Origin: Immundisolibacter cernigliae
Lineage (GTDB): Bacteria; Pseudomonadota; Gammaproteobacteria; Immundisolibacterales; Immundisolibacteraceae
Reading direction: 5' to 3'
Length of the DNA: 64,000 nt
Assembly: GCF_001697225.1 (NCBI RefSeq)
Contig: NZ_CP014671.1
Span: 992,001 to 1,056,000, forward strand
This document shows positions 1 to 64,000 of this stretch, in pieces. Positions within the stretch are counted from its first letter, which is position 1. Every line of letters begins with the position of its first letter. A model generated the notes under the pieces. It searched no databases. It worked only from the letters and a program-made list of their open reading frames with translations, and had not been told where the DNA came from. Both the position numbers and the translations under genes were made by a program.

Positions 1-1279
1 GGGATTCTTCCTCCAGCAGGCGCAGCACGTGCAGGGCGGTCGACTCCACGCTGCGGATGGTGCCCTGGCCCTCGCAGCGCGGGCAGGTGATGTGGCTGGT
101 TTCCTTCAGCGAGGGACGCAGGCGCTGGCGCGACATTTCGAGCAGCCCGAAGCGCGACAGCTTGCCCAGCTGGATGCGCGCCCGGTCGTGCTTGACCGCC
201 TCCCGCAGGCGGTCTTCCACCGCCCGCTGGTTGCTGCTTTTCATCATGTCGATGAAGTCGATCACGATCAGCCCGCCCAGATCGCGCAGCCGAAGCTGGC
301 GGCCGATCTCGTCGCAGGCTTCCAGATTGGTGTTGGTGGCCGTCTCCTCGATGTCGCTGCCGCCCGTGGAGCGCGCCGAGTTGATGTCGATGGCGGTCAA
401 CGCCTCGGTATGGTCGACCACCAGCGCACCGCCGGAGCGCAGCGGCACCTCGCGCCGGTGCGCGGTCTCGATCTGGTGCTCGATCTGGTAGCGCGTGAAC
501 AGCGGCACCTTGTCCTGGTACAGCTTCAGCTTGGGCAGGCTTTGCGGCATCAGCTGCTGCATCAGCGCGCGGGCCTCCTCGTAGGTGGCCTCGTCGTCGA
601 TCAGCACTTCGCCGATGTCATCCCGGAAGTAGTCACGGATGACCCGCGCCACGACGTTGTTTTCCTGGTAGATCAGGAACGGGGCGGACTTGCCGGTGCT
701 GGCCGCATCGATGGCGTTCCACAGCTCGACCAGGTGGTCCAGATCCCACTGCAGCTCGGCCAGGCTGCGCTCGGCGGCCACCGTGCGCACGATGACGCCC
801 ATGTTGGCCGGCAGTTGCAGTTGCCCCAGCAGGTCTTTGAGTTCCGCCCGGTCATCGCCCTCGATCTTGCGCGACACGCCGCCGGCGTCCGGACTGCACG
901 GCATCAGCACCAGATAGCGGCCGGCCAGGCTGACATGCGTGGTCAGGGCCGCGCCCTTGGTGCCGCGCTCTTCCTTCTCGACCTGGATGGTGACTTCCTG
1001 GCCTTCGCGCAGTTGGCGGGCGCCCGGTTCGCCGTTCGGGCCCTGCAGATAGGTCGCAGCGACTTCCTTCAGCGGCAGAAAGCCGTGGCGGGTGCCGCCA
1101 TAGTCGACGAAGGCCGCTTCCAGACTCGGCTCGACGCGGCGCACGATGGCGCGGTAGATGTTGCCCTTTTTCTGGTTGCGGTTCGGCGATTCGATATCGA
1201 GGTCAAACAGGTGTTGGCCATCGACGATGGCCACCCGCAGCTCTTCCGACTGGCGGGCGTTGAACAGAATTCGTTTCAT
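1..1279 (-). CDS. rne: Ribonuclease E, N-terminal catalytic part (runs off the window)
   Basis: Essential endoribonuclease that starts mRNA decay, processes rRNA and tRNA, and scaffolds the degradosome. The first 426 codons are present and the gene continues beyond base 1. The protein opens [20 protein letters not shown], close to E. coli RNase E, followed by the S1 RNA-binding segment ([17 protein letters not shown]). Further on are the DNase I-like catalytic region with the metal-binding acidic motifs TAIDINS and IDFIDM, and the Zn-link CPRCEGQG near the cut edge. It is divergent from rluC, the usual gammaproteobacterial order. The start is the ATG at 1279, chosen by homology; only a weak GAGA lies upstream. 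The C-terminal scaffold is outside the window, so RNase G is not formally excluded, but the sequence and the rluC neighbour favour RNase E. Confidence 0.96.
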
Positions 1280-1609
1280 CGGGAAATTCTCGTGGCAGAC
1301 GCCTCACGGCGTAGCGCGTGCCGGACGGCAGCGCCCCCAGGGGCGCAGGCTCATGGGCCGGCATGCCGCAACGCGGCGCGACGCGGGGATCGGGAACAGG
1401 GCCTCCGGCGAGGGCGGTCCGCGAGGACTGGCGCAGGAGGAATAGAATGGCTCGCACAAAATCGGTTGCAGCGGCGCCGGCGCGACACGCCGACGAAACG
1501 GACACGGCAAACATCAGGCGGTCCCAGGCATTGCGCCCGAGACACTGAATCACCGCCCAAATCTTTTTGATCATGAAGATGGCCACTGCGCCGACAACAT
1601 TAACACGCG
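1280..1609. other. rne-rluC intergenic region (long rne leader)
   Basis: A 330-base gap between divergent rne and rluC with no convincing gene. In E. coli the same gap holds the long rne 5' leader through which RNase E autoregulates its own mRNA. A similar role here is inferred from position only. I could not place a confident promoter by eye. Confidence 0.4.
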
Positions 1610-2587
1610 ATGACAGGGCTTAATACAGGCACCGACGCCGCGCCCGGCCGGGCGGTGGCGTACGTGAACGTTGCCGATGACCAGGCCGGGCAGCGGGTCG
1701 ACAACTTCCTGATGGCGCGCTTTCGCGGCCTGCCGCGCAGCCGGGTGTATCGCCTGCTGCGCCGCGGCGAGGTGCGCGTCAACGGCGGTCGCATCGGCCC
1801 GGAACACCGACTGCAGGCCGGCGACCGGGTGCGCCTGCCGCCGGTCGACCTGCCGCCGCCCCGGCCGCCCGGGGAAGCGCCCGACCATCAGCTGCGCGAG
1901 CTGACCGGCAGCATCCTGTTCGAGAACGAGCGCCTGCTGGTGCTGGACAAACCCGCCGGCCTGGCCTGTCACGGCGGCAGCGGGGTCAGCTTTGGCGTGA
2001 TCGAGGCGCTGCGGCAACTGCGGCCCAATCAGCCGTTCTTCGAGCTGGTGCATCGCCTGGACCGGGACACCTCGGGCTGTCTGCTGATCGCCAAGCGGCG
2101 CAGCACCCTGCGCGCCCTGCATGAGCAGCTGCGCAGCGGCGCCGTCGGCAAGCGGTACCTGGCGCTGCTGGTGGGCCAGTTCCCGGGCCGTCGCCAGCGC
2201 GTGGATGCGGCGCTCGACCGCTACGAGCGCGGTGGCGAGCGGCTGGTGCGCGTGGCTGCCGACGGCAAGCCGGCACAAACGGTGTTTCACCTGCGCGAGC
2301 GGTTTGCCGGCGCCAGCCTGGTCGAGGCCGAATTGCTGTCCGGGCGCACGCACCAGATACGCGTGCACGCCCAGTACCTGGGCTGCCCCGTGGCCGGCGA
2401 TCCGAAGTACGGCGACCCGGCGGCCGAAGCAGCGCTGGGCGCGATCGGCCTGAAACGGCTGTTCCTGCACGCGGCCAAGATTGAACTGGCGCCGCTGGAC
2501 GACGACACGCCGCAGGTCTTCGAAGCACCCCTGCCGGCGGCGCTCGAAGCCGTGCTCGAGCGCCTGCGCGATACTCAAACCACCTAG
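1610..2587 (+). CDS. rluC: 23S rRNA pseudouridine synthase RluC
   Basis: 325 aa. Isomerises specific uridines of 23S rRNA to pseudouridine (positions 955, 2504 and 2580 in E. coli). An N-terminal S4 RNA-binding domain (residues about 22-80, SRVYRLLRRGEVRVNGG) precedes the RluA-type catalytic domain. That domain has the signature HRLDRDTSGCLLIAK, with catalytic Asp at residue 151, and the later SGRTHQIRVH motif. Length matches the family (about 320 aa). ATG at 1610. The next gene follows 8 bases after the stop, so co-transcription with the protease is likely. The position beside rne separates it from the RluA and RluD paralogues. Confidence 0.95.
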   Translation: MTGLNTGTDAAPGRAVAYVNVADDQAGQRVDNFLMARFRGLPRSRVYRLLRRGEVRVNGGRIGPEHRLQAGDRVRLPPVDLPPPRPPGEAPDHQLRELTGSILFENERLLVLDKPAGLACHGGSGVSFGVIEALRQLRPNQPFFELVHRLDRDTSGCLLIAKRRSTLRALHEQLRSGAVGKRYLALLVGQFPGRRQRVDAALDRYERGGERLVRVAADGKPAQTVFHLRERFAGASLVEAELLSGRTHQIRVHAQYLGCPVAGDPKYGDPAAEAALGAIGLKRLFLHAAKIELAPLDDDTPQVFEAPLPAALEAVLERLRDTQTT

Positions 2588-2595
2588 AGGCCTGC

Positions 2596-3540
2596 ATGAA
2601 CGACGACACCAACCCTACCGCCTGGGAACGCGGCGTGCTCGAACGCCTGTTGCGGGACACGCTGACCGAACAGCGCCGCGCCCGCCGCTGGCGCATCTTC
2701 TTTCGCCTGCTGTCGGTGTTGCTGGTGCTGCTGGTGCTGGGGCTGTTTCGCGCCGACGTGGGCGTGCCACAGGTCGCCAGTCGCCACACCGCGCTGGTGC
2801 AGCTGAACGGCATCATCGCACCCGGCACGGACGCCAATGCCGACATCATCATAGAGTCCCTGCGCAAGGCCTACGAGAACACGCAGGTGGCCGGCGTGGT
2901 GCTGCGCATCGACAGCCCCGGCGGCAGCCCGGTGCAGGCCGGGCGCATCAATGCCGAAATCCGGCGCCTGCGCGAGCTGCACCCGAAGGTGCCGCTGTAC
3001 GCCGTGATCGACGACATATGCGCCTCGGGCGGCTACTACGTCGCCGTCGCCGCGGACAGGATTTACGCCGACAAGGCCAGCGTGGTGGGCTCGATCGGCG
3101 TCCTGATGAACGGCTTCGGCTTCGTCGACGCCATGCAGAAACTGGGCATCGAGCGGCGCCTTCTGACCGCCGGCGACCACAAGGGCTTCCTGGACCCGTT
3201 CTCGCCGCAGAGCCCCGAGGACGCCGACCACGCCCGCGAGTTGCTGCAGGCCATCCACAGCCAGTTCATCGAGGTCGTGAAAGACGGCCGCGGGGCGCGC
3301 CTGAAGGACGATCCGCGTCTGTTCAGCGGGCTGGTGTGGACTGGCGACCAGGGCATCGAACTGGGGCTGGTCGATGCCCTGGGCGACACCGATTCGGTGG
3401 CGCGCGAGGTATTCAAGGCCGACAAGGTGGTCGACTACACCGTGCGTCCGGCCTACTTCGAGAAGCTCATCCGCAGTGCCGGCGGCGAGGCGGCCAGCAG
3501 TCTGCTTGACGCGCTGTCGGACGGCCTGCGCTGGCGCTGA
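2596..3540 (+). CDS. sppA: Signal peptide peptidase SppA-like membrane protease (S49)
   Basis: 314 aa, single-length S49 protease that degrades leftover signal peptides at the inner membrane. A cytoplasmic N-terminal stretch is followed by one membrane segment (residues about 35-51, rich in Leu/Val) and the protease domain. The nucleophile is Ser144 in CASGGYYVA and the likely general base is Lys196 in DHKGFLDPF. The Ser-Lys spacing of 52 matches the Bacillus-type SppA dyad. The short form is half the size of E. coli SppA. It lies directly behind rluC, a common arrangement in gammaproteobacteria. Confidence 0.93.
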   Translation: MNDDTNPTAWERGVLERLLRDTLTEQRRARRWRIFFRLLSVLLVLLVLGLFRADVGVPQVASRHTALVQLNGIIAPGTDANADIIIESLRKAYENTQVAGVVLRIDSPGGSPVQAGRINAEIRRLRELHPKVPLYAVIDDICASGGYYVAVAADRIYADKASVVGSIGVLMNGFGFVDAMQKLGIERRLLTAGDHKGFLDPFSPQSPEDADHARELLQAIHSQFIEVVKDGRGARLKDDPRLFSGLVWTGDQGIELGLVDALGDTDSVAREVFKADKVVDYTVRPAYFEKLIRSAGGEAASSLLDALSDGLRWR

Positions 3541-3552
3541 TCGGCGGCCACA

Positions 3553-4143
3553 TCAGGGCAGCGCAAGGCCCTGATCCCGCAACAGCTCACACAGTGCGAT
3601 CAGCGGCAGGCCCAGCAGCGCGGTCGGGTCATCGCCGCTCATGCGCCGGCACAGGGTGACGCCCAGGCCTTCCGAGCGCAGCGAGCCGGCGCAGCCGAAG
3701 GGCTGCTCGCGGTCGAGGTAGTGTTCGATGTCGGCCGAGCTTAGCCGGCGCAGCTCCACATCAAACGGCACCAGTCGCATCGCGACCTCGCCCGTGATGC
3801 TGCTCAGCAGGCACACGGCGGTCTGAAACACCATCACCTGGCCCGACGACAGCGTCAGTTGCTCGGCCGCCCGCGCCCGGTCGCCGGGCTTGCCCAGCAC
3901 CCGCCCACCGACCACGGCCACCTGGTCGGAACCGATGATCAGGTGGCCCGGGAACTGCGCCGCCGCGGCCTCGGCCTTGGCCCTGGCCAGGCGAAGCGCG
4001 AGCGCCGTTGGCGCCTCATCGGGCAGCGCCGTCTCGTCGACCTGCGGCGCGTGGACTTCGAAAGGCAGCCCCAGGCGCCCGAGCAGCTCGCGGCGCGTGG
4101 GTGAGGTCGAGGCCAGAACCAGGGGCGGGTGTGTGACGGGCAT
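3553..4143 (-). CDS. yceF: Maf family nucleotide pyrophosphatase (YceF-type)
   Basis: 196 aa. House-cleaning nucleoside triphosphate pyrophosphatase; YceF members prefer 7-methyl-GTP. The protein opens with LVLASTSPTRRELLGRLG and carries the SDQVAVV metal/base-binding motif near residue 75. The start is the ATG at 4143; the open frame extends upstream but the family start lies here. It is transcribed opposite to yceD across a short gap, the same neighbourhood as in E. coli (yceF/yceD/rpmF). The m7GTP preference is inferred from synteny rather than from a diagnostic residue. Confidence 0.94.
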   Translation of the reverse strand: MPVTHPPLVLASTSPTRRELLGRLGLPFEVHAPQVDETALPDEAPTALALRLARAKAEAAAAQFPGHLIIGSDQVAVVGGRVLGKPGDRARAAEQLTLSSGQVMVFQTAVCLLSSITGEVAMRLVPFDVELRRLSSADIEHYLDREQPFGCAGSLRSEGLGVTLCRRMSGDDPTALLGLPLIALCELLRDQGLALP

Positions 4144-4251
4144 GCACGGTCCGGATGTGTGATGGGCGGTGCATTGTAGCCAGCGCCCCATACCGGCCGG
4201 CGCCCGCGTTTTTGACAGCCGAATCAGCCCACGACTACACTCCGCGCCCTT

Positions 4252-4776
4252 ATGTCGGGGCGAATACCAGACTCGATCGACCCCCACGACTGGGCCAGGA
4301 CCGGTCGACACGTCACGGGCACCCTGCCGTTGGCGGGCATGGAGCGGCTCTGCGAAGGCCTCGAAGACACCGCCGGCGAAGTTGAAATAACGCTTGCCGG
4401 ACAAGTGCTTCCAGGTGGACGACTGGTACTGGCCGGCAGCGCCGCGTGCGCGGTGACCGTGCGCTGCCAGCGCTGCCTCGAGCCATTCATGCTGCACCTC
4501 GAGGCCCCGATTCAGCTTGGCGTGCTGACCCATGAGGGGGCGCTGGCGAAGCTGCCGGCCGGCTATGAGCCGCTGATCTGCCCTGCTGGGCAGGAACTGT
4601 CCGTGGCGCAGTTGATAGAGGACGAATTGTTGCTGGTTCTGCCGGATTACCCGCACCATGCCGACGGCATGTGCGGCGCCACGGCGGTACCGGCGCAGCA
4701 GGCGGGGGAGCGGCGGCCGTTCGCGGCGCTTGCATCCCTCAGGAAAAACGACCCGCCCGGCGGGCATGACGACTGA
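4252..4776 (+). CDS. yceD: YceD / DUF177 protein, 23S rRNA accumulation factor
   Basis: 174 aa member of DUF177 (YceD), which always sits before rpmF and is linked to 23S rRNA metabolism; its biochemical role is poorly known. Two CxxC-type pairs are expected in the family. Here the [14 protein letters not shown] segment (residues about 65-78) is clear and a later CGA is the only further cysteine. First gene of the yceD-rpmF-plsX-fab operon, with rpmF 11 bases downstream. ATG at 4252. Confidence 0.9.
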
Positions 4777-4787
4777 CAGGACCATCC

Positions 4788-4970
4788 ATGGCCGTTGCAC
4801 AGGACCACAAGAGCCGCTCCAAGCGCGGCATGCGCCGCTCGCACGACGCGCTCAAACCGCCCACGCTGTCGGTAGAGCCGACCACTGGCGAAATCCATCG
4901 CCGGCATCACGTCAGCCCGACCGGCTACTACCGCGGCCGCAAGGTCATCGACACCGGCAAGGGCGAGTAA
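4788..4970 (+). CDS. rpmF: 50S ribosomal protein L32
   Basis: 60 aa. Small structural protein of the large ribosomal subunit. It begins [20 protein letters not shown], with the typical basic N-terminus, and contains the [17 protein letters not shown] motif. No zinc-binding CxxC pairs are present, so this is the zinc-free form usual in proteobacteria. It lies between yceD and plsX, coupling ribosome and fatty acid synthesis genes as in E. coli. Confidence 0.97.
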
Positions 4971-4973
4971 GCA

Positions 4974-5990
4974 TTGAGCCTGGTGGTTGCCGTGGACGCC
5001 ATGGGGGGCGATCACGGCCCCTCGGTGGTGGTCCCGGCGGCGATCGGCTTTGTGCGCAAACACGGTGACGTGCGCCTGATCCTGGTTGGCGACGAGGCCG
5101 CCGTGCGTGCCCTGCTGCCGGCCGATGCCGCCACCCTGGCGGTGGATGTCCACCATGCCAGCCAGGTGGTCGACATGGACGAAGCGCCGGCCAAGGCGTT
5201 GCGCGGCAAGAAAGACTCCTCAATGCGTGTGGCCATCGATCTGGTCGCCGCCGGCCAGGCGCAGGCCTGCGTCAGCGCCGGCAACACCGGTGCACTGATG
5301 GCAACTGCCCGTTTCGTGCTGCACATGCTGCCCGGCATCGAGCGGCCGGCCATCGTGCGCGCCCTGCCCACGCAGCGGGGCGAAACCTACATGCTGGACC
5401 TGGGCGCCAATACCGAGTGCAGCGCCGAGCAACTGTGCGAGTTCGCAGTGATGGGCGCGGTGCTGGTCGAGGCGCTCGGCAAGCGCCAGAACCCCAGCGT
5501 GGGACTGCTGAACATCGGCAGCGAGGCCACCAAGGGCACCGACACCGTGCAGCGCGCAGCCGAACTGATCCGTGCCAGCGGCCTCAACTTCCACGGCTAC
5601 GTCGAAGGCGACGATATCTATGCCGGCACCACCGATGTGGTGGTGTGTGACGGCTTCGTCGGCAACGTGGCGCTCAAGACCAGCGAGGGTCTGGCGCGCA
5701 TGATCACCCAGGTGCTGCGTGAGGAATTCAGCCGCACGCCGCTACGCCGGCTCGGCGCCTTGGCCTCGCTGCCGGCCCTGCGCGCGCTGCGTCAGCGGCT
5801 GGACCCGCGCGCCTACAACGGCGCCAGCCTGCTTGGCCTGCCGGCACCGGTCATCAAGAGTCACGGCGGCACGGATGTGATCGGCTTCACTCAGGCCATC
5901 GCCGAAGCCGCCGCCCAGGCCAGGGCGCGGGTGCCCCAGCGCATCGGCGAGCGCCTGGCAGATTTCCTACCCCAGGCGCTGACCGCGTGA
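4974..5990 (+). CDS. plsX: Phosphate acyltransferase PlsX
   Basis: 338 aa. Makes acyl-phosphate from acyl-ACP, feeding PlsY in phospholipid synthesis; a peripheral membrane protein. It opens [20 protein letters not shown], the family hallmark, and has [10 protein letters not shown] and [15 protein letters not shown] further on. The start is a TTG at 4974, three bases after the rpmF stop. No ATG fits the conserved N-terminus, so weak initiation coupled to rpmF translation is likely. Its stop overlaps the fabH start (TGATG). Confidence 0.96.
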
Positions 5991-6955
5991 TGTACTCCCG
6001 CGTCATCGGCACCGGCAGCGCACTGCCGGAACAAATCGTCACCAATGCCGACCTCGAATCGAAGGTCGACACCAGCGATCGCTGGATCTTCGAGCGCACC
6101 GGCATCCGGCAGCGGCACATCGCTGCACCGGGCGAGACCTCGACCGACCTTGGCGAGCGCGCGGCGCGAGCCGCACTGGCCATGGCCGGACTCGACGCTG
6201 CCGACATCGGCCTGGTGGTCGTCGCCACCTGCACGCCGGAAAACGTCTTTCCGAGCACCGCCTGCCTGCTGCAGAACCGCCTCGGCATCCACGGCGGTCC
6301 GGCCTTCGACGTGGTGGCCGCCTGCGCCGGCTTCATCTACGCACTCAGCGTCGCCGACAGCCTGCTGCGCAGCGGTGCTGCCGACACGGCGCTGGTGGTC
6401 GGCACCGAGACCATGTCGCGCATCATCGACTGGCAGGACCGGCGTACCTGCATCCTGTTTGCCGACGGCGCCGGCGCCATGGTGCTGCGCCGCGAACCGA
6501 CGCCCGGCATCCTGTCCACCCACCTGCACGCCGACGGCAAGTACAAGGATCTGCTGTGGGTGCCCGGCTGGGTCTCGGACGACTACGGCAGCCTCGCCGA
6601 GCATCCGCCACACATGGTGATGGAAGGCTCGGAAGTGTTCCGGGTGGCGGTCGAGAAGCTCGGCGAGTCGGTGGAAGAGGCGCTGGCCGCCAACGGTCTC
6701 GACAAGGACGCCATCGACTGGCTGATCCCGCACCAGGCCAACCTGCGCATCATCGCGGCCATTGCCAAACGCCTGCGCCTGCCCATGGAGCAGGTGGTGC
6801 TGACCATCGCCGAGCACGGCAACACCTCGGCCGCCTCGGTACCGTTGGCGATGGACGTCGCGGTCCGCGACGGCCGTGTCAAGCCAGGCCAGACGCTGCT
6901 GCTGGAGGCCTTCGGCGGCGGTTTTGCCTGGGGCTCGGCGCTGCTGCGCTTCTGA
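5990..6955 (+). CDS. fabH: Beta-ketoacyl-ACP synthase III
   Basis: 321 aa. Condenses acetyl-CoA with malonyl-ACP to start fatty acid synthesis. The Cys-His-Asn triad is visible: Cys112 in [10 protein letters not shown], His in PHQANLR and Asn in HGNTSAAS. The ATG at 5990 overlaps the plsX stop by one base (TGATG). A GTG three bases earlier would add one residue. Length equals the family norm. Confidence 0.97.
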
Positions 6956-6995
6956 ATCCACCGCACTGGTCGATATTCAGGTCCGGACTTCCCGC

Positions 6996-7931
6996 ATGAC
7001 ATTGGCACTGGTATTTCCCGGTCAGGGCTCGCAATCGGTCGGCATGCTGGCCGAACTGGCGGGCGAGTTTGCGCAGGTCGAGCAGACCTTCGCCGAGGCC
7101 AGCGAAGCCCTGGGTTACGACCTGTGGCGCCTGATCCAGGACGGCCCCGACAGCGAACTGCAACTGACCGCCGTCACCCAGCCGGCCATGCTCAGTGCCG
7201 GCGTGGCCGTGTGGCGGGTCTGGCAGGCTGCCGGCGGACCAACGCCGGCGCTGATGGCCGGTCACAGTCTTGGCGAGTACAGCGCGCTGGTGTGCGCCGG
7301 TGCGCTGCCGTTCGAGCAGGCGGTGCGGCTGGTGCGCCAGCGGGGCGAGTACATGCAGCAGGCGGTTCCGGTCGGCAGCGGCGCCATGGCGGCCGTGCTG
7401 GGCCTTGATCGGGCAGCAGTGGAAGCGGCCTGCGCCACCGCGGCAAGGCCCGGTGAAACCGTGGCTGTCGCCAACTACAACGCGCCCCTGCAAAGCGTGA
7501 TCGCCGGCCATGCCGCCGCCGTGGCGCGGGCCAGCGCGGCCGCCCAGAGCGCCGGCGCCAAGCGCGTGGTGCCGCTGCCGGTCAGTGCACCGTTTCATTG
7601 CAGCCTGATGCGCCCGGCCGCCGACGCGCTGGCGCCCGCGCTCGAGGCGGCAAGCATCCGGTCGCCCGAGGTGCCGGTCATCAACAACGTCGATGTCACA
7701 GCGGCCAGCGAACCGGCGGCCATCCGCGACGCACTGATCCGGCAGATCTACTCGCCCGTGCGCTGGGTCGAGGTCATCGAGGCCATGCACGCGCGCGGCG
7801 TCACTCACGTGGTCGAGTGCGGTCCGGGCAAGGTGCTGGCGGGTCTTAGCAAACGCATTTGCGGCGCGCTCGAAAGCCTCGCCGTCCAGGACCCGGCCAG
7901 CCTGCGCCAGACCCTGGCGGCGCTCGGTTGA
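6996..7931 (+). CDS. fabD: Malonyl-CoA:ACP transacylase
   Basis: 311 aa. Loads malonyl groups from CoA onto ACP. It starts MTLALVFPGQGSQSVGML, with the conserved FPGQGSQ. The active-site Ser91 lies in GHSLGEYSAL, the catalytic His in APFHCSLM, and the C-terminal part carries VVECGPGKVL. The open frame runs further upstream into fabH, but homology places the start at the ATG at 6996. Part of the fabH-fabD-fabG-acpP-fabF run. Confidence 0.97.
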   Translation: MTLALVFPGQGSQSVGMLAELAGEFAQVEQTFAEASEALGYDLWRLIQDGPDSELQLTAVTQPAMLSAGVAVWRVWQAAGGPTPALMAGHSLGEYSALVCAGALPFEQAVRLVRQRGEYMQQAVPVGSGAMAAVLGLDRAAVEAACATAARPGETVAVANYNAPLQSVIAGHAAAVARASAAAQSAGAKRVVPLPVSAPFHCSLMRPAADALAPALEAASIRSPEVPVINNVDVTAASEPAAIRDALIRQIYSPVRWVEVIEAMHARGVTHVVECGPGKVLAGLSKRICGALESLAVQDPASLRQTLAALG

Positions 7932-7961
7932 CACGCTCCGACTGAAGACACGGGAACGGCC

Positions 7962-8711
7962 ATGGACATTCGACTGGACGGCGAAATTGCGCTGGTGACC
8001 GGTGCCAGCCGCGGCATCGGCAAGGCCATCGCACACGAACTGGCGCAGGCCGGCGCAATCGTCATCGGCACCGCCACCACCGACCCCGGCGCTCAGCGCA
8101 TCGGCGAGGAGCTGGCCGCAGCCGGCCTCAAGGGCGCGGGCATGACATTCAATGCCGCTGACCGGGACGGCACGACCGCCCTGGTGGAGGCGATCAAGTC
8201 CGCGCACGGCGCCGTTTCGATCCTGGTCAACAACGCCGGCATCACCCGCGACAACCTGATGCTGAGGCTCAAGGACGATGACTGGGACGCCGTGCTGGAC
8301 ACCAATCTGGGCGCCGCATTTCGCCTCAGCCGGGCCTGCGCCAACGGCATGATGCGGGCGCGCCGGGGCCGCATCATCAACATCGGTTCGGTGGTCGGTG
8401 CCATGGGCAACGCAGGACAGGTAAACTACGCCGCCGCGAAGGCCGGCCTGGCCGGCTTCACGCGCGCCCTGGCGCGCGAACTGGCCAGCCGCAGCATCAC
8501 CGTCAACACGGTAGCACCGGGTTTCATCGACACCGACATGACCGCCGCCTTGACCGCCGAGCAGCGCACTGCCCTGCTGCAATCGGTTCCACTGGGCCGC
8601 TTTGGCAGCGCGGACGAGGTCGCGGCGCTGGTCACCTACCTGGCCTCGCCGCAGGCGGGCTATATCACCGGGCAGACCCTTCATATCAACGGCGGCATGT
8701 ACCTGGCCTGA
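7962..8711 (+). CDS. fabG: 3-oxoacyl-ACP reductase
   Basis: 249 aa. NADPH-dependent reduction of 3-ketoacyl-ACP. Short-chain dehydrogenase fold with the cofactor motif TGASRGIGKAIA near residue 14, NNAG, and the catalytic triad Ser143, Tyr156 and Lys160 (NYAAAKAG). It ends INGGMYLA as usual for FabG. Thirty bases after fabD. Confidence 0.97.
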   Translation: MDIRLDGEIALVTGASRGIGKAIAHELAQAGAIVIGTATTDPGAQRIGEELAAAGLKGAGMTFNAADRDGTTALVEAIKSAHGAVSILVNNAGITRDNLMLRLKDDDWDAVLDTNLGAAFRLSRACANGMMRARRGRIINIGSVVGAMGNAGQVNYAAAKAGLAGFTRALARELASRSITVNTVAPGFIDTDMTAALTAEQRTALLQSVPLGRFGSADEVAALVTYLASPQAGYITGQTLHINGGMYLA

Positions 8712-8771
8712 GCCGGCCACGCCGTTTCGCACGAGTTTTTTGTGATTTTTTCCCTGGGAGGATGTTGAGCG

Positions 8772-9017
8772 ATGAGCAGCATTGAAGAGCGCGTCAAGAA
8801 AATCGTGGTCGAGCAGCTGGGCGTCAAGGAAGACGAAGTCAGCAACGACTCGTCCTTTGTCGACGACCTGGGTGCCGACTCGCTGGACACGGTCGAGCTG
8901 GTGATGGCTCTCGAAGAGGAATTCGAGTGCGAAATCGCCGACGAGGCCGCCGAGAAGATCACCACCGTGCAGGAAGCCATCGACTACGTCGAGAAGGAAC
9001 TGGCCTCCCGCAAGTAG
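8772..9017 (+). CDS. acpP: Acyl carrier protein (fatty acid synthesis)
   Basis: 81 aa, highly acidic. Carries growing acyl chains on a phosphopantetheine arm attached to Ser37 in [19 protein letters not shown] strong ribosome site (GGGAGG) lies 9 bases before the ATG, fitting high expression. A second, divergent ACP gene is present at 40370-40618 with a different neighbourhood. Confidence 0.98.
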
Positions 9018-9053
9018 GGGTTGCCAGGGCATTCGATCGAGGGCTGCCGGGAT

Positions 9054-10295
9054 TTGATTAAGCGACGGGTCGTCATTACGGGGCTGGGCATGGTCAGTCC
9101 GCTGGGGCTGGACGTGCCGACCTCATGGGCCGGTATCCTGGCCAGCCAAAGCGGTATCGGGCCGATCACGCACTTCGACACCCGCGCATTCAGCGTTCGG
9201 TTCGGCGGATCGGTCAAGGGCTTCGAGGTGGAGCGCTACCTGAGCGCCAAGGAAGCCCGCAAGATGGACCCGTTCGTCCATTACGGCATCGCGGCAGCCG
9301 AAGAAGCCTTGCGCGATTCAGGCCTGCAGGTGACCGCCGACAACGCCGAGCGCATCGGCGTTGCCATCGGCTCGGGCATCGGCGGCCTGCCCGGCATCGA
9401 GGCCGGGCACCTGGACTACCTGAACGGCGGGCCGCGGCGTATCTCGCCGTTCTTCGTGCCGGGCAACATCATCAACATGGTGGCCGGCAACGTCTCGATC
9501 CGCTTCGGGCTGAAGGGTCCGAACCTGGCCGTGGTGACTGCCTGTGCGTCGGCAACCCACAGCATCGGCGACTCGGCGCGGCTGATCGAATACGGCGACG
9601 CCGACGTGATGCTGGCCGGCGGCGCCGAGATGGCCACCTCGCCGATGGGGCTGGGTGGTTTCGCGGCGGCACGGGCACTGTCCACGCGCAACGACGACCC
9701 GCAGCGCGCCAGCCGGCCCTGGGATCGCGACCGCGACGGCTTCGTGCTGGCCGACGGCGCCGGCATCCTGGTTCTGGAAGAGCTGGAACACGCCCGGCAC
9801 CGGGGCGCCACCATCTACGCCGAGGTGCTCGGCTACGGCATGAGCGGCGACGCGCACCACATGACGCAGCCGGACGCCAGCGGCGACGGCGCCTTTCGCT
9901 GCATGCGCGCGGCGCTGCGAAACGCCCGCCTCGATCCGCAGGACATCCAGTACATCAACGCCCACGGCACCTCGACACCGGCCGGTGACGTGGCCGAAAC
10001 GGTCGCCATCCGGCGCGCCTTCGAACACCACGCCAGGCGCCTGGCGGTCAGCTCGACCAAGTCGATGACCGGCCACCTGCTGGGCGCCGCTGGCGGCGTG
10101 GAGGCCATTTTCTGCGTGCTCGCCCTGCGCGATCAGGTGGCCCCACCCACCATCAACCTCGACAATCCGGGCGAGGACTGCGATCTGGACTACGTGCCGC
10201 ACACCGCGCGCCCGATGCGCATCGAGCACGTGCTCACCAACTCCTTCGGCTTTGGTGGCACCAATGCCTCGCTGGTGTTCGGCCGCCCGCGCTGA
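9054..10295 (+). CDS. fabF: Beta-ketoacyl-ACP synthase II
   Basis: 413 aa with a TTG start at 9054 giving [17 protein letters not shown], the usual FabF beginning. An upstream in-frame TTG at 9021 would add 11 unconserved residues. Elongates acyl-ACP. Catalytic Cys164 ([12 protein letters not shown]) and the two active-site histidines in [11 protein letters not shown] and [13 protein letters not shown] are present. GAGG lies about 10 bases before the chosen start. Unlike E. coli, no pabC lies between fabF and mltG. Confidence 0.96.
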
Positions 10296-10318
10296 AGCCC
10301 CGCTGCGCGCTGGCGCCA

Positions 10319-11359
10319 ATGCCAAGCCCTGACCCGCGTCTTCCCGCCCACCGGTGGCGCCATGCATGGGCGGGCCTGGCGATATTGACATGCGCCTTGG
10401 CCGGCACCCTCGCCTGGATCGGCCAACAGGCGGAAACGCCCCTGAACCTCGCGGCAAAGGACAGCATCGACGTGTTGCCGGGTGACACACTGGCGACCGT
10501 GGTGCAGCGGCTGGCCGATGCCGGCCAGCTCGAACATCCGCTGGCCATCCGTGTCTGGGCGCGCCTGACCGGACGCGGCAATCGCATCATTGCCGGTGAG
10601 TACGGCGTCGCTCCCGGCACCACCGCTGCCGGCCTGCTGTCCGATTTAGCCGCCGGCCGGGTGCGCCAGCACGCCGTGCGCGTTCCGGAAGGTGCACGGT
10701 TTCGTGACCTCCTGACCACGCTGTGGGCCTCGCCGGTGCTGACCGCCACCCTGCGCGATCGCAACGAGGCCGATATCATGGCGGCCTTGGGATATCCCGG
10801 CCTGCCCGCCGAGGGCAGCTTCCTCCCGGACACCTATTTCGTCACCCGCGGCCAGAGCGATCTTGATGTGTTGCGCCGCAGCCGTGCCGCCATGCAAACG
10901 CAGCTGACCACCCTGTGGCAGGCACGAGGTCCCGGCGCCCCAGCCTCCATGTCACAGGCGGTGACGTTGGCCTCGCTGGTCGAGAAGGAAACAGCCCGTC
11001 CCGATGAGCGCCCGCTGGTCGCAGCCGTACTGCTGAACCGCCTGCGCCTGGGCATGCCGCTGCAGATCGACTCGACCGTCATCTACGGCCTCGGGACGCA
11101 GTTCGATGGCAATCTCACTCGGCGTGACCTGCTCACCCCAACGCCGCACAACACCTATACCCAACGTGGTCTGCCGCCGACGCCGATAGCCCTGCCGAGC
11201 GTGGCTTCCCTGCAGGCGGTGATGAACCCGGCCACGGTGGACTACCTGTACTTCGTCGGCCGCGGTGACGGCAGCCATGTGTTCTCGCGCACGCTCGCCG
11301 AGCACAATCAGGCCGTGGACTGCTACCAGCGCCGGCAAGCGCAGCGCTGCACGTCATGA
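10319..11359 (+). CDS. mltG: Endolytic murein transglycosylase MltG
   Basis: 346 aa inner-membrane protein that cleaves nascent glycan strands and limits their length. One N-terminal membrane segment (residues about 16-36), a LysM-like segment, then the YceG domain. The catalytic Glu lies in LASLVEKETARPDERPLVA, followed by VLLNRLRLGMPLQIDSTVIY. It sits between fabF and tmk as in E. coli, and its stop overlaps the tmk start by 4 bases. The exact start codon is uncertain but ATG 10319 gives a suitable signal anchor. Confidence 0.94.
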   Translation: MPSPDPRLPAHRWRHAWAGLAILTCALAGTLAWIGQQAETPLNLAAKDSIDVLPGDTLATVVQRLADAGQLEHPLAIRVWARLTGRGNRIIAGEYGVAPGTTAAGLLSDLAAGRVRQHAVRVPEGARFRDLLTTLWASPVLTATLRDRNEADIMAALGYPGLPAEGSFLPDTYFVTRGQSDLDVLRRSRAAMQTQLTTLWQARGPGAPASMSQAVTLASLVEKETARPDERPLVAAVLLNRLRLGMPLQIDSTVIYGLGTQFDGNLTRRDLLTPTPHNTYTQRGLPPTPIALPSVASLQAVMNPATVDYLYFVGRGDGSHVFSRTLAEHNQAVDCYQRRQAQRCTS

Positions 11360-11976
11360 CCCGCGCCTGTTTCATCACCCTGGAAGGCCTGGAAGGCGCC
11401 GGCAAGACCAGCCGCCTGGCGGACCTCAAGGCGTTCCTGGAACAGCGTGGCAAGACGGTGCTGGCAACGCGCGAGCCGGGTGGCACGACCCTCGGCGAAC
11501 GCCTGCGCGAGCTGCTGCTGGCGCCGGACCAGGGCTCAATGGCGCCCCTCACGGAGCTGCTGCTGATGTTCGCCGCCCGCAGCGAACACGTGGCCCGCCT
11601 CATCCTGCCGGCGCTGGAGGCCGGACAGTGGGTGCTGTGCGACCGCTACGTGGATGCCAGCTACGCCTACCAGGGCGGCGGGCGAAATCTCGGTGCGGCG
11701 CCGGTGGCGGCGCTCGAGGCCCTGCTGCCGGCGCGCGCCCGGCCGGATCTGACGCTGCTGCTGGACCTGCCGGTCGAGCTTGGACTCGCGCGCGCCAATC
11801 GCCGCAGTGCCGCGGATCGCTTCGAGCAGGAAACCGTCGCCTTTCATCAGCGCGTGCGGGAGGCCTACCTGGCCCGGGCGCGCCAGCATCCGCTGCGCTA
11901 CTGCATCATCGATGCCGCGGCCGACCCGGACCAGGTCCAGGCGGCCATCGAACGGGCCGTGGAGCGCCTTCTGTGA
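11356..11976 (+). CDS. tmk: Thymidylate kinase
   Basis: 206 aa. Phosphorylates dTMP to dTDP. P-loop GLEGAGKTS at residues about 10-18, the DRY-type motif CDRYVDASYAYQGGGR near residue 96, and the LID-region sequence ANRRSAADRFEQE. ATGA overlap with mltG and GTGA overlap with holB show translational coupling. Confidence 0.97.
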   Translation: MTRACFITLEGLEGAGKTSRLADLKAFLEQRGKTVLATREPGGTTLGERLRELLLAPDQGSMAPLTELLLMFAARSEHVARLILPALEAGQWVLCDRYVDASYAYQGGGRNLGAAPVAALEALLPARARPDLTLLLDLPVELGLARANRRSAADRFEQETVAFHQRVREAYLARARQHPLRYCIIDAAADPDQVQAAIERAVERLL

Positions 11977-12980
11977 GTGCGCCCCTGCCCTGGCAGACGT
12001 CCCAGTGGGAGGCCGTCAGCGGTGCCCGGGCCGCTGGCCGGCTGCACCATGCCCTGCTGGCTGCCGGCCCGCCTGGCGTCGGCAAGGCGGATTTCCTGGC
12101 CGCGCTGAGCGCCTGGCTGCTGTGCGAGACGCCCCGCAGCGAGGAACCCTGCGGCGACTGCCGCGGCTGCCGGCAACATGCCGCCGGCAGCCACCCGGAC
12201 TGCATCGTGCTGAGCCCCGACTACCAGAACCGCCCGGTTCTGGGGGCCTATCCTGGCCAGCGCTGCCAGTACGAGCCGCGCAAGAAGCCATCCAGCGTCA
12301 TCAACGTCGAGCAGGTGCGGGAGCTGGGCGAGCGCCTGCACGCCAGCGCGCACTACGGCGGCTTCAAGCTGGCACTGCTGCTGCCGGCCGACGCGCTGAA
12401 CACGGCGGCTGCCAATGCGCTGCTCAAGCTGCTCGAAGAGCCGCCCGATAACACGCTGTTCCTGCTGCTGTCGCAGCGCCTTGCGCATCTGCCGGCCACC
12501 GTACGCAGCCGTTGTCAGTTGCTGCGCTTCAGCACCCCGCCGCTGGCGCAGGCGCGCGCGGTGCTGTCCCGAAGCGGGCCGGAAGCGGATCTGGCGCTCG
12601 ACCTGGCCGGCGGCGCGCCGCTGCGGGGGCAGGGCCTGCTCGGGCAGGACATCGGCGCCGTGTGGAGGGCCGTTGGCAGCGGACTGGATGCCCTGCTCGG
12701 CGACAAGGCCGACCCGCTGCGACTGTCGCGCGAGTGGCTCAAGCTGCCGCAGGAAGCGCTGGATGCGGCGCTCTACGGCTGGCTGCGACACGCCCTGCGC
12801 CGGGCCGCTGGCGCCACGTCCGGCCACGCGACTGCGACCGTGCCGCCGCTGGCCCGCCTGCGGGCATTCGGACATGAGCTTGATGACTTTCTGCGCCTGC
12901 GCGAGCATCCTCTGGTCAAGGAACTCGCCCTGCAACGCCTGCTCTACCCCTTGTGGGCGGGCGCCGGATCAGCGACCTGA
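11973..12980 (+). CDS. holB: DNA polymerase III subunit delta prime
   Basis: 335 aa clamp-loader subunit. GTG start at 11973 overlapping the tmk stop (GTGA); the frame remains open upstream but has no homology there. P-loop-like AGPPGVGKADF near residue 35 and the four-cysteine zinc module (CETPRSEEPCGDCRGC) typical of clamp loaders. NALLKLLEEPP follows, and the SRC-type motif is seen as VRSRCQLLRF. Normal length and position for holB. Confidence 0.95.
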   Translation: MSAPLPWQTSQWEAVSGARAAGRLHHALLAAGPPGVGKADFLAALSAWLLCETPRSEEPCGDCRGCRQHAAGSHPDCIVLSPDYQNRPVLGAYPGQRCQYEPRKKPSSVINVEQVRELGERLHASAHYGGFKLALLLPADALNTAAANALLKLLEEPPDNTLFLLLSQRLAHLPATVRSRCQLLRFSTPPLAQARAVLSRSGPEADLALDLAGGAPLRGQGLLGQDIGAVWRAVGSGLDALLGDKADPLRLSREWLKLPQEALDAALYGWLRHALRRAAGATSGHATATVPPLARLRAFGHELDDFLRLREHPLVKELALQRLLYPLWAGAGSAT

Positions 12981-12995
12981 CACCCCGGAGCGGTC

Positions 12996-13358
12996 ATGGC
13001 AGAACACACCCCATCGGACACACCCACTGGCGTATTGGCGGTCGCCATCCGCGACAAGAACGCGCTGTATGCGTCCTACATGTCCTTCGTCAAGGGCGGC
13101 GGCCTGTTCATCCCCACCACACGCGCCGTGCGCCTGGGTGACGAGCTGATCCTGCTGCTGACATTGATGGACGAGGTGGAGAAAATCCCGGTCGCCGGCA
13201 AGGTGGTGTGGATCACGCCGCGCGGCTCGCAAAACGGCAAGGTGGCGGGCGTGGGCGTGCAGTTCGTCGAGGACGAAAGCAGCCGCGTGGCGCGCAACAA
13301 GATCGAGACCTACCTGGCCGGCGCGCTCACCAGCGAACGCCACACGCACACGATGTGA
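12996..13358 (+). CDS. pilZ: PilZ domain protein (type IV pilus biogenesis type)
   Basis: 120 aa. Short PilZ-domain protein of the kind found between holB and tatD in Pseudomonas and Xanthomonas, where it supports type IV pilus assembly. The protein shows GGLFIPTTRAVRLGDELILL and KVVWITPRGSQNGKVAGVGV. The N-terminal arginine pair normally used for c-di-GMP binding is not evident, as in P. aeruginosa PilZ, so it may act as a non-binding adaptor. It fits the pilMNOPQ operon at 27-32 kb. Confidence 0.9.
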   Translation: MAEHTPSDTPTGVLAVAIRDKNALYASYMSFVKGGGLFIPTTRAVRLGDELILLLTLMDEVEKIPVAGKVVWITPRGSQNGKVAGVGVQFVEDESSRVARNKIETYLAGALTSERHTHTM

Positions 13359-13360
13359 GC

Positions 13361-14164
13361 ATGCTGGTCGATTCCCACTGCCACCTGGACCTGATCGATC
13401 CCTCGCTCGATCGGGTCGAGGCCCTGCTGGCGCAGGCGGCCGCAGTCGGCGTCGGGCACTTCCTGTGCGTGAGCGTGAGCCTTGGCAACGCGCCGGTGGT
13501 GCGCGCGCTGGCGGCCCGTTACCCGCAGGTGTCCGCCTCGGTTGGCGTGCATCCCAATCAGGTCGGTGACGACGAGCCGGACGTCGCCCGGCTGGCCGGT
13601 CTGGCGGCCGATCCGCTGATCGTTGCGGTCGGCGAAACCGGCCTCGACTACCACTACGGGGCCGAGCACATCACCCTGCAGCAGGCGCGCCTGCGCACCC
13701 ATGTCCGCGCCGCGCGGGAAGTGGGCAAGCCGCTGATCGTGCACATGCGCGAGGCCACCGATGACACGCTGCGCATCCTCGCCGAGGAGCGGGCGCAGGA
13801 GGTGGGCGGCGTCATGCACTGCTTCACCGAGGACTGGCCGACCGCCCAGCGGGCGCTGGAGCTGGGCTTTCACATTTCCTTTTCCGGCATCGTCACCTTC
13901 AAGACCGCCGAACCGATCCGCGAGGCCGCCCGCCGGGTGCCGGCCGAGCGCCTGCTGGTCGAGACCGACGCGCCGTATCTGGCGCCGGTACCGCACCGCG
14001 GCAAGCAGAACCAGCCGGCCTACGTGCGCCAGGTGGCCGACTGCGTGGCCGGGCTGCGCGGCGTCGAGCCGTCGCTGCTGGACGCGCAGGTGTCGCGCAA
14101 TTTCTTTGCGCTGTTCCCGCTGGCGAGGAAGGATCAGGCCGGCTTGCGCGCCGCCAGCAGGTAG
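13361..14164 (+). CDS. TatD family metal-dependent deoxyribonuclease (YcfH-like)
   Basis: 267 aa hydrolase with a TIM-barrel metal site. Motifs: DSHCHLD at the N-terminus, GETGLDYHY, IVHMREA, MHCFTED and ETDAPYLAPVPHRGKQNQPAYV. Start ATG 13361, two bases after the pilZ stop; the longer upstream frame is unconserved. TatD relatives act as 3'-5' DNases, but the substrate of the YcfH branch is less certain. Its end overlaps the convergent ubiG gene by 31 bases. Confidence 0.94.
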   Translation: MLVDSHCHLDLIDPSLDRVEALLAQAAAVGVGHFLCVSVSLGNAPVVRALAARYPQVSASVGVHPNQVGDDEPDVARLAGLAADPLIVAVGETGLDYHYGAEHITLQQARLRTHVRAAREVGKPLIVHMREATDDTLRILAEERAQEVGGVMHCFTEDWPTAQRALELGFHISFSGIVTFKTAEPIREAARRVPAERLLVETDAPYLAPVPHRGKQNQPAYVRQVADCVAGLRGVEPSLLDAQVSRNFFALFPLARKDQAGLRAASR

Positions 14165-14835
14165 TTCACGTCCACCTGCGGCCGCAGCCGGGCGCGGTGC
14201 GTGAGCGGGTTGTAGGCAAGGCCGCTCAGGTCGACCACCTCCAGTCCAGCCGCCCGGCACAGGCCAGCCAGCTCCGCCGGACGCAGGAAGCGTGCGTAGT
14301 CGTGCGTGCCCCGCGGCAGCAGGCGCAGCGCGTATTCGGCCGCCAGTACCGCCTGTGCGTAGGCCTTGGGCGTGCGGCTCAGGGTGGAGAAAAAGGCCCA
14401 GCCGCCGGGGCGCAACAGATCGGCGCAGGCCTGCACCAGAGCGGCCGGATCCGGCACATGCTCGATCAGCTCCATGCAGGCCAGCGCGTCGAAGCCGCCC
14501 GGCGCGCGCGCCGCCAAGGCGGCAGCCGACACTTCCCGGTAATCGATTTCAAGACCGTGCTCGGCCGCGTGCCCGCGCGCAGCCACCAGCGCGTCGGCAG
14601 CAAGATCGATGCCGGTCACGGTCGCCCCGGCGCGCGCCAGGGCTTCGCTGAGCACCCCGCCGCCACAGCCGACGTCGACCACCCGCGCCCCGTCCAGGCG
14701 CACGTGCCCCGCCATCCAGGCCAGACGCACCGGGTTGATCTCGTGCAGCGTGCGCAGCGGGCCGCGGGGGTCCCACCACTGCCCGGCGTGGGCATCGAAC
14801 TTGGCGGTCTCGGCCGGGTCGACATTCGCGTGCAT
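14134..14835 (-). CDS. ubiG: Ubiquinone biosynthesis O-methyltransferase UbiG
   Basis: 233 aa. SAM-dependent methyltransferase that performs both O-methylations in ubiquinone synthesis. It begins MHANVDPAETAKFDAHAGQW, has motif I VVDVGCGGGVLSEALARAG, and carries the later VDVNYL ending of the family. ATG 14835 is preceded by CGGAG six bases upstream. A GTG at 14850 that overlaps the hemH stop would add five residues. Same strand as hemH, so probably co-transcribed. Confidence 0.94.
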   Translation of the reverse strand: MHANVDPAETAKFDAHAGQWWDPRGPLRTLHEINPVRLAWMAGHVRLDGARVVDVGCGGGVLSEALARAGATVTGIDLAADALVAARGHAAEHGLEIDYREVSAAALAARAPGGFDALACMELIEHVPDPAALVQACADLLRPGGWAFFSTLSRTPKAYAQAVLAAEYALRLLPRGTHDYARFLRPAELAGLCRAAGLEVVDLSGLAYNPLTHRARLRPQVDVNYLLAARKPA

Positions 14836-14846
14836 AGAAAGCTCCG

Positions 14847-15836
14847 TCACTGGCAGTCGCCGGCCAGCTGCGCCCGCAGCAGATCCGCCAGCGCATCCAG
14901 CCAGGCCGGGCTGTCGTTGAGGCTGGCAATGTACCGGAACTGGCCACCACCGGCGGCCTGAAAGATGCGTTGGCCGCCGCTGGCGATTTCCTCCAGCGTC
15001 TCCAGGCAGTCGGCGACGAAACCCGGGCAGACCACGTCCACCCGCGCCAGACCCTGTGCGCCCCAGGCGCGCAGCGTGGCGTCGGTGGCCGGCTCCAGCC
15101 AGCGCGCCTTGCCGAAGCGGGACTGGTAGGCCAGCTGCCACTGATCGTCCTTCAGATCCAGCGCGTCGGCCAGCAGGCGCGCCGTGCGCGCGCACTGCCC
15201 GGCATAGGGATCACCGCGGTCGACATTGCGCTGCGGCAGGCCGTGGAAGGACATCAACAGGCGATCACCCCGGCCGTGAACCGCCCAGTGCGCGCGCACG
15301 CTCGCGGCCAAGGCGTCGATGTAGCCCGGATGGTCGTGGAAATCGGCCACGAAACGCAGCGTCGGCAGACGCATGGCGGGCCGCAGCGCCGCAGCCAGGG
15401 CGTCGAACACGGCGCCCTGCGTGCTGGCCGAATGCTGCGGGAACATCGGCAGCACCAGCACCCGCTCGCAGCCGGCAAGCTGCGCGAGCCCCTGCGCCAG
15501 CGACGGCGCGCCATAGCTCATGGCAAACGCCACCGCGACGCCCTGCCCGGTGAGGCGCGTGGCCAGACCGGCCGCCTGGCGCCGGGTGTTCACCACCAAC
15601 GGCGCGCCCTCGGCGGTCCACACGCTTTTGTAAAGCCGCGCCGAACGGCGCGGCCGGGTGGTCAGAACGATGCCGCGCAGGATCGGTTGCCACAGCAGCG
15701 GCGGCAGGTTCACCACCCGCCGGTCGCTCAGGAACTGCTTGAGGTAACGCCGCACCGCGGCAGGCGTCGGCGCCGCTGGACTGCCGAGGTTGACCAGCAG
15801 CACGCCGCTACGTGGATTCACGCGCGCCCCGACCAT
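14847..15836 (-). CDS. hemH: Ferrochelatase
   Basis: 329 aa. Inserts Fe2+ into protoporphyrin IX, the last step of heme synthesis. Conserved [20 protein letters not shown] near the N-terminus, the metal-site motif SFHGLPQRNVDRGDPY, and a C-terminal CPGFVADCLETLEEI with two Cys. Paired with ubiG, both serving respiration. ATG at 15836. Confidence 0.96.
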   Translation of the reverse strand: MVGARVNPRSGVLLVNLGSPAAPTPAAVRRYLKQFLSDRRVVNLPPLLWQPILRGIVLTTRPRRSARLYKSVWTAEGAPLVVNTRRQAAGLATRLTGQGVAVAFAMSYGAPSLAQGLAQLAGCERVLVLPMFPQHSASTQGAVFDALAAALRPAMRLPTLRFVADFHDHPGYIDALAASVRAHWAVHGRGDRLLMSFHGLPQRNVDRGDPYAGQCARTARLLADALDLKDDQWQLAYQSRFGKARWLEPATDATLRAWGAQGLARVDVVCPGFVADCLETLEEIASGGQRIFQAAGGGQFRYIASLNDSPAWLDALADLLRAQLAGDCQ

Positions 15837-15864
15837 TCAGACACGGGACGCGCCAGCCGTGTCT

Positions 15865-16887
15865 TCAGGCGGCCTGCTCCATCTGCGCCTGGTACTCGCC
15901 GCGGCAGGCGGCGCCGTTGAGCAGCGCACGCTTGTGCAGCGCCCGCTGGCCGGCGGCGACGTTTTCCTGCTTGCCACCCCAGGCCTTCAGCGCCGGCGCC
16001 TGCAGGGCGCGGCCGTAGGAGAAGCTGAACACCCACGGATGGTGCGCCGACAGGGCATTGATGGCGTTCAGATTTTCCGTGGCCTGCACGTCGCCCTGGC
16101 CACCGGACAGGAACATGATGCCCGGCACCGCCGCCGGCACCGTGCGCCGGAAGCAGCGCACCGTGGCCTCGGCCACCTCGCGGGCACCGGCCTGCACCGG
16201 ACATTCCTTGCCGGAAATCACCATGTTGGGCTTGAGCACCATCAGCTCCAGCGCCACGCCTTCGACGGCCAGTGCCTGGAATACGGCCTGCAACACGGTG
16301 GTGGTGACCTCCTCGCAGCGCTCGAGGGTGTGCGCACCGTCCATCAGCACTTCGGGCTCGACGATCGGCACCAGGCCGGATTGCTGGGTGATCGCGGCAT
16401 AGCGCGCCAGGCCCTGCGCATTCAGCAGGATGTTGCGCGCCGACGGCAGCTGGTCGGTAATGCTGTACACGGCGCGCCATTTGGCGAAACGGGCGCCCAG
16501 CCGGTAGTACTCCTCGTAGCGCTTGGCGACACCATCGAAACCTTCGGTCAGCTTCTCGGTGCTGCCCGGCGCCATGGCGAGGGTGCCCTTGTCGACCTTG
16601 ATGCCCGGCACGATGCCCTTGCCCTGCAGGATGCTCGCCAGGCTGCGGCCGTCGTCGGCGCTCTGGCGAATCGTCTCGTCGTACAGGATCACGCCCGACA
16701 CCGCCTGCTCCAGACCCTCGGTGGTGAACAACATCTGCCGATAGTCGCGGCGGTTGGTCTCGGTGGACTCAAGACCGATGCTGTCGAAACGCTTCTTGAT
16801 GGTGCCGCTGCTCTCGTCCGCCGCCAGCAGGCCCTTGCCGCGGGCAGTCATGGCACGCACGGTGGCTTCCAGTTCGGTCGTATTCAT
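15865..16887 (-). CDS. Fructose-bisphosphate aldolase, class I
   Basis: 340 aa. Schiff-base aldolase of glycolysis and gluconeogenesis. The N-terminus (ATVRAMTARGKGLLAADESS, then GTIKKRF) and the VLKPNMVISGKEC segment, with Schiff-base Lys219, are those of the eukaryote-like class I family. VEPEVLMDG is also present. Class II metal-site motifs are absent. ATG at 16887; the upstream extension of the frame is unconserved. Single-gene unit with a consensus -10 box upstream. Confidence 0.96.
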   Translation of the reverse strand: MNTTELEATVRAMTARGKGLLAADESSGTIKKRFDSIGLESTETNRRDYRQMLFTTEGLEQAVSGVILYDETIRQSADDGRSLASILQGKGIVPGIKVDKGTLAMAPGSTEKLTEGFDGVAKRYEEYYRLGARFAKWRAVYSITDQLPSARNILLNAQGLARYAAITQQSGLVPIVEPEVLMDGAHTLERCEEVTTTVLQAVFQALAVEGVALELMVLKPNMVISGKECPVQAGAREVAEATVRCFRRTVPAAVPGIMFLSGGQGDVQATENLNAINALSAHHPWVFSFSYGRALQAPALKAWGGKQENVAAGQRALHKRALLNGAACRGEYQAQMEQAA

Positions 16888-16951
16888 CTGACGGATCCTC
16901 AGGGCGGGTTTGAAGCAGGCCACGGCGCTCGCGCCGGCCATCAGGCGCGCA

Positions 16952-16957
16952 ATTATA
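16952..16957 (-). promoter_or_regulatory. Candidate -10 box of the aldolase gene
   Basis: The minus strand reads a perfect TATAAT about 65 bases before the aldolase ATG. No good -35 hexamer is seen at 16-18 bases, so this is a partial promoter prediction only. Confidence 0.35.
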
Positions 16958-17029
16958 GGGGGTGTACATGACGCCCACTGGACGGTAATCAACGACAACA
17001 GCGCCCGTCGCGGATCGCAGCCGTATCGA

Positions 17030-17695
17030 TCAGCGAAGGTACCCGAACACCGCCAGATGGCGATCCGTCAGCTCGCGCACGGCCAGTTCCTGCAGTCCGG
17101 CGAGGCCGAGTTGGGCATGCACTTCCTGCGGCGTGAACGCCGCCCGCAGCGACGCCTCGAAATCGCGCCGCAGTACCGCCGGTTCAGGCCCACTGTAGGT
17201 GTCGACCAAACGACGCAGGCTGCCCTCGTCGGCCGGGCGCCGCAAGTCCGTGACATACACCGCCACGCCGGGCGCGGCGGCGGCGCGTACCGCCTGCCAC
17301 AGCACCTGTGGCCGGTGCAGGTGGTGCAACAGGCTGTTGCTGAGGATGACCTGGTAGCCAGCGCCGGGCAGCGGGTCGTTCGGCAGCAGCGCCCGGTGCA
17401 AGCGCACCCGCGCCGCAAGCCCGGCTGCAGCCACCTGCGCCCGGCCGAGTTTCAGCATGGCTTCGGCGCCGTCCACGCCGTCGATCTGCCAGCCGGGAAA
17501 GGCGCGCGCGAAACGCAGGCTCACGTCCGCCGGTCCGCAGCCCAGGTCGAGCACCCGCGCTGCCACTGGCAGGACCGGCAACAGGCGGCTGATCTGATCG
17601 ACCAGGAACTGGTGCGGAGCGGAAAAATCGGCACTGGCATAGGCCGCGGCCTGCTCGGCTGCGTCCATCAACTCCGGTTCCGGTTGCCGCTGCAT
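17030..17695 (-). CDS. Class I SAM-dependent methyltransferase
   Basis: 221 aa. Rossmann-fold methyltransferase of unknown substrate. Motif I VLDLGCGPADVSLRFA (near residue 46), an acidic GVDGAEAML and a post-motif SNSLLHHLHRP are visible. A trailing GYLR ends the protein. ATG at 17695, 16 bases after the stop of the upstream oxidoreductase on the same strand, so probably an operon with it. UbiE/UbiG-like fold but no diagnostic specificity residues. Confidence 0.85.
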   Translation of the reverse strand: MQRQPEPELMDAAEQAAAYASADFSAPHQFLVDQISRLLPVLPVAARVLDLGCGPADVSLRFARAFPGWQIDGVDGAEAMLKLGRAQVAAAGLAARVRLHRALLPNDPLPGAGYQVILSNSLLHHLHRPQVLWQAVRAAAAPGVAVYVTDLRRPADEGSLRRLVDTYSGPEPAVLRRDFEASLRAAFTPQEVHAQLGLAGLQELAVRELTDRHLAVFGYLR

Positions 17696-17711
17696 GACGG
17701 GCCAACGACGG

Positions 17712-18869
17712 TCAGACCAGTGTCGCCAGCACCTCGCGCCGGAACGGCGCCAGCTCCTGCCAGCGTCCGGCCCGCACCTTGGCGGCCCAGTCCGGGTTGG
17801 CGACCATGGCACGGCCGACCGCGATCAGGTCGGCATCGCCACTGCCCAGCAGGCGGGCGGCCTGGGCCGGATCGGCAATCTGGCTGTCGGCGCCCATCAG
17901 CGACTCGCCGATGGTGGTGCTGTAGGTCACCCCGCCGGCGGCGCTGACCGGCAAGCCGGAGGCCTGACGTACATGCCAGGCCAGTCCGTGCCCGGCCGGG
18001 TCGGCGGCGGCCGGGAAGCCGGGCGTTTCGATGCGGTGCGCGGCGACGTGAAAGCCGTCGACCCCGGCCGCCTTGAGGCAATTCACCGTCACCGCCAGGT
18101 CGGCCGGCGTCGGCCACGTCACCCAGCCGTAATCGCTGACCGAGAACTGCGACAGGCCCATCAACAACGGGAAGCCGGCGCCGGTCTTGCTGCGGGCCGC
18201 GCTGACGATCTGGCAGGCGAAGCGCGCGCGGGCGGCCGTGTCGCCGTTGTAGGCGTCGTCGCGGCGGTTGCTGTCGGCGTTGAAGAACTGCTGGATCAGG
18301 TAGCCGCTGGCGCCGTGAAACAGCACCCCGTCGAAGCCGGCGCGCTGCGCGCGGCCGGCCGCGGCGGCAAATTCGCCGGTCACGGCATCGATGTCGGCCT
18401 GCGTCATCGGCCGCGGCTCGACGTAACTCAGGTGCCCGTCGAAGGTCGCCGGGTCCGCTACGTCGATATACGGCCCGCTCGCCGCCACGGCGCTGGGCGC
18501 CAACGGCTGGGCGCCGCCAGTGGCGCGCGGGTGTGACAGCCGCCCGCAGTGCCACAGCTGAACCATGATCCGGCCGCCGGCCGCGTGCACGGCATCCACC
18601 ACGGCCCGCCAAGCGGCTTCCTGCGCGTCATCACACAGGCCCGGCACGCCCCGGTAGCCGCGCGCCGGACCCATGTCCACCACCGTGGCCTCGGTGAAGA
18701 TGAGGCCCGTACCGGCCGCGGCGCGGGCCGCGTAGTAGCGCGCCACCTGCGGCCCGGGCACGCCGGCCTCACCACAGAACGAGCGCGTCATCGGCGCCAT
18801 GACCACCCGGTTGGGCAGGGCCAGGCTGCCGATGCGGACCGGTTCGAACAATGCGCCAGATTCGTTCAT
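17712..18869 (-). CDS. Old yellow enzyme family NADH:flavin oxidoreductase / alkene reductase
   Basis: 385 aa FMN TIM-barrel. Family enzymes reduce activated C=C bonds, nitrate esters or nitroaromatics. NRVVMAPMTRS near the N-terminus, QLWHCGRLSHP, and the substrate-site segment FHGASGYLIQQFF followed by NRRDD and YNGD. In most members the site reads His-x-x-His or His-x-x-Asn; here it is His185-Gly-Ala-Ser188, so the second hydrogen-bond donor is altered. ATG 18869 has AGAGG eight bases upstream; ATG 18875 is an alternative. Physiological substrate unknown. Confidence 0.92.
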   Translation of the reverse strand: MNESGALFEPVRIGSLALPNRVVMAPMTRSFCGEAGVPGPQVARYYAARAAAGTGLIFTEATVVDMGPARGYRGVPGLCDDAQEAAWRAVVDAVHAAGGRIMVQLWHCGRLSHPRATGGAQPLAPSAVAASGPYIDVADPATFDGHLSYVEPRPMTQADIDAVTGEFAAAAGRAQRAGFDGVLFHGASGYLIQQFFNADSNRRDDAYNGDTAARARFACQIVSAARSKTGAGFPLLMGLSQFSVSDYGWVTWPTPADLAVTVNCLKAAGVDGFHVAAHRIETPGFPAAADPAGHGLAWHVRQASGLPVSAAGGVTYSTTIGESLMGADSQIADPAQAARLLGSGDADLIAVGRAMVANPDWAAKVRAGRWQELAPFRREVLATLV

Positions 18870-19008
18870 GACCATCGCCTCTGAGTGGTAGCCGAGCCGA
18901 CGACACCCGCCAACGGCGGCCGCCCGGCGGCCATTGTATGCAGGATGCGGCCGCGACCTGCCGCCGCGACGCCCGGACACCGCAAGGCCGAACGGCCACC
19001 GCGCCGCA

Positions 19009-21615
19009 TCACCGCCGCAGCATTCCCGGCAACAGTGGCAGCAGACTGGCTGCCGCGATCAGGCCCCACTGGCGCGCATCCGGTGGCGCCAGATGCAGCA
19101 CCTGCGCCAGCGGCCGCCAGTACACGGCCAATCCGAGCAGACCAAGACACACGCCCAGCGCGCCCCACACGTAAGGATTGCGCGTGACGGCGTTGTCCAG
19201 TCGCCGGCTGCCGGGCGGGCGCATGTTCAGCACATGCCACAACTGCGCTAGCGCCAGGGTCAGAAACGCCACCACCACCGCCTGCTGCGCCGTAGCCGCA
19301 AGCAGCCCCAGGGCCAGCGCAAAGGCCAGCAGCGTGGCGGCGGTGATGCTGGCGCCGTGGCCGACGATCTGCCACCAGTGCTGCCTGGTCAGCAGCGGCT
19401 CGCCGGATGGGCGCGGCGGCTGGCGCATCTCGCTGCCGTCGGCCTCGCCGGCACCCAGCGCCAGCGCCGGGAAGACGTCCGTCACCAGATTCAGAAACAG
19501 GATCTGCAGCGGCAACAGCGGCAGCGGCCCACCGGCCAGCGTCGCCAGCCCGACCACCAGCACCTCGCTCAGATTGCAGGACAGCAAATACACCACGAAG
19601 CGGCGGATGTTGCCGAAGATCACCCGCCCCTGCCCCACCGCCGCCGCGATGCTGGAGAACGCATCGTCGCGCAGCACCATGGCGGCTGCCTGGCGCGCCA
19701 CCTGCGTACCGCGCAGGCCCATGGCGATGCCGATATCCGCCTGCTTCAGGGCCGGCGCGTCGTTGACGCCATCGCCGGTCATGGCAACCACCTCGCCGCG
19801 CGCCTGCAGGCGGGTCACCAGCGCCATCTTCTGTGCCGGGCTGACGCGCGCAAAGACGGTTGCGGCCAGGACTGCGTCTTCGCCGCCGAAATCCTGCGGA
19901 CGTTCGAGGGCCTCGCCGGGCAGCACCACGGCGGCCAGGCCATCGGCGTGCGGCTCGATCAGATGCAGCGTCTGAGCCACATGGTTGGCCGTGGCCGGCT
20001 GGTCACCGGTCACCATCACCACCCGGATGCCGGCGTCCCGGCACTGGTCGATGGCCGCAAGCACGTCACCGCGCGGCGGATCCATGAGTCCGACCAGGCC
20101 AAGCACGGTCAGATCCGCATAAGGATCGGCCAGCGCATCGTTGCTGTAGCGCTCGGCCAGCGCCAGCACGCGCAGCCCACGCCCGGCCAGCGCCTCGTTG
20201 GCGGCCAGCCACTGCTCGCGCTGCGTCCGGGTGAGCGGTGGCGGCGAGTCGCTGCCTTCGGCCACCGCCACGCAGCGCGCCAATACCGCCTCCGGCGCGC
20301 CCTTGACCGCGACCCGGTAGCCGCCGGGCAGGCCGTGCACGGTGGCCATGAGGCGCCGCACCGGATCGAAGGGCTCCTCGCGCAGGCGCTCTGGGTCCGT
20401 CAGCGTTATGCCGAGGGCGGCCTGCAACAAGGCCACTTCCAGCGGATCGCCCACGCCACCGTCGCCGTGCAGGGCGGCGTTGTTGCACAAGCGGCCGGCA
20501 TGCAGGAGCCGGTCCCGCGCATCGGCAAGGGATGCCGGCACGGCATCGGCAGGCACTTCCAGCGGCCCTGCGCCGGGCAGCACCAGGTGCGTGACGGCGA
20601 GTCGGTTCTCGGTCAGGGTGCCGGTCTTGTCCGTGCAGATGACGGTGGTGGCGCCCAGTGTCTCCACCGCCGCCAGGCGACTGATGAGGGCGTTGCGGCG
20701 CGCCATGCGGTGCATGCCGCGCGCCAGCGACAGCGTGGCCACCACCGGCAGACCCTCCGGCAGCGCCGCCACCGCCAGCGCGATGCCGGTCATCACCATC
20801 AGCATCAGGTCGCGATCCGCGGCCAGACCGGTGGCCGCGATCGCCGCGGCGATCACCAGCGCCAGCACGGCGAGGCGTTGGCCGAGGCGATCGAGACGTT
20901 TTTCGAGCGGCGTCGCCTGCGGCTTGGCCTGGGCCACCAGGCGGCTGATCATGCCCAGTTCCGTGGCCAGGCCGGTGGCGGTCACGACGCCGAGCACGGT
21001 GCCGGCCGCGACCGCCGTGCCCCGGTACAGCATGCAGGCGCGCTCGGCCAGTGGCGCATCCAGCGGTACCGGATCGGCATGCTTGGTCACCGGCAGCGAC
21101 TCGCCGGTGAGCGCCGATTCGTCCACCTGCAGGCGCGCGCTGTCCAGCACACGCAGGTCGGCCGGCACCAGATCGCCGCCTTCCAGCAGCACGACATCGC
21201 CCACCACCAACGCCTCGGCGGGCAGTTCCCGCAGCGCGCCGTCGCGACGCACCCGGCAGGTGGTGACCCCCAGCCGGCGCAGCGCCTCCATGGAGCGCAC
21301 CGCCCGCAGTTCGCTGAAAAAACCGATGCCGGTGTTGAGCGCGATCACCGCCAGGATGGCGTAGGCCTCCACGGTGTCGCCGGACAGGAAACCGATGCCG
21401 GCCGCCAGCGCCAGCAGGCCCACCAGCAGACTGCGCACCTGCGCCCACAGGATGGCCAGCAGGCTGCGCGGCTTGACCGCGGGCAGGCGGTTCGGACCGT
21501 CCCGCCGCAGGCGCTGCGCCACCTGCGCGGAATCGAGGCCGACTGCCGGGTCCACGCCCAGCCCGCCGGTCACCTCTGCCGCGGCCTGGCTCCACGGCGC
21601 CTGTGGCGCGCTCAT
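19009..21615 (-). CDS. P-type cation-transporting ATPase (P2 type, Ca2+-ATPase-like)
   Basis: 868 aa inner-membrane pump. Actuator motif DESALTGESLPVTK, phosphorylation site CTDKTGTLTENR with Asp329, and hinge MTGDGVNDAPALKQADIGIA. In membrane segment 4 the ion site reads ALPEGLPVV and in segment 6 NLVTDVFPALALG, which points to the Ca2+/monovalent P2 group rather than heavy-metal P1B pumps. No N-terminal metal-binding CxxC domain is present. ATG 21615 overlaps the stop of the preceding OB-fold gene (ATGA). The ion carried is not settled by sequence. Confidence 0.93.
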   Translation of the reverse strand: MSAPQAPWSQAAAEVTGGLGVDPAVGLDSAQVAQRLRRDGPNRLPAVKPRSLLAILWAQVRSLLVGLLALAAGIGFLSGDTVEAYAILAVIALNTGIGFFSELRAVRSMEALRRLGVTTCRVRRDGALRELPAEALVVGDVVLLEGGDLVPADLRVLDSARLQVDESALTGESLPVTKHADPVPLDAPLAERACMLYRGTAVAAGTVLGVVTATGLATELGMISRLVAQAKPQATPLEKRLDRLGQRLAVLALVIAAAIAATGLAADRDLMLMVMTGIALAVAALPEGLPVVATLSLARGMHRMARRNALISRLAAVETLGATTVICTDKTGTLTENRLAVTHLVLPGAGPLEVPADAVPASLADARDRLLHAGRLCNNAALHGDGGVGDPLEVALLQAALGITLTDPERLREEPFDPVRRLMATVHGLPGGYRVAVKGAPEAVLARCVAVAEGSDSPPPLTRTQREQWLAANEALAGRGLRVLALAERYSNDALADPYADLTVLGLVGLMDPPRGDVLAAIDQCRDAGIRVVMVTGDQPATANHVAQTLHLIEPHADGLAAVVLPGEALERPQDFGGEDAVLAATVFARVSPAQKMALVTRLQARGEVVAMTGDGVNDAPALKQADIGIAMGLRGTQVARQAAAMVLRDDAFSSIAAAVGQGRVIFGNIRRFVVYLLSCNLSEVLVVGLATLAGGPLPLLPLQILFLNLVTDVFPALALGAGEADGSEMRQPPRPSGEPLLTRQHWWQIVGHGASITAATLLAFALALGLLAATAQQAVVVAFLTLALAQLWHVLNMRPPGSRRLDNAVTRNPYVWGALGVCLGLLGLAVYWRPLAQVLHLAPPDARQWGLIAAASLLPLLPGMLRR

Positions 21616-22013
21616 CCCACGGGCGTGAACTGTGGCACCAGAAAACCGTCGGCCCGCGCCTCCCAGCACAGCCGCAGCGGCATGCCGATGTGCACCTGGC
21701 GCCAGTCGCAGCCGACCAGGTTGGTCATCATCTGCGGGCCTTCGGCAAGGCGCACCGTGGCCAGCACGTAAGGCACCTCGTTCGCATAGCCCGGCAGCGG
21801 CGCGTAGTGCACCACCGAGTAGGTGAACAGTTCGGCCACCCCGCGCACCGGCTGCCAGGCCAGGCGCTGCCCGTAGCAGGCGCGGCACCAGGGCTGCGGA
21901 TGCCAGACGTAGGCATCGCAATCGACGCAGCGCTGCATCAGCAGCTGCCTTTGCTGAGCGGCGTCCCAGAACGGCCGGGTCAGGTCGTCGATATTCGGCA
22001 GCAGCTTGCTCAC
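21612..22013 (-). CDS. Zn-ribbon / OB-fold protein (DUF35), thiolase partner
   Basis: 133 aa. An N-terminal rubredoxin-like zinc ribbon (CVDCDAYVWHPQPWCRAC) is followed by an OB-fold with FTYSVVHYAPLPGY. This family pairs with SCP2-type thiolases in beta-oxidation-like or steroid side-chain pathways and is needed for their activity. GTG start at 22013 overlaps the thiolase stop by 4 bases (GTGA), strong evidence that the two subunits work together. Confidence 0.9.
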   Translation of the reverse strand: MSKLLPNIDDLTRPFWDAAQQRQLLMQRCVDCDAYVWHPQPWCRACYGQRLAWQPVRGVAELFTYSVVHYAPLPGYANEVPYVLATVRLAEGPQMMTNLVGCDWRQVHIGMPLRLCWEARADGFLVPQFTPVG

Positions 22014-23179
22014 GGCGCGTCCCCCAGCAACAGCACGGCGTGCTCGCTCATCATGCCGCCGTAGCAATGCACCAGCGCGACCGGCGCGTTCACCTGCCGC
22101 TCGCCGGCGCGGCCCATCACCTGCAGCGCCGCCTCGGCGATCACCGACAGGCCGGAGGCATCGCCGGTGTGGCCGAACGACAGCAGGCCGCCGTTGCTGT
22201 TGACCGGCAGATCGCCGCCCGGCGCCCCGCGGCCATCCAGAAAAAACCGCCCGCCCTGCCCGGCCGGCACCAGGCCCATGTGCTCGACGCCCAGGATCGG
22301 GTTGTAGCTGAACGAGTCGTACAGCTGCGCCAGGCGCACGTCCGCGGGCGTCAGATCCGCCATGCGGAAGGCCGCCTGGGCCGCGGTCTGGCCACCCAGG
22401 TCGTCCAGTGTGCGTAGCTGGCTGATGTTGGCGCGGCGATGGATTTCGCCAAAGCCGCGCAACCAGGCCGGCCGCGGATTCAGCCGTCTGGCCAGCCGCT
22501 CGCTGGCGACCAGATACGCCCCGCCGCCGTCGCAGGGCACCGAACAGTCCAGCAAATGAAACGGCGAGGCGATGGGTCGGGATTCGATCACCTCGTCGGC
22601 CCTGAGCGCACCCTTGCGCGCCATCAGCGCCTGCGGGTGGCGCAAGGCCCAGGCACGCTGGCCGACGGCGACCGCCGCCATCGCCTCGCGGCCGATGCCG
22701 TACTCGTGCATGTGGCGCGTGGCGACCTGTGCATAAATGGGCGGAATGTACGGCCCGTACAGGCTGTCGAAATCGGGGTGGGCAAAGATGCGCGTGTTGC
22801 GCTGCGCGCCACCACCGCCCACGTTCGGAAAGCGCCCGGCCGACACGCACAGCACGCCATCGGCAAGACCGGCGCGAATGGCCAGCGCGGCGCGGATGGC
22901 CATCACCGCATGCGTGGAGCCGCCGACGTTGAGGGTCTCGGCAAAGGTCGCCTCCAGGCCCAGTTCCTCCACCAGGCGCTCGTGCACGAAGATGTTGTCC
23001 GACACCCCGTCGGCCATGCCGGCCGGTGCCACCAGCAGGCCCTGGATGTCGGTGGGCTCGATGGGCCACTGGGCCAGCAGCCGGGCGATGGCGGCCTGAT
23101 ACAGACTGTGGGTTGAACACTCCGGGTACCGACCGGGCGTCAGCTCAGACACGGCAGCAATGGCAACGGCGGCGGACAT
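22010..23179 (-). CDS. SCP2-type thiolase (acetyl-CoA acetyltransferase-like)
   Basis: 389 aa. Thiolase fold of the type that acts with an OB-fold partner. Seen: NVGGSTHAVMAIRAALAIRA, FHLLDCSVPCDGGGAYLVAS, DSFSYNPILGVEHMGL, NSNGGLLSFGHTGDASG and a C-terminal HCYGGMMSEHAVLLL. The usual early nucleophile Cys is replaced by GGSTH. That is common in this subfamily, which uses later Cys/His residues, so it may cleave branched or steroid-like thioesters. ATG 23179 has GGAG five bases upstream; a GTG at 23185 is less likely. Confidence 0.88.
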   Translation of the reverse strand: MSAAVAIAAVSELTPGRYPECSTHSLYQAAIARLLAQWPIEPTDIQGLLVAPAGMADGVSDNIFVHERLVEELGLEATFAETLNVGGSTHAVMAIRAALAIRAGLADGVLCVSAGRFPNVGGGGAQRNTRIFAHPDFDSLYGPYIPPIYAQVATRHMHEYGIGREAMAAVAVGQRAWALRHPQALMARKGALRADEVIESRPIASPFHLLDCSVPCDGGGAYLVASERLARRLNPRPAWLRGFGEIHRRANISQLRTLDDLGGQTAAQAAFRMADLTPADVRLAQLYDSFSYNPILGVEHMGLVPAGQGGRFFLDGRGAPGGDLPVNSNGGLLSFGHTGDASGLSVIAEAALQVMGRAGERQVNAPVALVHCYGGMMSEHAVLLLGDAP

Positions 23180-23300
23180 GCGCACTCCGTGATGCGGAAA
23201 GAATCAGGCCGCCGGTCAGAAAGTGGCCGCGCGGCGCGCTGGCTGAAGATTCCCGCGCCGCGCGCCGGCGGCGTAGCAGCGCGGCGCCCGGCGCAGCGGC

Positions 23301-23606
23301 TCAGTCCGCCGGCAACACCTTGATGTAGGGCTGTATCCAGTAGTTCTTGAACACCCCTTCGGCGTAGTAGGGATCTTCCTTCAGCCACTGCTCGGCGGCT
23401 TCCGCGCTGTCGAAGTCGGCCACGATCAGGCCGCCCGCGAAACCGGTCTTGGTCGGATCCTCGCCGGCCACCTTCGGAAACGGGCCGGCCATTTTCACCT
23501 TGCCCTCGGTCACGAATCCGCGCAGGCGATTCAGGTGCGCCTCGCGTACCTTCAGCCGCCGCGGCAGGCTGTCGGCCACATCCTCGATCCAGATTGCATA
23601 AAGCAT
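23301..23606 (-). CDS. YciI family protein
   Basis: 101 aa. Ferredoxin-like alpha/beta fold of the YciI family, related to muconolactone isomerase-like and dehalogenase-like proteins; function unclear. LYAIWIEDVADSL at the start, GPFPKVAGEDPTKTGFAGGL in the middle, and a conserved DPYYAEGVFKNYWIQPY end. Eleven bases behind the HbpS-like gene on the same strand. Confidence 0.85.
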   Translation of the reverse strand: MLYAIWIEDVADSLPRRLKVREAHLNRLRGFVTEGKVKMAGPFPKVAGEDPTKTGFAGGLIVADFDSAEAAEQWLKEDPYYAEGVFKNYWIQPYIKVLPAD

Positions 23607-23616
23607 GGGAACCTCC

Positions 23617-24168
23617 TTACTTCTTGCGTTTGGCGCCGCCCCTGGCCGGCGCGGTGGATTTGCCGGCCTTCGCGGAAGCTGCCACCTTGGCCGCTTTGGC
23701 GGTCTTGGCAGCCTTGCCGGGCGTGGCCGTGGCAGCCAGGGGATCTGCAAAATCGGTTGGAAAACCGAGCTTGCGCAGGCCGACCAGTGAACACTCGATG
23801 TCCAGTTCGACCGGCCCGCCGCTGGTGCCGACGCCGCCAATGATGTCGCCGGCCTCGTCCTTGATCGGAAAGCCGCCGGCCACCATGCAAAAACGCTCGT
23901 CGGTGAACTGAAGGCCATGGCCGAAGCGGTCCGGAGTAATCATCAACTCGCGCACCTGCGCTGTGCTGCGGTGCAGCGCGGCCGCCGTCCAGGCTTTCTT
24001 GATGGCGATGTCCGGATTGGCGATGCGGCCCTTCTCCGGGCGTAGCACGCCCCGCAGGTTGCCGCCCATGTCCACGACGGCAACGGTCGACGGGAAACCC
24101 TTGGCACGGGCCAAGACCACGCCCTCGGTGAGAATAGTCTGTACTTCTTCCAGGGTCAGTTCGCGCAC
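23617..24168 (-). CDS. GlcG/HbpS family protein with a lysine-alanine tail
   Basis: 183 aa. The GlcG/HbpS fold (residues about 5-140) includes VVDMGGNLRGVLRPEK and GGFPIKDEAGDIIGGVGTSGG; some members bind heme or corrinoids, others only sense. No signal peptide. The last 35 residues are almost only Ala, Lys, Gly and Thr (AAKTAKAAKVAASAKAGKST), like a histone H1 tail and unlike the core family. GTG start at 24168 with GGAG six bases upstream. Probably co-transcribed with yciI. Confidence 0.85.
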   Translation of the reverse strand: MRELTLEEVQTILTEGVVLARAKGFPSTVAVVDMGGNLRGVLRPEKGRIANPDIAIKKAWTAAALHRSTAQVRELMITPDRFGHGLQFTDERFCMVAGGFPIKDEAGDIIGGVGTSGGPVELDIECSLVGLRKLGFPTDFADPLAATATPGKAAKTAKAAKVAASAKAGKSTAPARGGAKRKK

Positions 24169-24250
24169 GGTGCGCTCCTCGCTGTGTGAATTTTGGCCAG
24201 CCTGCGGACTGCCGCTAGCTTCTCACAGCGCCGGGCGCACGCGGCACGCG

Positions 24251-25399
24251 TCAGTCCGGCACGCTGCCCAGCAGCGCCGCATGCTGCGCCAGGGCATAGC
24301 GATCGGTCATGCCGGCGACGTAGTCGGCCACCGCCCGCGCCCGGCCACGCCGGCCGTGGTCCTGCTCGCGCTGCTCGACGCGGGCCAGGGCATCGGGCGG
24401 CAACAGCAAGGGGTCGTCCAGGAACGCGCCGAACAGGTCGGTGACCACGCGCCGGGCGCGGCTGCTCATGCGCCGCACGCGGTAGTGCTGGTAGACGCTG
24501 CGGTTCAGGATGGCCTTCAGGCGATCGTTGTCGGCGCGCATGGCATCGCCAAAGGCAATCAGCGGACCGGCGCTGCGTCGCACCGCGTCCAGGCTCGTCA
24601 CGCCGGCCGCGGCCAGCTGCGCGGCGCTGGTCTGGCGCAGATCCGCGATCTGCGCCTTGATGATGCGACGGATGATCTCGTGCTGACCGACCCTGCCGGG
24701 CAGCGCGCCAAATTCGCGGTGCACGGCATCGTGGTGGGTCTTGAAGAAAGTCGACTCGTCGGCCAGCTGCTCGAAGCTCAGCATGCCGGCCCGCAGGCCG
24801 TCATCCAGGTCGTGCGAGTTGTAGGCGATCTCGTCGGTGAGATTGGTCAGCTGCGCTTCGAGCGTTGGCTGCCCGCCCGACAAAAAGCGCTCGCCGACAT
24901 CGCCCAGCTTGGCGGCAATTTGCGGCGTACAGTGCTTCAGGATGCCCTCGCGCGTCTCGAAGCTCAGGTTGATGCCCGGAAACGCCGGGTAGCGCTGCTC
25001 CAGGCTGTCGACGATACGCAGCGACTGCACGTTGTGCTCGAAACCGCCGTAGTCGCTCATGCAGGCGTTCAGCGCATCCTGCCCGGCGTGGCCGAACGGC
25101 GTGTGACCCAGGTCGTGCGCCAGCGATATGGCTTCGGCGAGTTCTTCGTTCAAACCCAGCGAGCGCGCCAGCGAGCGACAGATTTGCGCCACCTCCAGCG
25201 AGTGCGTGAGGCGGGTGCGGAACATGTCGCCTTCGTGATTGACGAACACCTGCGTCTTGTATTCAAGACGCCGGAATGCGCCGCAGTGGATGATGCGGTC
25301 CCGATCGCGCTGGTGCTGCGTGCGATCACCCGGCGCCGGCTCGGCATGACGCCGGCCGCGGCTGTTGTCGTCACTCGCGGCGTAGGGCGCGAGCGCCAT
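24251..25399 (-). CDS. dgt: Deoxyguanosinetriphosphate triphosphohydrolase-like protein
   Basis: 382 aa HD-domain enzyme that splits dGTP (or another dNTP) into nucleoside and triphosphate. HD residues in RTRLTHSLEVAQ, LAHDLGHTPFGHAG and the downstream LTDEIAYNSHDLDDGL are intact. Start ATG 25399 overlaps the aroB stop (TGATG), placing it last in the pil-aro operon. The order aroB-dgt is common in gammaproteobacteria. Confidence 0.93.
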   Translation of the reverse strand: MALAPYAASDDNSRGRRHAEPAPGDRTQHQRDRDRIIHCGAFRRLEYKTQVFVNHEGDMFRTRLTHSLEVAQICRSLARSLGLNEELAEAISLAHDLGHTPFGHAGQDALNACMSDYGGFEHNVQSLRIVDSLEQRYPAFPGINLSFETREGILKHCTPQIAAKLGDVGERFLSGGQPTLEAQLTNLTDEIAYNSHDLDDGLRAGMLSFEQLADESTFFKTHHDAVHREFGALPGRVGQHEIIRRIIKAQIADLRQTSAAQLAAAGVTSLDAVRRSAGPLIAFGDAMRADNDRLKAILNRSVYQHYRVRRMSSRARRVVTDLFGAFLDDPLLLPPDALARVEQREQDHGRRGRARAVADYVAGMTDRYALAQHAALLGSVPD

Positions 25400-26490
25400 C
25401 AGGCGGCCATGGGCGCTCGTGCGGCGTCGATTACGGCCGCCAGAACCTCGGCCTCAACGCCGCTGACGATCACGCCCTGACCGATCCCGTCCAGCGCCAC
25501 CAGCCGCAGTTGCCCGTCCAGCACCTTTTTGTCGCCCGCCATGTAGCCGAGCAGCGTGTCCGTGGGGATGTCGGCGGGCAGCCGTGTCGGCAATTCAGCA
25601 CGTTCGAGCAACGCCGCTATGCGCGCAACCGCCTCGCCCGGCAGGCGACCGAGGCGATGCGACAGATCGGACGCCATCAGCATTCCCAGGCCCACCGCCT
25701 CACCGTGCAACCAGGCGCCATACCCGGTTGCCGCCTCCACCGCGTGCCCGAAGGTATGGCCCAGATTCAAAAGCGCCCGCTGGCCGGACTCGCGCTCGTC
25801 GGCGGCGACGATCGCGGCCTTGATCTCGCAGGACCGGTAGACGGCATGCTGCAGCGCAACTTCGTCGCCCTCGAACAGGGCGCCCAGTTCGCGCTCGATC
25901 CACGCCAGGAACCCGGCATCCGCAATCAATCCGTACTTGATGACCTCGGCAAGCCCGGCCGCCAGTTCGCGTCGCGGCAAACTGCTCAACGTACCGGTGT
26001 CCGCCAGCACGCAGCGCGGCTGATGGAAGGCCCCTAGCATATTCTTGCCGCCCGGCCGATTGACCCCGGTCTTGCCGCCGACCGAGGAGTCCACCTGCGC
26101 GAGCAGTGTGGTGGGTATCTGGATGAAGTCCACGCCACGCTGGTAGGTGGCCGCCAGAAAGCCCGTCATGTCGCCGACTACGCCGCCACCGAGCGCCACC
26201 AAGGCCACGCGCCGGTCGAAACGGCCTTCGATCAGACCGTCTGCGAGCGTGGCGTAGGTTTCCAGGGTCTTGGAGCCCTCCCCCGGCGGGAACTGGAGCA
26301 ACAGCGGCCGGTAATCGGCCAGCGCCGCACACACCCGCGCCCCATACAGCCCCGCTACCTGACTGTCGCTGACCACAACCACCCGCCGACCCCGGATGTA
26401 CGGGCGGTAGAGGGCGCCATCATCCAGCAGACCGGACCCAATATGAATGGGGTAGCTGCGTTCAGCCAGGTCCAGTCGTAAAGTGCGCAT
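25399..26490 (-). CDS. aroB: 3-dehydroquinate synthase
   Basis: 363 aa. NAD+- and metal-dependent second step of the shikimate pathway. SYPIHIGSGLL near the N-terminus, then ALGGGVVGDMTGFLAATYQR, the PTTLLAQVDSSVGGKTGVN motif, and the metal-ligand segment NLGHTFGHAVEAATGY. ATG 26490, inside the last codons of aroK (29-base overlap). Confidence 0.97.
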   Translation of the reverse strand: MRTLRLDLAERSYPIHIGSGLLDDGALYRPYIRGRRVVVVSDSQVAGLYGARVCAALADYRPLLLQFPPGEGSKTLETYATLADGLIEGRFDRRVALVALGGGVVGDMTGFLAATYQRGVDFIQIPTTLLAQVDSSVGGKTGVNRPGGKNMLGAFHQPRCVLADTGTLSSLPRRELAAGLAEVIKYGLIADAGFLAWIERELGALFEGDEVALQHAVYRSCEIKAAIVAADERESGQRALLNLGHTFGHAVEAATGYGAWLHGEAVGLGMLMASDLSHRLGRLPGEAVARIAALLERAELPTRLPADIPTDTLLGYMAGDKKVLDGQLRLVALDGIGQGVIVSGVEAEVLAAVIDAARAPMAA

Positions 26491-26998
26491 CCGCCAAACG
26501 ATCCAGAACGTCCTTGACAGTGGCGCCCACCTTGCGGCCCGGTGACTCGACCACGATGTCCGCCACCGCTTCGTACAGCGGCTCGCGCATCTCGGCCAGA
26601 TCGCGCAGACGCTGCTCAGGGTCGTCAGCCTGCAACAATGGGCGATGAGTCGAACTTCGCGTGCGGCGCAACTGCTCGGCGACCGAAGTTCGCAGGTACA
26701 CCACCGTACCACGGCTGCGCAGCAGTTCCCGGTTCTCCGGCAGCAGCACAGCACCGCCACCGGTAGCCAGCACCACGCCGGACAGGGCTGTCAGCTCGCT
26801 GAGCACCTGATGTTCGCGCTTGCGAAAACCGGCCTCGCCCTCGATCTCGAAGATGATCGGGATCGTGGTACCGGTGCGACGCTCGATTTCCTCGTCGCTG
26901 TCGAAAAACTCGAGCCCTAGATTCTGCGCCAGCCGACGCCCGACCGTCGTCTTGCCGGCCCCCATCGGGCCGACAAGAAAAATACTGCGCCGCGCCAT
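26462..26998 (-). CDS. aroK: Shikimate kinase
   Basis: 178 aa. Phosphorylates shikimate. P-loop GPMGAGKTTVGRRLA at residues about 10-24, substrate-binding DSDEEIE, GFRKRE and TGGGAV. Thirteen bases after pilQ, matching the conserved pilQ-aroK-aroB order of gammaproteobacteria. Confidence 0.97.
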   Translation of the reverse strand: MARRSIFLVGPMGAGKTTVGRRLAQNLGLEFFDSDEEIERRTGTTIPIIFEIEGEAGFRKREHQVLSELTALSGVVLATGGGAVLLPENRELLRSRGTVVYLRTSVAEQLRRTRSSTHRPLLQADDPEQRLRDLAEMREPLYEAVADIVVESPGRKVGATVKDVLDRLADAHFTTGPG

Positions 26999-27010
26999 GC
27001 GGTGGACGCC

Positions 27011-29113
27011 CTACGGATTGACCGTGGCCAGCCCCTCGCGCACGATCTTGGGCGTCACGAAGATCAGCAGTTCCTTCTTCTCGTTGCTGCCGCTTCTGTT
27101 GCGAAACAGCATGCCGATGTACGGCAGGTCGCCAAAAAATGGCGTGCGGACCACATTATTGGTCTTGGTCTGCTCGTAGATACCGCCGATCACGATGGTC
27201 TCGCCATCGTTCACCAGCACCTGCGACTGCACCTTTTGCGTGTCGATGGCCGGCTCACCATTATTGTTGGTGGCCGTGGTGTTGAGGGCGTCTTTATTGA
27301 CTTCGATATCCATGATGATGTGATCGTCCGGCGTGATCTGCGGCGTCACCTTCAACTGCAACACGGCTTCCTTGAACTCCGTGTTGGTCGCGCCACTGGC
27401 GGCGGCCTCCTGATACGGAAACTCGGTGCCCTGCGAAATGATCGCTTCCTTCTGGTTCGACGTCACCACACGCGGGTTCGATATGATCTCGCCTTCGCCC
27501 TCGGCCTGCAACGCCGACAGTTCAAGTTCCAGCAAGCGCCCGAAGGGAAGCTTGGCGATGGCAAGGCCAATCGATGTCGGGTTGAACGGCACGCCCTGCA
27601 AGCGCTGTGCCGGCATGTTCACATTCAACCGATCATTCGCCTCCAAGGTCTCGCCATTCAGGAGCTGCGTCGTACCGTTCAAATTCCCCGAAACCGCAGT
27701 CGTTCCCCCGGCGATGTCACGCGTATCGCTGGCGCCGAAGCGGACGCCGAGGTTCTTGCTGAAATTGGTGCTGGCATTGACGATGCGCGACTCGATCAAT
27801 ACCTGCCGGACTGGCACGTCCAGCACCTTCATCAGCTCGCGGATCTCCGCCAATTTCTGTTCGGTGTCGTTGACGATCAGCGTGTTGGTGCGCTCATCGA
27901 CGGTCACGTTGCCGCGCTCGGTCAGGACCTTGCGCTCTTCGCTCTTGAGAAGCCCCGCCACATCCGTCGCCTTGGCGAAGTTGACCGGCATGAATTCCGT
28001 GTACAGCGGGGCAAGTTCTGCCAGCTTCTGGCGCGCTTCATACTCGGCCTGCTCGCGCGCGGCGATCTCCTCGGCCGGCGCCACCCACATGACGTTGCCG
28101 TCTTCGCGCTTGCCAAGCCCCTTGGTGGTCAGAATGATGTCGAGCGCCTGATCCCAGGGAACGTTCTGCAGGCGCAGCGTGATGTTGCCGGAAACCGTGT
28201 CGGCAGCCACCAGATTCTTGCCGGTGAAGTCGGCCAGCAACTGCAAAACTGCGCGTACCTCGATGCTCTGGAAATTGAGCGATATGGGCTCCCCGACATA
28301 GGCCTTCTTCACATTCCGCAGCGCGGCCGGATCGTCACGCACCGGCGAGACCTCAAGCGTGTAAAGTCCGTTCGCCTGGTAGGCGAGATGTTCGAACGGC
28401 CCGGTAGTGGCCACTTCCATCCGCACGCCCCCGGCGTACTGGCGGGTTTCCACCCGCGTCACCGGCGTCGCGAAATCGGTCACGTCCAGGCGGCGGCTGA
28501 GCTCGGCCGGCAGGCCAACGCCCTTGAAATCAATGACTACCCGCCCACCCTGTGGGCGGGTGTCCACCTGCACATTCGGCGACGACAAACTGACGACGAC
28601 GCGGCCTTCACCGCGCTCGCCGCGGCGGAAATCCACCCCGCTGACGCGCGGTGCGCCCGATGACACAGCGGCCCCGGTCCCGGCGCGAACCGCCGCCATG
28701 CCCGCGGACGAAGGAGCCTCGAGCATTATCAGGAGCTTGCTTCCAGCGGGCCGCGTGGTCCAGCGCACCGCCTGACTCAGGTTCACGACCAGCCGCGTGC
28801 GACCGTCCGCCGGCACCACCGTCACACTCTGCACAGCCCCGGAGTCGATTTGCCGGGTACGCTGGGCTAGCGAGGAACCCACCGCAGGCAGGTCGACAAC
28901 CAAGCGCGGTGGATCACTGATCAGAAAGGTGTTGCCCGGCGGTAGCTCACCATCCGCCTGAATCTGCAACTGCAGCCCCCCGGCTGGGGTTGGCGCATGG
29001 TCGATGCCGGTCAGCGTCACCGCGTGCAGACCGGTGCTCAGCAGCAGTGTCGGCAGCATGACCGCCGACCAACTCATGGCCTTTCGGAACAAAGACTGAT
29101 GACGACGTTTCAT
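27011..29113 (-). CDS. pilQ: Type IV pilus secretin PilQ
   Basis: 700 aa with ATG 29113 (AGGGAG nine bases upstream); ATG 29140 would add nine residues. Outer-membrane secretin through which the type IV pilus passes. Signal peptide (residues about 1-33, ending GLHA), two AMIN domains for peptidoglycan binding (about 40-260), an STN/N0 domain with SLNFQSIEVRAVLQLLADF, an N1 domain, and the C-terminal secretin with KEAIISQGTEFPYQE, VNDGETIVIGGIYEQ and RSGSNEKKELLIFVTPKIV. Last of the pilMNOPQ set. Confidence 0.96.
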   Translation of the reverse strand: MKRRHQSLFRKAMSWSAVMLPTLLLSTGLHAVTLTGIDHAPTPAGGLQLQIQADGELPPGNTFLISDPPRLVVDLPAVGSSLAQRTRQIDSGAVQSVTVVPADGRTRLVVNLSQAVRWTTRPAGSKLLIMLEAPSSAGMAAVRAGTGAAVSSGAPRVSGVDFRRGERGEGRVVVSLSSPNVQVDTRPQGGRVVIDFKGVGLPAELSRRLDVTDFATPVTRVETRQYAGGVRMEVATTGPFEHLAYQANGLYTLEVSPVRDDPAALRNVKKAYVGEPISLNFQSIEVRAVLQLLADFTGKNLVAADTVSGNITLRLQNVPWDQALDIILTTKGLGKREDGNVMWVAPAEEIAAREQAEYEARQKLAELAPLYTEFMPVNFAKATDVAGLLKSEERKVLTERGNVTVDERTNTLIVNDTEQKLAEIRELMKVLDVPVRQVLIESRIVNASTNFSKNLGVRFGASDTRDIAGGTTAVSGNLNGTTQLLNGETLEANDRLNVNMPAQRLQGVPFNPTSIGLAIAKLPFGRLLELELSALQAEGEGEIISNPRVVTSNQKEAIISQGTEFPYQEAAASGATNTEFKEAVLQLKVTPQITPDDHIIMDIEVNKDALNTTATNNNGEPAIDTQKVQSQVLVNDGETIVIGGIYEQTKTNNVVRTPFFGDLPYIGMLFRNRSGSNEKKELLIFVTPKIVREGLATVNP

Positions 29114-29144
29114 TTGATTCATCTCCCTGGCCATCGTCATACCG

Positions 29145-29672
29145 TTACTGTTCCACGATTGCTACTGATGCCTGACGCTCCATCCAGCCGCCAGTGCCAT
29201 TTGGAATGAGCTCGACCAACTGCACCACGTTGGGCTCGACTTGCGTCACACGGCCGTAGTTTTCGCCAATGTAATTCCCCACACCGACACGGCTGATCGT
29301 TTGATCCGGCGCCTGAATCAATGCCCAGGTCGCGCTCGCCCGACTGAGCGTGCCGACCATTCGCAGCGCATCCAAGGGATAGGCCTCCAGCGCTTCCTTA
29401 CGCCGATCAAGGTCGGGGCGAGGTCCCTCGCCGCCCGTACCTGCGACATTCTCGATCCGCTGTTCCTCCAGCGTGTCGAGGAATGGGTCTTTGAGGTCGT
29501 CGGGCTTGTAAACGAACTGCTCGTAGGGCTTCAGGACCGGCAATGGATCAATCGAAACCTTCTCCGATGCCCTGACCTCATCCATCCAGGCATGCAAATC
29601 CTCATGACTTCTGCCGCAACCGGCCAGCGCCAGGCAGACCAGAATCAACAGCGCACTACGGCCCCCGCTCAA
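29145..29672 (-). CDS. pilP: Type IV pilus inner-membrane lipoprotein PilP
   Basis: 175 aa. Lipoprotein linking PilN/O to the secretin PilQ. Signal peptide with lipobox LALAGC (Cys19). The C-terminal beta domain has YPLDALRMVGTLSRASATWA, VGVGNYIGENYGRV and a closing ELIPNGTGGWMERQAS. Its start overlaps the pilO stop by 4 bases. Confidence 0.95.
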   Translation of the reverse strand: MSGGRSALLILVCLALAGCGRSHEDLHAWMDEVRASEKVSIDPLPVLKPYEQFVYKPDDLKDPFLDTLEEQRIENVAGTGGEGPRPDLDRRKEALEAYPLDALRMVGTLSRASATWALIQAPDQTISRVGVGNYIGENYGRVTQVEPNVVQLVELIPNGTGGWMERQASVAIVEQ

Positions 29673-30289
29673 GGTTTGTCCTCGTCCTGGTATTGGTAAG
29701 TCTTGGCCATGCCCTTCATGACCAACAAATTCGAATCCTTGCCAACCGGCGTCAAGCTGAGGTCATGCAGGGTCACAATCCGCGGGAAACCGGCGACATC
29801 ACTCGCGAACTCCGCCAACTGATGATAGGTGCCCGTCACCTCGATACTGATGGGCAATTCCGCATAGAAGCCGGTCGGACGTGCCTCGCCGGGCTGGAAC
29901 AGCTTGAATTCGAGGCCGCGTCCCAGCCCGGCCTGGGTAATCTCGACCAACAGGTTTGCAATCTCGTTGCTGTCCGGCAACTGCCGACGCATGGTCTCGA
30001 AGCTCTCCTTGAGCTGCACCAGCTGCTCGCGGTATGCCTCCAGATTGACCGCCTGTCGGTACTTGACGACAAACTGTTGTCGCAGCTGCTGCTCGGCCTG
30101 GCGCCGCGCCTCGAGATCTGCCAGCGTTTTGCTGATGACGAAATAGTAGCCGGCAATCAATATCAGCAAACCCACCAGCGCGATGGCAAACATCTTGCCC
30201 GCCGGCGGCCATTCCCCGGCCGCCCGCACATCAATGTCGCGCACGTCCAGACTGCGAAGATCGAACTTGCGAAGATCATCCAGAGTCAT
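29669..30289 (-). CDS. pilO: Type IV pilus assembly protein PilO
   Basis: 206 aa. Bitopic inner-membrane protein forming the PilN-PilO alignment subcomplex. One membrane segment at residues about 33-51 (FAIALVGLLILIAGYYF), a coiled-coil stretch (LADLEARRQAEQQLRQQF) and a periplasmic ferredoxin-like domain. 4-base overlaps with both pilN and pilP. Confidence 0.95.
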   Translation of the reverse strand: MTLDDLRKFDLRSLDVRDIDVRAAGEWPPAGKMFAIALVGLLILIAGYYFVISKTLADLEARRQAEQQLRQQFVVKYRQAVNLEAYREQLVQLKESFETMRRQLPDSNEIANLLVEITQAGLGRGLEFKLFQPGEARPTGFYAELPISIEVTGTYHQLAEFASDVAGFPRIVTLHDLSLTPVGKDSNLLVMKGMAKTYQYQDEDKP

Positions 30290-30846
30290 TGCGCTGGCTC
30301 GTCCTTGGCTACGTGTTGCGGCACCCGAAGCTCGAACTGACTCGCGTGCATGCTGCGGTGCTCGCCAGCGCGCGCAACAAGCAAGGTCGAGGGATCGAAG
30401 TCCTCGGAGTCATCCAGTTGATGCATGTAGGTGGACACGCGTGCATTCGACTGGGCCCAACCCTGCAAGCTGAGGGTCGAGTCGCGCTGCACGAAGCTGG
30501 TAAGGAATGCCCCTTCCGGCGTGCTGCGTGCCAAGGCATCGAAAAGGCGTACCGACATCGGGCGCTTGACCTGCAATTCCTGGATCACGTCCATCCTTGC
30601 CTGCAGCTTTGCCTTTTGTGCCTGTAAATCCTTGATCTCACGGATTTTTATGTCCAGGAGGGCAATCTCGCCACGCAAGATGTTATTCCTGTCTTCCTGC
30701 CGGCCGACCACCGCCATCGCGATCAATTGCCACACCACCACCATCACAACGGCGGCAACAGCTCCCGCCCCGAGCATCGCCAAAAATTCGTTCTGCCGGC
30801 GTTGCCGGCGCACGCGCCGCCATGGCAGCAGGTTAACGCGAGACAT
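30286..30846 (-). CDS. pilN: Type IV pilus assembly protein PilN
   Basis: 186 aa. Begins MSRVNLLPWRRVRRQRRQNE; the INLLPWR-type motif binds PilM in the cytoplasm. A membrane helix (residues about 24-46), a coiled coil and a periplasmic domain follow. Overlaps pilM by 14 bases and pilO by 4. Confidence 0.95.
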   Translation of the reverse strand: MSRVNLLPWRRVRRQRRQNEFLAMLGAGAVAAVVMVVVWQLIAMAVVGRQEDRNNILRGEIALLDIKIREIKDLQAQKAKLQARMDVIQELQVKRPMSVRLFDALARSTPEGAFLTSFVQRDSTLSLQGWAQSNARVSTYMHQLDDSEDFDPSTLLVARAGEHRSMHASQFELRVPQHVAKDEPAQ

Positions 30847-31912
30847 CGGTCGTGCTCCGCATGGCCAGACCCGCCGCGATCATCCAGGCATGACCGTGTT
30901 CGCGCAAGCGGGCAGCGTCGATGCCCGGCGCGAACTCCACACCCAGAAACGGATTGCCGACCCTGGTATCCAGCCCCAGATAACGGCCCACGATTCCAGC
31001 TGCTCCGGCCAACCCGGCACAGCCGCCGCTGAGCACGACGTGGTCCAATGACGACTGTCCGGTGGCGGAAAAAAACACCTGCAGCAAACGTCCAACCTGG
31101 TTGGCCAATGAGTCCAGAAACGGCTCGATGACGGTGCTGCGCCATTCTTCGGGGAAACTGCCTTCCAGCAGGGCCGCGCTGGCCTCGGGATAGGCCAGGC
31201 CATAGCGCTCCTGGATTTGCTGCAGCAGCTGCTCACCACCGAAGGACTGTTCACGCGTGAACAGCGTGACCCCGGCCTGCAAGACGTTCAGTGTCGTGGT
31301 TGAAGCACCGACATCCACCATCGCGGTAACACCCGTGCGCGCTGTGGGAGGCATCTGCGGCGCAATCAGGGGGAACACCGATTCCAGCGCATACGCTTCG
31401 ACGTCCACGACCGCGGCACCAAGTCCTGCCGCTGCGAGCGTCTCTAGCCGTTTGTCAACCACCTCGTTTCGCGCCACAACCAGCAGCACATCAGCCGTCT
31501 GCGGGTTGCGAGCGTTTGGACCCAGGACAACGAAATCGAAATAAACATCGTCCAGTGGATATGGAATGTACTGGTCCGACTCCAGAGTGATCTGTTGCTC
31601 GATATCCGCGTCCGAGAAATCCACCGGCATGGCAATCTGGCGACTGATGATCTGCGATCCCGAAACCGCCAGGGCAACGCGACGGCGTTTGCTGCCGGCG
31701 CGGGTCAACGCTTCGCCGACGGCCCGCGCGACGGCCTCTGCATCCGCCACCGACCCTTCAGCGACAGCTCCGTGCGGCAACCGAACCTGCGCACAGGACT
31801 CCACCTGGAACCCTCTGGAGGTGGTGTCGAAGGCCAGGAGCCGCACCGCCGACGTGCTAATATCGAGCCCCAACAACGGCGGAATTTTTTGTTTAAAGAT
31901 ATTTTGAATCAA
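30833..31912 (-). CDS. pilM: Type IV pilus assembly protein PilM
   Basis: 359 aa with a TTG start at 31912. Actin-like ATPase on the cytoplasmic side that binds the PilN tail. PLLGLDISTSAVRLLAF opens the fold; SHS2-type and FtsA-like segments follow, with TAMVDVGASTTTLNVLQAG and VLSGGCAGLAGAAGIVGRYL for nucleotide binding. No ATG or GTG lies near the conserved start. The frame is open to a GTG at 31970-31972, but that would add 20 unconserved residues. First gene of the operon. Confidence 0.93.
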   Translation of the reverse strand: MIQNIFKQKIPPLLGLDISTSAVRLLAFDTTSRGFQVESCAQVRLPHGAVAEGSVADAEAVARAVGEALTRAGSKRRRVALAVSGSQIISRQIAMPVDFSDADIEQQITLESDQYIPYPLDDVYFDFVVLGPNARNPQTADVLLVVARNEVVDKRLETLAAAGLGAAVVDVEAYALESVFPLIAPQMPPTARTGVTAMVDVGASTTTLNVLQAGVTLFTREQSFGGEQLLQQIQERYGLAYPEASAALLEGSFPEEWRSTVIEPFLDSLANQVGRLLQVFFSATGQSSLDHVVLSGGCAGLAGAAGIVGRYLGLDTRVGNPFLGVEFAPGIDAARLREHGHAWMIAAGLAMRSTTDVSR

Positions 31913-32260
31913 GTGATTATCCGAACCTTGGGTGTCCCCTGCCCGATCGCCCCAGCGACCCCCCGCTGCCACCGCTATCGACCCTTGTGCTCAAGGCTTG
32001 AGCGTTTATATCACAGGGTGCTGGGGAAAACGCCAGCCGTTGTGCAACTGCCCAGCACCCCGGTCCGGCGCATCACACGCCTGCCCTACTGTTTGCCAAC
32101 GCAACAACCGGACCAGGAATTCAACAAGCGCCGGGCGGCATCGGCATACCGCCCGCCCGGACTGGCCCGTTTGGAGTGCTGCCAGCGCCACCGAGTCAGG
32201 GCGCTGGGTGTCCCGCGGTGCGGCTGCGTCACTCGGGCGACTTACCGGGGCCCCTGAACC
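31913..32260. promoter_or_regulatory. pilM-PBP1A divergent control region
   Basis: 348 bases between divergent pilM and the PBP1A gene with no gene of its own. It holds a perfect 7-bp palindrome around one base (GCTCAAG-G-CTTGAGC, 31989-32003). A weak plus-strand promoter may lie here: -35 TTGTGC at 31985-31990, 16-bp spacer, -10 TATATC at 32007-32012. The palindrome falls in the spacer, where a repressor or activator could act. The promoter assignment is tentative. Confidence 0.35.
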
Positions 32261-34576
32261 ATGATGAAGCGCTTGTCGCTTGTTATCGCGGCGGCTATCG
32301 CGAACCTCGCTTTACTGCTTTCGCTGGTCGCCGTCGGCGGATACCTCCTGCTCGAACGGGACCTGCCGGCGGTCGATCAACTGGCCCAGTCCCGACTCGC
32401 GCAGCCGCTGCGGGTTTATTCCCTGGACGGGCAGCACATTGCCGAGTTCGGCGACCAGCGACGTGTTCCGCTCGACGGCAGTGCCTTGCCCAAGCGTCTG
32501 GTGCAGGCAATCCTGGCGGCAGAAGATGCCAATTTTTTCGATCATCCCGGATTTGATACCGGCGGCCTGCTACGGGCGGCCTGGCAACTGCTACGCACAG
32601 GAGAAATGCGCCAGGGCGGCAGCACCATCACGATGCAAGTCGCCCGCAATTTTTATCTGAGTCGGGAAAAATCGTTTCGTCGCAAAGCGCTCGAAATCCT
32701 GCTGGCGATCCGTATTGAGCAAAACTTGAGCAAGGACCAGATTCTGGGTCTTTACGTGAACAAGATATTCCTCGGCAACCGGGCCTATGGCTTCGGCGCT
32801 GCCGCCGACCTTTACTACGGGCGGCCGGCCGACCAACTCGACGTGGCCGAGATGGCGCTGCTGGCGGGGCTGCCGAAGGCGCCCTCGCGTGACAACCCGC
32901 TGGCAAATCGCCAACGCGCACTTGAACGACGCGACTACGTGCTCGGACGCATGCATGCCCTGGGCTACCTGGACGCGGACGGCTATCGCCGTGCGCTCGC
33001 GCATGTGGACACGGCCGGTCACTACGGCTTTGCGCCGCAACTCGAAGCCGACCATGTCGCCGAAATGGCGCGCGCCTGGATGCTGGAACGCTATGGCGAC
33101 GCTGCGTACGAGAACGGCTACCAGGTCGTCACCACGATCCTCGGCACTCAGCAGCGGGCCGCCAATCAGGCGCTTCGGTCGGGTTTGCAAGCCTACGACC
33201 GCCGACACGGTTTCCGTGGGCCGATCGGGCGCCTGCCGGACACTGAACTGGGCGATCAGGTACAGCTGCGGGCCCGCCTGCGTGCCTTGCCCACGGCCGC
33301 GGATCTGCTGCCAGCCGTGCGCCTGTCGAGCGGCCAATACCTGTCGGCTGCCGGCCCCATCAACCTGGGCGACCGGAGCGCCGATCGCTTTGGCGCCCGC
33401 TGGCAGCCGCGCAGCGGCGACGTCGTTTACCTGTCGCAGGGGGCCGACGGATGGCGCCTTGCCCAGCTGCCGCAGGTCGAGGGGGCGTTCGTGGCCCTGC
33501 GGCCTGGCACCGGCGCAATCACCGCCCTGGTCGGCGGTTACGACTTCAACCGCAGCCGCTTCAACCGGGCGCTACAGGCGCAGCGCCAGCCTGGATCCAC
33601 GTTCAAGCCGTTCATTTATGCGGCGGCCCTGGCCACCGGCTATACCGCGGCATCGATCATCAATGACGCACCGGTAGCCTTCCCGGCCGAAACCCCCGAC
33701 GGATATTGGCGACCTGAGAACTACACCGGCCGCTTTTACGGGCCGACGCGCCTGCGTGAGGCCTTGGCGCAGTCCCGCAATCTGGTTTCCGTACGCCTGC
33801 TGAACGCGGTCGGCGTCGATTTCACGCGCCGCTACTGCCTCAGGTTCGGTTTCGCGGCCGAGCGCTTGCCGCCCAACCTGTCCCTGGCACTTGGCACAGC
33901 CTCCGTCACGCCGCTGGAACTGGCCGCCGGCTACGCGGTGATCGCCAACGGCGGCTTTCGCGTCAACCCCTACGTGGTCGAGCGCGTGCTTGATTCGCAG
34001 GGTCAGGTGCTGTGGCAAGCCCCGCAGGTGGTGTCCTGCGAGGCTGACTGCGAAGTCGACCCCGCAGCAACCGACGCGGTGACGCACGCACCCCGCGTGC
34101 TGCCCGCCACCGATGCCTATATCCTCAATTCCATGCTGCGGGATGTGATCGACCACGGCACCGCCGTACGCGCCAAGACCCTGGGACGCGCCGACCTGGC
34201 CGGCAAGACGGGCACCACCAATGATGAGCGGGATGCCTGGTTTGCCGGTTTCAACAGCCACTTGCTGGCCACGGCGTGGGTTGGCTTCGATCAACCGCAA
34301 TCGCTTGGCAAGGGCGAAACCGGCGCTCGCGCGGCGCTCCCGATCTGGATGAATTTCATGTCGGCAATACTGCCGGAGCTCCCGGTCGGCTCCCCACCGG
34401 CACCCGCCGGCCTGGTCGCGCTGCGAATCGACCGTCACAGCGGCCAGCGAACTGCCGACAGCGGGCCGGACACGCTGTTCGAATGGTTCAGCGCCGATCG
34501 GCTTCCCGCCATCCTGGCGACCCAAACGCCGCCGCCGGAGACGCCAACACCGGCGCGGGAATCAAACCTGTTCTAG
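32261..34576 (+). CDS. mrcA: Penicillin-binding protein 1A (bifunctional)
   Basis: 771 aa. Polymerises and crosslinks peptidoglycan. One N-terminal membrane helix (residues about 5-31), a GT51 transglycosylase with catalytic Glu88 in AAEDANFFDHPGFD and GGSTITMQVARNFYLSREKS, an OB-like insert, then the transpeptidase. That domain has Ser446 in GSTFK, an SRN motif (AQSRNLVSV) and KTGTT (Lys649). Somewhat shorter than E. coli PBP1A (about 850 aa). Divergent from pilMNOPQ, the standard gammaproteobacterial arrangement. ATG 32261 or 32264. Confidence 0.95.
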   Translation: MMKRLSLVIAAAIANLALLLSLVAVGGYLLLERDLPAVDQLAQSRLAQPLRVYSLDGQHIAEFGDQRRVPLDGSALPKRLVQAILAAEDANFFDHPGFDTGGLLRAAWQLLRTGEMRQGGSTITMQVARNFYLSREKSFRRKALEILLAIRIEQNLSKDQILGLYVNKIFLGNRAYGFGAAADLYYGRPADQLDVAEMALLAGLPKAPSRDNPLANRQRALERRDYVLGRMHALGYLDADGYRRALAHVDTAGHYGFAPQLEADHVAEMARAWMLERYGDAAYENGYQVVTTILGTQQRAANQALRSGLQAYDRRHGFRGPIGRLPDTELGDQVQLRARLRALPTAADLLPAVRLSSGQYLSAAGPINLGDRSADRFGARWQPRSGDVVYLSQGADGWRLAQLPQVEGAFVALRPGTGAITALVGGYDFNRSRFNRALQAQRQPGSTFKPFIYAAALATGYTAASIINDAPVAFPAETPDGYWRPENYTGRFYGPTRLREALAQSRNLVSVRLLNAVGVDFTRRYCLRFGFAAERLPPNLSLALGTASVTPLELAAGYAVIANGGFRVNPYVVERVLDSQGQVLWQAPQVVSCEADCEVDPAATDAVTHAPRVLPATDAYILNSMLRDVIDHGTAVRAKTLGRADLAGKTGTTNDERDAWFAGFNSHLLATAWVGFDQPQSLGKGETGARAALPIWMNFMSAILPELPVGSPPAPAGLVALRIDRHSGQRTADSGPDTLFEWFSADRLPAILATQTPPPETPTPARESNLF

Positions 34577-34627
34577 GATTTGAAGTCACCCAATGGCCGC
34601 TCCTTTATGGGGCGTGAACGACATGAC

Positions 34628-34644
34628 CGCACCATATTGGTGAA
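34628..34644 (+). promoter_or_regulatory. Candidate NtrC binding site upstream of glnA
   Basis: The sequence CGCACCATATTGGTGAA contains the palindrome CACCATATTGGTG. It closely resembles the enteric glnA NtrC sites (GCAC-N-TATTGGTGC type). It lies about 80-95 bases before the predicted sigma-54 transcription start, a normal enhancer distance. ntrB and ntrC lie just downstream of glnA. Confidence 0.7.
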
Positions 34645-34696
34645 TTTCGAAGCTGCGTTTTCGGTGGATAATGCCAACCGTGAGCGGATACTGGCT

Positions 34697-34712
34697 TGGC
34701 ACATCTGCTGCT
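34697..34712 (+). promoter_or_regulatory. Sigma-54 (RpoN) promoter of glnA
   Basis: TGGCACATCTGCTGCT fits the RpoN consensus TGGCAC-N5-TTGC with one mismatch. The invariant GG (34698-34699) and GC (34710-34711) are exactly 12 bases apart. Transcription would start near 34723, about 100 bases before the glnA ATG. Together with the NtrC site this predicts nitrogen-limitation control. Confidence 0.75.
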
Positions 34713-34824
34713 TTCCAGCATTCGTTTTCATGTTTGGCCCAAAAGTCGATGTCCGGCCGGACATCTGCCCGGGACAGTTTTTGCGATCGCCAAGTTCAGA
34801 AATCCGCCCAAGGAGCGTACCTAC

Positions 34825-36234
34825 ATGTCAGCGTCTGATGTGCTCAAGAAGATCGGTGAGCAGAGCGTCAAATTCGTGGATCTGCGTTTCACCGACACGC
34901 GCGGCAAGGAGCAGCACCTCACCATCCCGGCCGCGCGCATTGACGGAGATTTCTTCGAACGCGGCATGATGTTCGACGGCTCGTCCATCGCCGGCTGGAA
35001 GGGCATCAACGAGTCCGACATGGTGCTCATGCCCGACACGCAGACGGCGGTCATGGACCCGTTCACCGACGAGGCCACGATCAACATCACCTGCGACGTG
35101 CTGGAACCCCACACGATGCAGGGCTATGAGCGCGACCCGCGGTCCGTGGCGCGCCGCGCCGAGGCTTACCTGAAATCGACCGGCATCGCCGACACGGCGT
35201 TTTTCGGCCCGGAGCCGGAATTTTTCATTTTTGACGACGTGCGCTGGGGCTCGGGCCTGAGCGGCAGCTTCGTCGAAATCGATTCCGAGGAGGCCCACTG
35301 GCGCTCCGGCACCGCGTTTGAGGCCGGCAACAAGGGCCATCGGCCGGGCGTGAAAGGGGGCTATTTTCCGGTGCCCCCGGTCGACTCCCTGCACAACATC
35401 CGCACCGCAATGGTGCTGGCGATGGAGGAGATGGGCCTGGAAGTGGAAGTGCATCACCACGAGGTCGCCACCGCCGGTCAGTGCGAAATCGGCGTCAAGT
35501 TCAACACCCTGGTGCGCAAGGCCGACGAGACGCAGGTCCTTAAATACGTGGTGCTGAACGTCGCCCACAACTATGGCAAAACCGCCACCTTCATGCCCAA
35601 GCCGCTGGTCGGCGACAACGGCAGCGGCATGCACGTGCACCAGTCCCTGGCCAAGGGCGGCGTGAACCTGTTTGCCGGCGACAAGTACGGCGGCCTGTCG
35701 GAGCTGGCGCTGTACTACATCGGCGGCATCTTCAAGCACGCCAAGGCGCTGAACGCCATAACCAATCCGGGCACCAACAGCTACAAGCGCCTGGTGCCCG
35801 GCTTCGAGGCACCGGTGATGCTGGCCTACTCGGCCCGCAACCGCTCGGCCTCGGTGCGCATTCCGTGGGTGTCCAGCCCCAAGGGACGGCGTATCGAGGT
35901 GCGCTTCCCGGACCCGACCGCCAACCCCTACCTCGCCTTTGCCGCCATGCTAATGGCGGGCCTCGACGGCATCAAGAACAAGATCCACCCGGGCGAGGCG
36001 ATGGACAAGGACCTGTACGATCTGCCGGCCGAGGAAGCCAAGGCCATCCCGCAGGTGTGCCATTCGCTGGACATGGCGCTGGACGCGCTGGACGCGGATC
36101 GCGACTTCCTGACCGCAGGCGGCGTGTTCACCGACGACATGATCGACGGCTACATCGAGCTGAAGATGCAGGACGTCACGCGCGTGCGCATGACGACCCA
36201 TCCGGTCGAGTTCGACATGTACTACAGTTGCTGA
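34825..36234 (+). CDS. glnA: Glutamine synthetase type I
   Basis: 469 aa, the usual length of the GSI-beta dodecamer. Forms glutamine from glutamate and ammonia. [45 protein letters not shown] and [20 protein letters not shown] are all family motifs. The adenylylation Tyr398 in [10 protein letters not shown] is present, so GlnE control is expected. ATG 34825, eleven bases after AAGGAG. Behind a sigma-54 promoter with an NtrC site, and followed by a strong hairpin. Confidence 0.98.
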
Positions 36235-36239
36235 GCAAA

Positions 36240-36271
36240 CCCGTGGGGGCTTCGCAAGAAGCCCCCACGGG
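36240..36271 (+). terminator. Strong hairpin after glnA (terminator or attenuator)
   Basis: A perfect 14-bp stem (CCCGTGGGGGCTTC / GAAGCCCCCACGGG) around a GCAA tetraloop, starting five bases after the glnA stop. The tail is only ATATTT, a weak U-run. It may therefore lower rather than stop read-through into the DUF4124-ntrBC genes, or protect the glnA mRNA 3' end. Confidence 0.75.
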
Positions 36272-36308
36272 ATATTTCAGCCGCCGGCATATCGATCTGG
36301 GCGTCAGC

Positions 36309-36878
36309 ATGATTTCTTTCCGCCCTGTGGTGTTCTGTCTCGTTGTTTTGACCCTGCCCCTGCCGGGCCTGGCGACGCGGGTTTATCAGTCGAAGGGACC
36401 GGACGGTTCCACAGTGTTCTCGGACCAGCCCAGCCCGGCGGCACGCGAGATCGATATCGACGTGCCTGCCGCCGATGAGCCGCCGGCGACGGCGGTACCA
36501 AAGCCGGCCGCCGTTACCGGGCCGCCGACCGAAGCTGACAAGACGGTGGCTTACACCACCTTGCTGATCACCGAGCCGGCCAACGATGCCGTGCACTGGT
36601 TCGCGCAAGGACCGGTGAAGGTGCAGGCACAGATCGTCCCGCCGCTTGCCGAGGGACACGTACTGGTCCCGCTGCTGGACGGCGTGGCGCAAGGCGCTGG
36701 CGTCCCTTCCAGCGGCTTTGCCCTGACGGATCTCGATCCCGGCACATACCAGCTGTCGGTCGTCATTCGCGACGCGCAGGGCAAGAACCTGAAGCAGAGC
36801 CCTGCCATCCGCTTTCATTTCAAACGCCAGTCCTTGAACCTTCCCGCCCGCAAACCGCCGCCCCGCAGCGGCAGCTAA
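36309..36878 (+). CDS. DUF4124 domain secreted protein
   Basis: 189 aa with a signal peptide (residues about 1-22, VFCLVVLTLPLPGLA). A DUF4124 segment follows (TRVYQSKGPDGSTVFSDQPS), then a Pro/Ala-rich linker and an Ig-like C-terminal part (PGTYQLSVVIRDAQGKNLKQ). DUF4124 proteins often lie between glnA and ntrB in gammaproteobacteria; their function is unknown. ATG 36309. Confidence 0.88.
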   Translation: MISFRPVVFCLVVLTLPLPGLATRVYQSKGPDGSTVFSDQPSPAAREIDIDVPAADEPPATAVPKPAAVTGPPTEADKTVAYTTLLITEPANDAVHWFAQGPVKVQAQIVPPLAEGHVLVPLLDGVAQGAGVPSSGFALTDLDPGTYQLSVVIRDAQGKNLKQSPAIRFHFKRQSLNLPARKPPPRSGS

Positions 36879-36919
36879 CTACATCCTTCAGCGGCATCTG
36901 CGCTTGCCGCGACCTGCCC

Positions 36920-38017
36920 ATGCAAATCCCCCTGGACCACGACGTCGCCAGCACCGACCACGCCGGGCGTGCGGTACTGGACAACCTGCAAACGGCCGTG
37001 CTGGTCATTGATGACCAGCAGCGCGTGGCCTACCTGAACCAGGCGGGCGAGATCCTGCTGGGCGCAAGTGCCCGCCAGTTGCGCGGCCAGCCGCTTGGGC
37101 ACCTGCTGCATGATCCGGCACTGCCCGCCCTGGTTGCGGAAACCCTGGAGCGTCAGCAACCGGTACTGCGGCACGACCTCAGCTTCGAGCTGCCCGGCAA
37201 CCCCGCCAAGCGCTTCAACTGCTGGCTGACGCCGCTCGACGGGTCTGATGCCAAGGGGCTCATCCTTGAAATTGCGGCCACCGGCCCGCTTGGCGATACC
37301 CAGCGCGAGAGCCGGCTGCTGTCCCAGCAGGAAGCCAATCGGCTGATGCTGCGCGGCCTGGCGCACGAGATCAAAAACCCGCTCGGTGGCCTGCGCGGTG
37401 CCGCACAGCTGCTGGAGCGGGAACTGGCCGATCCGGAGCTTGCCGAGTACACGCAGATCATCATCGGCGAAGCCGATCGCCTGAAGAAACTCATCGATCG
37501 CATGCTCAGTCCGGAACTGGCGCCCGAGATGGCCCGCGTCAGCGTCCACGAGGTACTGGAACGGGTCCGCGCGCTGGTGGCCGCCGACCTGCCGCCGCAG
37601 CTGAGCATCGAATACGACTACGACCCCAGCCTGCCGGACCTGTGGGCCGACCGCGAACAGCTGATACAGGCGTTTCTGAACCTGGTGCGCAATGCCGTCC
37701 AATCGGTGGACGAGGCCGATTGCCGCCCCGGCCGGGTATTGCTGCGTACCCGGGTACGCCGCCGCATGACCATCGCCGGCCGGCACCACCGCCTGCTGGT
37801 ACAGGTGGACGTGATAGACAACGGCCCGGGCGTGCCCGAGCACCTGCGCGAGCAGATTTTCCATCCGCTGATCACCGGCCGCAGCACCGGCACCGGTCTT
37901 GGCCTGTCAATTGCTCAGTCCCTGGTCAGTCGGCACGAAGGCTGCATCAACTTCCACAGTGCGCCGGGGAACACCGTGTTTTCCGTGCTGCTGCCGATTG
38001 CCGGAGAACGCCGATGA
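36920..38017 (+). CDS. glnL: Nitrogen regulation sensor histidine kinase NtrB
   Basis: 365 aa cytoplasmic kinase/phosphatase controlled by PII. A PAS domain (residues about 20-130, AVLVIDDQQRVAYLNQAGEI) is followed by the H box with His149 (RGLAHEIKNPLGGLRGAAQL), the N box NLVRNAVQSV, and the G boxes DNGPGVPEHL and GTGLGLSIAQSLV. No membrane segments. Overlaps ntrC by 4 bases (ATGA). Confidence 0.96.
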   Translation: MQIPLDHDVASTDHAGRAVLDNLQTAVLVIDDQQRVAYLNQAGEILLGASARQLRGQPLGHLLHDPALPALVAETLERQQPVLRHDLSFELPGNPAKRFNCWLTPLDGSDAKGLILEIAATGPLGDTQRESRLLSQQEANRLMLRGLAHEIKNPLGGLRGAAQLLERELADPELAEYTQIIIGEADRLKKLIDRMLSPELAPEMARVSVHEVLERVRALVAADLPPQLSIEYDYDPSLPDLWADREQLIQAFLNLVRNAVQSVDEADCRPGRVLLRTRVRRRMTIAGRHHRLLVQVDVIDNGPGVPEHLREQIFHPLITGRSTGTGLGLSIAQSLVSRHEGCINFHSAPGNTVFSVLLPIAGERR

Positions 38018-39411
38018 ATCGCCAGGGACGCGTATGGGTGGTCGATGACGACCGTTCGATACGCTGGGTGCTGTGCCGCGCGCTGCAAAACGCGGGCTTC
38101 CAGGCCATTGAATTCGAAGACGCCGAACGTGCCAGCGCGGCCCTGGCCGGTGACGAGCCGGATGCGATCGTGTCCGACGTGCGCATGCCCGGTCGCAGCG
38201 GTTTCGACCTGCTGGCCGAGCTGCGCGAACGGGCGCCCAAGGTGCCGGTGATCATCACCACCGCCTACCCGGATCTGGACAGCGCGGTGTCGGCCTTCCA
38301 GGGTGGTGCCTTCGAGCACCTGCCAAAGCCGTTCGACGTCGATGACGCCGTTGACCTGGTCAGTCGCGCCATCGCGCAGCGGGCCGACGCCACTCCGGCG
38401 GCGCAGGATGCTACGCCGGCGCCCTCCGACATGATCGGCTCGGCGCCGTCCATGCAGGAGGTGTTTCGCGCCATCGGCCGCCTGTCGCGCTCCAGCATCA
38501 ACGTGCTGATCACCGGCGAATCGGGTACCGGCAAGGAACTGATCGCGCGCGCCCTGCACCGCCACAGCCCGCGCAGCGGCGGGCCGTTCATTGCGCTCAA
38601 CATGGCCGCCATCAACCGCGAGCTGCTCGAATCCGAACTGTTCGGCCACGAGCGGGGCGCCTTCACCGGCGCCCAGGCGCTGCGCCGCGGGCGCTTCGAA
38701 CAAGCGCACGGCGGCACGCTGTTTCTGGACGAAATCGGCGACATGCCGGCCGAACTGCAAACCCGTCTGCTGCGCGTGCTGCAGGAAGGCGAGTTCTACC
38801 GGGTCGGCGCCCACGCACCGCTGCAGGTGGACGTGCGCGTGATCGCCGCCACCCACCAGAACCTTGAAACACAGGTCCAGGTTGGCAAGTTCCGCGAGGA
38901 TCTGCTGCACCGCCTCAATGTGGTGCGCATCCGCGTGCCGCCGCTGCGCGAACGGCGCGAGGACATCCCGGGCCTGGTGCTGTACTTCCTGGCCCGCGCG
39001 GCGAAGGAATTGCACGTCGACTGCAAGACCGTCGCCCCGCAGGTGCTGGAGCGGCTCAGTCATTTCGACTGGCCGGGCAACGTGCGCCAGCTCGAAAACG
39101 TCTGCCGCTGGCTGACCGTCATGACACCCACGCAGGTCGTACGGATCGACGACCTGCCGACCGAGGTGGTCGGCGCGCCGGCGACGCTGGACGAGGATTG
39201 GCAAAGCGCGCTGCGCCGCTGGGCCGCCGGGCGCCTGGCCTGCGGCGAGCGCGGCGTCATGAACGACCTGACGCCGGCCTTCGAGCGGCTGATGATCGGC
39301 GTTGCGCTCGAGCGCACCGGCGGGCGCCGCCAGGACGCCGCTGTGCTGCTCGGCTGGGGTCGCAACACGCTGACCCGCAAGATCAAGGAACTGGGGATCG
39401 CCGACGACTGA
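38014..39411 (+). CDS. glnG: Nitrogen regulation response regulator NtrC
   Basis: 465 aa sigma-54 activator. Receiver domain with phosphorylation site Asp55 (IVSDVRMPGRSG) and Lys in HLPKPFD. The AAA+ domain has Walker A GESGTGKELIARAL, the RpoN-contact loop GAFTGA and Walker B GGTLFLDEIGDM. A C-terminal Fis-type helix-turn-helix (QDAAVLLGWGRNTLTRKIKE) follows. ATG 38014. Likely acts on the sigma-54 promoter of glnA at 34697. Confidence 0.97.
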   Translation: MNRQGRVWVVDDDRSIRWVLCRALQNAGFQAIEFEDAERASAALAGDEPDAIVSDVRMPGRSGFDLLAELRERAPKVPVIITTAYPDLDSAVSAFQGGAFEHLPKPFDVDDAVDLVSRAIAQRADATPAAQDATPAPSDMIGSAPSMQEVFRAIGRLSRSSINVLITGESGTGKELIARALHRHSPRSGGPFIALNMAAINRELLESELFGHERGAFTGAQALRRGRFEQAHGGTLFLDEIGDMPAELQTRLLRVLQEGEFYRVGAHAPLQVDVRVIAATHQNLETQVQVGKFREDLLHRLNVVRIRVPPLRERREDIPGLVLYFLARAAKELHVDCKTVAPQVLERLSHFDWPGNVRQLENVCRWLTVMTPTQVVRIDDLPTEVVGAPATLDEDWQSALRRWAAGRLACGERGVMNDLTPAFERLMIGVALERTGGRRQDAAVLLGWGRNTLTRKIKELGIADD

Positions 39412-39435
39412 ACGCCGCGGCGCTGGGCCGTCCGT

Positions 39436-40218
39436 TCAGGCCAGCGCGGCGGCGTCCAGTTCCAGCAACACCGGCGCGTGATCCGACGGCCGCTCGGCAC
39501 GGCGCAGGTCAAGCTCCACCCGGCAGGCGCGACACGTGCCCAACAGCGGCGTACTGACCAGAATGTGGTCGATGCGCAGCCCATGGTCGCGCCGGAATGC
39601 GGCGGCACGATAATCCCACCAGGTGAACGCCCGCAGATCCGGATTCAGATGCCGGAACGTGTCGTGCAGACCCAGCGCCATGATCCCGGCCAGGGCTGCC
39701 CGCTCGGCCTCGCTGACCAGCACCTGACCCTGCCAGGCGAGCGGATCGTGCACATCGATATCCGCCGGGGCGATATTGAAATCACCCATCACCAGCACCT
39801 TGGGTGACTCGCGCAGCAGCGCCTGCAGGTAGCGGCGCAAGTCCTCCAGCCAGCCAAGCTTGTAGGCGTACTTGTCGGAGCCGACCTCGCTGCCGTTCGG
39901 CACATACGCGCACACCACGTCCAGGCCCCCGAAACGGGCAGCCACGAAGCGCTTCTGCTCGTCCTGAAGGCGCCCGGGCAGCGCCGTCAGCACCGTGCCC
40001 GGCGGCTCGCGACTGAGCAAGGCCACGCCGTTGTAGGTGCGCTGACCGACAAACACCGTCCGGTAGCCAGCCGCCGCCAGCTGCGCCACCGGAAACTCCT
40101 CGTCAACGACCTTGGTTTCCTGCAGGCCGACAATGTCGGGCGCCGCCTGCCCCAGCCAGTCGATCAGTTGCGGCAGACGCACGCGCAGGGAGTTGACGTT
40201 CCAGGTCGCGACTTTCAA
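39436..40218 (-). CDS. xthA: Exodeoxyribonuclease III
   Basis: 260 aa. AP endonuclease and 3'-5' exonuclease of base-excision repair. MKVATWNVNSLRVRLPQLID, LQETKV (Mg-binding Glu), GDFNIAPADIDVHDP, RIDHILVS and the closing SDHAPVLLEL are the EEP-family motifs. Convergent with ntrC across a 24-base gap. ATG 40218. Confidence 0.96.
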   Translation of the reverse strand: MKVATWNVNSLRVRLPQLIDWLGQAAPDIVGLQETKVVDEEFPVAQLAAAGYRTVFVGQRTYNGVALLSREPPGTVLTALPGRLQDEQKRFVAARFGGLDVVCAYVPNGSEVGSDKYAYKLGWLEDLRRYLQALLRESPKVLVMGDFNIAPADIDVHDPLAWQGQVLVSEAERAALAGIMALGLHDTFRHLNPDLRAFTWWDYRAAAFRRDHGLRIDHILVSTPLLGTCRACRVELDLRRAERPSDHAPVLLELDAAALA

Positions 40219-40337
40219 GACACCCTGCTGCTGGTTGGCGGATCCGACGCGGCGCCCCCTGGCGCCCGGACCGAAGCGCCCGGCATTCTAGGGGGTCCCG
40301 CAAGGTATGTGCATGCGGCGCCAGCCGGGCGCAGTTT

Positions 40338-40373
40338 CTGACGCGCCAGACCGCCGGCGCTGGCCTCCGTCAG
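40338..40373 (-). terminator. Hairpin at the end of the acs-pdh-ACP operon
   Basis: The minus strand can fold CTGACG...CGTCAG enclosing GCCAG...CTGGC, starting at the ACP stop codon. No U-run follows, so termination is only a possibility. Confidence 0.35.
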
Positions 40374-40618
40374 CCCGGCAGCTTTGCCAGTACGTAATGC
40401 ACCGCCCCGTTCAGGCTGGCCAGGCGCGGGTAGTCCAGTTCCGGAATCGGCACGCCGAGCTGTTTGTGCACGGCAGTAACGAAGTTCAGAAAATCCATAG
40501 AGTCGATGTCGATCTGGTCGCGAAAGCTCTGCTCGGGGTCGAGGTCCAGCTCGCGCGCCTCGGGCGCGATGCCGCCAAGGATGGCGAGCAGGCGCTCGCG
40601 CAGTTCGGTTTCGGTCAT
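40370..40618 (-). CDS. Dedicated acyl carrier protein in the acs-pdh operon
   Basis: 82 aa. Phosphopantetheine attachment site DSMDFLNFV (DQIDIDSMDFLNF), an N-terminal helix ETELRERLLAILGGIAPEA and an acidic middle. It diverges from the fatty-acid AcpP (DSLDTVEL) at 8772. The ATG at 40618 overlaps the stop of the E2 gene by 4 bases (ATGA), so it belongs to the same mRNA. A role as acyl acceptor linked to the dehydrogenase complex is inferred from context only. Confidence 0.88.
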   Translation of the reverse strand: MTETELRERLLAILGGIAPEARELDLDPEQSFRDQIDIDSMDFLNFVTAVHKQLGVPIPELDYPRLASLNGAVHYVLAKLPG

Positions 40619-41958
40619 AGCTCCTCCGGTTTTTGCAGCAGGCGGTCGAGCGCCGCCAGGAACAGCGCGCCACGGTGCCCATCGCTGACGCGGTGATCGC
40701 CGGCCAGGGTGAGGGTGATCACGCGGCGCACGGCCAGCCCCTCGCCGACCACCCATGGCCGGCGCACCACGGAGCCCGCACCCACGACTGCCACCTGCGG
40801 CGGGGTGATGATGGGATACAGCGTCTCGACGCCGTTGTCGCCCAGACTCGACAGCGTGATGGTGGTGTCGGTCAGTTCGGAGCTGCGCAGGCCGCCGGCG
40901 CGGGCGCGCTGCACCAGGTCCTTCAACTCCGTCATCAGGGTGTCCAGGTCCTTGTCCGCCACGTCGTGCAGGGCGGGCGCGATCAGCCCGCGCCGGCGCA
41001 GCGACACGGCCACGCCGACATGCGCGGCGGCTGATGGCTCGAAGCGGTCCTGGCGCCAGAAGCCGTTCAGTTCCGGCACTTCCTTGAGCGCCCGCGCCAG
41101 CGCCTTGATCAGCAGCACGGCATACAGCAGGCGCTGCTCGGGATCGCGCTGCGCATTGACGCGCTCGACGAAGCGCAGCGCCGGCTCGAAATCGACCGTG
41201 GTGGCCAGATAGTAGTGCGGAATCTCGCGCTTGGCGCGGGTCATGGCGGCGGCGATGGCGCGGCGCATGGCGTCCGGCTCGAACGGCGCGGCGGATGGCC
41301 GGGCGGGGGCGGGCGCCGGCTTCGCACCGGCCGCCGCGCGTTCCACATCCGCCACAGTGATCGCGCCCTTGGCGCCGCTGCCGGTGACGCCGGCCAGGTC
41401 CACGCCGAGCTCCAGCGCGTGCTGGCGCACCGCCGGGCTGGCGCGAGGTGCCCATGCCGGCTGTTTCGCGGGTGCCGCCTCGACGTCGGCCAGCGTGATG
41501 GCGCCACCGGGTCCGCTGCCGCTGAGCGTGGCCAGGTCGATGCCCAGCCCGGCGGCGCGCTGGCGGGCGGCCGGCGAGGCACGTAGCCGTTCGCGCGGGG
41601 ACGGTTCGCCGCTTGGGATGGCAGGCGCCAGGGCCGGCGCGGCCGGTGGTGCAGGCGCGGCTGTCGGCGCAGGCGGGTGCATTGGTGCAGCGGCTTTGGC
41701 AGGCAGCTTTGGCACCGTCTCGCCGTCACTGCGCACGGTGGCCAGCACGGTGCCGACCGGCACCTCGCTGCCCGGTTCGACCAGCAGCGATTCGACCACG
41801 CCGCTGTCGAAGATCTCGACGTCGATGGCGCCCTTCTGGGTTTCCACCACCGCCACGATGTCGCCGCGGCGCACCCGATCGCCGGGCTTGATGCGCCACT
41901 CGACCAGCTTGCCGCTTTCCATGTCGCTGCCCAGCGACGGCATGCAGAACTCAGCCAC
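40615..41958 (-). CDS. Dihydrolipoamide acyltransferase (E2) of a 2-oxo acid dehydrogenase
   Basis: 447 aa, GTG start at 41958 overlapping the E1-beta stop. A single lipoyl domain (residues about 1-78) with lipoyl-lysine Lys42 in [11 protein letters not shown] is followed by a Pro/Ala linker. Two consecutive peripheral-subunit-binding domains come next (about 127-161, [20 protein letters not shown], and about 173-208, [20 protein letters not shown]). The catalytic core ends with His422 and Asp426 in DHRVSDG. The doubled binding domain is unusual, since most E2s have one. Acts with the adjacent E1 genes; the E3 gene is not in this window. Confidence 0.92.
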
Positions 41959-42934
41959 GCCCGAGCACCCCGCGCGCGGCGGCGACGATGCCGTCCACCT
42001 GCGGCAGGGCGGCATCCTCCAGGTGTTTCGGGTACGGAATCGGCACCTCGGCGCTGCACACGCGCGCCGGTGGGGCGTCCAGGTCGTAGAAGGCCTGTTC
42101 GACGATGCGGGCGCTGATTTCCGCCGCCAGGCTGCCGCTGCGCCAGCCTTCGTCGACGATCACCGCGCGGCGTGTCTTGCCCACCGAGGCCATGAGCGTT
42201 GCGTCGTCGAGCGGGCGCAGGCAGCGCAGGTCGATGACCTCCGCCGCGATGCCGTCGGCGGCCAGTTGTTCGGTGGCGGCGAGCGCCTTGGGCAGGCTGC
42301 CGCCGTAGGTGATCAGCGTTACATCCTTGCCCGGCCGGCGCACGGCGGCGCCGGTCAGCGGCACCGACTCGACCGCGTCCAGTGGGCCCTCGGCGTTGTA
42401 GAGCATGACGTGCTCGAACACGATCACCGGGTCCGGGTCGGCCAGCGCGGCGGCCAGCATGTGCCGGGCATCCGTGACGGTGGCCGGGGCGACCACCTTC
42501 AGGCCCGGGATGTGCGCGTACCAGCCCTCCAGGCTGTGCGAGTGCTGCGCCGCCAGCTGCCGGCCGGCGCCGGTGGCCATGCGGATCACCAGCGGCACCG
42601 ACACCTGGCCGCCGGACATGTGGCGCAGCGTGGCGGCGTTGTTCAGGATCTGGTCCAGTGCCAGCAGGCTGAAGTTGACGGTCATGATCTCGACGATCGG
42701 CCGCATGCCGCCCAGCGCCGCGCCGATGCCGGCGCCGGTGAAGGCCGATTCCGACAGCGGCGTGTCGCGGATGCGCTCCTGGCCGAATTCCTCCAGCAGG
42801 CCCTTGCTGACGGCGTAGCAGCCGCCGTAGCGGCCGACGTCCTCGCCCATCAGGAACACCCGCGGGTCGTCCGCCAGTGCCTGGCGCAGCGCCTGGCGCA
42901 TCGCCTCGCGGTAAGTGAGGGTGGCGGCGTTCAT
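41951..42934 (-). CDS. 2-oxo acid dehydrogenase E1 component, beta subunit
   Basis: 327 aa. Pyruvate/acetoin dehydrogenase-type transketolase-like subunit. [59 protein letters not shown] and [15 protein letters not shown] are family sequences. ATG 42934 overlaps the E1-alpha stop (ATGA). Forms the alpha2beta2 E1 with the gene before it. Confidence 0.94.
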
Positions 42935-43904
42935 GCCGGGATGTCCGTGTACACGTCTCGCGTCAGCCGGTCTACCGGTTCGAGTGTGCCGGCCTCGGCA
43001 AAGGCCACCGCGGCCGCTACTTCGGCGTCCACTTCGGCCTGCAGCGCGGCGCGTGCGTCGTCCGCGAGCAGGCCGAGGTTGCGCGCCTCGCGCTCGAACA
43101 GGTCGATCGGGTCGCGGGCGCGCCAGCGCTCGACCTCTGCCTTGTCGCGGTACAGCTGGCTGTCGAACATGGAGTGCGCCCGAAAGCGGAAGGTGTGGCA
43201 TTCGAGCAGATACGGGCCGTGGCCGCCGCGCACATGGGCGATGGCCGTTTGCGCCGCCTCGCGCACGGCGAGCAGATCCATGCCGTCCACGGCGGCCGAG
43301 GCAAGGCCGTAGCTGCGGGCCTTCAGGTGGATGTCGGTCTCGGCCTCGGAGCGCGCCAGCGCCGTGCCCATGGCGTACTGGTTGTTCTCGCACACGAACA
43401 GCACCGGCAGTTTCCACAGGGCGGCCAGGTTCAGCGATTCGTGGAACTCGCCCTCGGCCGCCGCGCCCTCGCCGAAGAAGCACACGCTGACCTGCGGGCG
43501 TTGCTGCATGGCGTCGGCCAGCGCCAGTCCGACCGTCAGCGGCAGGCCGCCGGCGACGATGGCGTTGCCGCCGTACAGGCGCGTGGCAGCGTCGAACAGG
43601 TGCATGGAGCCACCGCGGCCGCGGCTGCAGCCCTCCTGCTTGCCGAACATCTCGGCCATCACGGCGCCCATGTCGACGCCGCGCACCAGCGCGTGGCCGT
43701 GTTCGCGGTAGGTGGCGACGATGGCGTCGGCCGCGTCCAGCAGCGGGATGATGCCGGCGGCGATGGCTTCCTCACCGTTGTACAGGTGCAGGAAGCCGCG
43801 AATCCGGGTGGCGCTGTACAGCTGCGCGCAGGCGTCCTCGAAGGCGCGGATGCGCAGCATGTGCCGCAGCAGGGCGTGCGCGGTGTCGGCGTCCGGCAGC
43901 GCCA

Positions 43905-43905
<1 letters not shown>
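42931..43905 (-). CDS. 2-oxo acid dehydrogenase E1 component, alpha subunit
   Basis: 324 aa thiamine-diphosphate enzyme. [24 protein letters not shown] and the cofactor segment [17 protein letters not shown] with the later NNQYAMGT are visible. The first cofactor motif is GEG rather than the common GDG. Motifs match pyruvate and acetoin dehydrogenases rather than branched-chain enzymes, but the substrate is not proven. ATG 43905 overlaps the acs stop by one base. Confidence 0.93.
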
Positions 43906-45659
<1,754 letters not shown>

Positions 45660-45835
45660 GACGGGCTCCGGTCCGGTGCAGCGGGACACGGCAGTGTAGG
45701 AACCGCGTACGCGTGGGGCACTGATCGGGGTCATGCCGGCGGCCCCGCGGTTCAACCGGTGAGGCCATGGATAGCCCCTGCGGGCTGCCGCGTTGTCGCC
45801 AGCGCGACCCCTGTGCTAATGTTCGCGCCCTTTTT

Positions 45836-45912
45836 AGGCGCGTAGCTCAGTTGGTTAGAGCACCACCTTGACATGGTGGGGGTCGTTGGTTCGAGTCCAA
45901 TCGCGCCTACCA
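45836..45912 (+). tRNA. tRNA-Val (anticodon GAC)
   Basis: 77 nt with encoded CCA. Acceptor AGGCGCG/CGCGCCU, D arm GCUC/GAGC, anticodon stem CCACC/GGTGG with loop TTGACAT (anticodon GAC), and T arm GTTGG-TTCGAGT-CCAAT. The D, anticodon and T arms are essentially those of E. coli tRNA-Val(GAC). Confidence 0.97.
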
Positions 45913-45916
45913 GAAC

Positions 45917-45959
45917 AAAACCCGCAAGTCCGAATCAAGCCGGGCTTGCGGGTTTTTTG
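45917..45959 (+). terminator. Rho-independent terminator after tRNA-Val
   Basis: Stem AAACCCGCAAG / CTTGCGGGTTT with a 16-base loop, followed by TTTTTT, starting five bases after the tRNA. Confidence 0.9.
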
Positions 45960-45986
45960 TTGGGGCCGCAGCATTCCGGAGCGCCC

Positions 45987-46712
45987 ATGATCGAACCGCT
46001 GCTACTGACCACGGTGCGGATCTGCACCTTCGACGGCGACCGGCTGCTGACCGGCGCCAGCGGATTCTTCTTTGCGCGCGACGCGCGCCTGTTCCTGGTC
46101 ACCAGTCGCCACGTGGTGATCGACACGCCAAGCAGCCACGTGCCAAGCCGCGTCGAGATCGAATTCCACGCCGACCCGCAGAACCTGGCCGCCTCCAGCG
46201 TGCTGTCGATCCCGCTGTACCGCGATGGCAAGGCCGTCTGGCGCCAGGGCGCCGATGCCGGCGGCGACATCGACGTGGCCGTGGTCGAGCTCGACCGCTC
46301 GGCCCTGCCGCCGACGGTGCCGCTGTGCTGCTTCACACCGCAGCACCTGCAAAGCTCGCTCAACGACGTGGAAGTCGGCACCTCGGTGCTGGTGGTGGGC
46401 TTTCCGCTGGGTTTTCACGACACCCTGCACCACCTGCCGGTGGTGCGCCAGGCGGTGATCGCGTCCTCGTTCGGCATGCGCTTTCAGGGACAGGGCTATT
46501 TCCTCACCGACGCGCGCACCCACCGCGGCCTCAGCGGCGCGCCGGTGGTGATGCGCACTACGCCAAACGACACCGCCCTGCCGTGGACGCTGCTGGGCGT
46601 GCACTCGGCGCGGCTGGACATCGGCAACCGCGACCTGGAGCTGGACGAATCGCTAGGCCTGAACTGCGCGTGGTACGCGGATATCCTGCTCACGCTGACG
46701 GCCGGGGACTAG
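45987..46712 (+). CDS. Stand-alone trypsin-like serine peptidase
   Basis: 241 aa. Chymotrypsin-fold peptidase without signal peptide, membrane helix or PDZ domain. The triad is visible: His42 (TSRHVV), Asp96 (DIDVAVVEL) and Ser183 (RGLSGAPVV). VVGFPLGFHDTLHHLPVVRQ is typical of small HtrA-like or defence-associated trypsin domains. Probably cytoplasmic. The open frame extends upstream through the tRNA, so ATG 45987 is the true start. No obvious partner gene; role unknown. Confidence 0.85.
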   Translation: MIEPLLLTTVRICTFDGDRLLTGASGFFFARDARLFLVTSRHVVIDTPSSHVPSRVEIEFHADPQNLAASSVLSIPLYRDGKAVWRQGADAGGDIDVAVVELDRSALPPTVPLCCFTPQHLQSSLNDVEVGTSVLVVGFPLGFHDTLHHLPVVRQAVIASSFGMRFQGQGYFLTDARTHRGLSGAPVVMRTTPNDTALPWTLLGVHSARLDIGNRDLELDESLGLNCAWYADILLTLTAGD

Positions 46713-46753
46713 CCCCTGCCCGGCGCAAGCCTGCCCACACACGCGAGGTCGCA

Positions 46754-47893
46754 ATGCACGACGCCATCACGCCGTTTTCGATTCACATCGACGATTCGGT
46801 CATCGCGGACCTGCACCGGCGTCTGCAAAACACCCGCTGGCCGGAGAAGGAAACCGTCGACGACTGGTCGCAGGGCGTGCCGCTGGCGTACGTACAGGAC
46901 GTGTGCCGCTACTGGCGCGAAGGCTACGACTGGCGCGCCAGCGAGCAGCGCCTGAACCGCTTCAGCCAGTTCACGACCCGGTTCGACGACCTCGACATCC
47001 ACTTCATCCATCAGCGCTCGCCGCACCCGCAGGCGATGCCGCTGCTGATCACCCACGGCTGGCCGGGCTCCATCGTCGAGTTCCACAAGGTGATCGGACC
47101 GCTGGTCGATCCGGTCGCGCACGGCGGCACCGCGGCCGACGCCTTCCACGTCATCTGCCCGACCCTGCCCGGCTACGGCTTTTCCGGCAAGCCCGCGCAC
47201 ACCGGCTGGGGCATCACAAAAATCGCGCAGGTGTGGAACCGGCTGATGCTGCGGCTTGGCTATTCCCGATATTTTGCCCAGGGCGGCGACTGGGGCGCCG
47301 CGGTAACCGCGTCGATCGGCCAGCAGAATCTGGGCAACTGCCTGGCCATCCACATCAACATGCCGATCGTGGAGCCGGACCCGGCGACCATGAACGACCT
47401 GTCGCCCCTGGAACAAGGCGCCCTGGCCGCCATGCAGTACTACGTGGAGCAGGACTCCGGCTACTCGAAACAGCAAAGCACCCGCCCGCAGACGCTGGGC
47501 TACGGCCTGGTCGATTCACCCAGCGGCCAGGCGGCGTGGATTCTGGAGAAGTTCCAGGCCTGGACCGACTGCGACGGCCACCCGGAAAATGTGCTCACCC
47601 GAGACGAAATGCTGGACAACATCATGCTGTACTGGTGCACCGCCAGCGCCGCGTCGTCGGCCAGACTCTACTGGGAGAGCTTCAACAGCCTGTCGCGGTT
47701 CGATATCGCGCTGCCGACCGGCGTCAGCATCTACCCGAAGGAAATCTTTCGCGCCTCCCGGCGCTGGGCCGAGCGCCACTACACGAACCTGATCGACTGG
47801 AACGAACTCGACAAGGGCGGGCACTTCGCCGCCCTGGAGCGCCCGCAGGTGTTCGTGGACGAAGTGCGCGCCTGCTTTCGCTCCCAGCGCTGA
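46754..47893 (+). CDS. Epoxide hydrolase (microsomal-like, EHN domain)
   Basis: 379 aa alpha/beta hydrolase. An N-terminal EHN lid (residues about 4-110, LHRRLQNTRWPEKETVDDW) precedes the hydrolase core. The oxyanion motif is THGWPGSIVEF, the nucleophile Asp lies in GGDWGAAVTA and the catalytic His in GGHFAALERP. Cleaves epoxides through an alkyl-enzyme ester; the substrate is unknown but xenobiotic detoxification is plausible. ATG 46754. Confidence 0.9.
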   Translation: MHDAITPFSIHIDDSVIADLHRRLQNTRWPEKETVDDWSQGVPLAYVQDVCRYWREGYDWRASEQRLNRFSQFTTRFDDLDIHFIHQRSPHPQAMPLLITHGWPGSIVEFHKVIGPLVDPVAHGGTAADAFHVICPTLPGYGFSGKPAHTGWGITKIAQVWNRLMLRLGYSRYFAQGGDWGAAVTASIGQQNLGNCLAIHINMPIVEPDPATMNDLSPLEQGALAAMQYYVEQDSGYSKQQSTRPQTLGYGLVDSPSGQAAWILEKFQAWTDCDGHPENVLTRDEMLDNIMLYWCTASAASSARLYWESFNSLSRFDIALPTGVSIYPKEIFRASRRWAERHYTNLIDWNELDKGGHFAALERPQVFVDEVRACFRSQR

Positions 47894-47905
47894 ATTTCAA
47901 ACAAT

Positions 47906-47942
47906 GTAGCCTGGATGAAGCGCAGCGGAATCCGGGACTTCC
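47906..47942 (+). repeat. REP sequence R1 (RAYT-associated)
   Basis: 37-base unit GTAGCCTGGATGAAGCGCAG followed by CGGAATCCGGGACTTCC. The same unit, in either orientation, occurs eight times between 47.9 and 50.9 kb. R1 starts 13 bases after the epoxide hydrolase stop and leads into a truncated transposase copy. Confidence 0.9.
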
Positions 47943-47948
47943 TTGCTT

Positions 47949-48017
47949 ATGGCTATCTACCGCCGAGCCACCAGCCCCGGAGCAACCTATTTCTTCACGG
48001 TCACGCTGCGGGACCGC
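47949..48017 (+). pseudogene. Truncated 5' copy of the RAYT transposase gene
   Basis: From ATG 47949 the reading MAIYRRATSPGATYFFTVTL matches the first 23 residues of the intact RAYT at 48077 (MVNYRRATVPGATYFFTVTL). The match stops at the point where the next element's terminal repeat begins. This is a relic of an earlier insertion cut by the full-length element. Confidence 0.85.
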
Positions 48018-48652
48018 AGAAATCGTAGAAATCGTAGCCTGGATGCAGCGCAGCGGAATCCGGGATTTCCTCACCCATGGTGAACTACCGCCGAGCCACC
48101 GTCCCCGGAGCAACGTACTTCTTCACGGTCACCCTGCGGGACCGCAGCTCCCGCCTCTTGATTGACCAGATCGCCGCCCTTCGCGAAGCCCTGCAAACCA
48201 CCAGGCGAAGCCAGCCATTTCGCATCGATGCGATGGCCGTGCTGCCCGATCACGTTCACGCCATCTGGACCCTGCCGGCGGACGATCATGACTATTCCGG
48301 GCGCTGGCGCGCCATCAAGGCGGGCTTTACGACAGCCGTGCGAGCGCGCGGCGTGTCTGTGTGCCGCAACCGGCGAGGGGAATATGACATCTGGCAACGC
48401 CGGTTCTGGGAGCACCTGATTCGGGACGGCACGGATTTCACCCGGCACGTGGACTACATCCACTTCAACCCAGTGAAGCACGGCCTGGCACAGCGACCCG
48501 TGGACTGGCCTTGGTCCTCCCTGCACCGATACATCCGGCAGGGCATTGTTCCGCCCAACTGGGCCGTCGGCGTGGACGAAGGGCAATTTGGGGAGTGATG
48601 GGGATCCCGGATTCCGCTGCGCTTCATCCAGGCTACGATTTCTACGATTTCT
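48018..48652 (+). mobile_element. Full-length REP-RAYT element
   Basis: 635 bp bounded by near-perfect inverted repeats of about 48 bases. Each consists of AGAAATCGTAGAAATCG followed by the REP unit (R2 48034-48070; inverted R3 48601-48636), differing by one base. The RAYT gene lies inside. REP-associated tyrosine transposases are known to handle REP hairpins; this is the autonomous copy of the family here. Confidence 0.85.
48077..48598 (+). CDS. REP-associated tyrosine transposase (RAYT, IS200-like Y1 family)
   Basis: 173 aa. Y1 transposase domain with the HUH motif as His59-Val-His61 (LPDHVHAIW) and the likely nucleophile Tyr127 in VDYIHFNPVKHG. A C-terminal WPWSSLHRY follows. Acts on single-stranded REP hairpins. 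ATG 48077 lies 6 bases after REP R2 and the stop 2 bases before R3, so the gene is framed by its own substrates. All catalytic residues appear intact. Confidence 0.92.
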   Translation: MVNYRRATVPGATYFFTVTLRDRSSRLLIDQIAALREALQTTRRSQPFRIDAMAVLPDHVHAIWTLPADDHDYSGRWRAIKAGFTTAVRARGVSVCRNRRGEYDIWQRRFWEHLIRDGTDFTRHVDYIHFNPVKHGLAQRPVDWPWSSLHRYIRQGIVPPNWAVGVDEGQFGE

Positions 48653-48697
48653 TTCGCAGGCTACAATAATGTTCCTGCCGCTTGATTGAGGCGCCAA

Positions 48698-49168
48698 ATG
48701 TTAGACATCAGCATCCCTTGGTGGGAGCCTGCAATACGGGCCACGGCGATTTACTTGATTCTGTTGCTGCTGATGCGCCTCTCGGGAAAGCGCTCCCTTG
48801 GCCAGCTCACACCGTTCGATCTCCTCGTCATCATGCTGCTGAGCGAATCTGTGAGCCCCGGACTTACCGGGGATGACAGCTCCGTGCCGGGGGGGCTCAT
48901 TGCCGCCGTAACACTTGTGCTGCTGAACGCGGCCGTGGGATTCGTTGCCTCCCGTAGTCGCAAGTTCGAGAAGCTCGTCGAAGGCACAGCCGTGCTGATT
49001 GGAAAAGATGGCACGATTCTGACCGATGTACTGCGGCGACATCGCATCAGCGAAGCGGACATGCACAAGTCGCTGCGCGAGGCCGACTGCCGGCAAGAAG
49101 AAATGCATCGGGCCTATCTGGAAGCCGACGGAAGTATCAGCATCCTCAAAAAGCGGCGTGACGATTGA
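48698..49168 (+). CDS. DUF421 (YetF-like) membrane protein
   Basis: 156 aa. Two to three N-terminal membrane helices (residues about 9-24, 35-49 and 60-80) and a cytoplasmic DUF421 domain with RLSGKRSLGQLTPFDLLVIM, GTAVLIGKDGTI and RISEADMHKSLREADC. Function unknown. ATG 48698 with GAGG six bases upstream; an in-frame TTG at 48686 is less likely. Lies between REP elements. Confidence 0.87.
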   Translation: MLDISIPWWEPAIRATAIYLILLLLMRLSGKRSLGQLTPFDLLVIMLLSESVSPGLTGDDSSVPGGLIAAVTLVLLNAAVGFVASRSRKFEKLVEGTAVLIGKDGTILTDVLRRHRISEADMHKSLREADCRQEEMHRAYLEADGSISILKKRRDD

Positions 49169-49268
49169 TCGGTGCGTGAAAAGCGGGCCTGGCCGCTGAC
49201 CTGCCTAAACACCCCTGAAACCGCCCACGACGACTCGTGTAACGCCAGTACCCGGCCAGCGCGAGCGT

Positions 49269-49478
49269 GTAGCCTGGATGAAGCGCAGCGGAATCCGGGA
49301 CTTCCTTGCTCATCGTCAAGCACGGCCTGGCACAGCGACCCATGGACTGGCCTTGGTCCTCCCTGCACCGATACATCCGGCAGGGCATTGTTCCGCCCAA
49401 CTGGGCCGTCGGCGTGGACGAAGGGAGGTTCGGGGAGTGATGGGAACCCCGGATTCCGCTGCGCTTCATCCAGGCTAC
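49269..49478 (+). mobile_element. Non-autonomous REP element B (internally deleted RAYT)
   Basis: 210 bp: REP R4 (49269-49305), a six-base spacer, the last 40 codons of the RAYT gene (from VKHGLAQRP onward), and inverted REP R5 (49443-49478). The inside equals the full element minus 393 bp (603 minus 393 = 210, REP to REP). The start codon has become ATC here, so no peptide is expected. Confidence 0.88.
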
Positions 49479-49483
49479 GATTT

Positions 49484-49530
49484 CTGCGCGGCTTTATCGC
49501 GCAGCGTCCGGTGGACCGCAGGGTTATGTT
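49484..49530 (-). other. Putative attC half-site of an integron-like cassette
   Basis: On the minus strand, one base after the stop of the membrane-protein gene, come ACATAAC (fits RYYYAAC), then CCTGCGGTCCACCGGACG, then a hairpin CTGCGCG-ATAAAGC-CGCGCAG. This is the layout of the first half of many environmental attC sites. REP element B begins directly after the hairpin. Beyond it the minus strand has GGCCGGGTACTGGCGTTACAC, resembling the second half (…GGCGTTRRRY). Confidence 0.45.
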
Positions 49531-50053
49531 TCATAGCTGTAGTGGCACGATCCATAAGCTCGCAAATGCGACGCCTACGCTGAAGGCATTAGCCAGAACA
49601 AGCCAAGCAAAATTCTTACTCTTGATTTTGAAGTCGACCTTAAACGCCTTCTTGTACACAAACCCCTCCAATACGGCGTTGACTACGCAGGCCAGTAAGA
49701 ATGTGCCCGCCCAAGTGATGGGGTTAAATGTTCCCCATCCCAACGCCCAGTTATAAACAGAAGCAGGAAACAGTTCCCAAGCGATACCTGCAAGGGGAAC
49801 TAGAACTACCCCAACTACCGCTGATGCGGCGTTAGCCGATAGATCTGCAATAGCCGCACGACTTGGAGCCAAACCAAACAGCCAGCGTACGAACAAATAC
49901 TCGATGACAAGGCCAACTGAGATTGCCCACCAAGAGAATAGCCGCGTTTCCAAATAGAGTGCAGGCCAGACTACGTTGGCATAGGCGAGGGTTGGCGCTG
50001 CCAGAAGAACTGCGACTAATAGCTTCCTCAACGGTGGCTCCATGAAACATAAC
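49523..50053. repeat. 12-bp perfect inverted repeats around the membrane-protein gene
   Basis: GTTATGTTTCAT at 49523-49534 and its exact complement ATGAAACATAAC at 50042-50053 flank the gene tightly and take in its stop and start codons. Confidence 0.8.
49531..50043 (-). CDS. Hypothetical integral membrane protein (cassette-like gene)
   Basis: 170 aa, about four to five hydrophobic segments (residues about 8-28, 33-57, 72-92 and 108-125, and the C-terminus), with a signal-like start MEPPLRKLLVAVLLAAPTLA. I recognise no family. Base composition is visibly poorer in G+C than its neighbours. The gene begins 10 bases after GTTATGT and ends one base before its complement ACATAAC, as expected of an integron gene cassette. 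No integrase is in the window. Confidence 0.7.
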   Translation of the reverse strand: MEPPLRKLLVAVLLAAPTLAYANVVWPALYLETRLFSWWAISVGLVIEYLFVRWLFGLAPSRAAIADLSANAASAVVGVVLVPLAGIAWELFPASVYNWALGWGTFNPITWAGTFLLACVVNAVLEGFVYKKAFKVDFKIKSKNFAWLVLANAFSVGVAFASLWIVPLQL

Positions 50054-50240
50054 GTGAAATAGACACCAAATGGCGTATAACTCGGGCGCAGACATGTCGT
50101 AACCGACTGTCACGCAAAGGAATATCGGTCACGTCAAGATTATCCGTCATTGGGCAGCCCACCGCAGGATGGGGGGAGGCCGCCAAGCCATGATTCATCG
50201 TAACGCGCCCCCATGTATACGCAATGCCGTAAGCCAGCGT

Positions 50241-50450
50241 GTAGCCTGGATGCAGCGCAGCGGAATCCGGGACTTCCTTGCTCATGGTGAAGCACGGCCT
50301 GGCACAGCGACCCGTGGATTGGCCCTGGTCCTCCCTGCACCGATACATCCGGCAGGGCATTGTTCCGCCCAACTGGGCCGTCGGCATGGACGACGGGCAG
50401 TTCGGGGAGTGATGGGGATCCCGGATTCCGCTGCGCTCCATCCAGGCTAC
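50241..50450 (+). mobile_element. Non-autonomous REP element C (internally deleted RAYT)
   Basis: 210 bp with REP R6 (50241-50277) and inverted REP R7 (50415-50450), about 95% like element B by eye and with the same internal deletion. Here the fusion keeps ATG and frame. It lies downstream of the antitoxin gene, where a toxin gene would be expected. Confidence 0.88.
50284..50412 (+). CDS. Possible 42-aa fusion peptide of deleted RAYT
   Basis: ATG GTG of the RAYT start is fused in frame to codon 134 onward, giving MVKHGLAQRPVDWPWSSLHR and on to the native C-terminus (42 aa). It lacks the HUH and Tyr residues. It may be untranslated; if made, it could interfere with RAYT. Confidence 0.3.
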   Translation: MVKHGLAQRPVDWPWSSLHRYIRQGIVPPNWAVGMDDGQFGE

Positions 50451-50473
50451 GATTTGTCCACCGGCATGGCCGA

Positions 50474-50725
50474 TCAGCTTTCGTCGGCCAGCAACTGCGC
50501 CGGCTTTTTCTCGGTCAACCCCGCCGCAGCGGCTTCGTCGGCCGTATCGCGCAGCGCTTTGCGCAGGCGGTCGGCATAAAACCGGCGCATGGCATCGTAA
50601 TCCTTGGCGCTCACCATCACCCCGACCACGCGGTTGTGCCGCGTTACCTGCACTGGCGCACGCTGCACGCGGTCCAGCAATTCGCCGAAGCGGGTTTTGG
50701 ATTCGTTGGCGGTAAAGGTCTGCAT
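50474..50725 (-). CDS. Phd/YefM family antitoxin (orphan)
   Basis: 83 aa. MQTFTANESKTRFGELLDRV and the RHNRVVGVMVSAKDYDAM segment are the DNA-binding Phd/YefM fold. A charged Ala-rich C-terminal tail would bind a toxin. No RelE/Doc-type toxin follows; 24 bases after the stop comes REP element C. The promoter region and first codons are duplicated upstream (50859-51017). Confidence 0.88.
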   Translation of the reverse strand: MQTFTANESKTRFGELLDRVQRAPVQVTRHNRVVGVMVSAKDYDAMRRFYADRLRKALRDTADEAAAAGLTEKKPAQLLADES

Positions 50726-51017
50726 GGGTCACCCGGCGGTCAGCAGGAGAATGAGCGAAGTATGGTCGAATCGAACGAAACGATCAATTTGGGCGCTTGG
50801 CGCGGCCTGGCCGCTCGATCATCCCGGATTCCGCTACGCTCCATCCAGGCTACGATTTCTGCACGCGGTCCAGAAATTCGCCGAAGCGGGTTTTGGCTTC
50901 GTTGGCGGTAAAGGTCTGCATGGGTCGCCCGGCGGTCAGCAGGAGAATGAGCGAAGTCTGGTCGAATCGAACGAAACGATCAATTTTGGCGCTTGGCGCG
51001 GGCTGGCCGCCCGATCA
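50663..51017. repeat. 159-bp tandem duplication with a REP exactly in between
   Basis: 50663-50821 and 50859-51017 are nearly identical (a few base differences), period 196 = 159 + 37. The 37 bases between are an inverted REP (R8, about 50819-50853 plus flank). Each copy holds the antitoxin promoter region and its first codons. Confidence 0.88.
50850..50921 (-). pseudogene. Antitoxin gene fragment (duplicate 5' end)
   Basis: From ATG at 50921 the minus strand reads MQTFTANEAKTRFGEFLDRV, matching the start of the intact antitoxin. It runs into the REP and stops at TAG within it after 23 codons. Confidence 0.85.
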
Positions 51018-51095
51018 GGTCCAACGCGCCCTTTAATCCCAATATCCTCGCCAAAAACATTTGACACGGATCACGGTATCTACGATTTTTGGTTG

Positions 51096-51168
51096 CGTAG
51101 GATGTGCCGACGAAGAAGAGCATCGTTCACGAGATTGATGCGCTTCGTACCTCAGCGCATCCTACTCG
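51096..51168. repeat. Imperfect 73-bp inverted repeat
   Basis: CGTAGGATGTGCCGACGAAG on one side pairs imperfectly with the complement of CTTCGTACCTCAGCGCATCC on the other. The GTAGGATGCGC type ends recall dispersed palindromic repeats of many gammaproteobacteria. It follows the second antitoxin copy. Confidence 0.6.
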
Positions 51169-51477
51169 GGGCTTCGCACACAGTACGGCGTGCTCACTTC
51201 GAGCACGACCCGCCGGATTTCTTGAGTTCCACAATCAAGACGTGGGTAGGGGTTTGCCCAACGTTCTCGCCTATGTGGGTTTGTTCTTCGGACCACATGA
51301 CGTCGCCCTCTTTGAACTCACGCTTAATTATTTTTCCGTCTGGCAAGGTCAATGTTCGCTTGAATGGACTCAGCACATACAGAATAAATGGAGGATGTTT
51401 ATGCTGATGAGTCTTCTCGCCGGGGTTGTCGCGATAGTCGAGGACTCTAACGCAATCGTTCTCTAATATAGCCTTAT

Positions 51478-52697
51478 GGAAACGCTGATCAATCCCCCGA
51501 AACCAGCGCTATGGACATGACGGCGCTGACGCGTGACCGCCCCTGGGGAAAAACGGCCCGTTTTCGGGTGTGGATCGGGCCAATGTGCGTGTTCTGGCCG
51601 GATATTCCGGTTTTGGGCTCCCTCAGGACGCACGGAGGGTGTGCCGCGCCCGAAGGCGCCAGCCGGCAATCACCACGTTGGCCAGGCCGAACAGCGTGAA
51701 CAGCTGCGCCTGGTTCTTGGCCAGCCCCCGGTAACGCGCCTTGCGGTGCTTGAACAGGTTCTTGATGATGTGAAACGGATGCTCGACCTTGGCCCGCAGG
51801 CTCGCCTTGACCTGTTCGATCCGTTCCTGCAGGCGGCCCAGCGCGTCATCGGGCAGGGCCCGGCGCACGCCCGGGCGCAGCGCCACGTGCCAGGTGACCG
51901 GCGTGTCCCGATTCTCCGGGCGCTTGGCTACGCCCTGGTAGCCGGCATCGCCCAGCGCGTCCGTTTCCTGCCCGTGCAGCAGGGCGTGCGCCTGGGTCAC
52001 GTCGTTGACGTTGGCCGGCGTGGTCAGCACCGTGTGCACCAGCCCCGAGTCCAGGTCGACCCCGATGTGCGCCTTCATGCCAAAGTGCCACTGGTTCCCC
52101 TTCTTGGCCTGATGCATGTCCGGATCGCGCGCCCGGTCGCGGTTCTTGGTCGACGGCGGGGCGGCGATCAGCGTCGCATCCACGAGGGTGCCCTCACGCA
52201 GCAGCAGGCCCTGGCGGGCCAGGTGATCGCGAATCGTCTCGAAGATCACCCGGCTCAGACCCTGATCTTCCAGCAGGCGGCGGAACTTCAGCAGCGTGGT
52301 CGCATCCGGCGCCGCCTCGCGGGCCAGGTCGATGCCGATGAAGCAGCGGATGGCGTGGCTGTCGTACACGGCGTCCTCGATGCCCTCGTCCGACAGCCCA
52401 AAGCACTGCTGCGCCACGTACATGCGCAGCATGCGCGACAGCCCCAGCGGCGGGCGGCCCGGGCCCTTGCCGGCCGGGTAGAACGGCGCCAGCGCCGCCT
52501 CCAGCTGCGCCCACGGCGTCACCGCCTGCAGCTGCGCCAGGAAGCGCTCGCGGCGCGTCTGCTTCTTCTTGCCGGCGTACTCGAGGTCGGAAAAGCTCGT
52601 TTGCATGACGTCTGCTCACCACCGCTGCGGACCAGGTCACATTGTCTCAGGACCAAGGTCTCATGCCTCCAACGGGAGGGAATAAATCAGCGTTTCC
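51478..52697 (-). mobile_element. IS5-family insertion sequence, 1,220 bp
   Basis: Ends share the perfect GGAAACGCTGAT (51478-51489, and complement ending at 52697), then similar YAWTCCC-type bases. Flanked by a TTAT duplication (51474-51477 and 52698-52701). One transposase gene fills it. Both ends, the duplication and the open frame suggest a recent insertion. Confidence 0.92.
51623..52606 (-). CDS. IS5 family DDE transposase
   Basis: 327 aa, very like IS5 transposase. N-terminal DUF772 region (LSRMLRMYVAQQCFGLSDEG, EDAVYD), then DDE residues in GTLVDATLIAAP, GDAGYQG and VEHPFHIIKNLF, with the hallmark MHQAKKGNQWHFGMKAHIG. Full length, apparently active. Confidence 0.95.
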   Translation of the reverse strand: MQTSFSDLEYAGKKKQTRRERFLAQLQAVTPWAQLEAALAPFYPAGKGPGRPPLGLSRMLRMYVAQQCFGLSDEGIEDAVYDSHAIRCFIGIDLAREAAPDATTLLKFRRLLEDQGLSRVIFETIRDHLARQGLLLREGTLVDATLIAAPPSTKNRDRARDPDMHQAKKGNQWHFGMKAHIGVDLDSGLVHTVLTTPANVNDVTQAHALLHGQETDALGDAGYQGVAKRPENRDTPVTWHVALRPGVRRALPDDALGRLQERIEQVKASLRAKVEHPFHIIKNLFKHRKARYRGLAKNQAQLFTLFGLANVVIAGWRLRARHTLRAS

Positions 52698-52994
52698 TTA
52701 TATTTATCTCCATCAGTTTGGATCGCGTCTTGGGCGAATGCAGAAGTCGCGAGAAAAACAGACCCTATGAGGATCGAGTTGCGGAGCATCATGAGAACTC
52801 TCCTTATATTTCCAAGTCCCAAGGGACCACTAATTAAGCGAGCCATAGGGTGGACGGAGGTCCCGACCGTAACCTATCGTCACCATATAGCCAGCGGCCC
52901 AATACCGGCAAGCAGGGCGCCAATGGTCGCGTGGAGTCGATGGGTTTCACTGTGCTCCACCCATCCTCCCGCTACGGTCGTATCCCGCCCCCCG

Positions 52995-54644
52995 TCACGT
53001 CACCCCACCCGTATTCTCATCCGTCGCCTTCACGCGACGCAGTTTGGCCGCTTCACCGATCTCGTAGTGCCGGCCTTCGACGGCCATCTGCGCCTCGGTT
53101 TCGCATTGCTCGGACCAGAAGCCCAGGTCGTAGCCGTGCCAGGGCTTTTTCAGTTCCAGTGCCGGCAGGCCGAGTTCCTGCCAGCGCTGGATGGCGTTTT
53201 CCATGAAGTCCTTGCGCGGCAGGGCCACCGGCGGGTAGGCCCACGGCCGGCAGGCGTTAATGAGGATGGCGGACGAGCCGTTCGGCTCCATGTATTTGAA
53301 GCCTTCGGCCTCTTCCGCGCGGATGGCGGAGAAGTCCATGGCCGACATGCGCCCGTCGATGATGCGCATGTCCCGGTGCGGCATGGCGCGCGTGGCGGTG
53401 GCCCACAGCATCATTTCCGGGTCGTGGATGTCCACGTCCTCGTCGGTGACGACGAACATCTTGACGAACGGGTCGTAGGCCGCGGCGGCGTACAGCGCCT
53501 GCCACGGGTCGGCCTTGGTGTTGCGCCGGATCTTGATGAAGCAGGTGTAGTAGGCCGAGGTCTGCTGCGGGAAGTGCACGTCGAGCACGCCGGCCAGGTT
53601 GCAGTCGTACTTCAGGTGCTTGAAGAACGAGGCCTCGAAGGAAATGGACCGCAGGCGCGTGCTCTCGGACGGCGGGAACTGCGACAGGATGGAGCACCAG
53701 GTCGGCTTTTTGCGGTGGGTGATGGCCGTCACTTCCATGAAGTAGGACATGACCGGCTGGGACATGAAGCCGTGGGTCTCGCCAAACGGCGCCTCGGGTT
53801 CCAGCTCGGTGGTGGAAATCCTGCCCTCGATGACGATCTCGGCGTAGGCCGGCACCAGCAGGTCGACGGTCTTGGCCTGCACCACCGGCAGCGGCCGGCC
53901 GGACAGGGCTCCGGCAATCTGCAGCTCGTCGGACTCGTAGGGAATCTTGGCGTTGGCGGCGTAGGACACGTACGGCGGCACGCCGATGACCAGCGCGGCT
54001 TCCAGCGGAATCCCTAAGCGCTTGCACTTGACCCAGTGCAGGCCCAGGTGCTGCGGCGGGTAGGTGAAGCAGCCGATGCGCTCCGGCGCCTTCACCTGGC
54101 CGCGGTAGTTGCCGATGTTGTAGATGCCGGTCTCGGGGTCCTTGGTGACCCAGTGCGAGAAGGTGGTGTAGGGACCGTTGTCGTAGCCGGGCGTGGAAAT
54201 CGGGATCGGGAATTCGCCAAGGCCGCCGTGCTCGGTGAGCGAGGCGCCCATGTGGACTTCTTCCTGGCACGGCGCGTTGGTGACGACTTCCGGCGGCAGC
54301 GGGTTGCGCAGCGCGTGGGACACCAGCTCCAGCAGGTTGTCGCCCGGCTGCATGCCAAGGCCGGTCTCGAAGATTTTGCGCGACGCCGCCAGGCAGCCGA
54401 TGGCCAGATCGCCTCCGAAACTGCGCCCGTCGGCGCTGCGCACGTTTTTGAGCAGAAAGCCGCGCCGCTGGTCTTCCTTCAGGCCGCGGAACTGCAGCCT
54501 GACCAGCGGATGGGCTTCGGTCTCGATGGTGATTGGCGCGTCGATTTCCCACAGCAGGTCGCGGGCGCGCAGGTTCTGGATGTGCTCCCGAAAATCGATG
54601 GGCACGTCGCTGGAACGCAGGGTGGATTTGAGTACGGCGGACAT
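52995..54644 (-). CDS. UbiD family decarboxylase
   Basis: 549 aa prenylated-FMN-dependent (de)carboxylase. Longer than E. coli UbiD (about 497 aa) and related to aromatic or unsaturated-acid decarboxylases. Seen: NIGNYRGQVKAPERIGCF (the prFMN/Mn-binding IGNYR type), PPQHLGLHW, EIVIEGRIS, EAPFGETHGFM with the catalytic Glu region, and VVTDEDVDIHDPEMMLWATA. No ubiX neighbour is present, and ubiG lies 38 kb away. A ubiquinone role is less likely than degradation of an aromatic acid, but the substrate is unknown. ATG 54644. Confidence 0.93.
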   Translation of the reverse strand: MSAVLKSTLRSSDVPIDFREHIQNLRARDLLWEIDAPITIETEAHPLVRLQFRGLKEDQRRGFLLKNVRSADGRSFGGDLAIGCLAASRKIFETGLGMQPGDNLLELVSHALRNPLPPEVVTNAPCQEEVHMGASLTEHGGLGEFPIPISTPGYDNGPYTTFSHWVTKDPETGIYNIGNYRGQVKAPERIGCFTYPPQHLGLHWVKCKRLGIPLEAALVIGVPPYVSYAANAKIPYESDELQIAGALSGRPLPVVQAKTVDLLVPAYAEIVIEGRISTTELEPEAPFGETHGFMSQPVMSYFMEVTAITHRKKPTWCSILSQFPPSESTRLRSISFEASFFKHLKYDCNLAGVLDVHFPQQTSAYYTCFIKIRRNTKADPWQALYAAAAYDPFVKMFVVTDEDVDIHDPEMMLWATATRAMPHRDMRIIDGRMSAMDFSAIRAEEAEGFKYMEPNGSSAILINACRPWAYPPVALPRKDFMENAIQRWQELGLPALELKKPWHGYDLGFWSEQCETEAQMAVEGRHYEIGEAAKLRRVKATDENTGGVT

Positions 54645-54762
54645 GGCGGTCTCCTCCTGATCGGATAAACAGTCGATGACGTGGCCGTCCGTGGCCGTGG
54701 TTCACGGCAAAGTATGAACCAGGCATGACCGCAGGTTCACGCCGCCGCGCCGCATCTATTTT

Positions 54763-54851
54763 TGTAGGAGCGCAGCTTCGCTGCGCGATGATCGCCCGCT
54801 CATCACGCAGACGCCGCTTGGCAATGATCGCCCGACAAGTCGGGCTCCCAC
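54763..54851. repeat. REP-like doublet of a second family
   Basis: TGTAGGAGCGCAGCTTCGCT (54763 on, self-pairing GCGCAGC-TTC-GCTGCGC) faces an inverted unit ending GTCGGGCTCCCACA (CCCGAC-AA-GTCGGG hairpin). TGTRGGAGC ends and CGATSAT tails recur in both. It lies in the 283-base gap before parC and is unrelated to the RAYT REP. Confidence 0.7.
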
Positions 54852-54927
54852 AGTGAACCGACAGTGGGCAGCGCGCCGCCGCTTGCGTCACCATACGCGG
54901 CCCTTTCGCCGATCCCGCGCCGCGTAC

Positions 54928-57165
54928 ATGAGCCTCGACGACACCATCGAACGCCTGCCGCTGAAGACCTTCACCGAGAAGGCGTACCTGGATTACGCCA
55001 TGTACGTGATCCTGGACCGCGCCCTGCCGCACCTGGCCGATGGCCTGAAGCCCGTGCAGCGGCGCATCGTCTACGCCATGTCGGAGCTGGGTCTTGCCGC
55101 CGGCAACAAGCCGAAAAAATCGGCCCGCACCATCGGCGACGTGATCGGCAAGTTCCATCCGCACGGCGACAGCGCCTGCTACGAAGCCATGGTGCTGATG
55201 GCGCAGGACTTCTCGTACCGCTACCCGCTGGTCGAGGGCCAGGGCAACTGGGGCAGCGCGGACGATCCGAAGTCGTTCGCCGCCATGCGCTACACCGAGG
55301 CGCGGCTGTCGCGCTATGCGGACCTGCTGCTGGCCGAGCTGGGCCAGGGCACGGTGGATTTCACGCCCAATTTCGACGGCACGCTCGACGAGCCGCAGCT
55401 GCTGCCGGCCCGGCTGCCGAACATCCTGCTCAACGGCGGCCACGGCATAGCCGTGGGCATGGCCACCGACATTCCGCCGCACAACCTGCGCGAAGTGGCC
55501 GCCGCCGTGCTGCACCTGCTGGATCATCCGGACGCCAGTCTGGAAGACCTGTGCCGGCTGGTGCCGGCGCCGGATTTTCCGACCGGCTGCGAAATCATCA
55601 CCCCGCGCTCCGAGCTGCTCGACATGTACCGCAGCGGCAACGGCAGCGTGCGGGCGCGGGCGCGCTACGAGCTGGACGAGGGCGACATCATCATCACCGT
55701 GCTGCCGTACCAGGTGTCCGGCGCGCGCGTGCTGGAGCAGATCGCCGCCCAGATGCAGGCCAAGAAGCTGCCCTGGCTTGAAGACCTGCGCGACGAGTCC
55801 GACCACGAGAACCCGACCCGGCTGGTGCTGGTGCCGCGCAGCAAGCGCATCGATGTCGAGGCCCTGATGGGGCACCTGTTCGCCACCACGGAGCTGGAAA
55901 AAAGCTACCGCGTGAACCTGAACTGCATTGGCCTGGATGGCCGGCCGGGCGTGCGCGACCTGCGCGGGCTGCTGGTCGAGTGGCTTGAGTTCCGCACCGT
56001 CACCGTGCGCCGACGCCTGCAGCATCGCCTCACGCGCGTGCAGGACCGCCTGCACATCCTGGAAGGCCTGCTGATCGCGTTCCTGAACATCGACGAAGTG
56101 ATCGCCATCATCCGTTACGAGGATCGCCCCAAGGCGGTGCTGATGGAGCGCTTTGCGCTCAGCGACACGCAGGCCGAGGCGATCCTGGAACTCAAACTGC
56201 GCCACCTGGCGCGGCTGGAGGAAACGCGTCTCACCGGCGAGCGCGACGAGCTGGCCGCCGAGCGCGACCGCCTGCAAGGCACGCTCGACTCCGACAGATT
56301 GCTGCGCGGCCTGATCCGCGACGAAATCAAGGCCGATGCCGAAAAATACGGCGACCCGCGCCGCTGCCTGCTGGTCGAGCGCGGCGCCTCGCGGGCGCTG
56401 GCGGAAGCGGAGCTGACGCCCAGCGAACCGGTGACCGTGGCGCTGTCGGCCCACGGCTGGGTGCGCCTGGCCAAGGGCCACGATGTCGACCCGCAGGGCC
56501 TGACGTATCGCTCCGGCGACAGCTACCTGGCCGCTGCGCGCGGGCGCAGCAACCAGCAGGCCGTGTTCCTGGATTCGACCGGCCGCGCCTACGCCCTGCC
56601 GGCGCACACGCTGCCCTCGGCGCGCGGCCACGGCGAGCCGCTGTCCGGGCGCCTGACGCTGGAAGCCGGCGCGCGCATGCTGCACGTGGTGCTCGGCGAG
56701 CCGGACGAGCGCTACCTGATCGCCAGCGATGCCGGCTACGGCTTCGTCACGCCGCTGGAGTCGCTGATCTCGCGCCAGCGCTCCGGCAAGGCGCTGCTCA
56801 GCGTGCCGGACGGCGCGCTGCCGCTGGCGCCGCTGCGCGTCGATGGCGACGCCGACCTGCGCGTTGCCTGCGTCAGCACGGCCGGACGGCTGCTGGTGTT
56901 CCCGGCCGGCGAACTGCCGGAACTGGCGCGCGGCAAGGGCATGAAGCTGCTTGGCATCCCCGGCAAGCTGGTCGCCAGCGGCGAGGAGAAGCTGCTGGCC
57001 GTGCTCGCGCTGCCGGGTGATGCGGCGCTTCGGGTGCTGTCCGGCGGCCGTCACCTGACCCTGCGCGGCAGTGATCTGAACGCCTACAGCGCCTCGCGCG
57101 GCGCGCGTGGCAAGCCGCTGCCGCGCGGCTTCGCCCGGGTGCGCGGACTGGAGCTGGAGGTCTGA
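54928..57165 (+). CDS. parC: DNA topoisomerase IV subunit A
   Basis: 745 aa. Decatenates daughter chromosomes with Par[21 protein letters not shown] near the start, the quinolone-region [13 protein letters not shown] with the wild-type Ser and Glu, active-site Tyr122 in [10 protein letters not shown], and ParC-type C-terminal blades. Shorter C-terminus than GyrA. ATG 54928; the open frame upstream lacks homology. parE is not adjacent. Confidence 0.96.
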
Positions 57166-57348
57166 CGCACCGCAACAGGCCACCGGCAGCGCCCGTCAGG
57201 CAACGATGAGCACCCCGGCATCACCCGAATAACAAGGCAGACACTGGCGCCGCGCGCAAAAATGGCGATACTGTGCGCGCCGGGCGTCTTGCCGGGCGCG
57301 CCCCACCGCCGACCCGACCGGTCGGACCAGCACCTTCAAGGGAGAACG

Positions 57349-58212
57349 ATGCGGCCATCCCCGGTATTGCGCCTCATGGTCGGCACGCTGATCGCCGCGT
57401 GCCTCGCCACCGTCCAGGCAGCACCCAGCGCGCCGGCGAGCCGATCCGCCGTGGACCTGCGCTCGCGCGCCGCGCTGATCATGCGCGCCGACACCGGCCA
57501 GGTGCTGTACGCCAAGAATGCCGACCAGACCCTGCCGATCGCCTCCATCACCAAGCTCATGACCGCCATGGTGGTGCTGGATGCCGGTCAGCCGATGAAC
57601 CAGATACTGACCATCACCGACGCCGAGCGCGACCGTCTGCGCGGCACTACCTCACGTCTGGCCATCGGCACCAAGCTGTCCCGCAGCGAGCTGCTGCGCC
57701 TGGCGCTGATGTCGTCCGAGAACCGCGCCGCGGCGGCGCTGCTGCGCAATTACCCGGGCGGCCCGGCGGCCGGCGTGGCGGCCATGAACCGCAAGGCGCG
57801 GGCGCTGGGCATGACCCACACGCGCTTCGTGGAAGCCACCGGCCTGTCGGGCGACAACCGCTCGACGCCGAGCGATCTGGCGCGCATGGTGCAGGCCGCT
57901 GCACGCTACTCGACCATCCGCGCCTACTCCACCACGCCCGAGTACACGGTCAAGGTCGGGCGGCACCTGACCCAGTACCGCAACACCAACCCACTGGTGC
58001 GCAACCCGCAGTGGAACATCGCCGTCACCAAGACCGGCTACCTCAACGAAGCCGGCCGCTGCCTGGTAATGCACACCACCGTCGGCAACAAGCCGGTGGT
58101 GATGGTGCTGATGGACTCGTCGGGCACGCTGACCCGCGTCGGCGATGCCGGCCGGGCGCGCCGCTGGATGGAAGCCTCGGCGCGCACAACCCAGGTCGCC
58201 GCCAGCCGCTGA
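57349..58212 (+). CDS. pbpG: D-alanyl-D-alanine endopeptidase (PBP7-like)
   Basis: 287 aa periplasmic S11 peptidase that cuts peptidoglycan crosslinks. Signal peptide (residues about 1-24, ending VQA), SxxK as Ser66-Ile-Thr-Lys69 (ASITKLMTAMVVLD), SxN in SSENRAA, and Lys228-Thr-Gly in VTKTGYLNEAG. No C-terminal amphipathic anchor as in PBP5/6. ATG 57349 behind AAGGGAGA. Confidence 0.93.
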   Translation: MRPSPVLRLMVGTLIAACLATVQAAPSAPASRSAVDLRSRAALIMRADTGQVLYAKNADQTLPIASITKLMTAMVVLDAGQPMNQILTITDAERDRLRGTTSRLAIGTKLSRSELLRLALMSSENRAAAALLRNYPGGPAAGVAAMNRKARALGMTHTRFVEATGLSGDNRSTPSDLARMVQAAARYSTIRAYSTTPEYTVKVGRHLTQYRNTNPLVRNPQWNIAVTKTGYLNEAGRCLVMHTTVGNKPVVMVLMDSSGTLTRVGDAGRARRWMEASARTTQVAASR

Positions 58213-58233
58213 TTGGACGGCGGCGGCGCGGCC

Positions 58234-58860
58234 TCAGCCCGACCGATCCGGCAACTGCGGCAGGTTCGCCGCCAGCCACGGGCGTTGCCGATCGCGCGCG
58301 AGTTCCGTTGCGCGGGTGATGGCGCACAGGTCGTCCAGCGCCTGCTCGAAGGCGTCGTTGACCACCAGATAGTCGAACTCCGGCCAGTGGCCGAGCTCCG
58401 CCAGAGCGTCCCGCATGCGCCGGTCGATGACGGTCGAATCATCGCCGCGGCCACCCAGGCGCGCCCGCAGCGTTGCCACCGACGGCGGCAGGATCATCAC
58501 CGTGACGCAGCCGGGCAGCTTGTCCCGCGCCTGACGCGCGCCCTGCCAGTCTATCTCCAGCACCACCGACTCACCCGCCGCAAGCGACCGGGCCACGGCC
58601 ACCGCCGAGGTGCCGTAGTGATGGTCGAACACCTGCGCGCACTCCAGAAATTCGCCGGCCGCCTGCATGGCCGCGAAGCGCTCCTCGCTCACGAAGTGAT
58701 AGGCCACGCCGTTGCGTTCACCGGGCCGCGGTGGGCGGGTGGTATAGGACACCGACAGCGACAAGCTCTGCCGACGGCCCACCAGGGCGCGTACCAGACT
58801 GGTCTTGCCGACTCCGGACGGGCCGCAGACGACGTACAGGAGACCGGGATTGGCAGACAT
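58234..58860 (-). CDS. gmk: Guanylate kinase
   Basis: 208 aa. GMP to GDP. LLYVVCGPSGVGKTSLVRAL gives the P-loop; SVSYTTRPPRPGERNGVAYH and EIDWQGARQARDKLP follow. ATG 58860. It converges on the PBP7 gene with a 21-base gap. Confidence 0.96.
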   Translation of the reverse strand: MSANPGLLYVVCGPSGVGKTSLVRALVGRRQSLSLSVSYTTRPPRPGERNGVAYHFVSEERFAAMQAAGEFLECAQVFDHHYGTSAVAVARSLAAGESVVLEIDWQGARQARDKLPGCVTVMILPPSVATLRARLGGRGDDSTVIDRRMRDALAELGHWPEFDYLVVNDAFEQALDDLCAITRATELARDRQRPWLAANLPQLPDRSG

Positions 58861-59201
58861 GACGGTGGTTTCAGCTCGGGCAGGGGAGTGGATTCGCGGC
58901 AAATTATCCGCCCGGCCGGGCGCAGGGTGTACGAGGCCCATGCGGCGCTCCGCCGCGAAGCGTCGCATCAGGCATTCGGCCCGGGGGCGGGCCTCCCACA
59001 GTCGAGTGACGGGTCGTGGGAGCGGCGCCCTCGCCGCGAATCCCGGACTTGACCTGCCGCATCGGCCACATTCGACCCGGGAGCGGGCCTTCCACACAGG
59101 AGAACCGCCGGAATACCGTTTGGTTCAGGCGGTCGGGACCGTCGACCTGCTTTGGCGGGACAATACGCTTCCCGCTGTGTCCGTGGCACCGAATCCCGAT
59201 C
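58861..59201. repeat. gmk-ampD gap with a cluster of second-family REP-like units
   Basis: 341 bases without a credible gene. Three related units alternate in orientation: inverted 58974-59000 (ends GGGCCTCCCACA), forward 59014-59041 (TCGTGGGAGCGGCGCCCTCG), inverted 59068-59097 (GGGCCTTCCACAC). They share GTGGGAGC-type ends with the doublet before parC. Confidence 0.65.
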
Positions 59202-59789
59202 ATGACCCCGCCCTGCCCGCTCGCGACTGACGCATGGCGCATCGACCCAGGCACCGGCCTGGCGCAGGGCGCGGTCCAGTTGCCCTCTCCGCACTGCGAC
59301 GCCCGCCCGCCGGGGATGGCGATCGAGCTGCTGGTGATCCACGCCATCAGTCTGCCGGCCGGCGAATACGGCGGCGATGACGTGGCAGCGCTGTTCCTGG
59401 GCACGCTCGACTGCAGCCGCCGGGCCGACTACGGCGAGCTGGCGAATCTTCGCGTATCGGCCCATTTCCTGGTCCGCCGCGACGGGCAGGTGCAGCAGTT
59501 CGTGCCCGTGCACCGGCGCGCCTGGCACGCCGGCGTGTCGTGCTTTGCCGGGCGCGAGCGCTGCAACGATTTTTCGGTCGGCATCGAGCTGGAGGGCTGC
59601 GACCGCGACCGCTTCACGGCCGCCCAGTACGCCACGCTGGCCGCGCTGACGCGGGCAGTGCGCGCCGCCTGCCCGGCCATTCGGGCCGAGAACATCGTCG
59701 GCCACAGCGAGATCGCGCCCGGCCGCAAGACCGATCCGGGCCCGCACTTCGACTGGGCCGTTTATCGGGCGGCGCTGATGGCGGCCTGA
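59202..59789 (+). CDS. ampD: 1,6-anhydro-N-acetylmuramyl-L-alanine amidase AmpD
   Basis: 195 aa cytoplasmic zinc amidase of peptidoglycan recycling, which lowers the signal for AmpR-controlled beta-lactamases. LLVIHAISLPAGEYGG (zinc His), VSAHFLVRRDGQVQQFVPV, RAWHAGVS and VGHSEIAPGRKTDPGPHFDW (zinc His and Asp). No signal peptide, as expected. ATG 59202; overlaps the next gene by one base (TGATG). Confidence 0.94.
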   Translation: MTPPCPLATDAWRIDPGTGLAQGAVQLPSPHCDARPPGMAIELLVIHAISLPAGEYGGDDVAALFLGTLDCSRRADYGELANLRVSAHFLVRRDGQVQQFVPVHRRAWHAGVSCFAGRERCNDFSVGIELEGCDRDRFTAAQYATLAALTRAVRAACPAIRAENIVGHSEIAPGRKTDPGPHFDWAVYRAALMAA

Positions 59790-60394
59790 TGGACGCGCCG
59801 GTCACCACCTTCGACCTGCTGCGCCACGGCGAACCGGCGGGCGGCCCGCGTTTTCGCGGCTCCGTGGACGATCCGCTGTCGCCCGCCGGCTGGGCCCAGC
59901 TTGAAACGGCCACCGCCGGCGGCGCCTGGGATCGCGTCGTCTGCTCGCCGCTGCGCCGGTGCCGGGAGTTTGCCGAGGTGCTGGCCCGGCAGCGGGGGCT
60001 TGAGTGCCGGGTCGAGACCGATTTTCGCGAAATCAGCTTCGGCCTGTGGGAAGGCCTCACGTCGGCCCAGGTGGAGGCCGCCTACGGCGCCGCGCTGGCT
60101 AATTTCTGGAATGACCCGGTGGCCCATCCGCCGCCGCAGGGCGAGCCGTTGGCCGACTTCTGCGCCCGGGTCGAGACCGCCTGGCAGCGCCTGATTGCCG
60201 ACTCGCGCGGCCAGCGCGTACTGGTGGTGGCCCACGGCGGAACCATCGCCATGCTGCTGCGCAGCGTGCTGGGCATGCCGCTGAGTCACAGCTGGCGGGT
60301 ACGCATGGGTTATGCGGGCCAGGCGCGGCTGCGCCTGGACCACACGCCGCACGGCGTGCTGATGGCGCTGCTGCGGCTGGATCCGGGCGTCTGA
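59789..60394 (+). CDS. Histidine phosphatase family protein (CobC-like)
   Basis: 201 aa phosphoglycerate-mutase-like phosphatase. RHG motif in FDLLRHGEPAGG, VVCSPLRRCREFA, EISFGLWEGLT and VVAHGGTIAMLL. CobC (alpha-ribazole phosphatase) is a possible role, but no other cobalamin genes are nearby, so the substrate stays open. Coupled to ampD. Confidence 0.88.
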   Translation: MDAPVTTFDLLRHGEPAGGPRFRGSVDDPLSPAGWAQLETATAGGAWDRVVCSPLRRCREFAEVLARQRGLECRVETDFREISFGLWEGLTSAQVEAAYGAALANFWNDPVAHPPPQGEPLADFCARVETAWQRLIADSRGQRVLVVAHGGTIAMLLRSVLGMPLSHSWRVRMGYAGQARLRLDHTPHGVLMALLRLDPGV

Positions 60395-60406
60395 ATCGGG
60401 TCGAAA

Positions 60407-62518
60407 TCAGGTCGGCAGGCGCAGCGGCAGCGAGCGCAGGCGCTGACCGGTCAGTGAAAACAGCGCATTGGCCACGGCCGGCGCCAGCGGCGGCACGCCA
60501 GGTTCGCCGGTGCCGCCGGGCGGCTCCTGGCTGCCGACGATGTGCACCTCGATGCGCGGCATCCGGTCCAGCCGCAGCAAAGGATAGGTGTCGAAATTGC
60601 CGATCCGGGCGCTGCCGCCGGCAATCGGCACCTCGCCATACAGGGCCGCCGTCAGGCCATAGACGATGCCGCCTTCCATTTGTGCCACGACCTGGTCGGG
60701 GTTCACGTGCCGGCCGCAGTCGATGACGCACACCACGCGCCGCACCCGTGGCGCGCCGTCCGCCACCTCGACCTCGGCCACCTGCGCCACGTAGCTGCCG
60801 TAGCTCATGTGCACGGCAAGACCCCGGGACTGCCCCTGGGGCAGTGGCTGGCCCCAGCCGGCACGCTCGGCGGCCAGTTCCAGCACCCGCAGGTGACGCG
60901 GCTGCCGGGCCAGCAGGCGGCGGCGGAATGCCAGCGGGTCCTCCCCCGCGGCATGAGCCAGCTCGTCGATGAAGGACTCGACCACGAAGGCATTGCCGGA
61001 GCTGCCCACCGAGCGCCAGTAGCCGACCGGCACGCCGGTTTCCACCAGCGCACAGTCCACGGCCACGTTGGGGATGGCATACGGCAGCTCGCGCACGCCT
61101 TCCACCACCGTGCGGTCGATGCCGCCCTTGATGGTGTCCGGCGCCAAGCGGGACTGGATCGACGGGCTGGCGATGCGGTGCTGCCAGGCGCTGGGGGTCT
61201 TCTCGTGGAGCGCCGCCGTCAACCGGTGCGCCGCCGCCGGGCGATAGAAGTCATGCGCGAGATCGTCCTCGCGCGACCAGATCACCTTGACCGGCGCCCC
61301 CGCGGCACGTGACAGCGCCACCGCATCGAGCACGAAATCGACCTCGAAACGCCGCCCGAAGCCGCCGCCCAGGTACGTGGTGTGCACGGTCACCCGCTCG
61401 CGCGGGATGCCGAGCAGCTTGGCGGCGGCGTCGCGGGAGCGCGTCTGGCCCTGCGTCGGCGCCCAGATTTCGCACTGACCATCCCGCACATGGGCGGTGG
61501 CGTTCATCGGCTCAAGACAGGCGTGGGCCAGAAACGGCAGGCGATAGGTGGCTTCAAGGGTTTTGCCGGCCGCTTTCAAAGCGGCGTCGACATCCCCGTC
61601 CCGGCGCGCCGGACTGCCGGGTTGCTCCAGCGCCGCATCGAGCGCCCTAGCGATGCTGGCATCGTCCATTGCCAGCGCCGCCGGCCGCCATTTGACGGTG
61701 ATCCTCTGCGCCGCCCGGCGCGCCTGCCAGTAACCGTCCGCGATCACGCCGACACCCGAATCGATGGCGACGATCTTGCGCACGCCGGGCAGCGCCTGCG
61801 CGGCCGTGGCGTCGAAGCTCTCCAATACAGCGCCGAACTGCGGCGGGCGCAGCACCACCGCCGTCAGCAGGCCCGGCTGTGTCACGTCGATGCCAAATTG
61901 CGCCTGGCCAGTGACCTTGGCCAGGTTGTCCACCCGCGGCGTGGGCTTGCCGATGTAGCGGTACTCGGCCGGCGGCTTGCGCGGCGGTTTTTCGGGCACC
62001 GGCAGGGTGGCGGCCAGGGCCGCCAGTTCGCCATATCCGAGCGCCTGCCCGGTCGGCCCCAGCACCTTGCCAGCCGCCGTGCGGCAGGCGGTCGGTTCGA
62101 CCTGCCAGGTACGGGCGGCGGCCGCCACCAGCATGGCGCGAGCGCTGGCCGCGGCGTCCGCCAGGGCATCCCAGGACATGCGGATGCTGGTGCTGCCGCC
62201 GGTGCCCATCATGCCCATGGCCAGGTAATAGGCCGGGTCTTCGTCGGCCATGGTCAGGCGCACCGAGGCCAGATCCACGTCCAGCTCGTCGGCCAGGATG
62301 GCGGCAAGGCCGCTGTGTACGCCCTGTCCCATCTCGGACTTGTGCAGCGTCAGCGTGACCGCGCCGTCGCTGGCGATGTGCACGAACGCATTGGGCGCAA
62401 GCGCAGATTCGGATGTCGACCCGGCTGCCCCCGCCAAGGGCAGGCGCAAGGCCAGGCACAGCCCGCCGGCCAGGCTGGCGCCGCTGGCCAGAAACGCGCG
62501 GCGACTCAGGGCGACCAT
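60407..62518 (-). CDS. iorB: Molybdopterin aldehyde/xanthine-type oxidoreductase, large subunit (IorB-like)
   Basis: 703 aa. Single-chain molybdenum subunit of the isoquinoline 1-oxidoreductase type. A Tat signal (SRRAFLASGASLAGG) implies periplasmic export. KSEMGQGVHSGLAAILADEL, TYLGGGFGRRFEVDFV, VGYWRSVGSSGNAFVVESF and the catalytic Glu in GTGEPGVPPLAPAVANA are seen. Pairs with the [2Fe-2S] subunit that lies one base upstream. Oxidises an aldehyde or N-heterocycle; substrate unknown. Confidence 0.91.
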   Translation of the reverse strand: MVALSRRAFLASGASLAGGLCLALRLPLAGAAGSTSESALAPNAFVHIASDGAVTLTLHKSEMGQGVHSGLAAILADELDVDLASVRLTMADEDPAYYLAMGMMGTGGSTSIRMSWDALADAAASARAMLVAAAARTWQVEPTACRTAAGKVLGPTGQALGYGELAALAATLPVPEKPPRKPPAEYRYIGKPTPRVDNLAKVTGQAQFGIDVTQPGLLTAVVLRPPQFGAVLESFDATAAQALPGVRKIVAIDSGVGVIADGYWQARRAAQRITVKWRPAALAMDDASIARALDAALEQPGSPARRDGDVDAALKAAGKTLEATYRLPFLAHACLEPMNATAHVRDGQCEIWAPTQGQTRSRDAAAKLLGIPRERVTVHTTYLGGGFGRRFEVDFVLDAVALSRAAGAPVKVIWSREDDLAHDFYRPAAAHRLTAALHEKTPSAWQHRIASPSIQSRLAPDTIKGGIDRTVVEGVRELPYAIPNVAVDCALVETGVPVGYWRSVGSSGNAFVVESFIDELAHAAGEDPLAFRRRLLARQPRHLRVLELAAERAGWGQPLPQGQSRGLAVHMSYGSYVAQVAEVEVADGAPRVRRVVCVIDCGRHVNPDQVVAQMEGGIVYGLTAALYGEVPIAGGSARIGNFDTYPLLRLDRMPRIEVHIVGSQEPPGGTGEPGVPPLAPAVANALFSLTGQRLRSLPLRLPT

Positions 62519-62519
62519 G

Positions 62520-62984
62520 TCAGGCCGGCTCCCGCGCCAGTACGGCGGCGCGCTTCACGGCCTGCCGAATGCGCTGGTAGGTGCCGCAGCGGCACAGGTT
62601 GCCGCGCAGCGCAGCATCGATGGCCGCATCGTCCGGATCAGGCGTGCGCGCCAGCAGCGCCGTCGCAGCCATGATCTGCCCCGACTGGCAATAGCCGCAC
62701 TGCACCACGTTCAGCTCCATCCAGGCGCGCTGCACGGGGTGACTGCCTTCGGCCGGCAGGCCCTCGATCGTCGTCACCTGCCGCGCGCCGACGGCAGCCA
62801 GTGGCGTCATGCAGGCCGGCGCGGGCTGACCATCCAGGTGCACCGTACAGGCCAGGCACTGCCCCACCCCGCAGCCGAACTTGGCGCCGGTGAGCCCCAG
62901 ATCCTCACGCAGCACCCACAACAGGGGCTTGTCCGGCTCGGCATCGACCTCGAAGGTCTTGCCGTTCACATGCACGCGGGTCAT
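62520..62984 (-). CDS. iorA: [2Fe-2S] subunit of the molybdenum hydroxylase (IorA-like)
   Basis: 154 aa. Two [2Fe-2S] clusters: plant-type ligands in [18 protein letters not shown] with a later Cys in PAPACMTPL, and alpha-helical ligands in [12 protein letters not shown] and [12 protein letters not shown]. No FAD domain. ATG 62984 has GGAG six bases upstream; GTG 62996 is less likely. First gene of the pair. Confidence 0.94.
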
Positions 62985-63107
62985 GGCACGCTCCACCTGA
63001 TCGACAGTCCGGCCAGCCTAACAAGCATGCCGCCGATCGTCGATAGCCGCGGCGGCACCGCAATCTGCTCAAATAGCGCGGCAGAAAAACACCAGGAGGA
63101 GCGCGCC

Positions 63108-64000
63108 ATGAGCGACAGCCGGAGTCAACTCGCCGGATTGATCGAAGCCGCCCATCGCATCGGCGAGCGTGCGGCCACGGAAGCCGATTCCGCCGACCGC
63201 AACCGGCGCCTGTCGGACGAGCTGGTCACCGACCTGGCGCACGCCGGGCTGATCGGCATGCTGCAGCCGCGCCGCTGGGGCGGGCTCGAGGTGTCGTTCC
63301 CGGACTTCGTGCGCGTGTCGCAGGTGCTGGCCCGCTACGACGTCGCGACGTCCTGGGTGCAGGTGCTGCTGGGCTGTCATCACTGGTGGGGCGCGCTGGT
63401 CGGCGAGGAACTGCAACGCGAGCTGTGGGGCGACAACCCGCACCGACTGTTCGCGGACGTGTTCGCGCCCATGGGCGACCTGCGCCACGCCAGCGACGGT
63501 CTGCATCTGTCCGGACGCTGGATGTTCGCCTCCGGCGTGCACTGGTCGGACTTCGTGGCGTTGGGCGCCAACGGCCCCCTGACGCCGGGCGGCGAGCCCG
63601 AATACCTGATGCTGTTCGTGCCCAAGGCAGATTTTCGCGTCGTCGAAGACTGGGACACGGTCGGCCTGCGCGGCACCGGCTCGTGCTCGGTGGAGGTGAC
63701 GGACGCGGTCATCCCGCCGCAGCGGGTGGTGCGCATGGGGCAGATGATGGCCACCGGCACGGCGCCCGGTCAGGCCCTGAACCCCGGGCCAATTTATCAG
63801 GTGCCGTTCGCCGCCGGCCTGTCGATTGCGCTGGCTCCCACCAACGTCGGTGGTGCGCAGGGCATGCTGGCGGCCTTTGGCGAGCGCATGCGCGCACGCA
63901 CGCCGCTGTTCAGCGCCCAGCGGCAGGACGCGCTGGTCACCTCGCAGGTACTGCTGGCGGAAAGCGCCGTGCGCGTGGACGCCATGGAGCAGCTGATGTA
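63108..64000 (+). CDS. Acyl-CoA dehydrogenase-like flavoprotein (runs off the window)
   Basis: First 297 codons only. ATG 63108 behind AGGAGGA. Acyl-CoA dehydrogenase fold with ADEL-type LTDLAHAGLIGMLQPRRWGG, HASDGLHLSGRWMFASGVHW and DTVGLRGTGSCSVEVTDAVI. The latter two resemble the HsaA / HpaH-C2 group of two-component flavin monooxygenases and DszC-like enzymes more than true dehydrogenases. The catalytic region is beyond the edge. Confidence 0.87.
   Translation, partial: MSDSRSQLAGLIEAAHRIGERAATEADSADRNRRLSDELVTDLAHAGLIGMLQPRRWGGLEVSFPDFVRVSQVLARYDVATSWVQVLLGCHHWWGALVGEELQRELWGDNPHRLFADVFAPMGDLRHASDGLHLSGRWMFASGVHWSDFVALGANGPLTPGGEPEYLMLFVPKADFRVVEDWDTVGLRGTGSCSVEVTDAVIPPQRVVRMGQMMATGTAPGQALNPGPIYQVPFAAGLSIALAPTNVGGAQGMLAAFGERMRARTPLFSAQRQDALVTSQVLLAESAVRVDAMEQLM

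Follow-up and report, generated by a model that had tools for sequence, protein, structure and literature searches.

The window analysed here (64,000 nucleotides of the single Immundisolibacter cernigliae contig, NZ_CP014671.1) contains, at 49531..50043 on the minus strand, a gene for a 170-residue membrane-type protein. No family is assigned to this protein in Pfam or NCBIfam, and a search of viral contigs returned no relative. The gene is bracketed by a perfect 12-bp inverted repeat that ends in GTTATGT on the start side (50047..50053, minus strand) and ACATAAC on the stop side (49523-49529, minus strand). GTTATGT is conserved in homologues and is complementary to ACATAAC, the R'' box of the cassette's own attC. 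ACATAAC is followed by the arm GCGGTCCACCGGAC and a perfect 7-bp hairpin, CTGCGCG/CGCGCAG (49484-49504). From the GTTATGT left end to the last surviving attC base, the integron gene cassette in its present form spans 570 bp (49484..50053, minus strand), with a G+C content of 0.518 versus 0.675 for the window.

The cassette abuts element B (49269..49483), a REP miniature in which two inverted GTAG REPs surround the 3' fragment of a REP-associated transposase gene. B has 31-bp perfect inverted ends (49269-49478), and its right end, GGCTACGATTT, is common to other copies; with GTAG-headed inverted ends, a transposase-gene fragment and a RAYT (REP-associated tyrosine transposase) in the same genome, it falls among the GTAG REP/RAYT miniatures. 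A second copy, B' (50241..50450), is in direct orientation to B and 94% identical to it. The likely source of both is the RAYT gene at 48077..48598 on the plus strand (NF047646, 190 bits against a cut-off of 80). The features on which the initial annotation had founded its reading of an integron-like cassette, namely the paired boxes, the arm and hairpin, the lower G+C content and element B, are thus all present. Rfam at gathering scores reports one tRNA in the whole window and nothing else.

Homologous cassettes and the truncated attC site

A genome scan for relatives of the cassette protein yielded 16 loci. Two stand nearest to the window: L010, from a Halothiobacillus MAG, whose protein is 93% identical, and L011, from a betaproteobacterium, at 91%. 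In both, the cassette gene has the ends seen in the window, its 69-bp attC is intact and the flanks are unrelated. Their DNA matches to the window are ungapped (584 bp at 92.5% for L010, 583 bp at 89.9% for L011), start just before GTTATGT and stop at attC base 46, and several attC hits mark the array to which the L010 cassette belongs. The covariance models described below place an attC directly 3' of the gene at six loci (L010, L011, L012, L015, L016 and L021), of which only the L015 and L016 sites lay outside the training sets, and a fold-based finder adds L013 and L018.

Both boxes occur at nine of the 16 loci and the same attC is intact at two of these, so that the pattern is not a matter of chance. 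At five others (L014, L020, L022, L023 and L024; 49-63% identical) clear marks of a cassette are absent, with a degenerate start-side box alone at L014 and L022; the protein family therefore also occurs outside cassettes, and the proposed check for homologues in ordinary settings without attC gives a mixed answer. These five loci speak for an ordinary chromosomal gene with boxes that arose by chance, yet that reading is very improbable in view of the nine loci with both boxes, the full attC at the two closest and the end of sequence similarity at the cassette ends. Judged by its sequence and that of its relatives, the gene at 49531-50043 does belong to an integron cassette, as had been proposed: homologues in unrelated bacteria have identical ends and intact attCs. 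The dN/dS ratio of about 0.15 against L010 and L011 indicates that constraint is still acting on the gene.

The attC of the window cassette is a remnant (49484..49529, minus strand) that corresponds to bases 1-46 of the 69-bp L010 site. R'' (49523-49529), the L'' arm and the central hairpin are kept; L' and R', the right 23 bp, are gone, so that the complete set of R'', L'', L' and R' is found in L010 and L011 and lacking in the window. The cut is exact: the match to L010 ends at window base 49484, attC base 46 of 69, and B starts at the boundary of attC bases 46 and 47 (49483/49484). Since aligning 22 complete attCs with MAFFT failed to bring the arms together, covariance models R1 and R2 were built from the joined arms of 18 of 27 candidate sites, in two registers; sites whose bulge register differed or whose coordinates were doubtful were excluded. 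These models recovered attCs in arrays and in the I. cernigliae genome and gave no match in the window.

The initial annotation had taken the attC to be split by B, with a second arm, GGTACTGGCGTTAC (minus strand of 49239-49252), beyond the element. Of the 14 bases in this stretch, however, 10 (GTAACGCCAG) are ordinary flank that a congener (G001, hereafter the sister genome) also has at this place, where it carries no cassette. Joined to the far flank, the remnant has a folding energy of -19.4 and forms 11 arm pairs, where the L010 attC reaches -24.8 and 18 pairs, and random right parts equal the joined site in 292 of 1,000 trials on pairs and 317 of 1,000 on stability. The expected right half resembles the far side at chance level (1,695 of 2,000 random 40-mers score as high), and the R box there matches at only four of seven positions. 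A second arm on the far side was therefore rejected. Insertion of B into a complete attC that kept its second arm has in its favour that GGTACTGGCGTTAC looks to the eye like an arm, and nothing else, and against these figures its probability is negligible: the attC is amputated rather than split, because the joined site performs like random DNA and 10 of its supposed 14 arm bases are flank in the sister genome.

Truncated integrase genes and their attI-like sites

The genome (one contig, 3,243,537 bp) contains no IntI above the TIGR02249 cut-off, either in the window or elsewhere; two longer matches to the model look like what we take to be XerC and XerD. The cassette had been described as a lone one with no integrase. 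The absence of an integrase holds genome-wide, whereas the cassette is not alone: the genome contains further attCs and six N-terminal stubs of intI, each accompanied by an attI-like site. The stubs (loci L038-L043, at 196 kb and at 1.70, 2.80, 2.83, 3.07 and 3.11 Mb) extend over some 40 to 90 codons from the start of the gene, as confirmed by comparison with ten reference IntI proteins. A C-terminal piece of IntI was found nowhere in the genome. Next to each stub, and divergent from it, lies the attI-like site, of type A (196 kb, 2.80 Mb and 3.07 Mb), type B (1.70 and 2.83 Mb) or type C (3.11 Mb). At five independent loci the type-A stubs break off close to one and the same codon (HGKRHP); two of these loci are in I. 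cernigliae, each with an ortholog in the sister genome, and three are in the sister genome only. Recognisable attCs follow three of the six stubs. Additional attCs are located at 134 kb (two), at 642 kb (one) and, as a weak hit, at 542 kb, in addition to the one half attC of the window locus.

The sister genome has eight intI-stub/attI units, two of them incomplete. All seven genomes of the family, I. cernigliae included, lack an IntI over the cut-off; across the 56 genomes searched, 18 have one, which marks integrons as common in the class. Three relatives have N-terminal-only IntI matches (G002:C86, positions 1-122; G003:C83, 2-96; G007:C122, 1-117). In type-A attI sites (for example L042:2295-2330) a perfect palindrome, CCGACAAATGTCGG, lies just before the core and is conserved in most copies, and type-B sites have a similar one, CGCCAAATGGTG; these palindromes are possibly binding sites for a regulator or an integrase. 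Directly behind attI sites lie genes (L039:1776-2465, L120:3754-4151 and L122:6345-6923) that presumably encode, among others, an aquaporin-like channel and a HicB/HicA-like pair; one protein has a weak UvrC-type match.

Five of the stub loci have orthologs in the sister genome, and at four of these attI is recognised in both genomes (L042/L114, L040/L117, L039/L119 and L043/L120). All four pairs are 86-95% identical through the truncated intI, from which it follows that the truncation is ancestral. In every pair, however, the similarity breaks off at the attI core GTT or no more than a few bases from it, and the two genomes carry different first cassettes. In the L039/L119 pair synteny returns just after the last attC of I. 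cernigliae, and in L043/L120 an IS lies between stub and attI in the sister genome. These stub-attI loci thus qualify as platforms, with cassettes exchanged at every comparable site, and the combination of shared truncation with different first cassettes implies that recombination continued after the local integrases were lost. The simplest reading is that an integrase acted in trans after the two genomes split and has since been lost from I. cernigliae. An intI may also hide in a contig gap of the sister genome, which is in 30 contigs. Different losses from a longer ancestral array at the four pairs are possible; since precise loss at attI also needs an integrase, this alternative still calls for one.

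A further account dispenses with a trans-acting integrase. Several complete ancestral integrons, each with its own integrase, would have decayed independently, and the cassettes, that of the window included, would have been captured in cis beforehand. The three sequence types of the intI stubs and the occurrence of IntI in almost a third of the genomes searched are consistent with this. It is nonetheless unlikely, as the truncation is common to both genomes at four loci whose first cassettes differ, and as the divergence falls at the attI core, where precise loss would again require an integrase.

The window cassette itself may adjoin a relic of such a platform. A degenerate attI-like site lies upstream of it (50047..50150, minus strand), with no intI stub adjoining. 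The likeness was noticed by eye before it was put to a model. The best match of the type-B attI model in the window (50048-50080, minus strand) falls at the exact cassette start and is weak (E 0.095), and a longer attI model gives E 0.41 at the same place, both values referring to 128 kb and both strands. The match came from the type-B and combined models only: the type-A model has no match at the cassette, and the best row of the combined model is on the opposite strand (50064-50083), within a palindrome. Further upstream, a shared GGATAATC recurs with similar spacing. Taken together, these resemblances are suggestive of a cassette that sits at a decayed attI.

The sister locus and REPs at attC sites

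At the corresponding locus of the sister genome the neighbouring genes are conserved, and a segment of approximately 990 bp (49249..50228 of the window) is missing, with the near-repeats GTAACGCCAG (49239) and GTAAGCCAG (50229) at the breakpoints. The locus has one copy of B, and hence there is no empty site for B itself in that genome. The left part of this single copy is closer to B' than to B, and B' is probably its ortholog. The sister arrangement as a simple product of recombination between B and B' was considered and rejected, because 17 bp that should survive a crossover inside B are missing from it. A single B'-like copy, with 10-bp near-repeats at the breakpoints, is compatible either with gain in the window or with loss in the sister genome.

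The locus is bounded by what we take to be a UbiD-type gene (52995..54644, minus strand). In the sister genome an intI-stub/attI unit lies directly beside this gene, followed by a different gene, and the corresponding place in the window holds a REP-like sequence with an IS transposase gene nearby. Two further features were noted in this region. A Phd/YefM-type antitoxin gene has its start region in tandem duplicate (50663-50804 and 50859-51000; 142 bp, 96%), with a REP between the two copies; in the sister genome this region is apparently single. In addition, the DDE transposase gene of a multi-copy IS and, beside it, the start of a gene with a signal peptide occupy 51623-52606 and 52661-52846; the latter gene apparently continues into the IS. 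Near-identical copies of this transposase occur in the cassette regions L043 and L038.

The repeats around the segment raise the question of passive arrival, in which the cassette was carried in by homologous recombination between REP miniatures within a B-bounded segment, and neither an integrase nor the local attI was involved. Four observations fit: the segment lies between direct repeats, B and B'; the sister locus has one B only; the right half of the attC is missing beyond B; and the local attI is weak. On the other hand, the breakpoints in the sister genome lie at 10-bp near-repeats outside B, and the attI-like sequence is the top hit of the window, at the exact cassette start and on the right strand. 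We therefore regard passive arrival as doubtful and favour insertion by an integrase.

The REP in the window attC is one of a wider set. The GTAG-REP pattern has 57 matches in the I. cernigliae genome, against none for the reversed control. Among ten attCs, with neither the window remnant nor the weak hit L042:3042-3131 counted, a REP lies downstream within 20 bp at three, within 50 bp at four and within 120 bp at five. In every case the GTAG end is nearest the attC. The REPs at 136149, 1702069, 2799118 and 3111151 are 11-45 bp downstream of an attC and share one orientation. The window REP has this orientation as well, but lies inside the attC. When the REP map was rotated 20,000 times, at most 1, 1 and 2 rotations equalled the counts at 20, 50 and 120 bp; the test preserves clustering and ignores the preference of REPs for intergenic DNA, so this significance is somewhat overstated. 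Three of the ten attCs (136072, 1701375 and 1702238) were seen only by scanning loci already chosen, and for the seven found genome-wide a REP lies within 50 bp at three. Similarly, five of the nine RAYT loci are within 2 kb of an integron locus, a number reached by 9 of 20,000 rotations. None of the six attC candidates in the sister genome has a REP nearby, and thus the REP-attC link rests on one genome.

Proposed history and comparison with known systems

We propose that the cassette was probably inserted by an integrase at an attI unlinked to a working intI, and that a RAYT-family REP then entered its attC, with loss of the right arm. The upstream sequence would be the decayed attI, and the integrase would have acted in trans, as at the four other attI sites of the genome. 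The REP miniature would have landed in the folded or palindromic attC by RAYT-driven insertion, and a later deletion would have removed L' and R', although the order of these events may differ. An attC without L' and R' cannot be recombined. Loss of both would therefore leave a cassette that can no longer be excised, and its gene may now be a fixed chromosomal gene.

A broader scheme, which we offer tentatively and with distinctly less confidence, is a distributed integron. Dispersed attI platforms, whose intI genes are cut to about the first 40-90 codons, would all be stocked by one trans-acting integrase, since lost or encoded on a mobile element, and RAYT-driven REPs would land on folded attCs and so lock cassettes in place, that of the window included. 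The usual picture of an integron is one integrase, one attI and one array. Two sister genomes with ancestrally truncated intI and differing cassettes make the service of many attI sites in trans a testable proposition.

As an integron gene cassette, the window example agrees with those in the consulted sections of PMC12444791: a single gene, a GTTRRRY-type left end, the R'' complement at the stop and an attC-type hairpin, with close homologues that keep an intact attC. It differs in that its attC lacks the right half, in being a single cassette remnant and in the absence of an integrase gene from the genome. The same sections describe chromosomal integrons of Xanthomonas with truncated intI and CALINs at conserved loci. 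Both there and in I. cernigliae, intI is truncated and cassettes remain at conserved chromosomal places. In contrast to the one ilvD platform plus CALINs of Xanthomonas (PMC12444791), I. cernigliae has intI 5' stubs at six scattered loci, all of them next to an attI-like site, and several of these loci are common to the sister genome with different cassettes.

GTAG REPs associated with RAYT, in the portions of PMC3733652 and PMC8266576 that were available, are GTAG-headed palindromes that form inverted pairs with a RAYT nearby, as here; the REPs described here differ from them in lying in or directly downstream of attC, in one orientation. GTAG REPs inside palindromes are reported from two species in section 7 of PMC3733652, which makes attC hairpins plausible REP targets. 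No paper found in the open-access literature appears, judging by titles, opening abstract text and consulted passages, to describe multiple or orphan attI sites or REPs in attC; the term 'attI-like' is used in PMC10127599, whose abstract concerns off-target activity. The window cassette itself is of a known kind; apparently new in its setting are the stub-attI platforms with swapped cassettes and the REPs at attC.

IS1111-attC elements and group IIC-attC introns are mobile elements that exploit attC sites. The REP miniature in the window would exploit an attC as they do, but it belongs to the RAYT family, is neither an IS nor an intron, and is accompanied by partial destruction of the site. 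The adjacency of REPs and attCs suggests a third class of attC-exploiting element, and a route by which captured genes may turn permanent.
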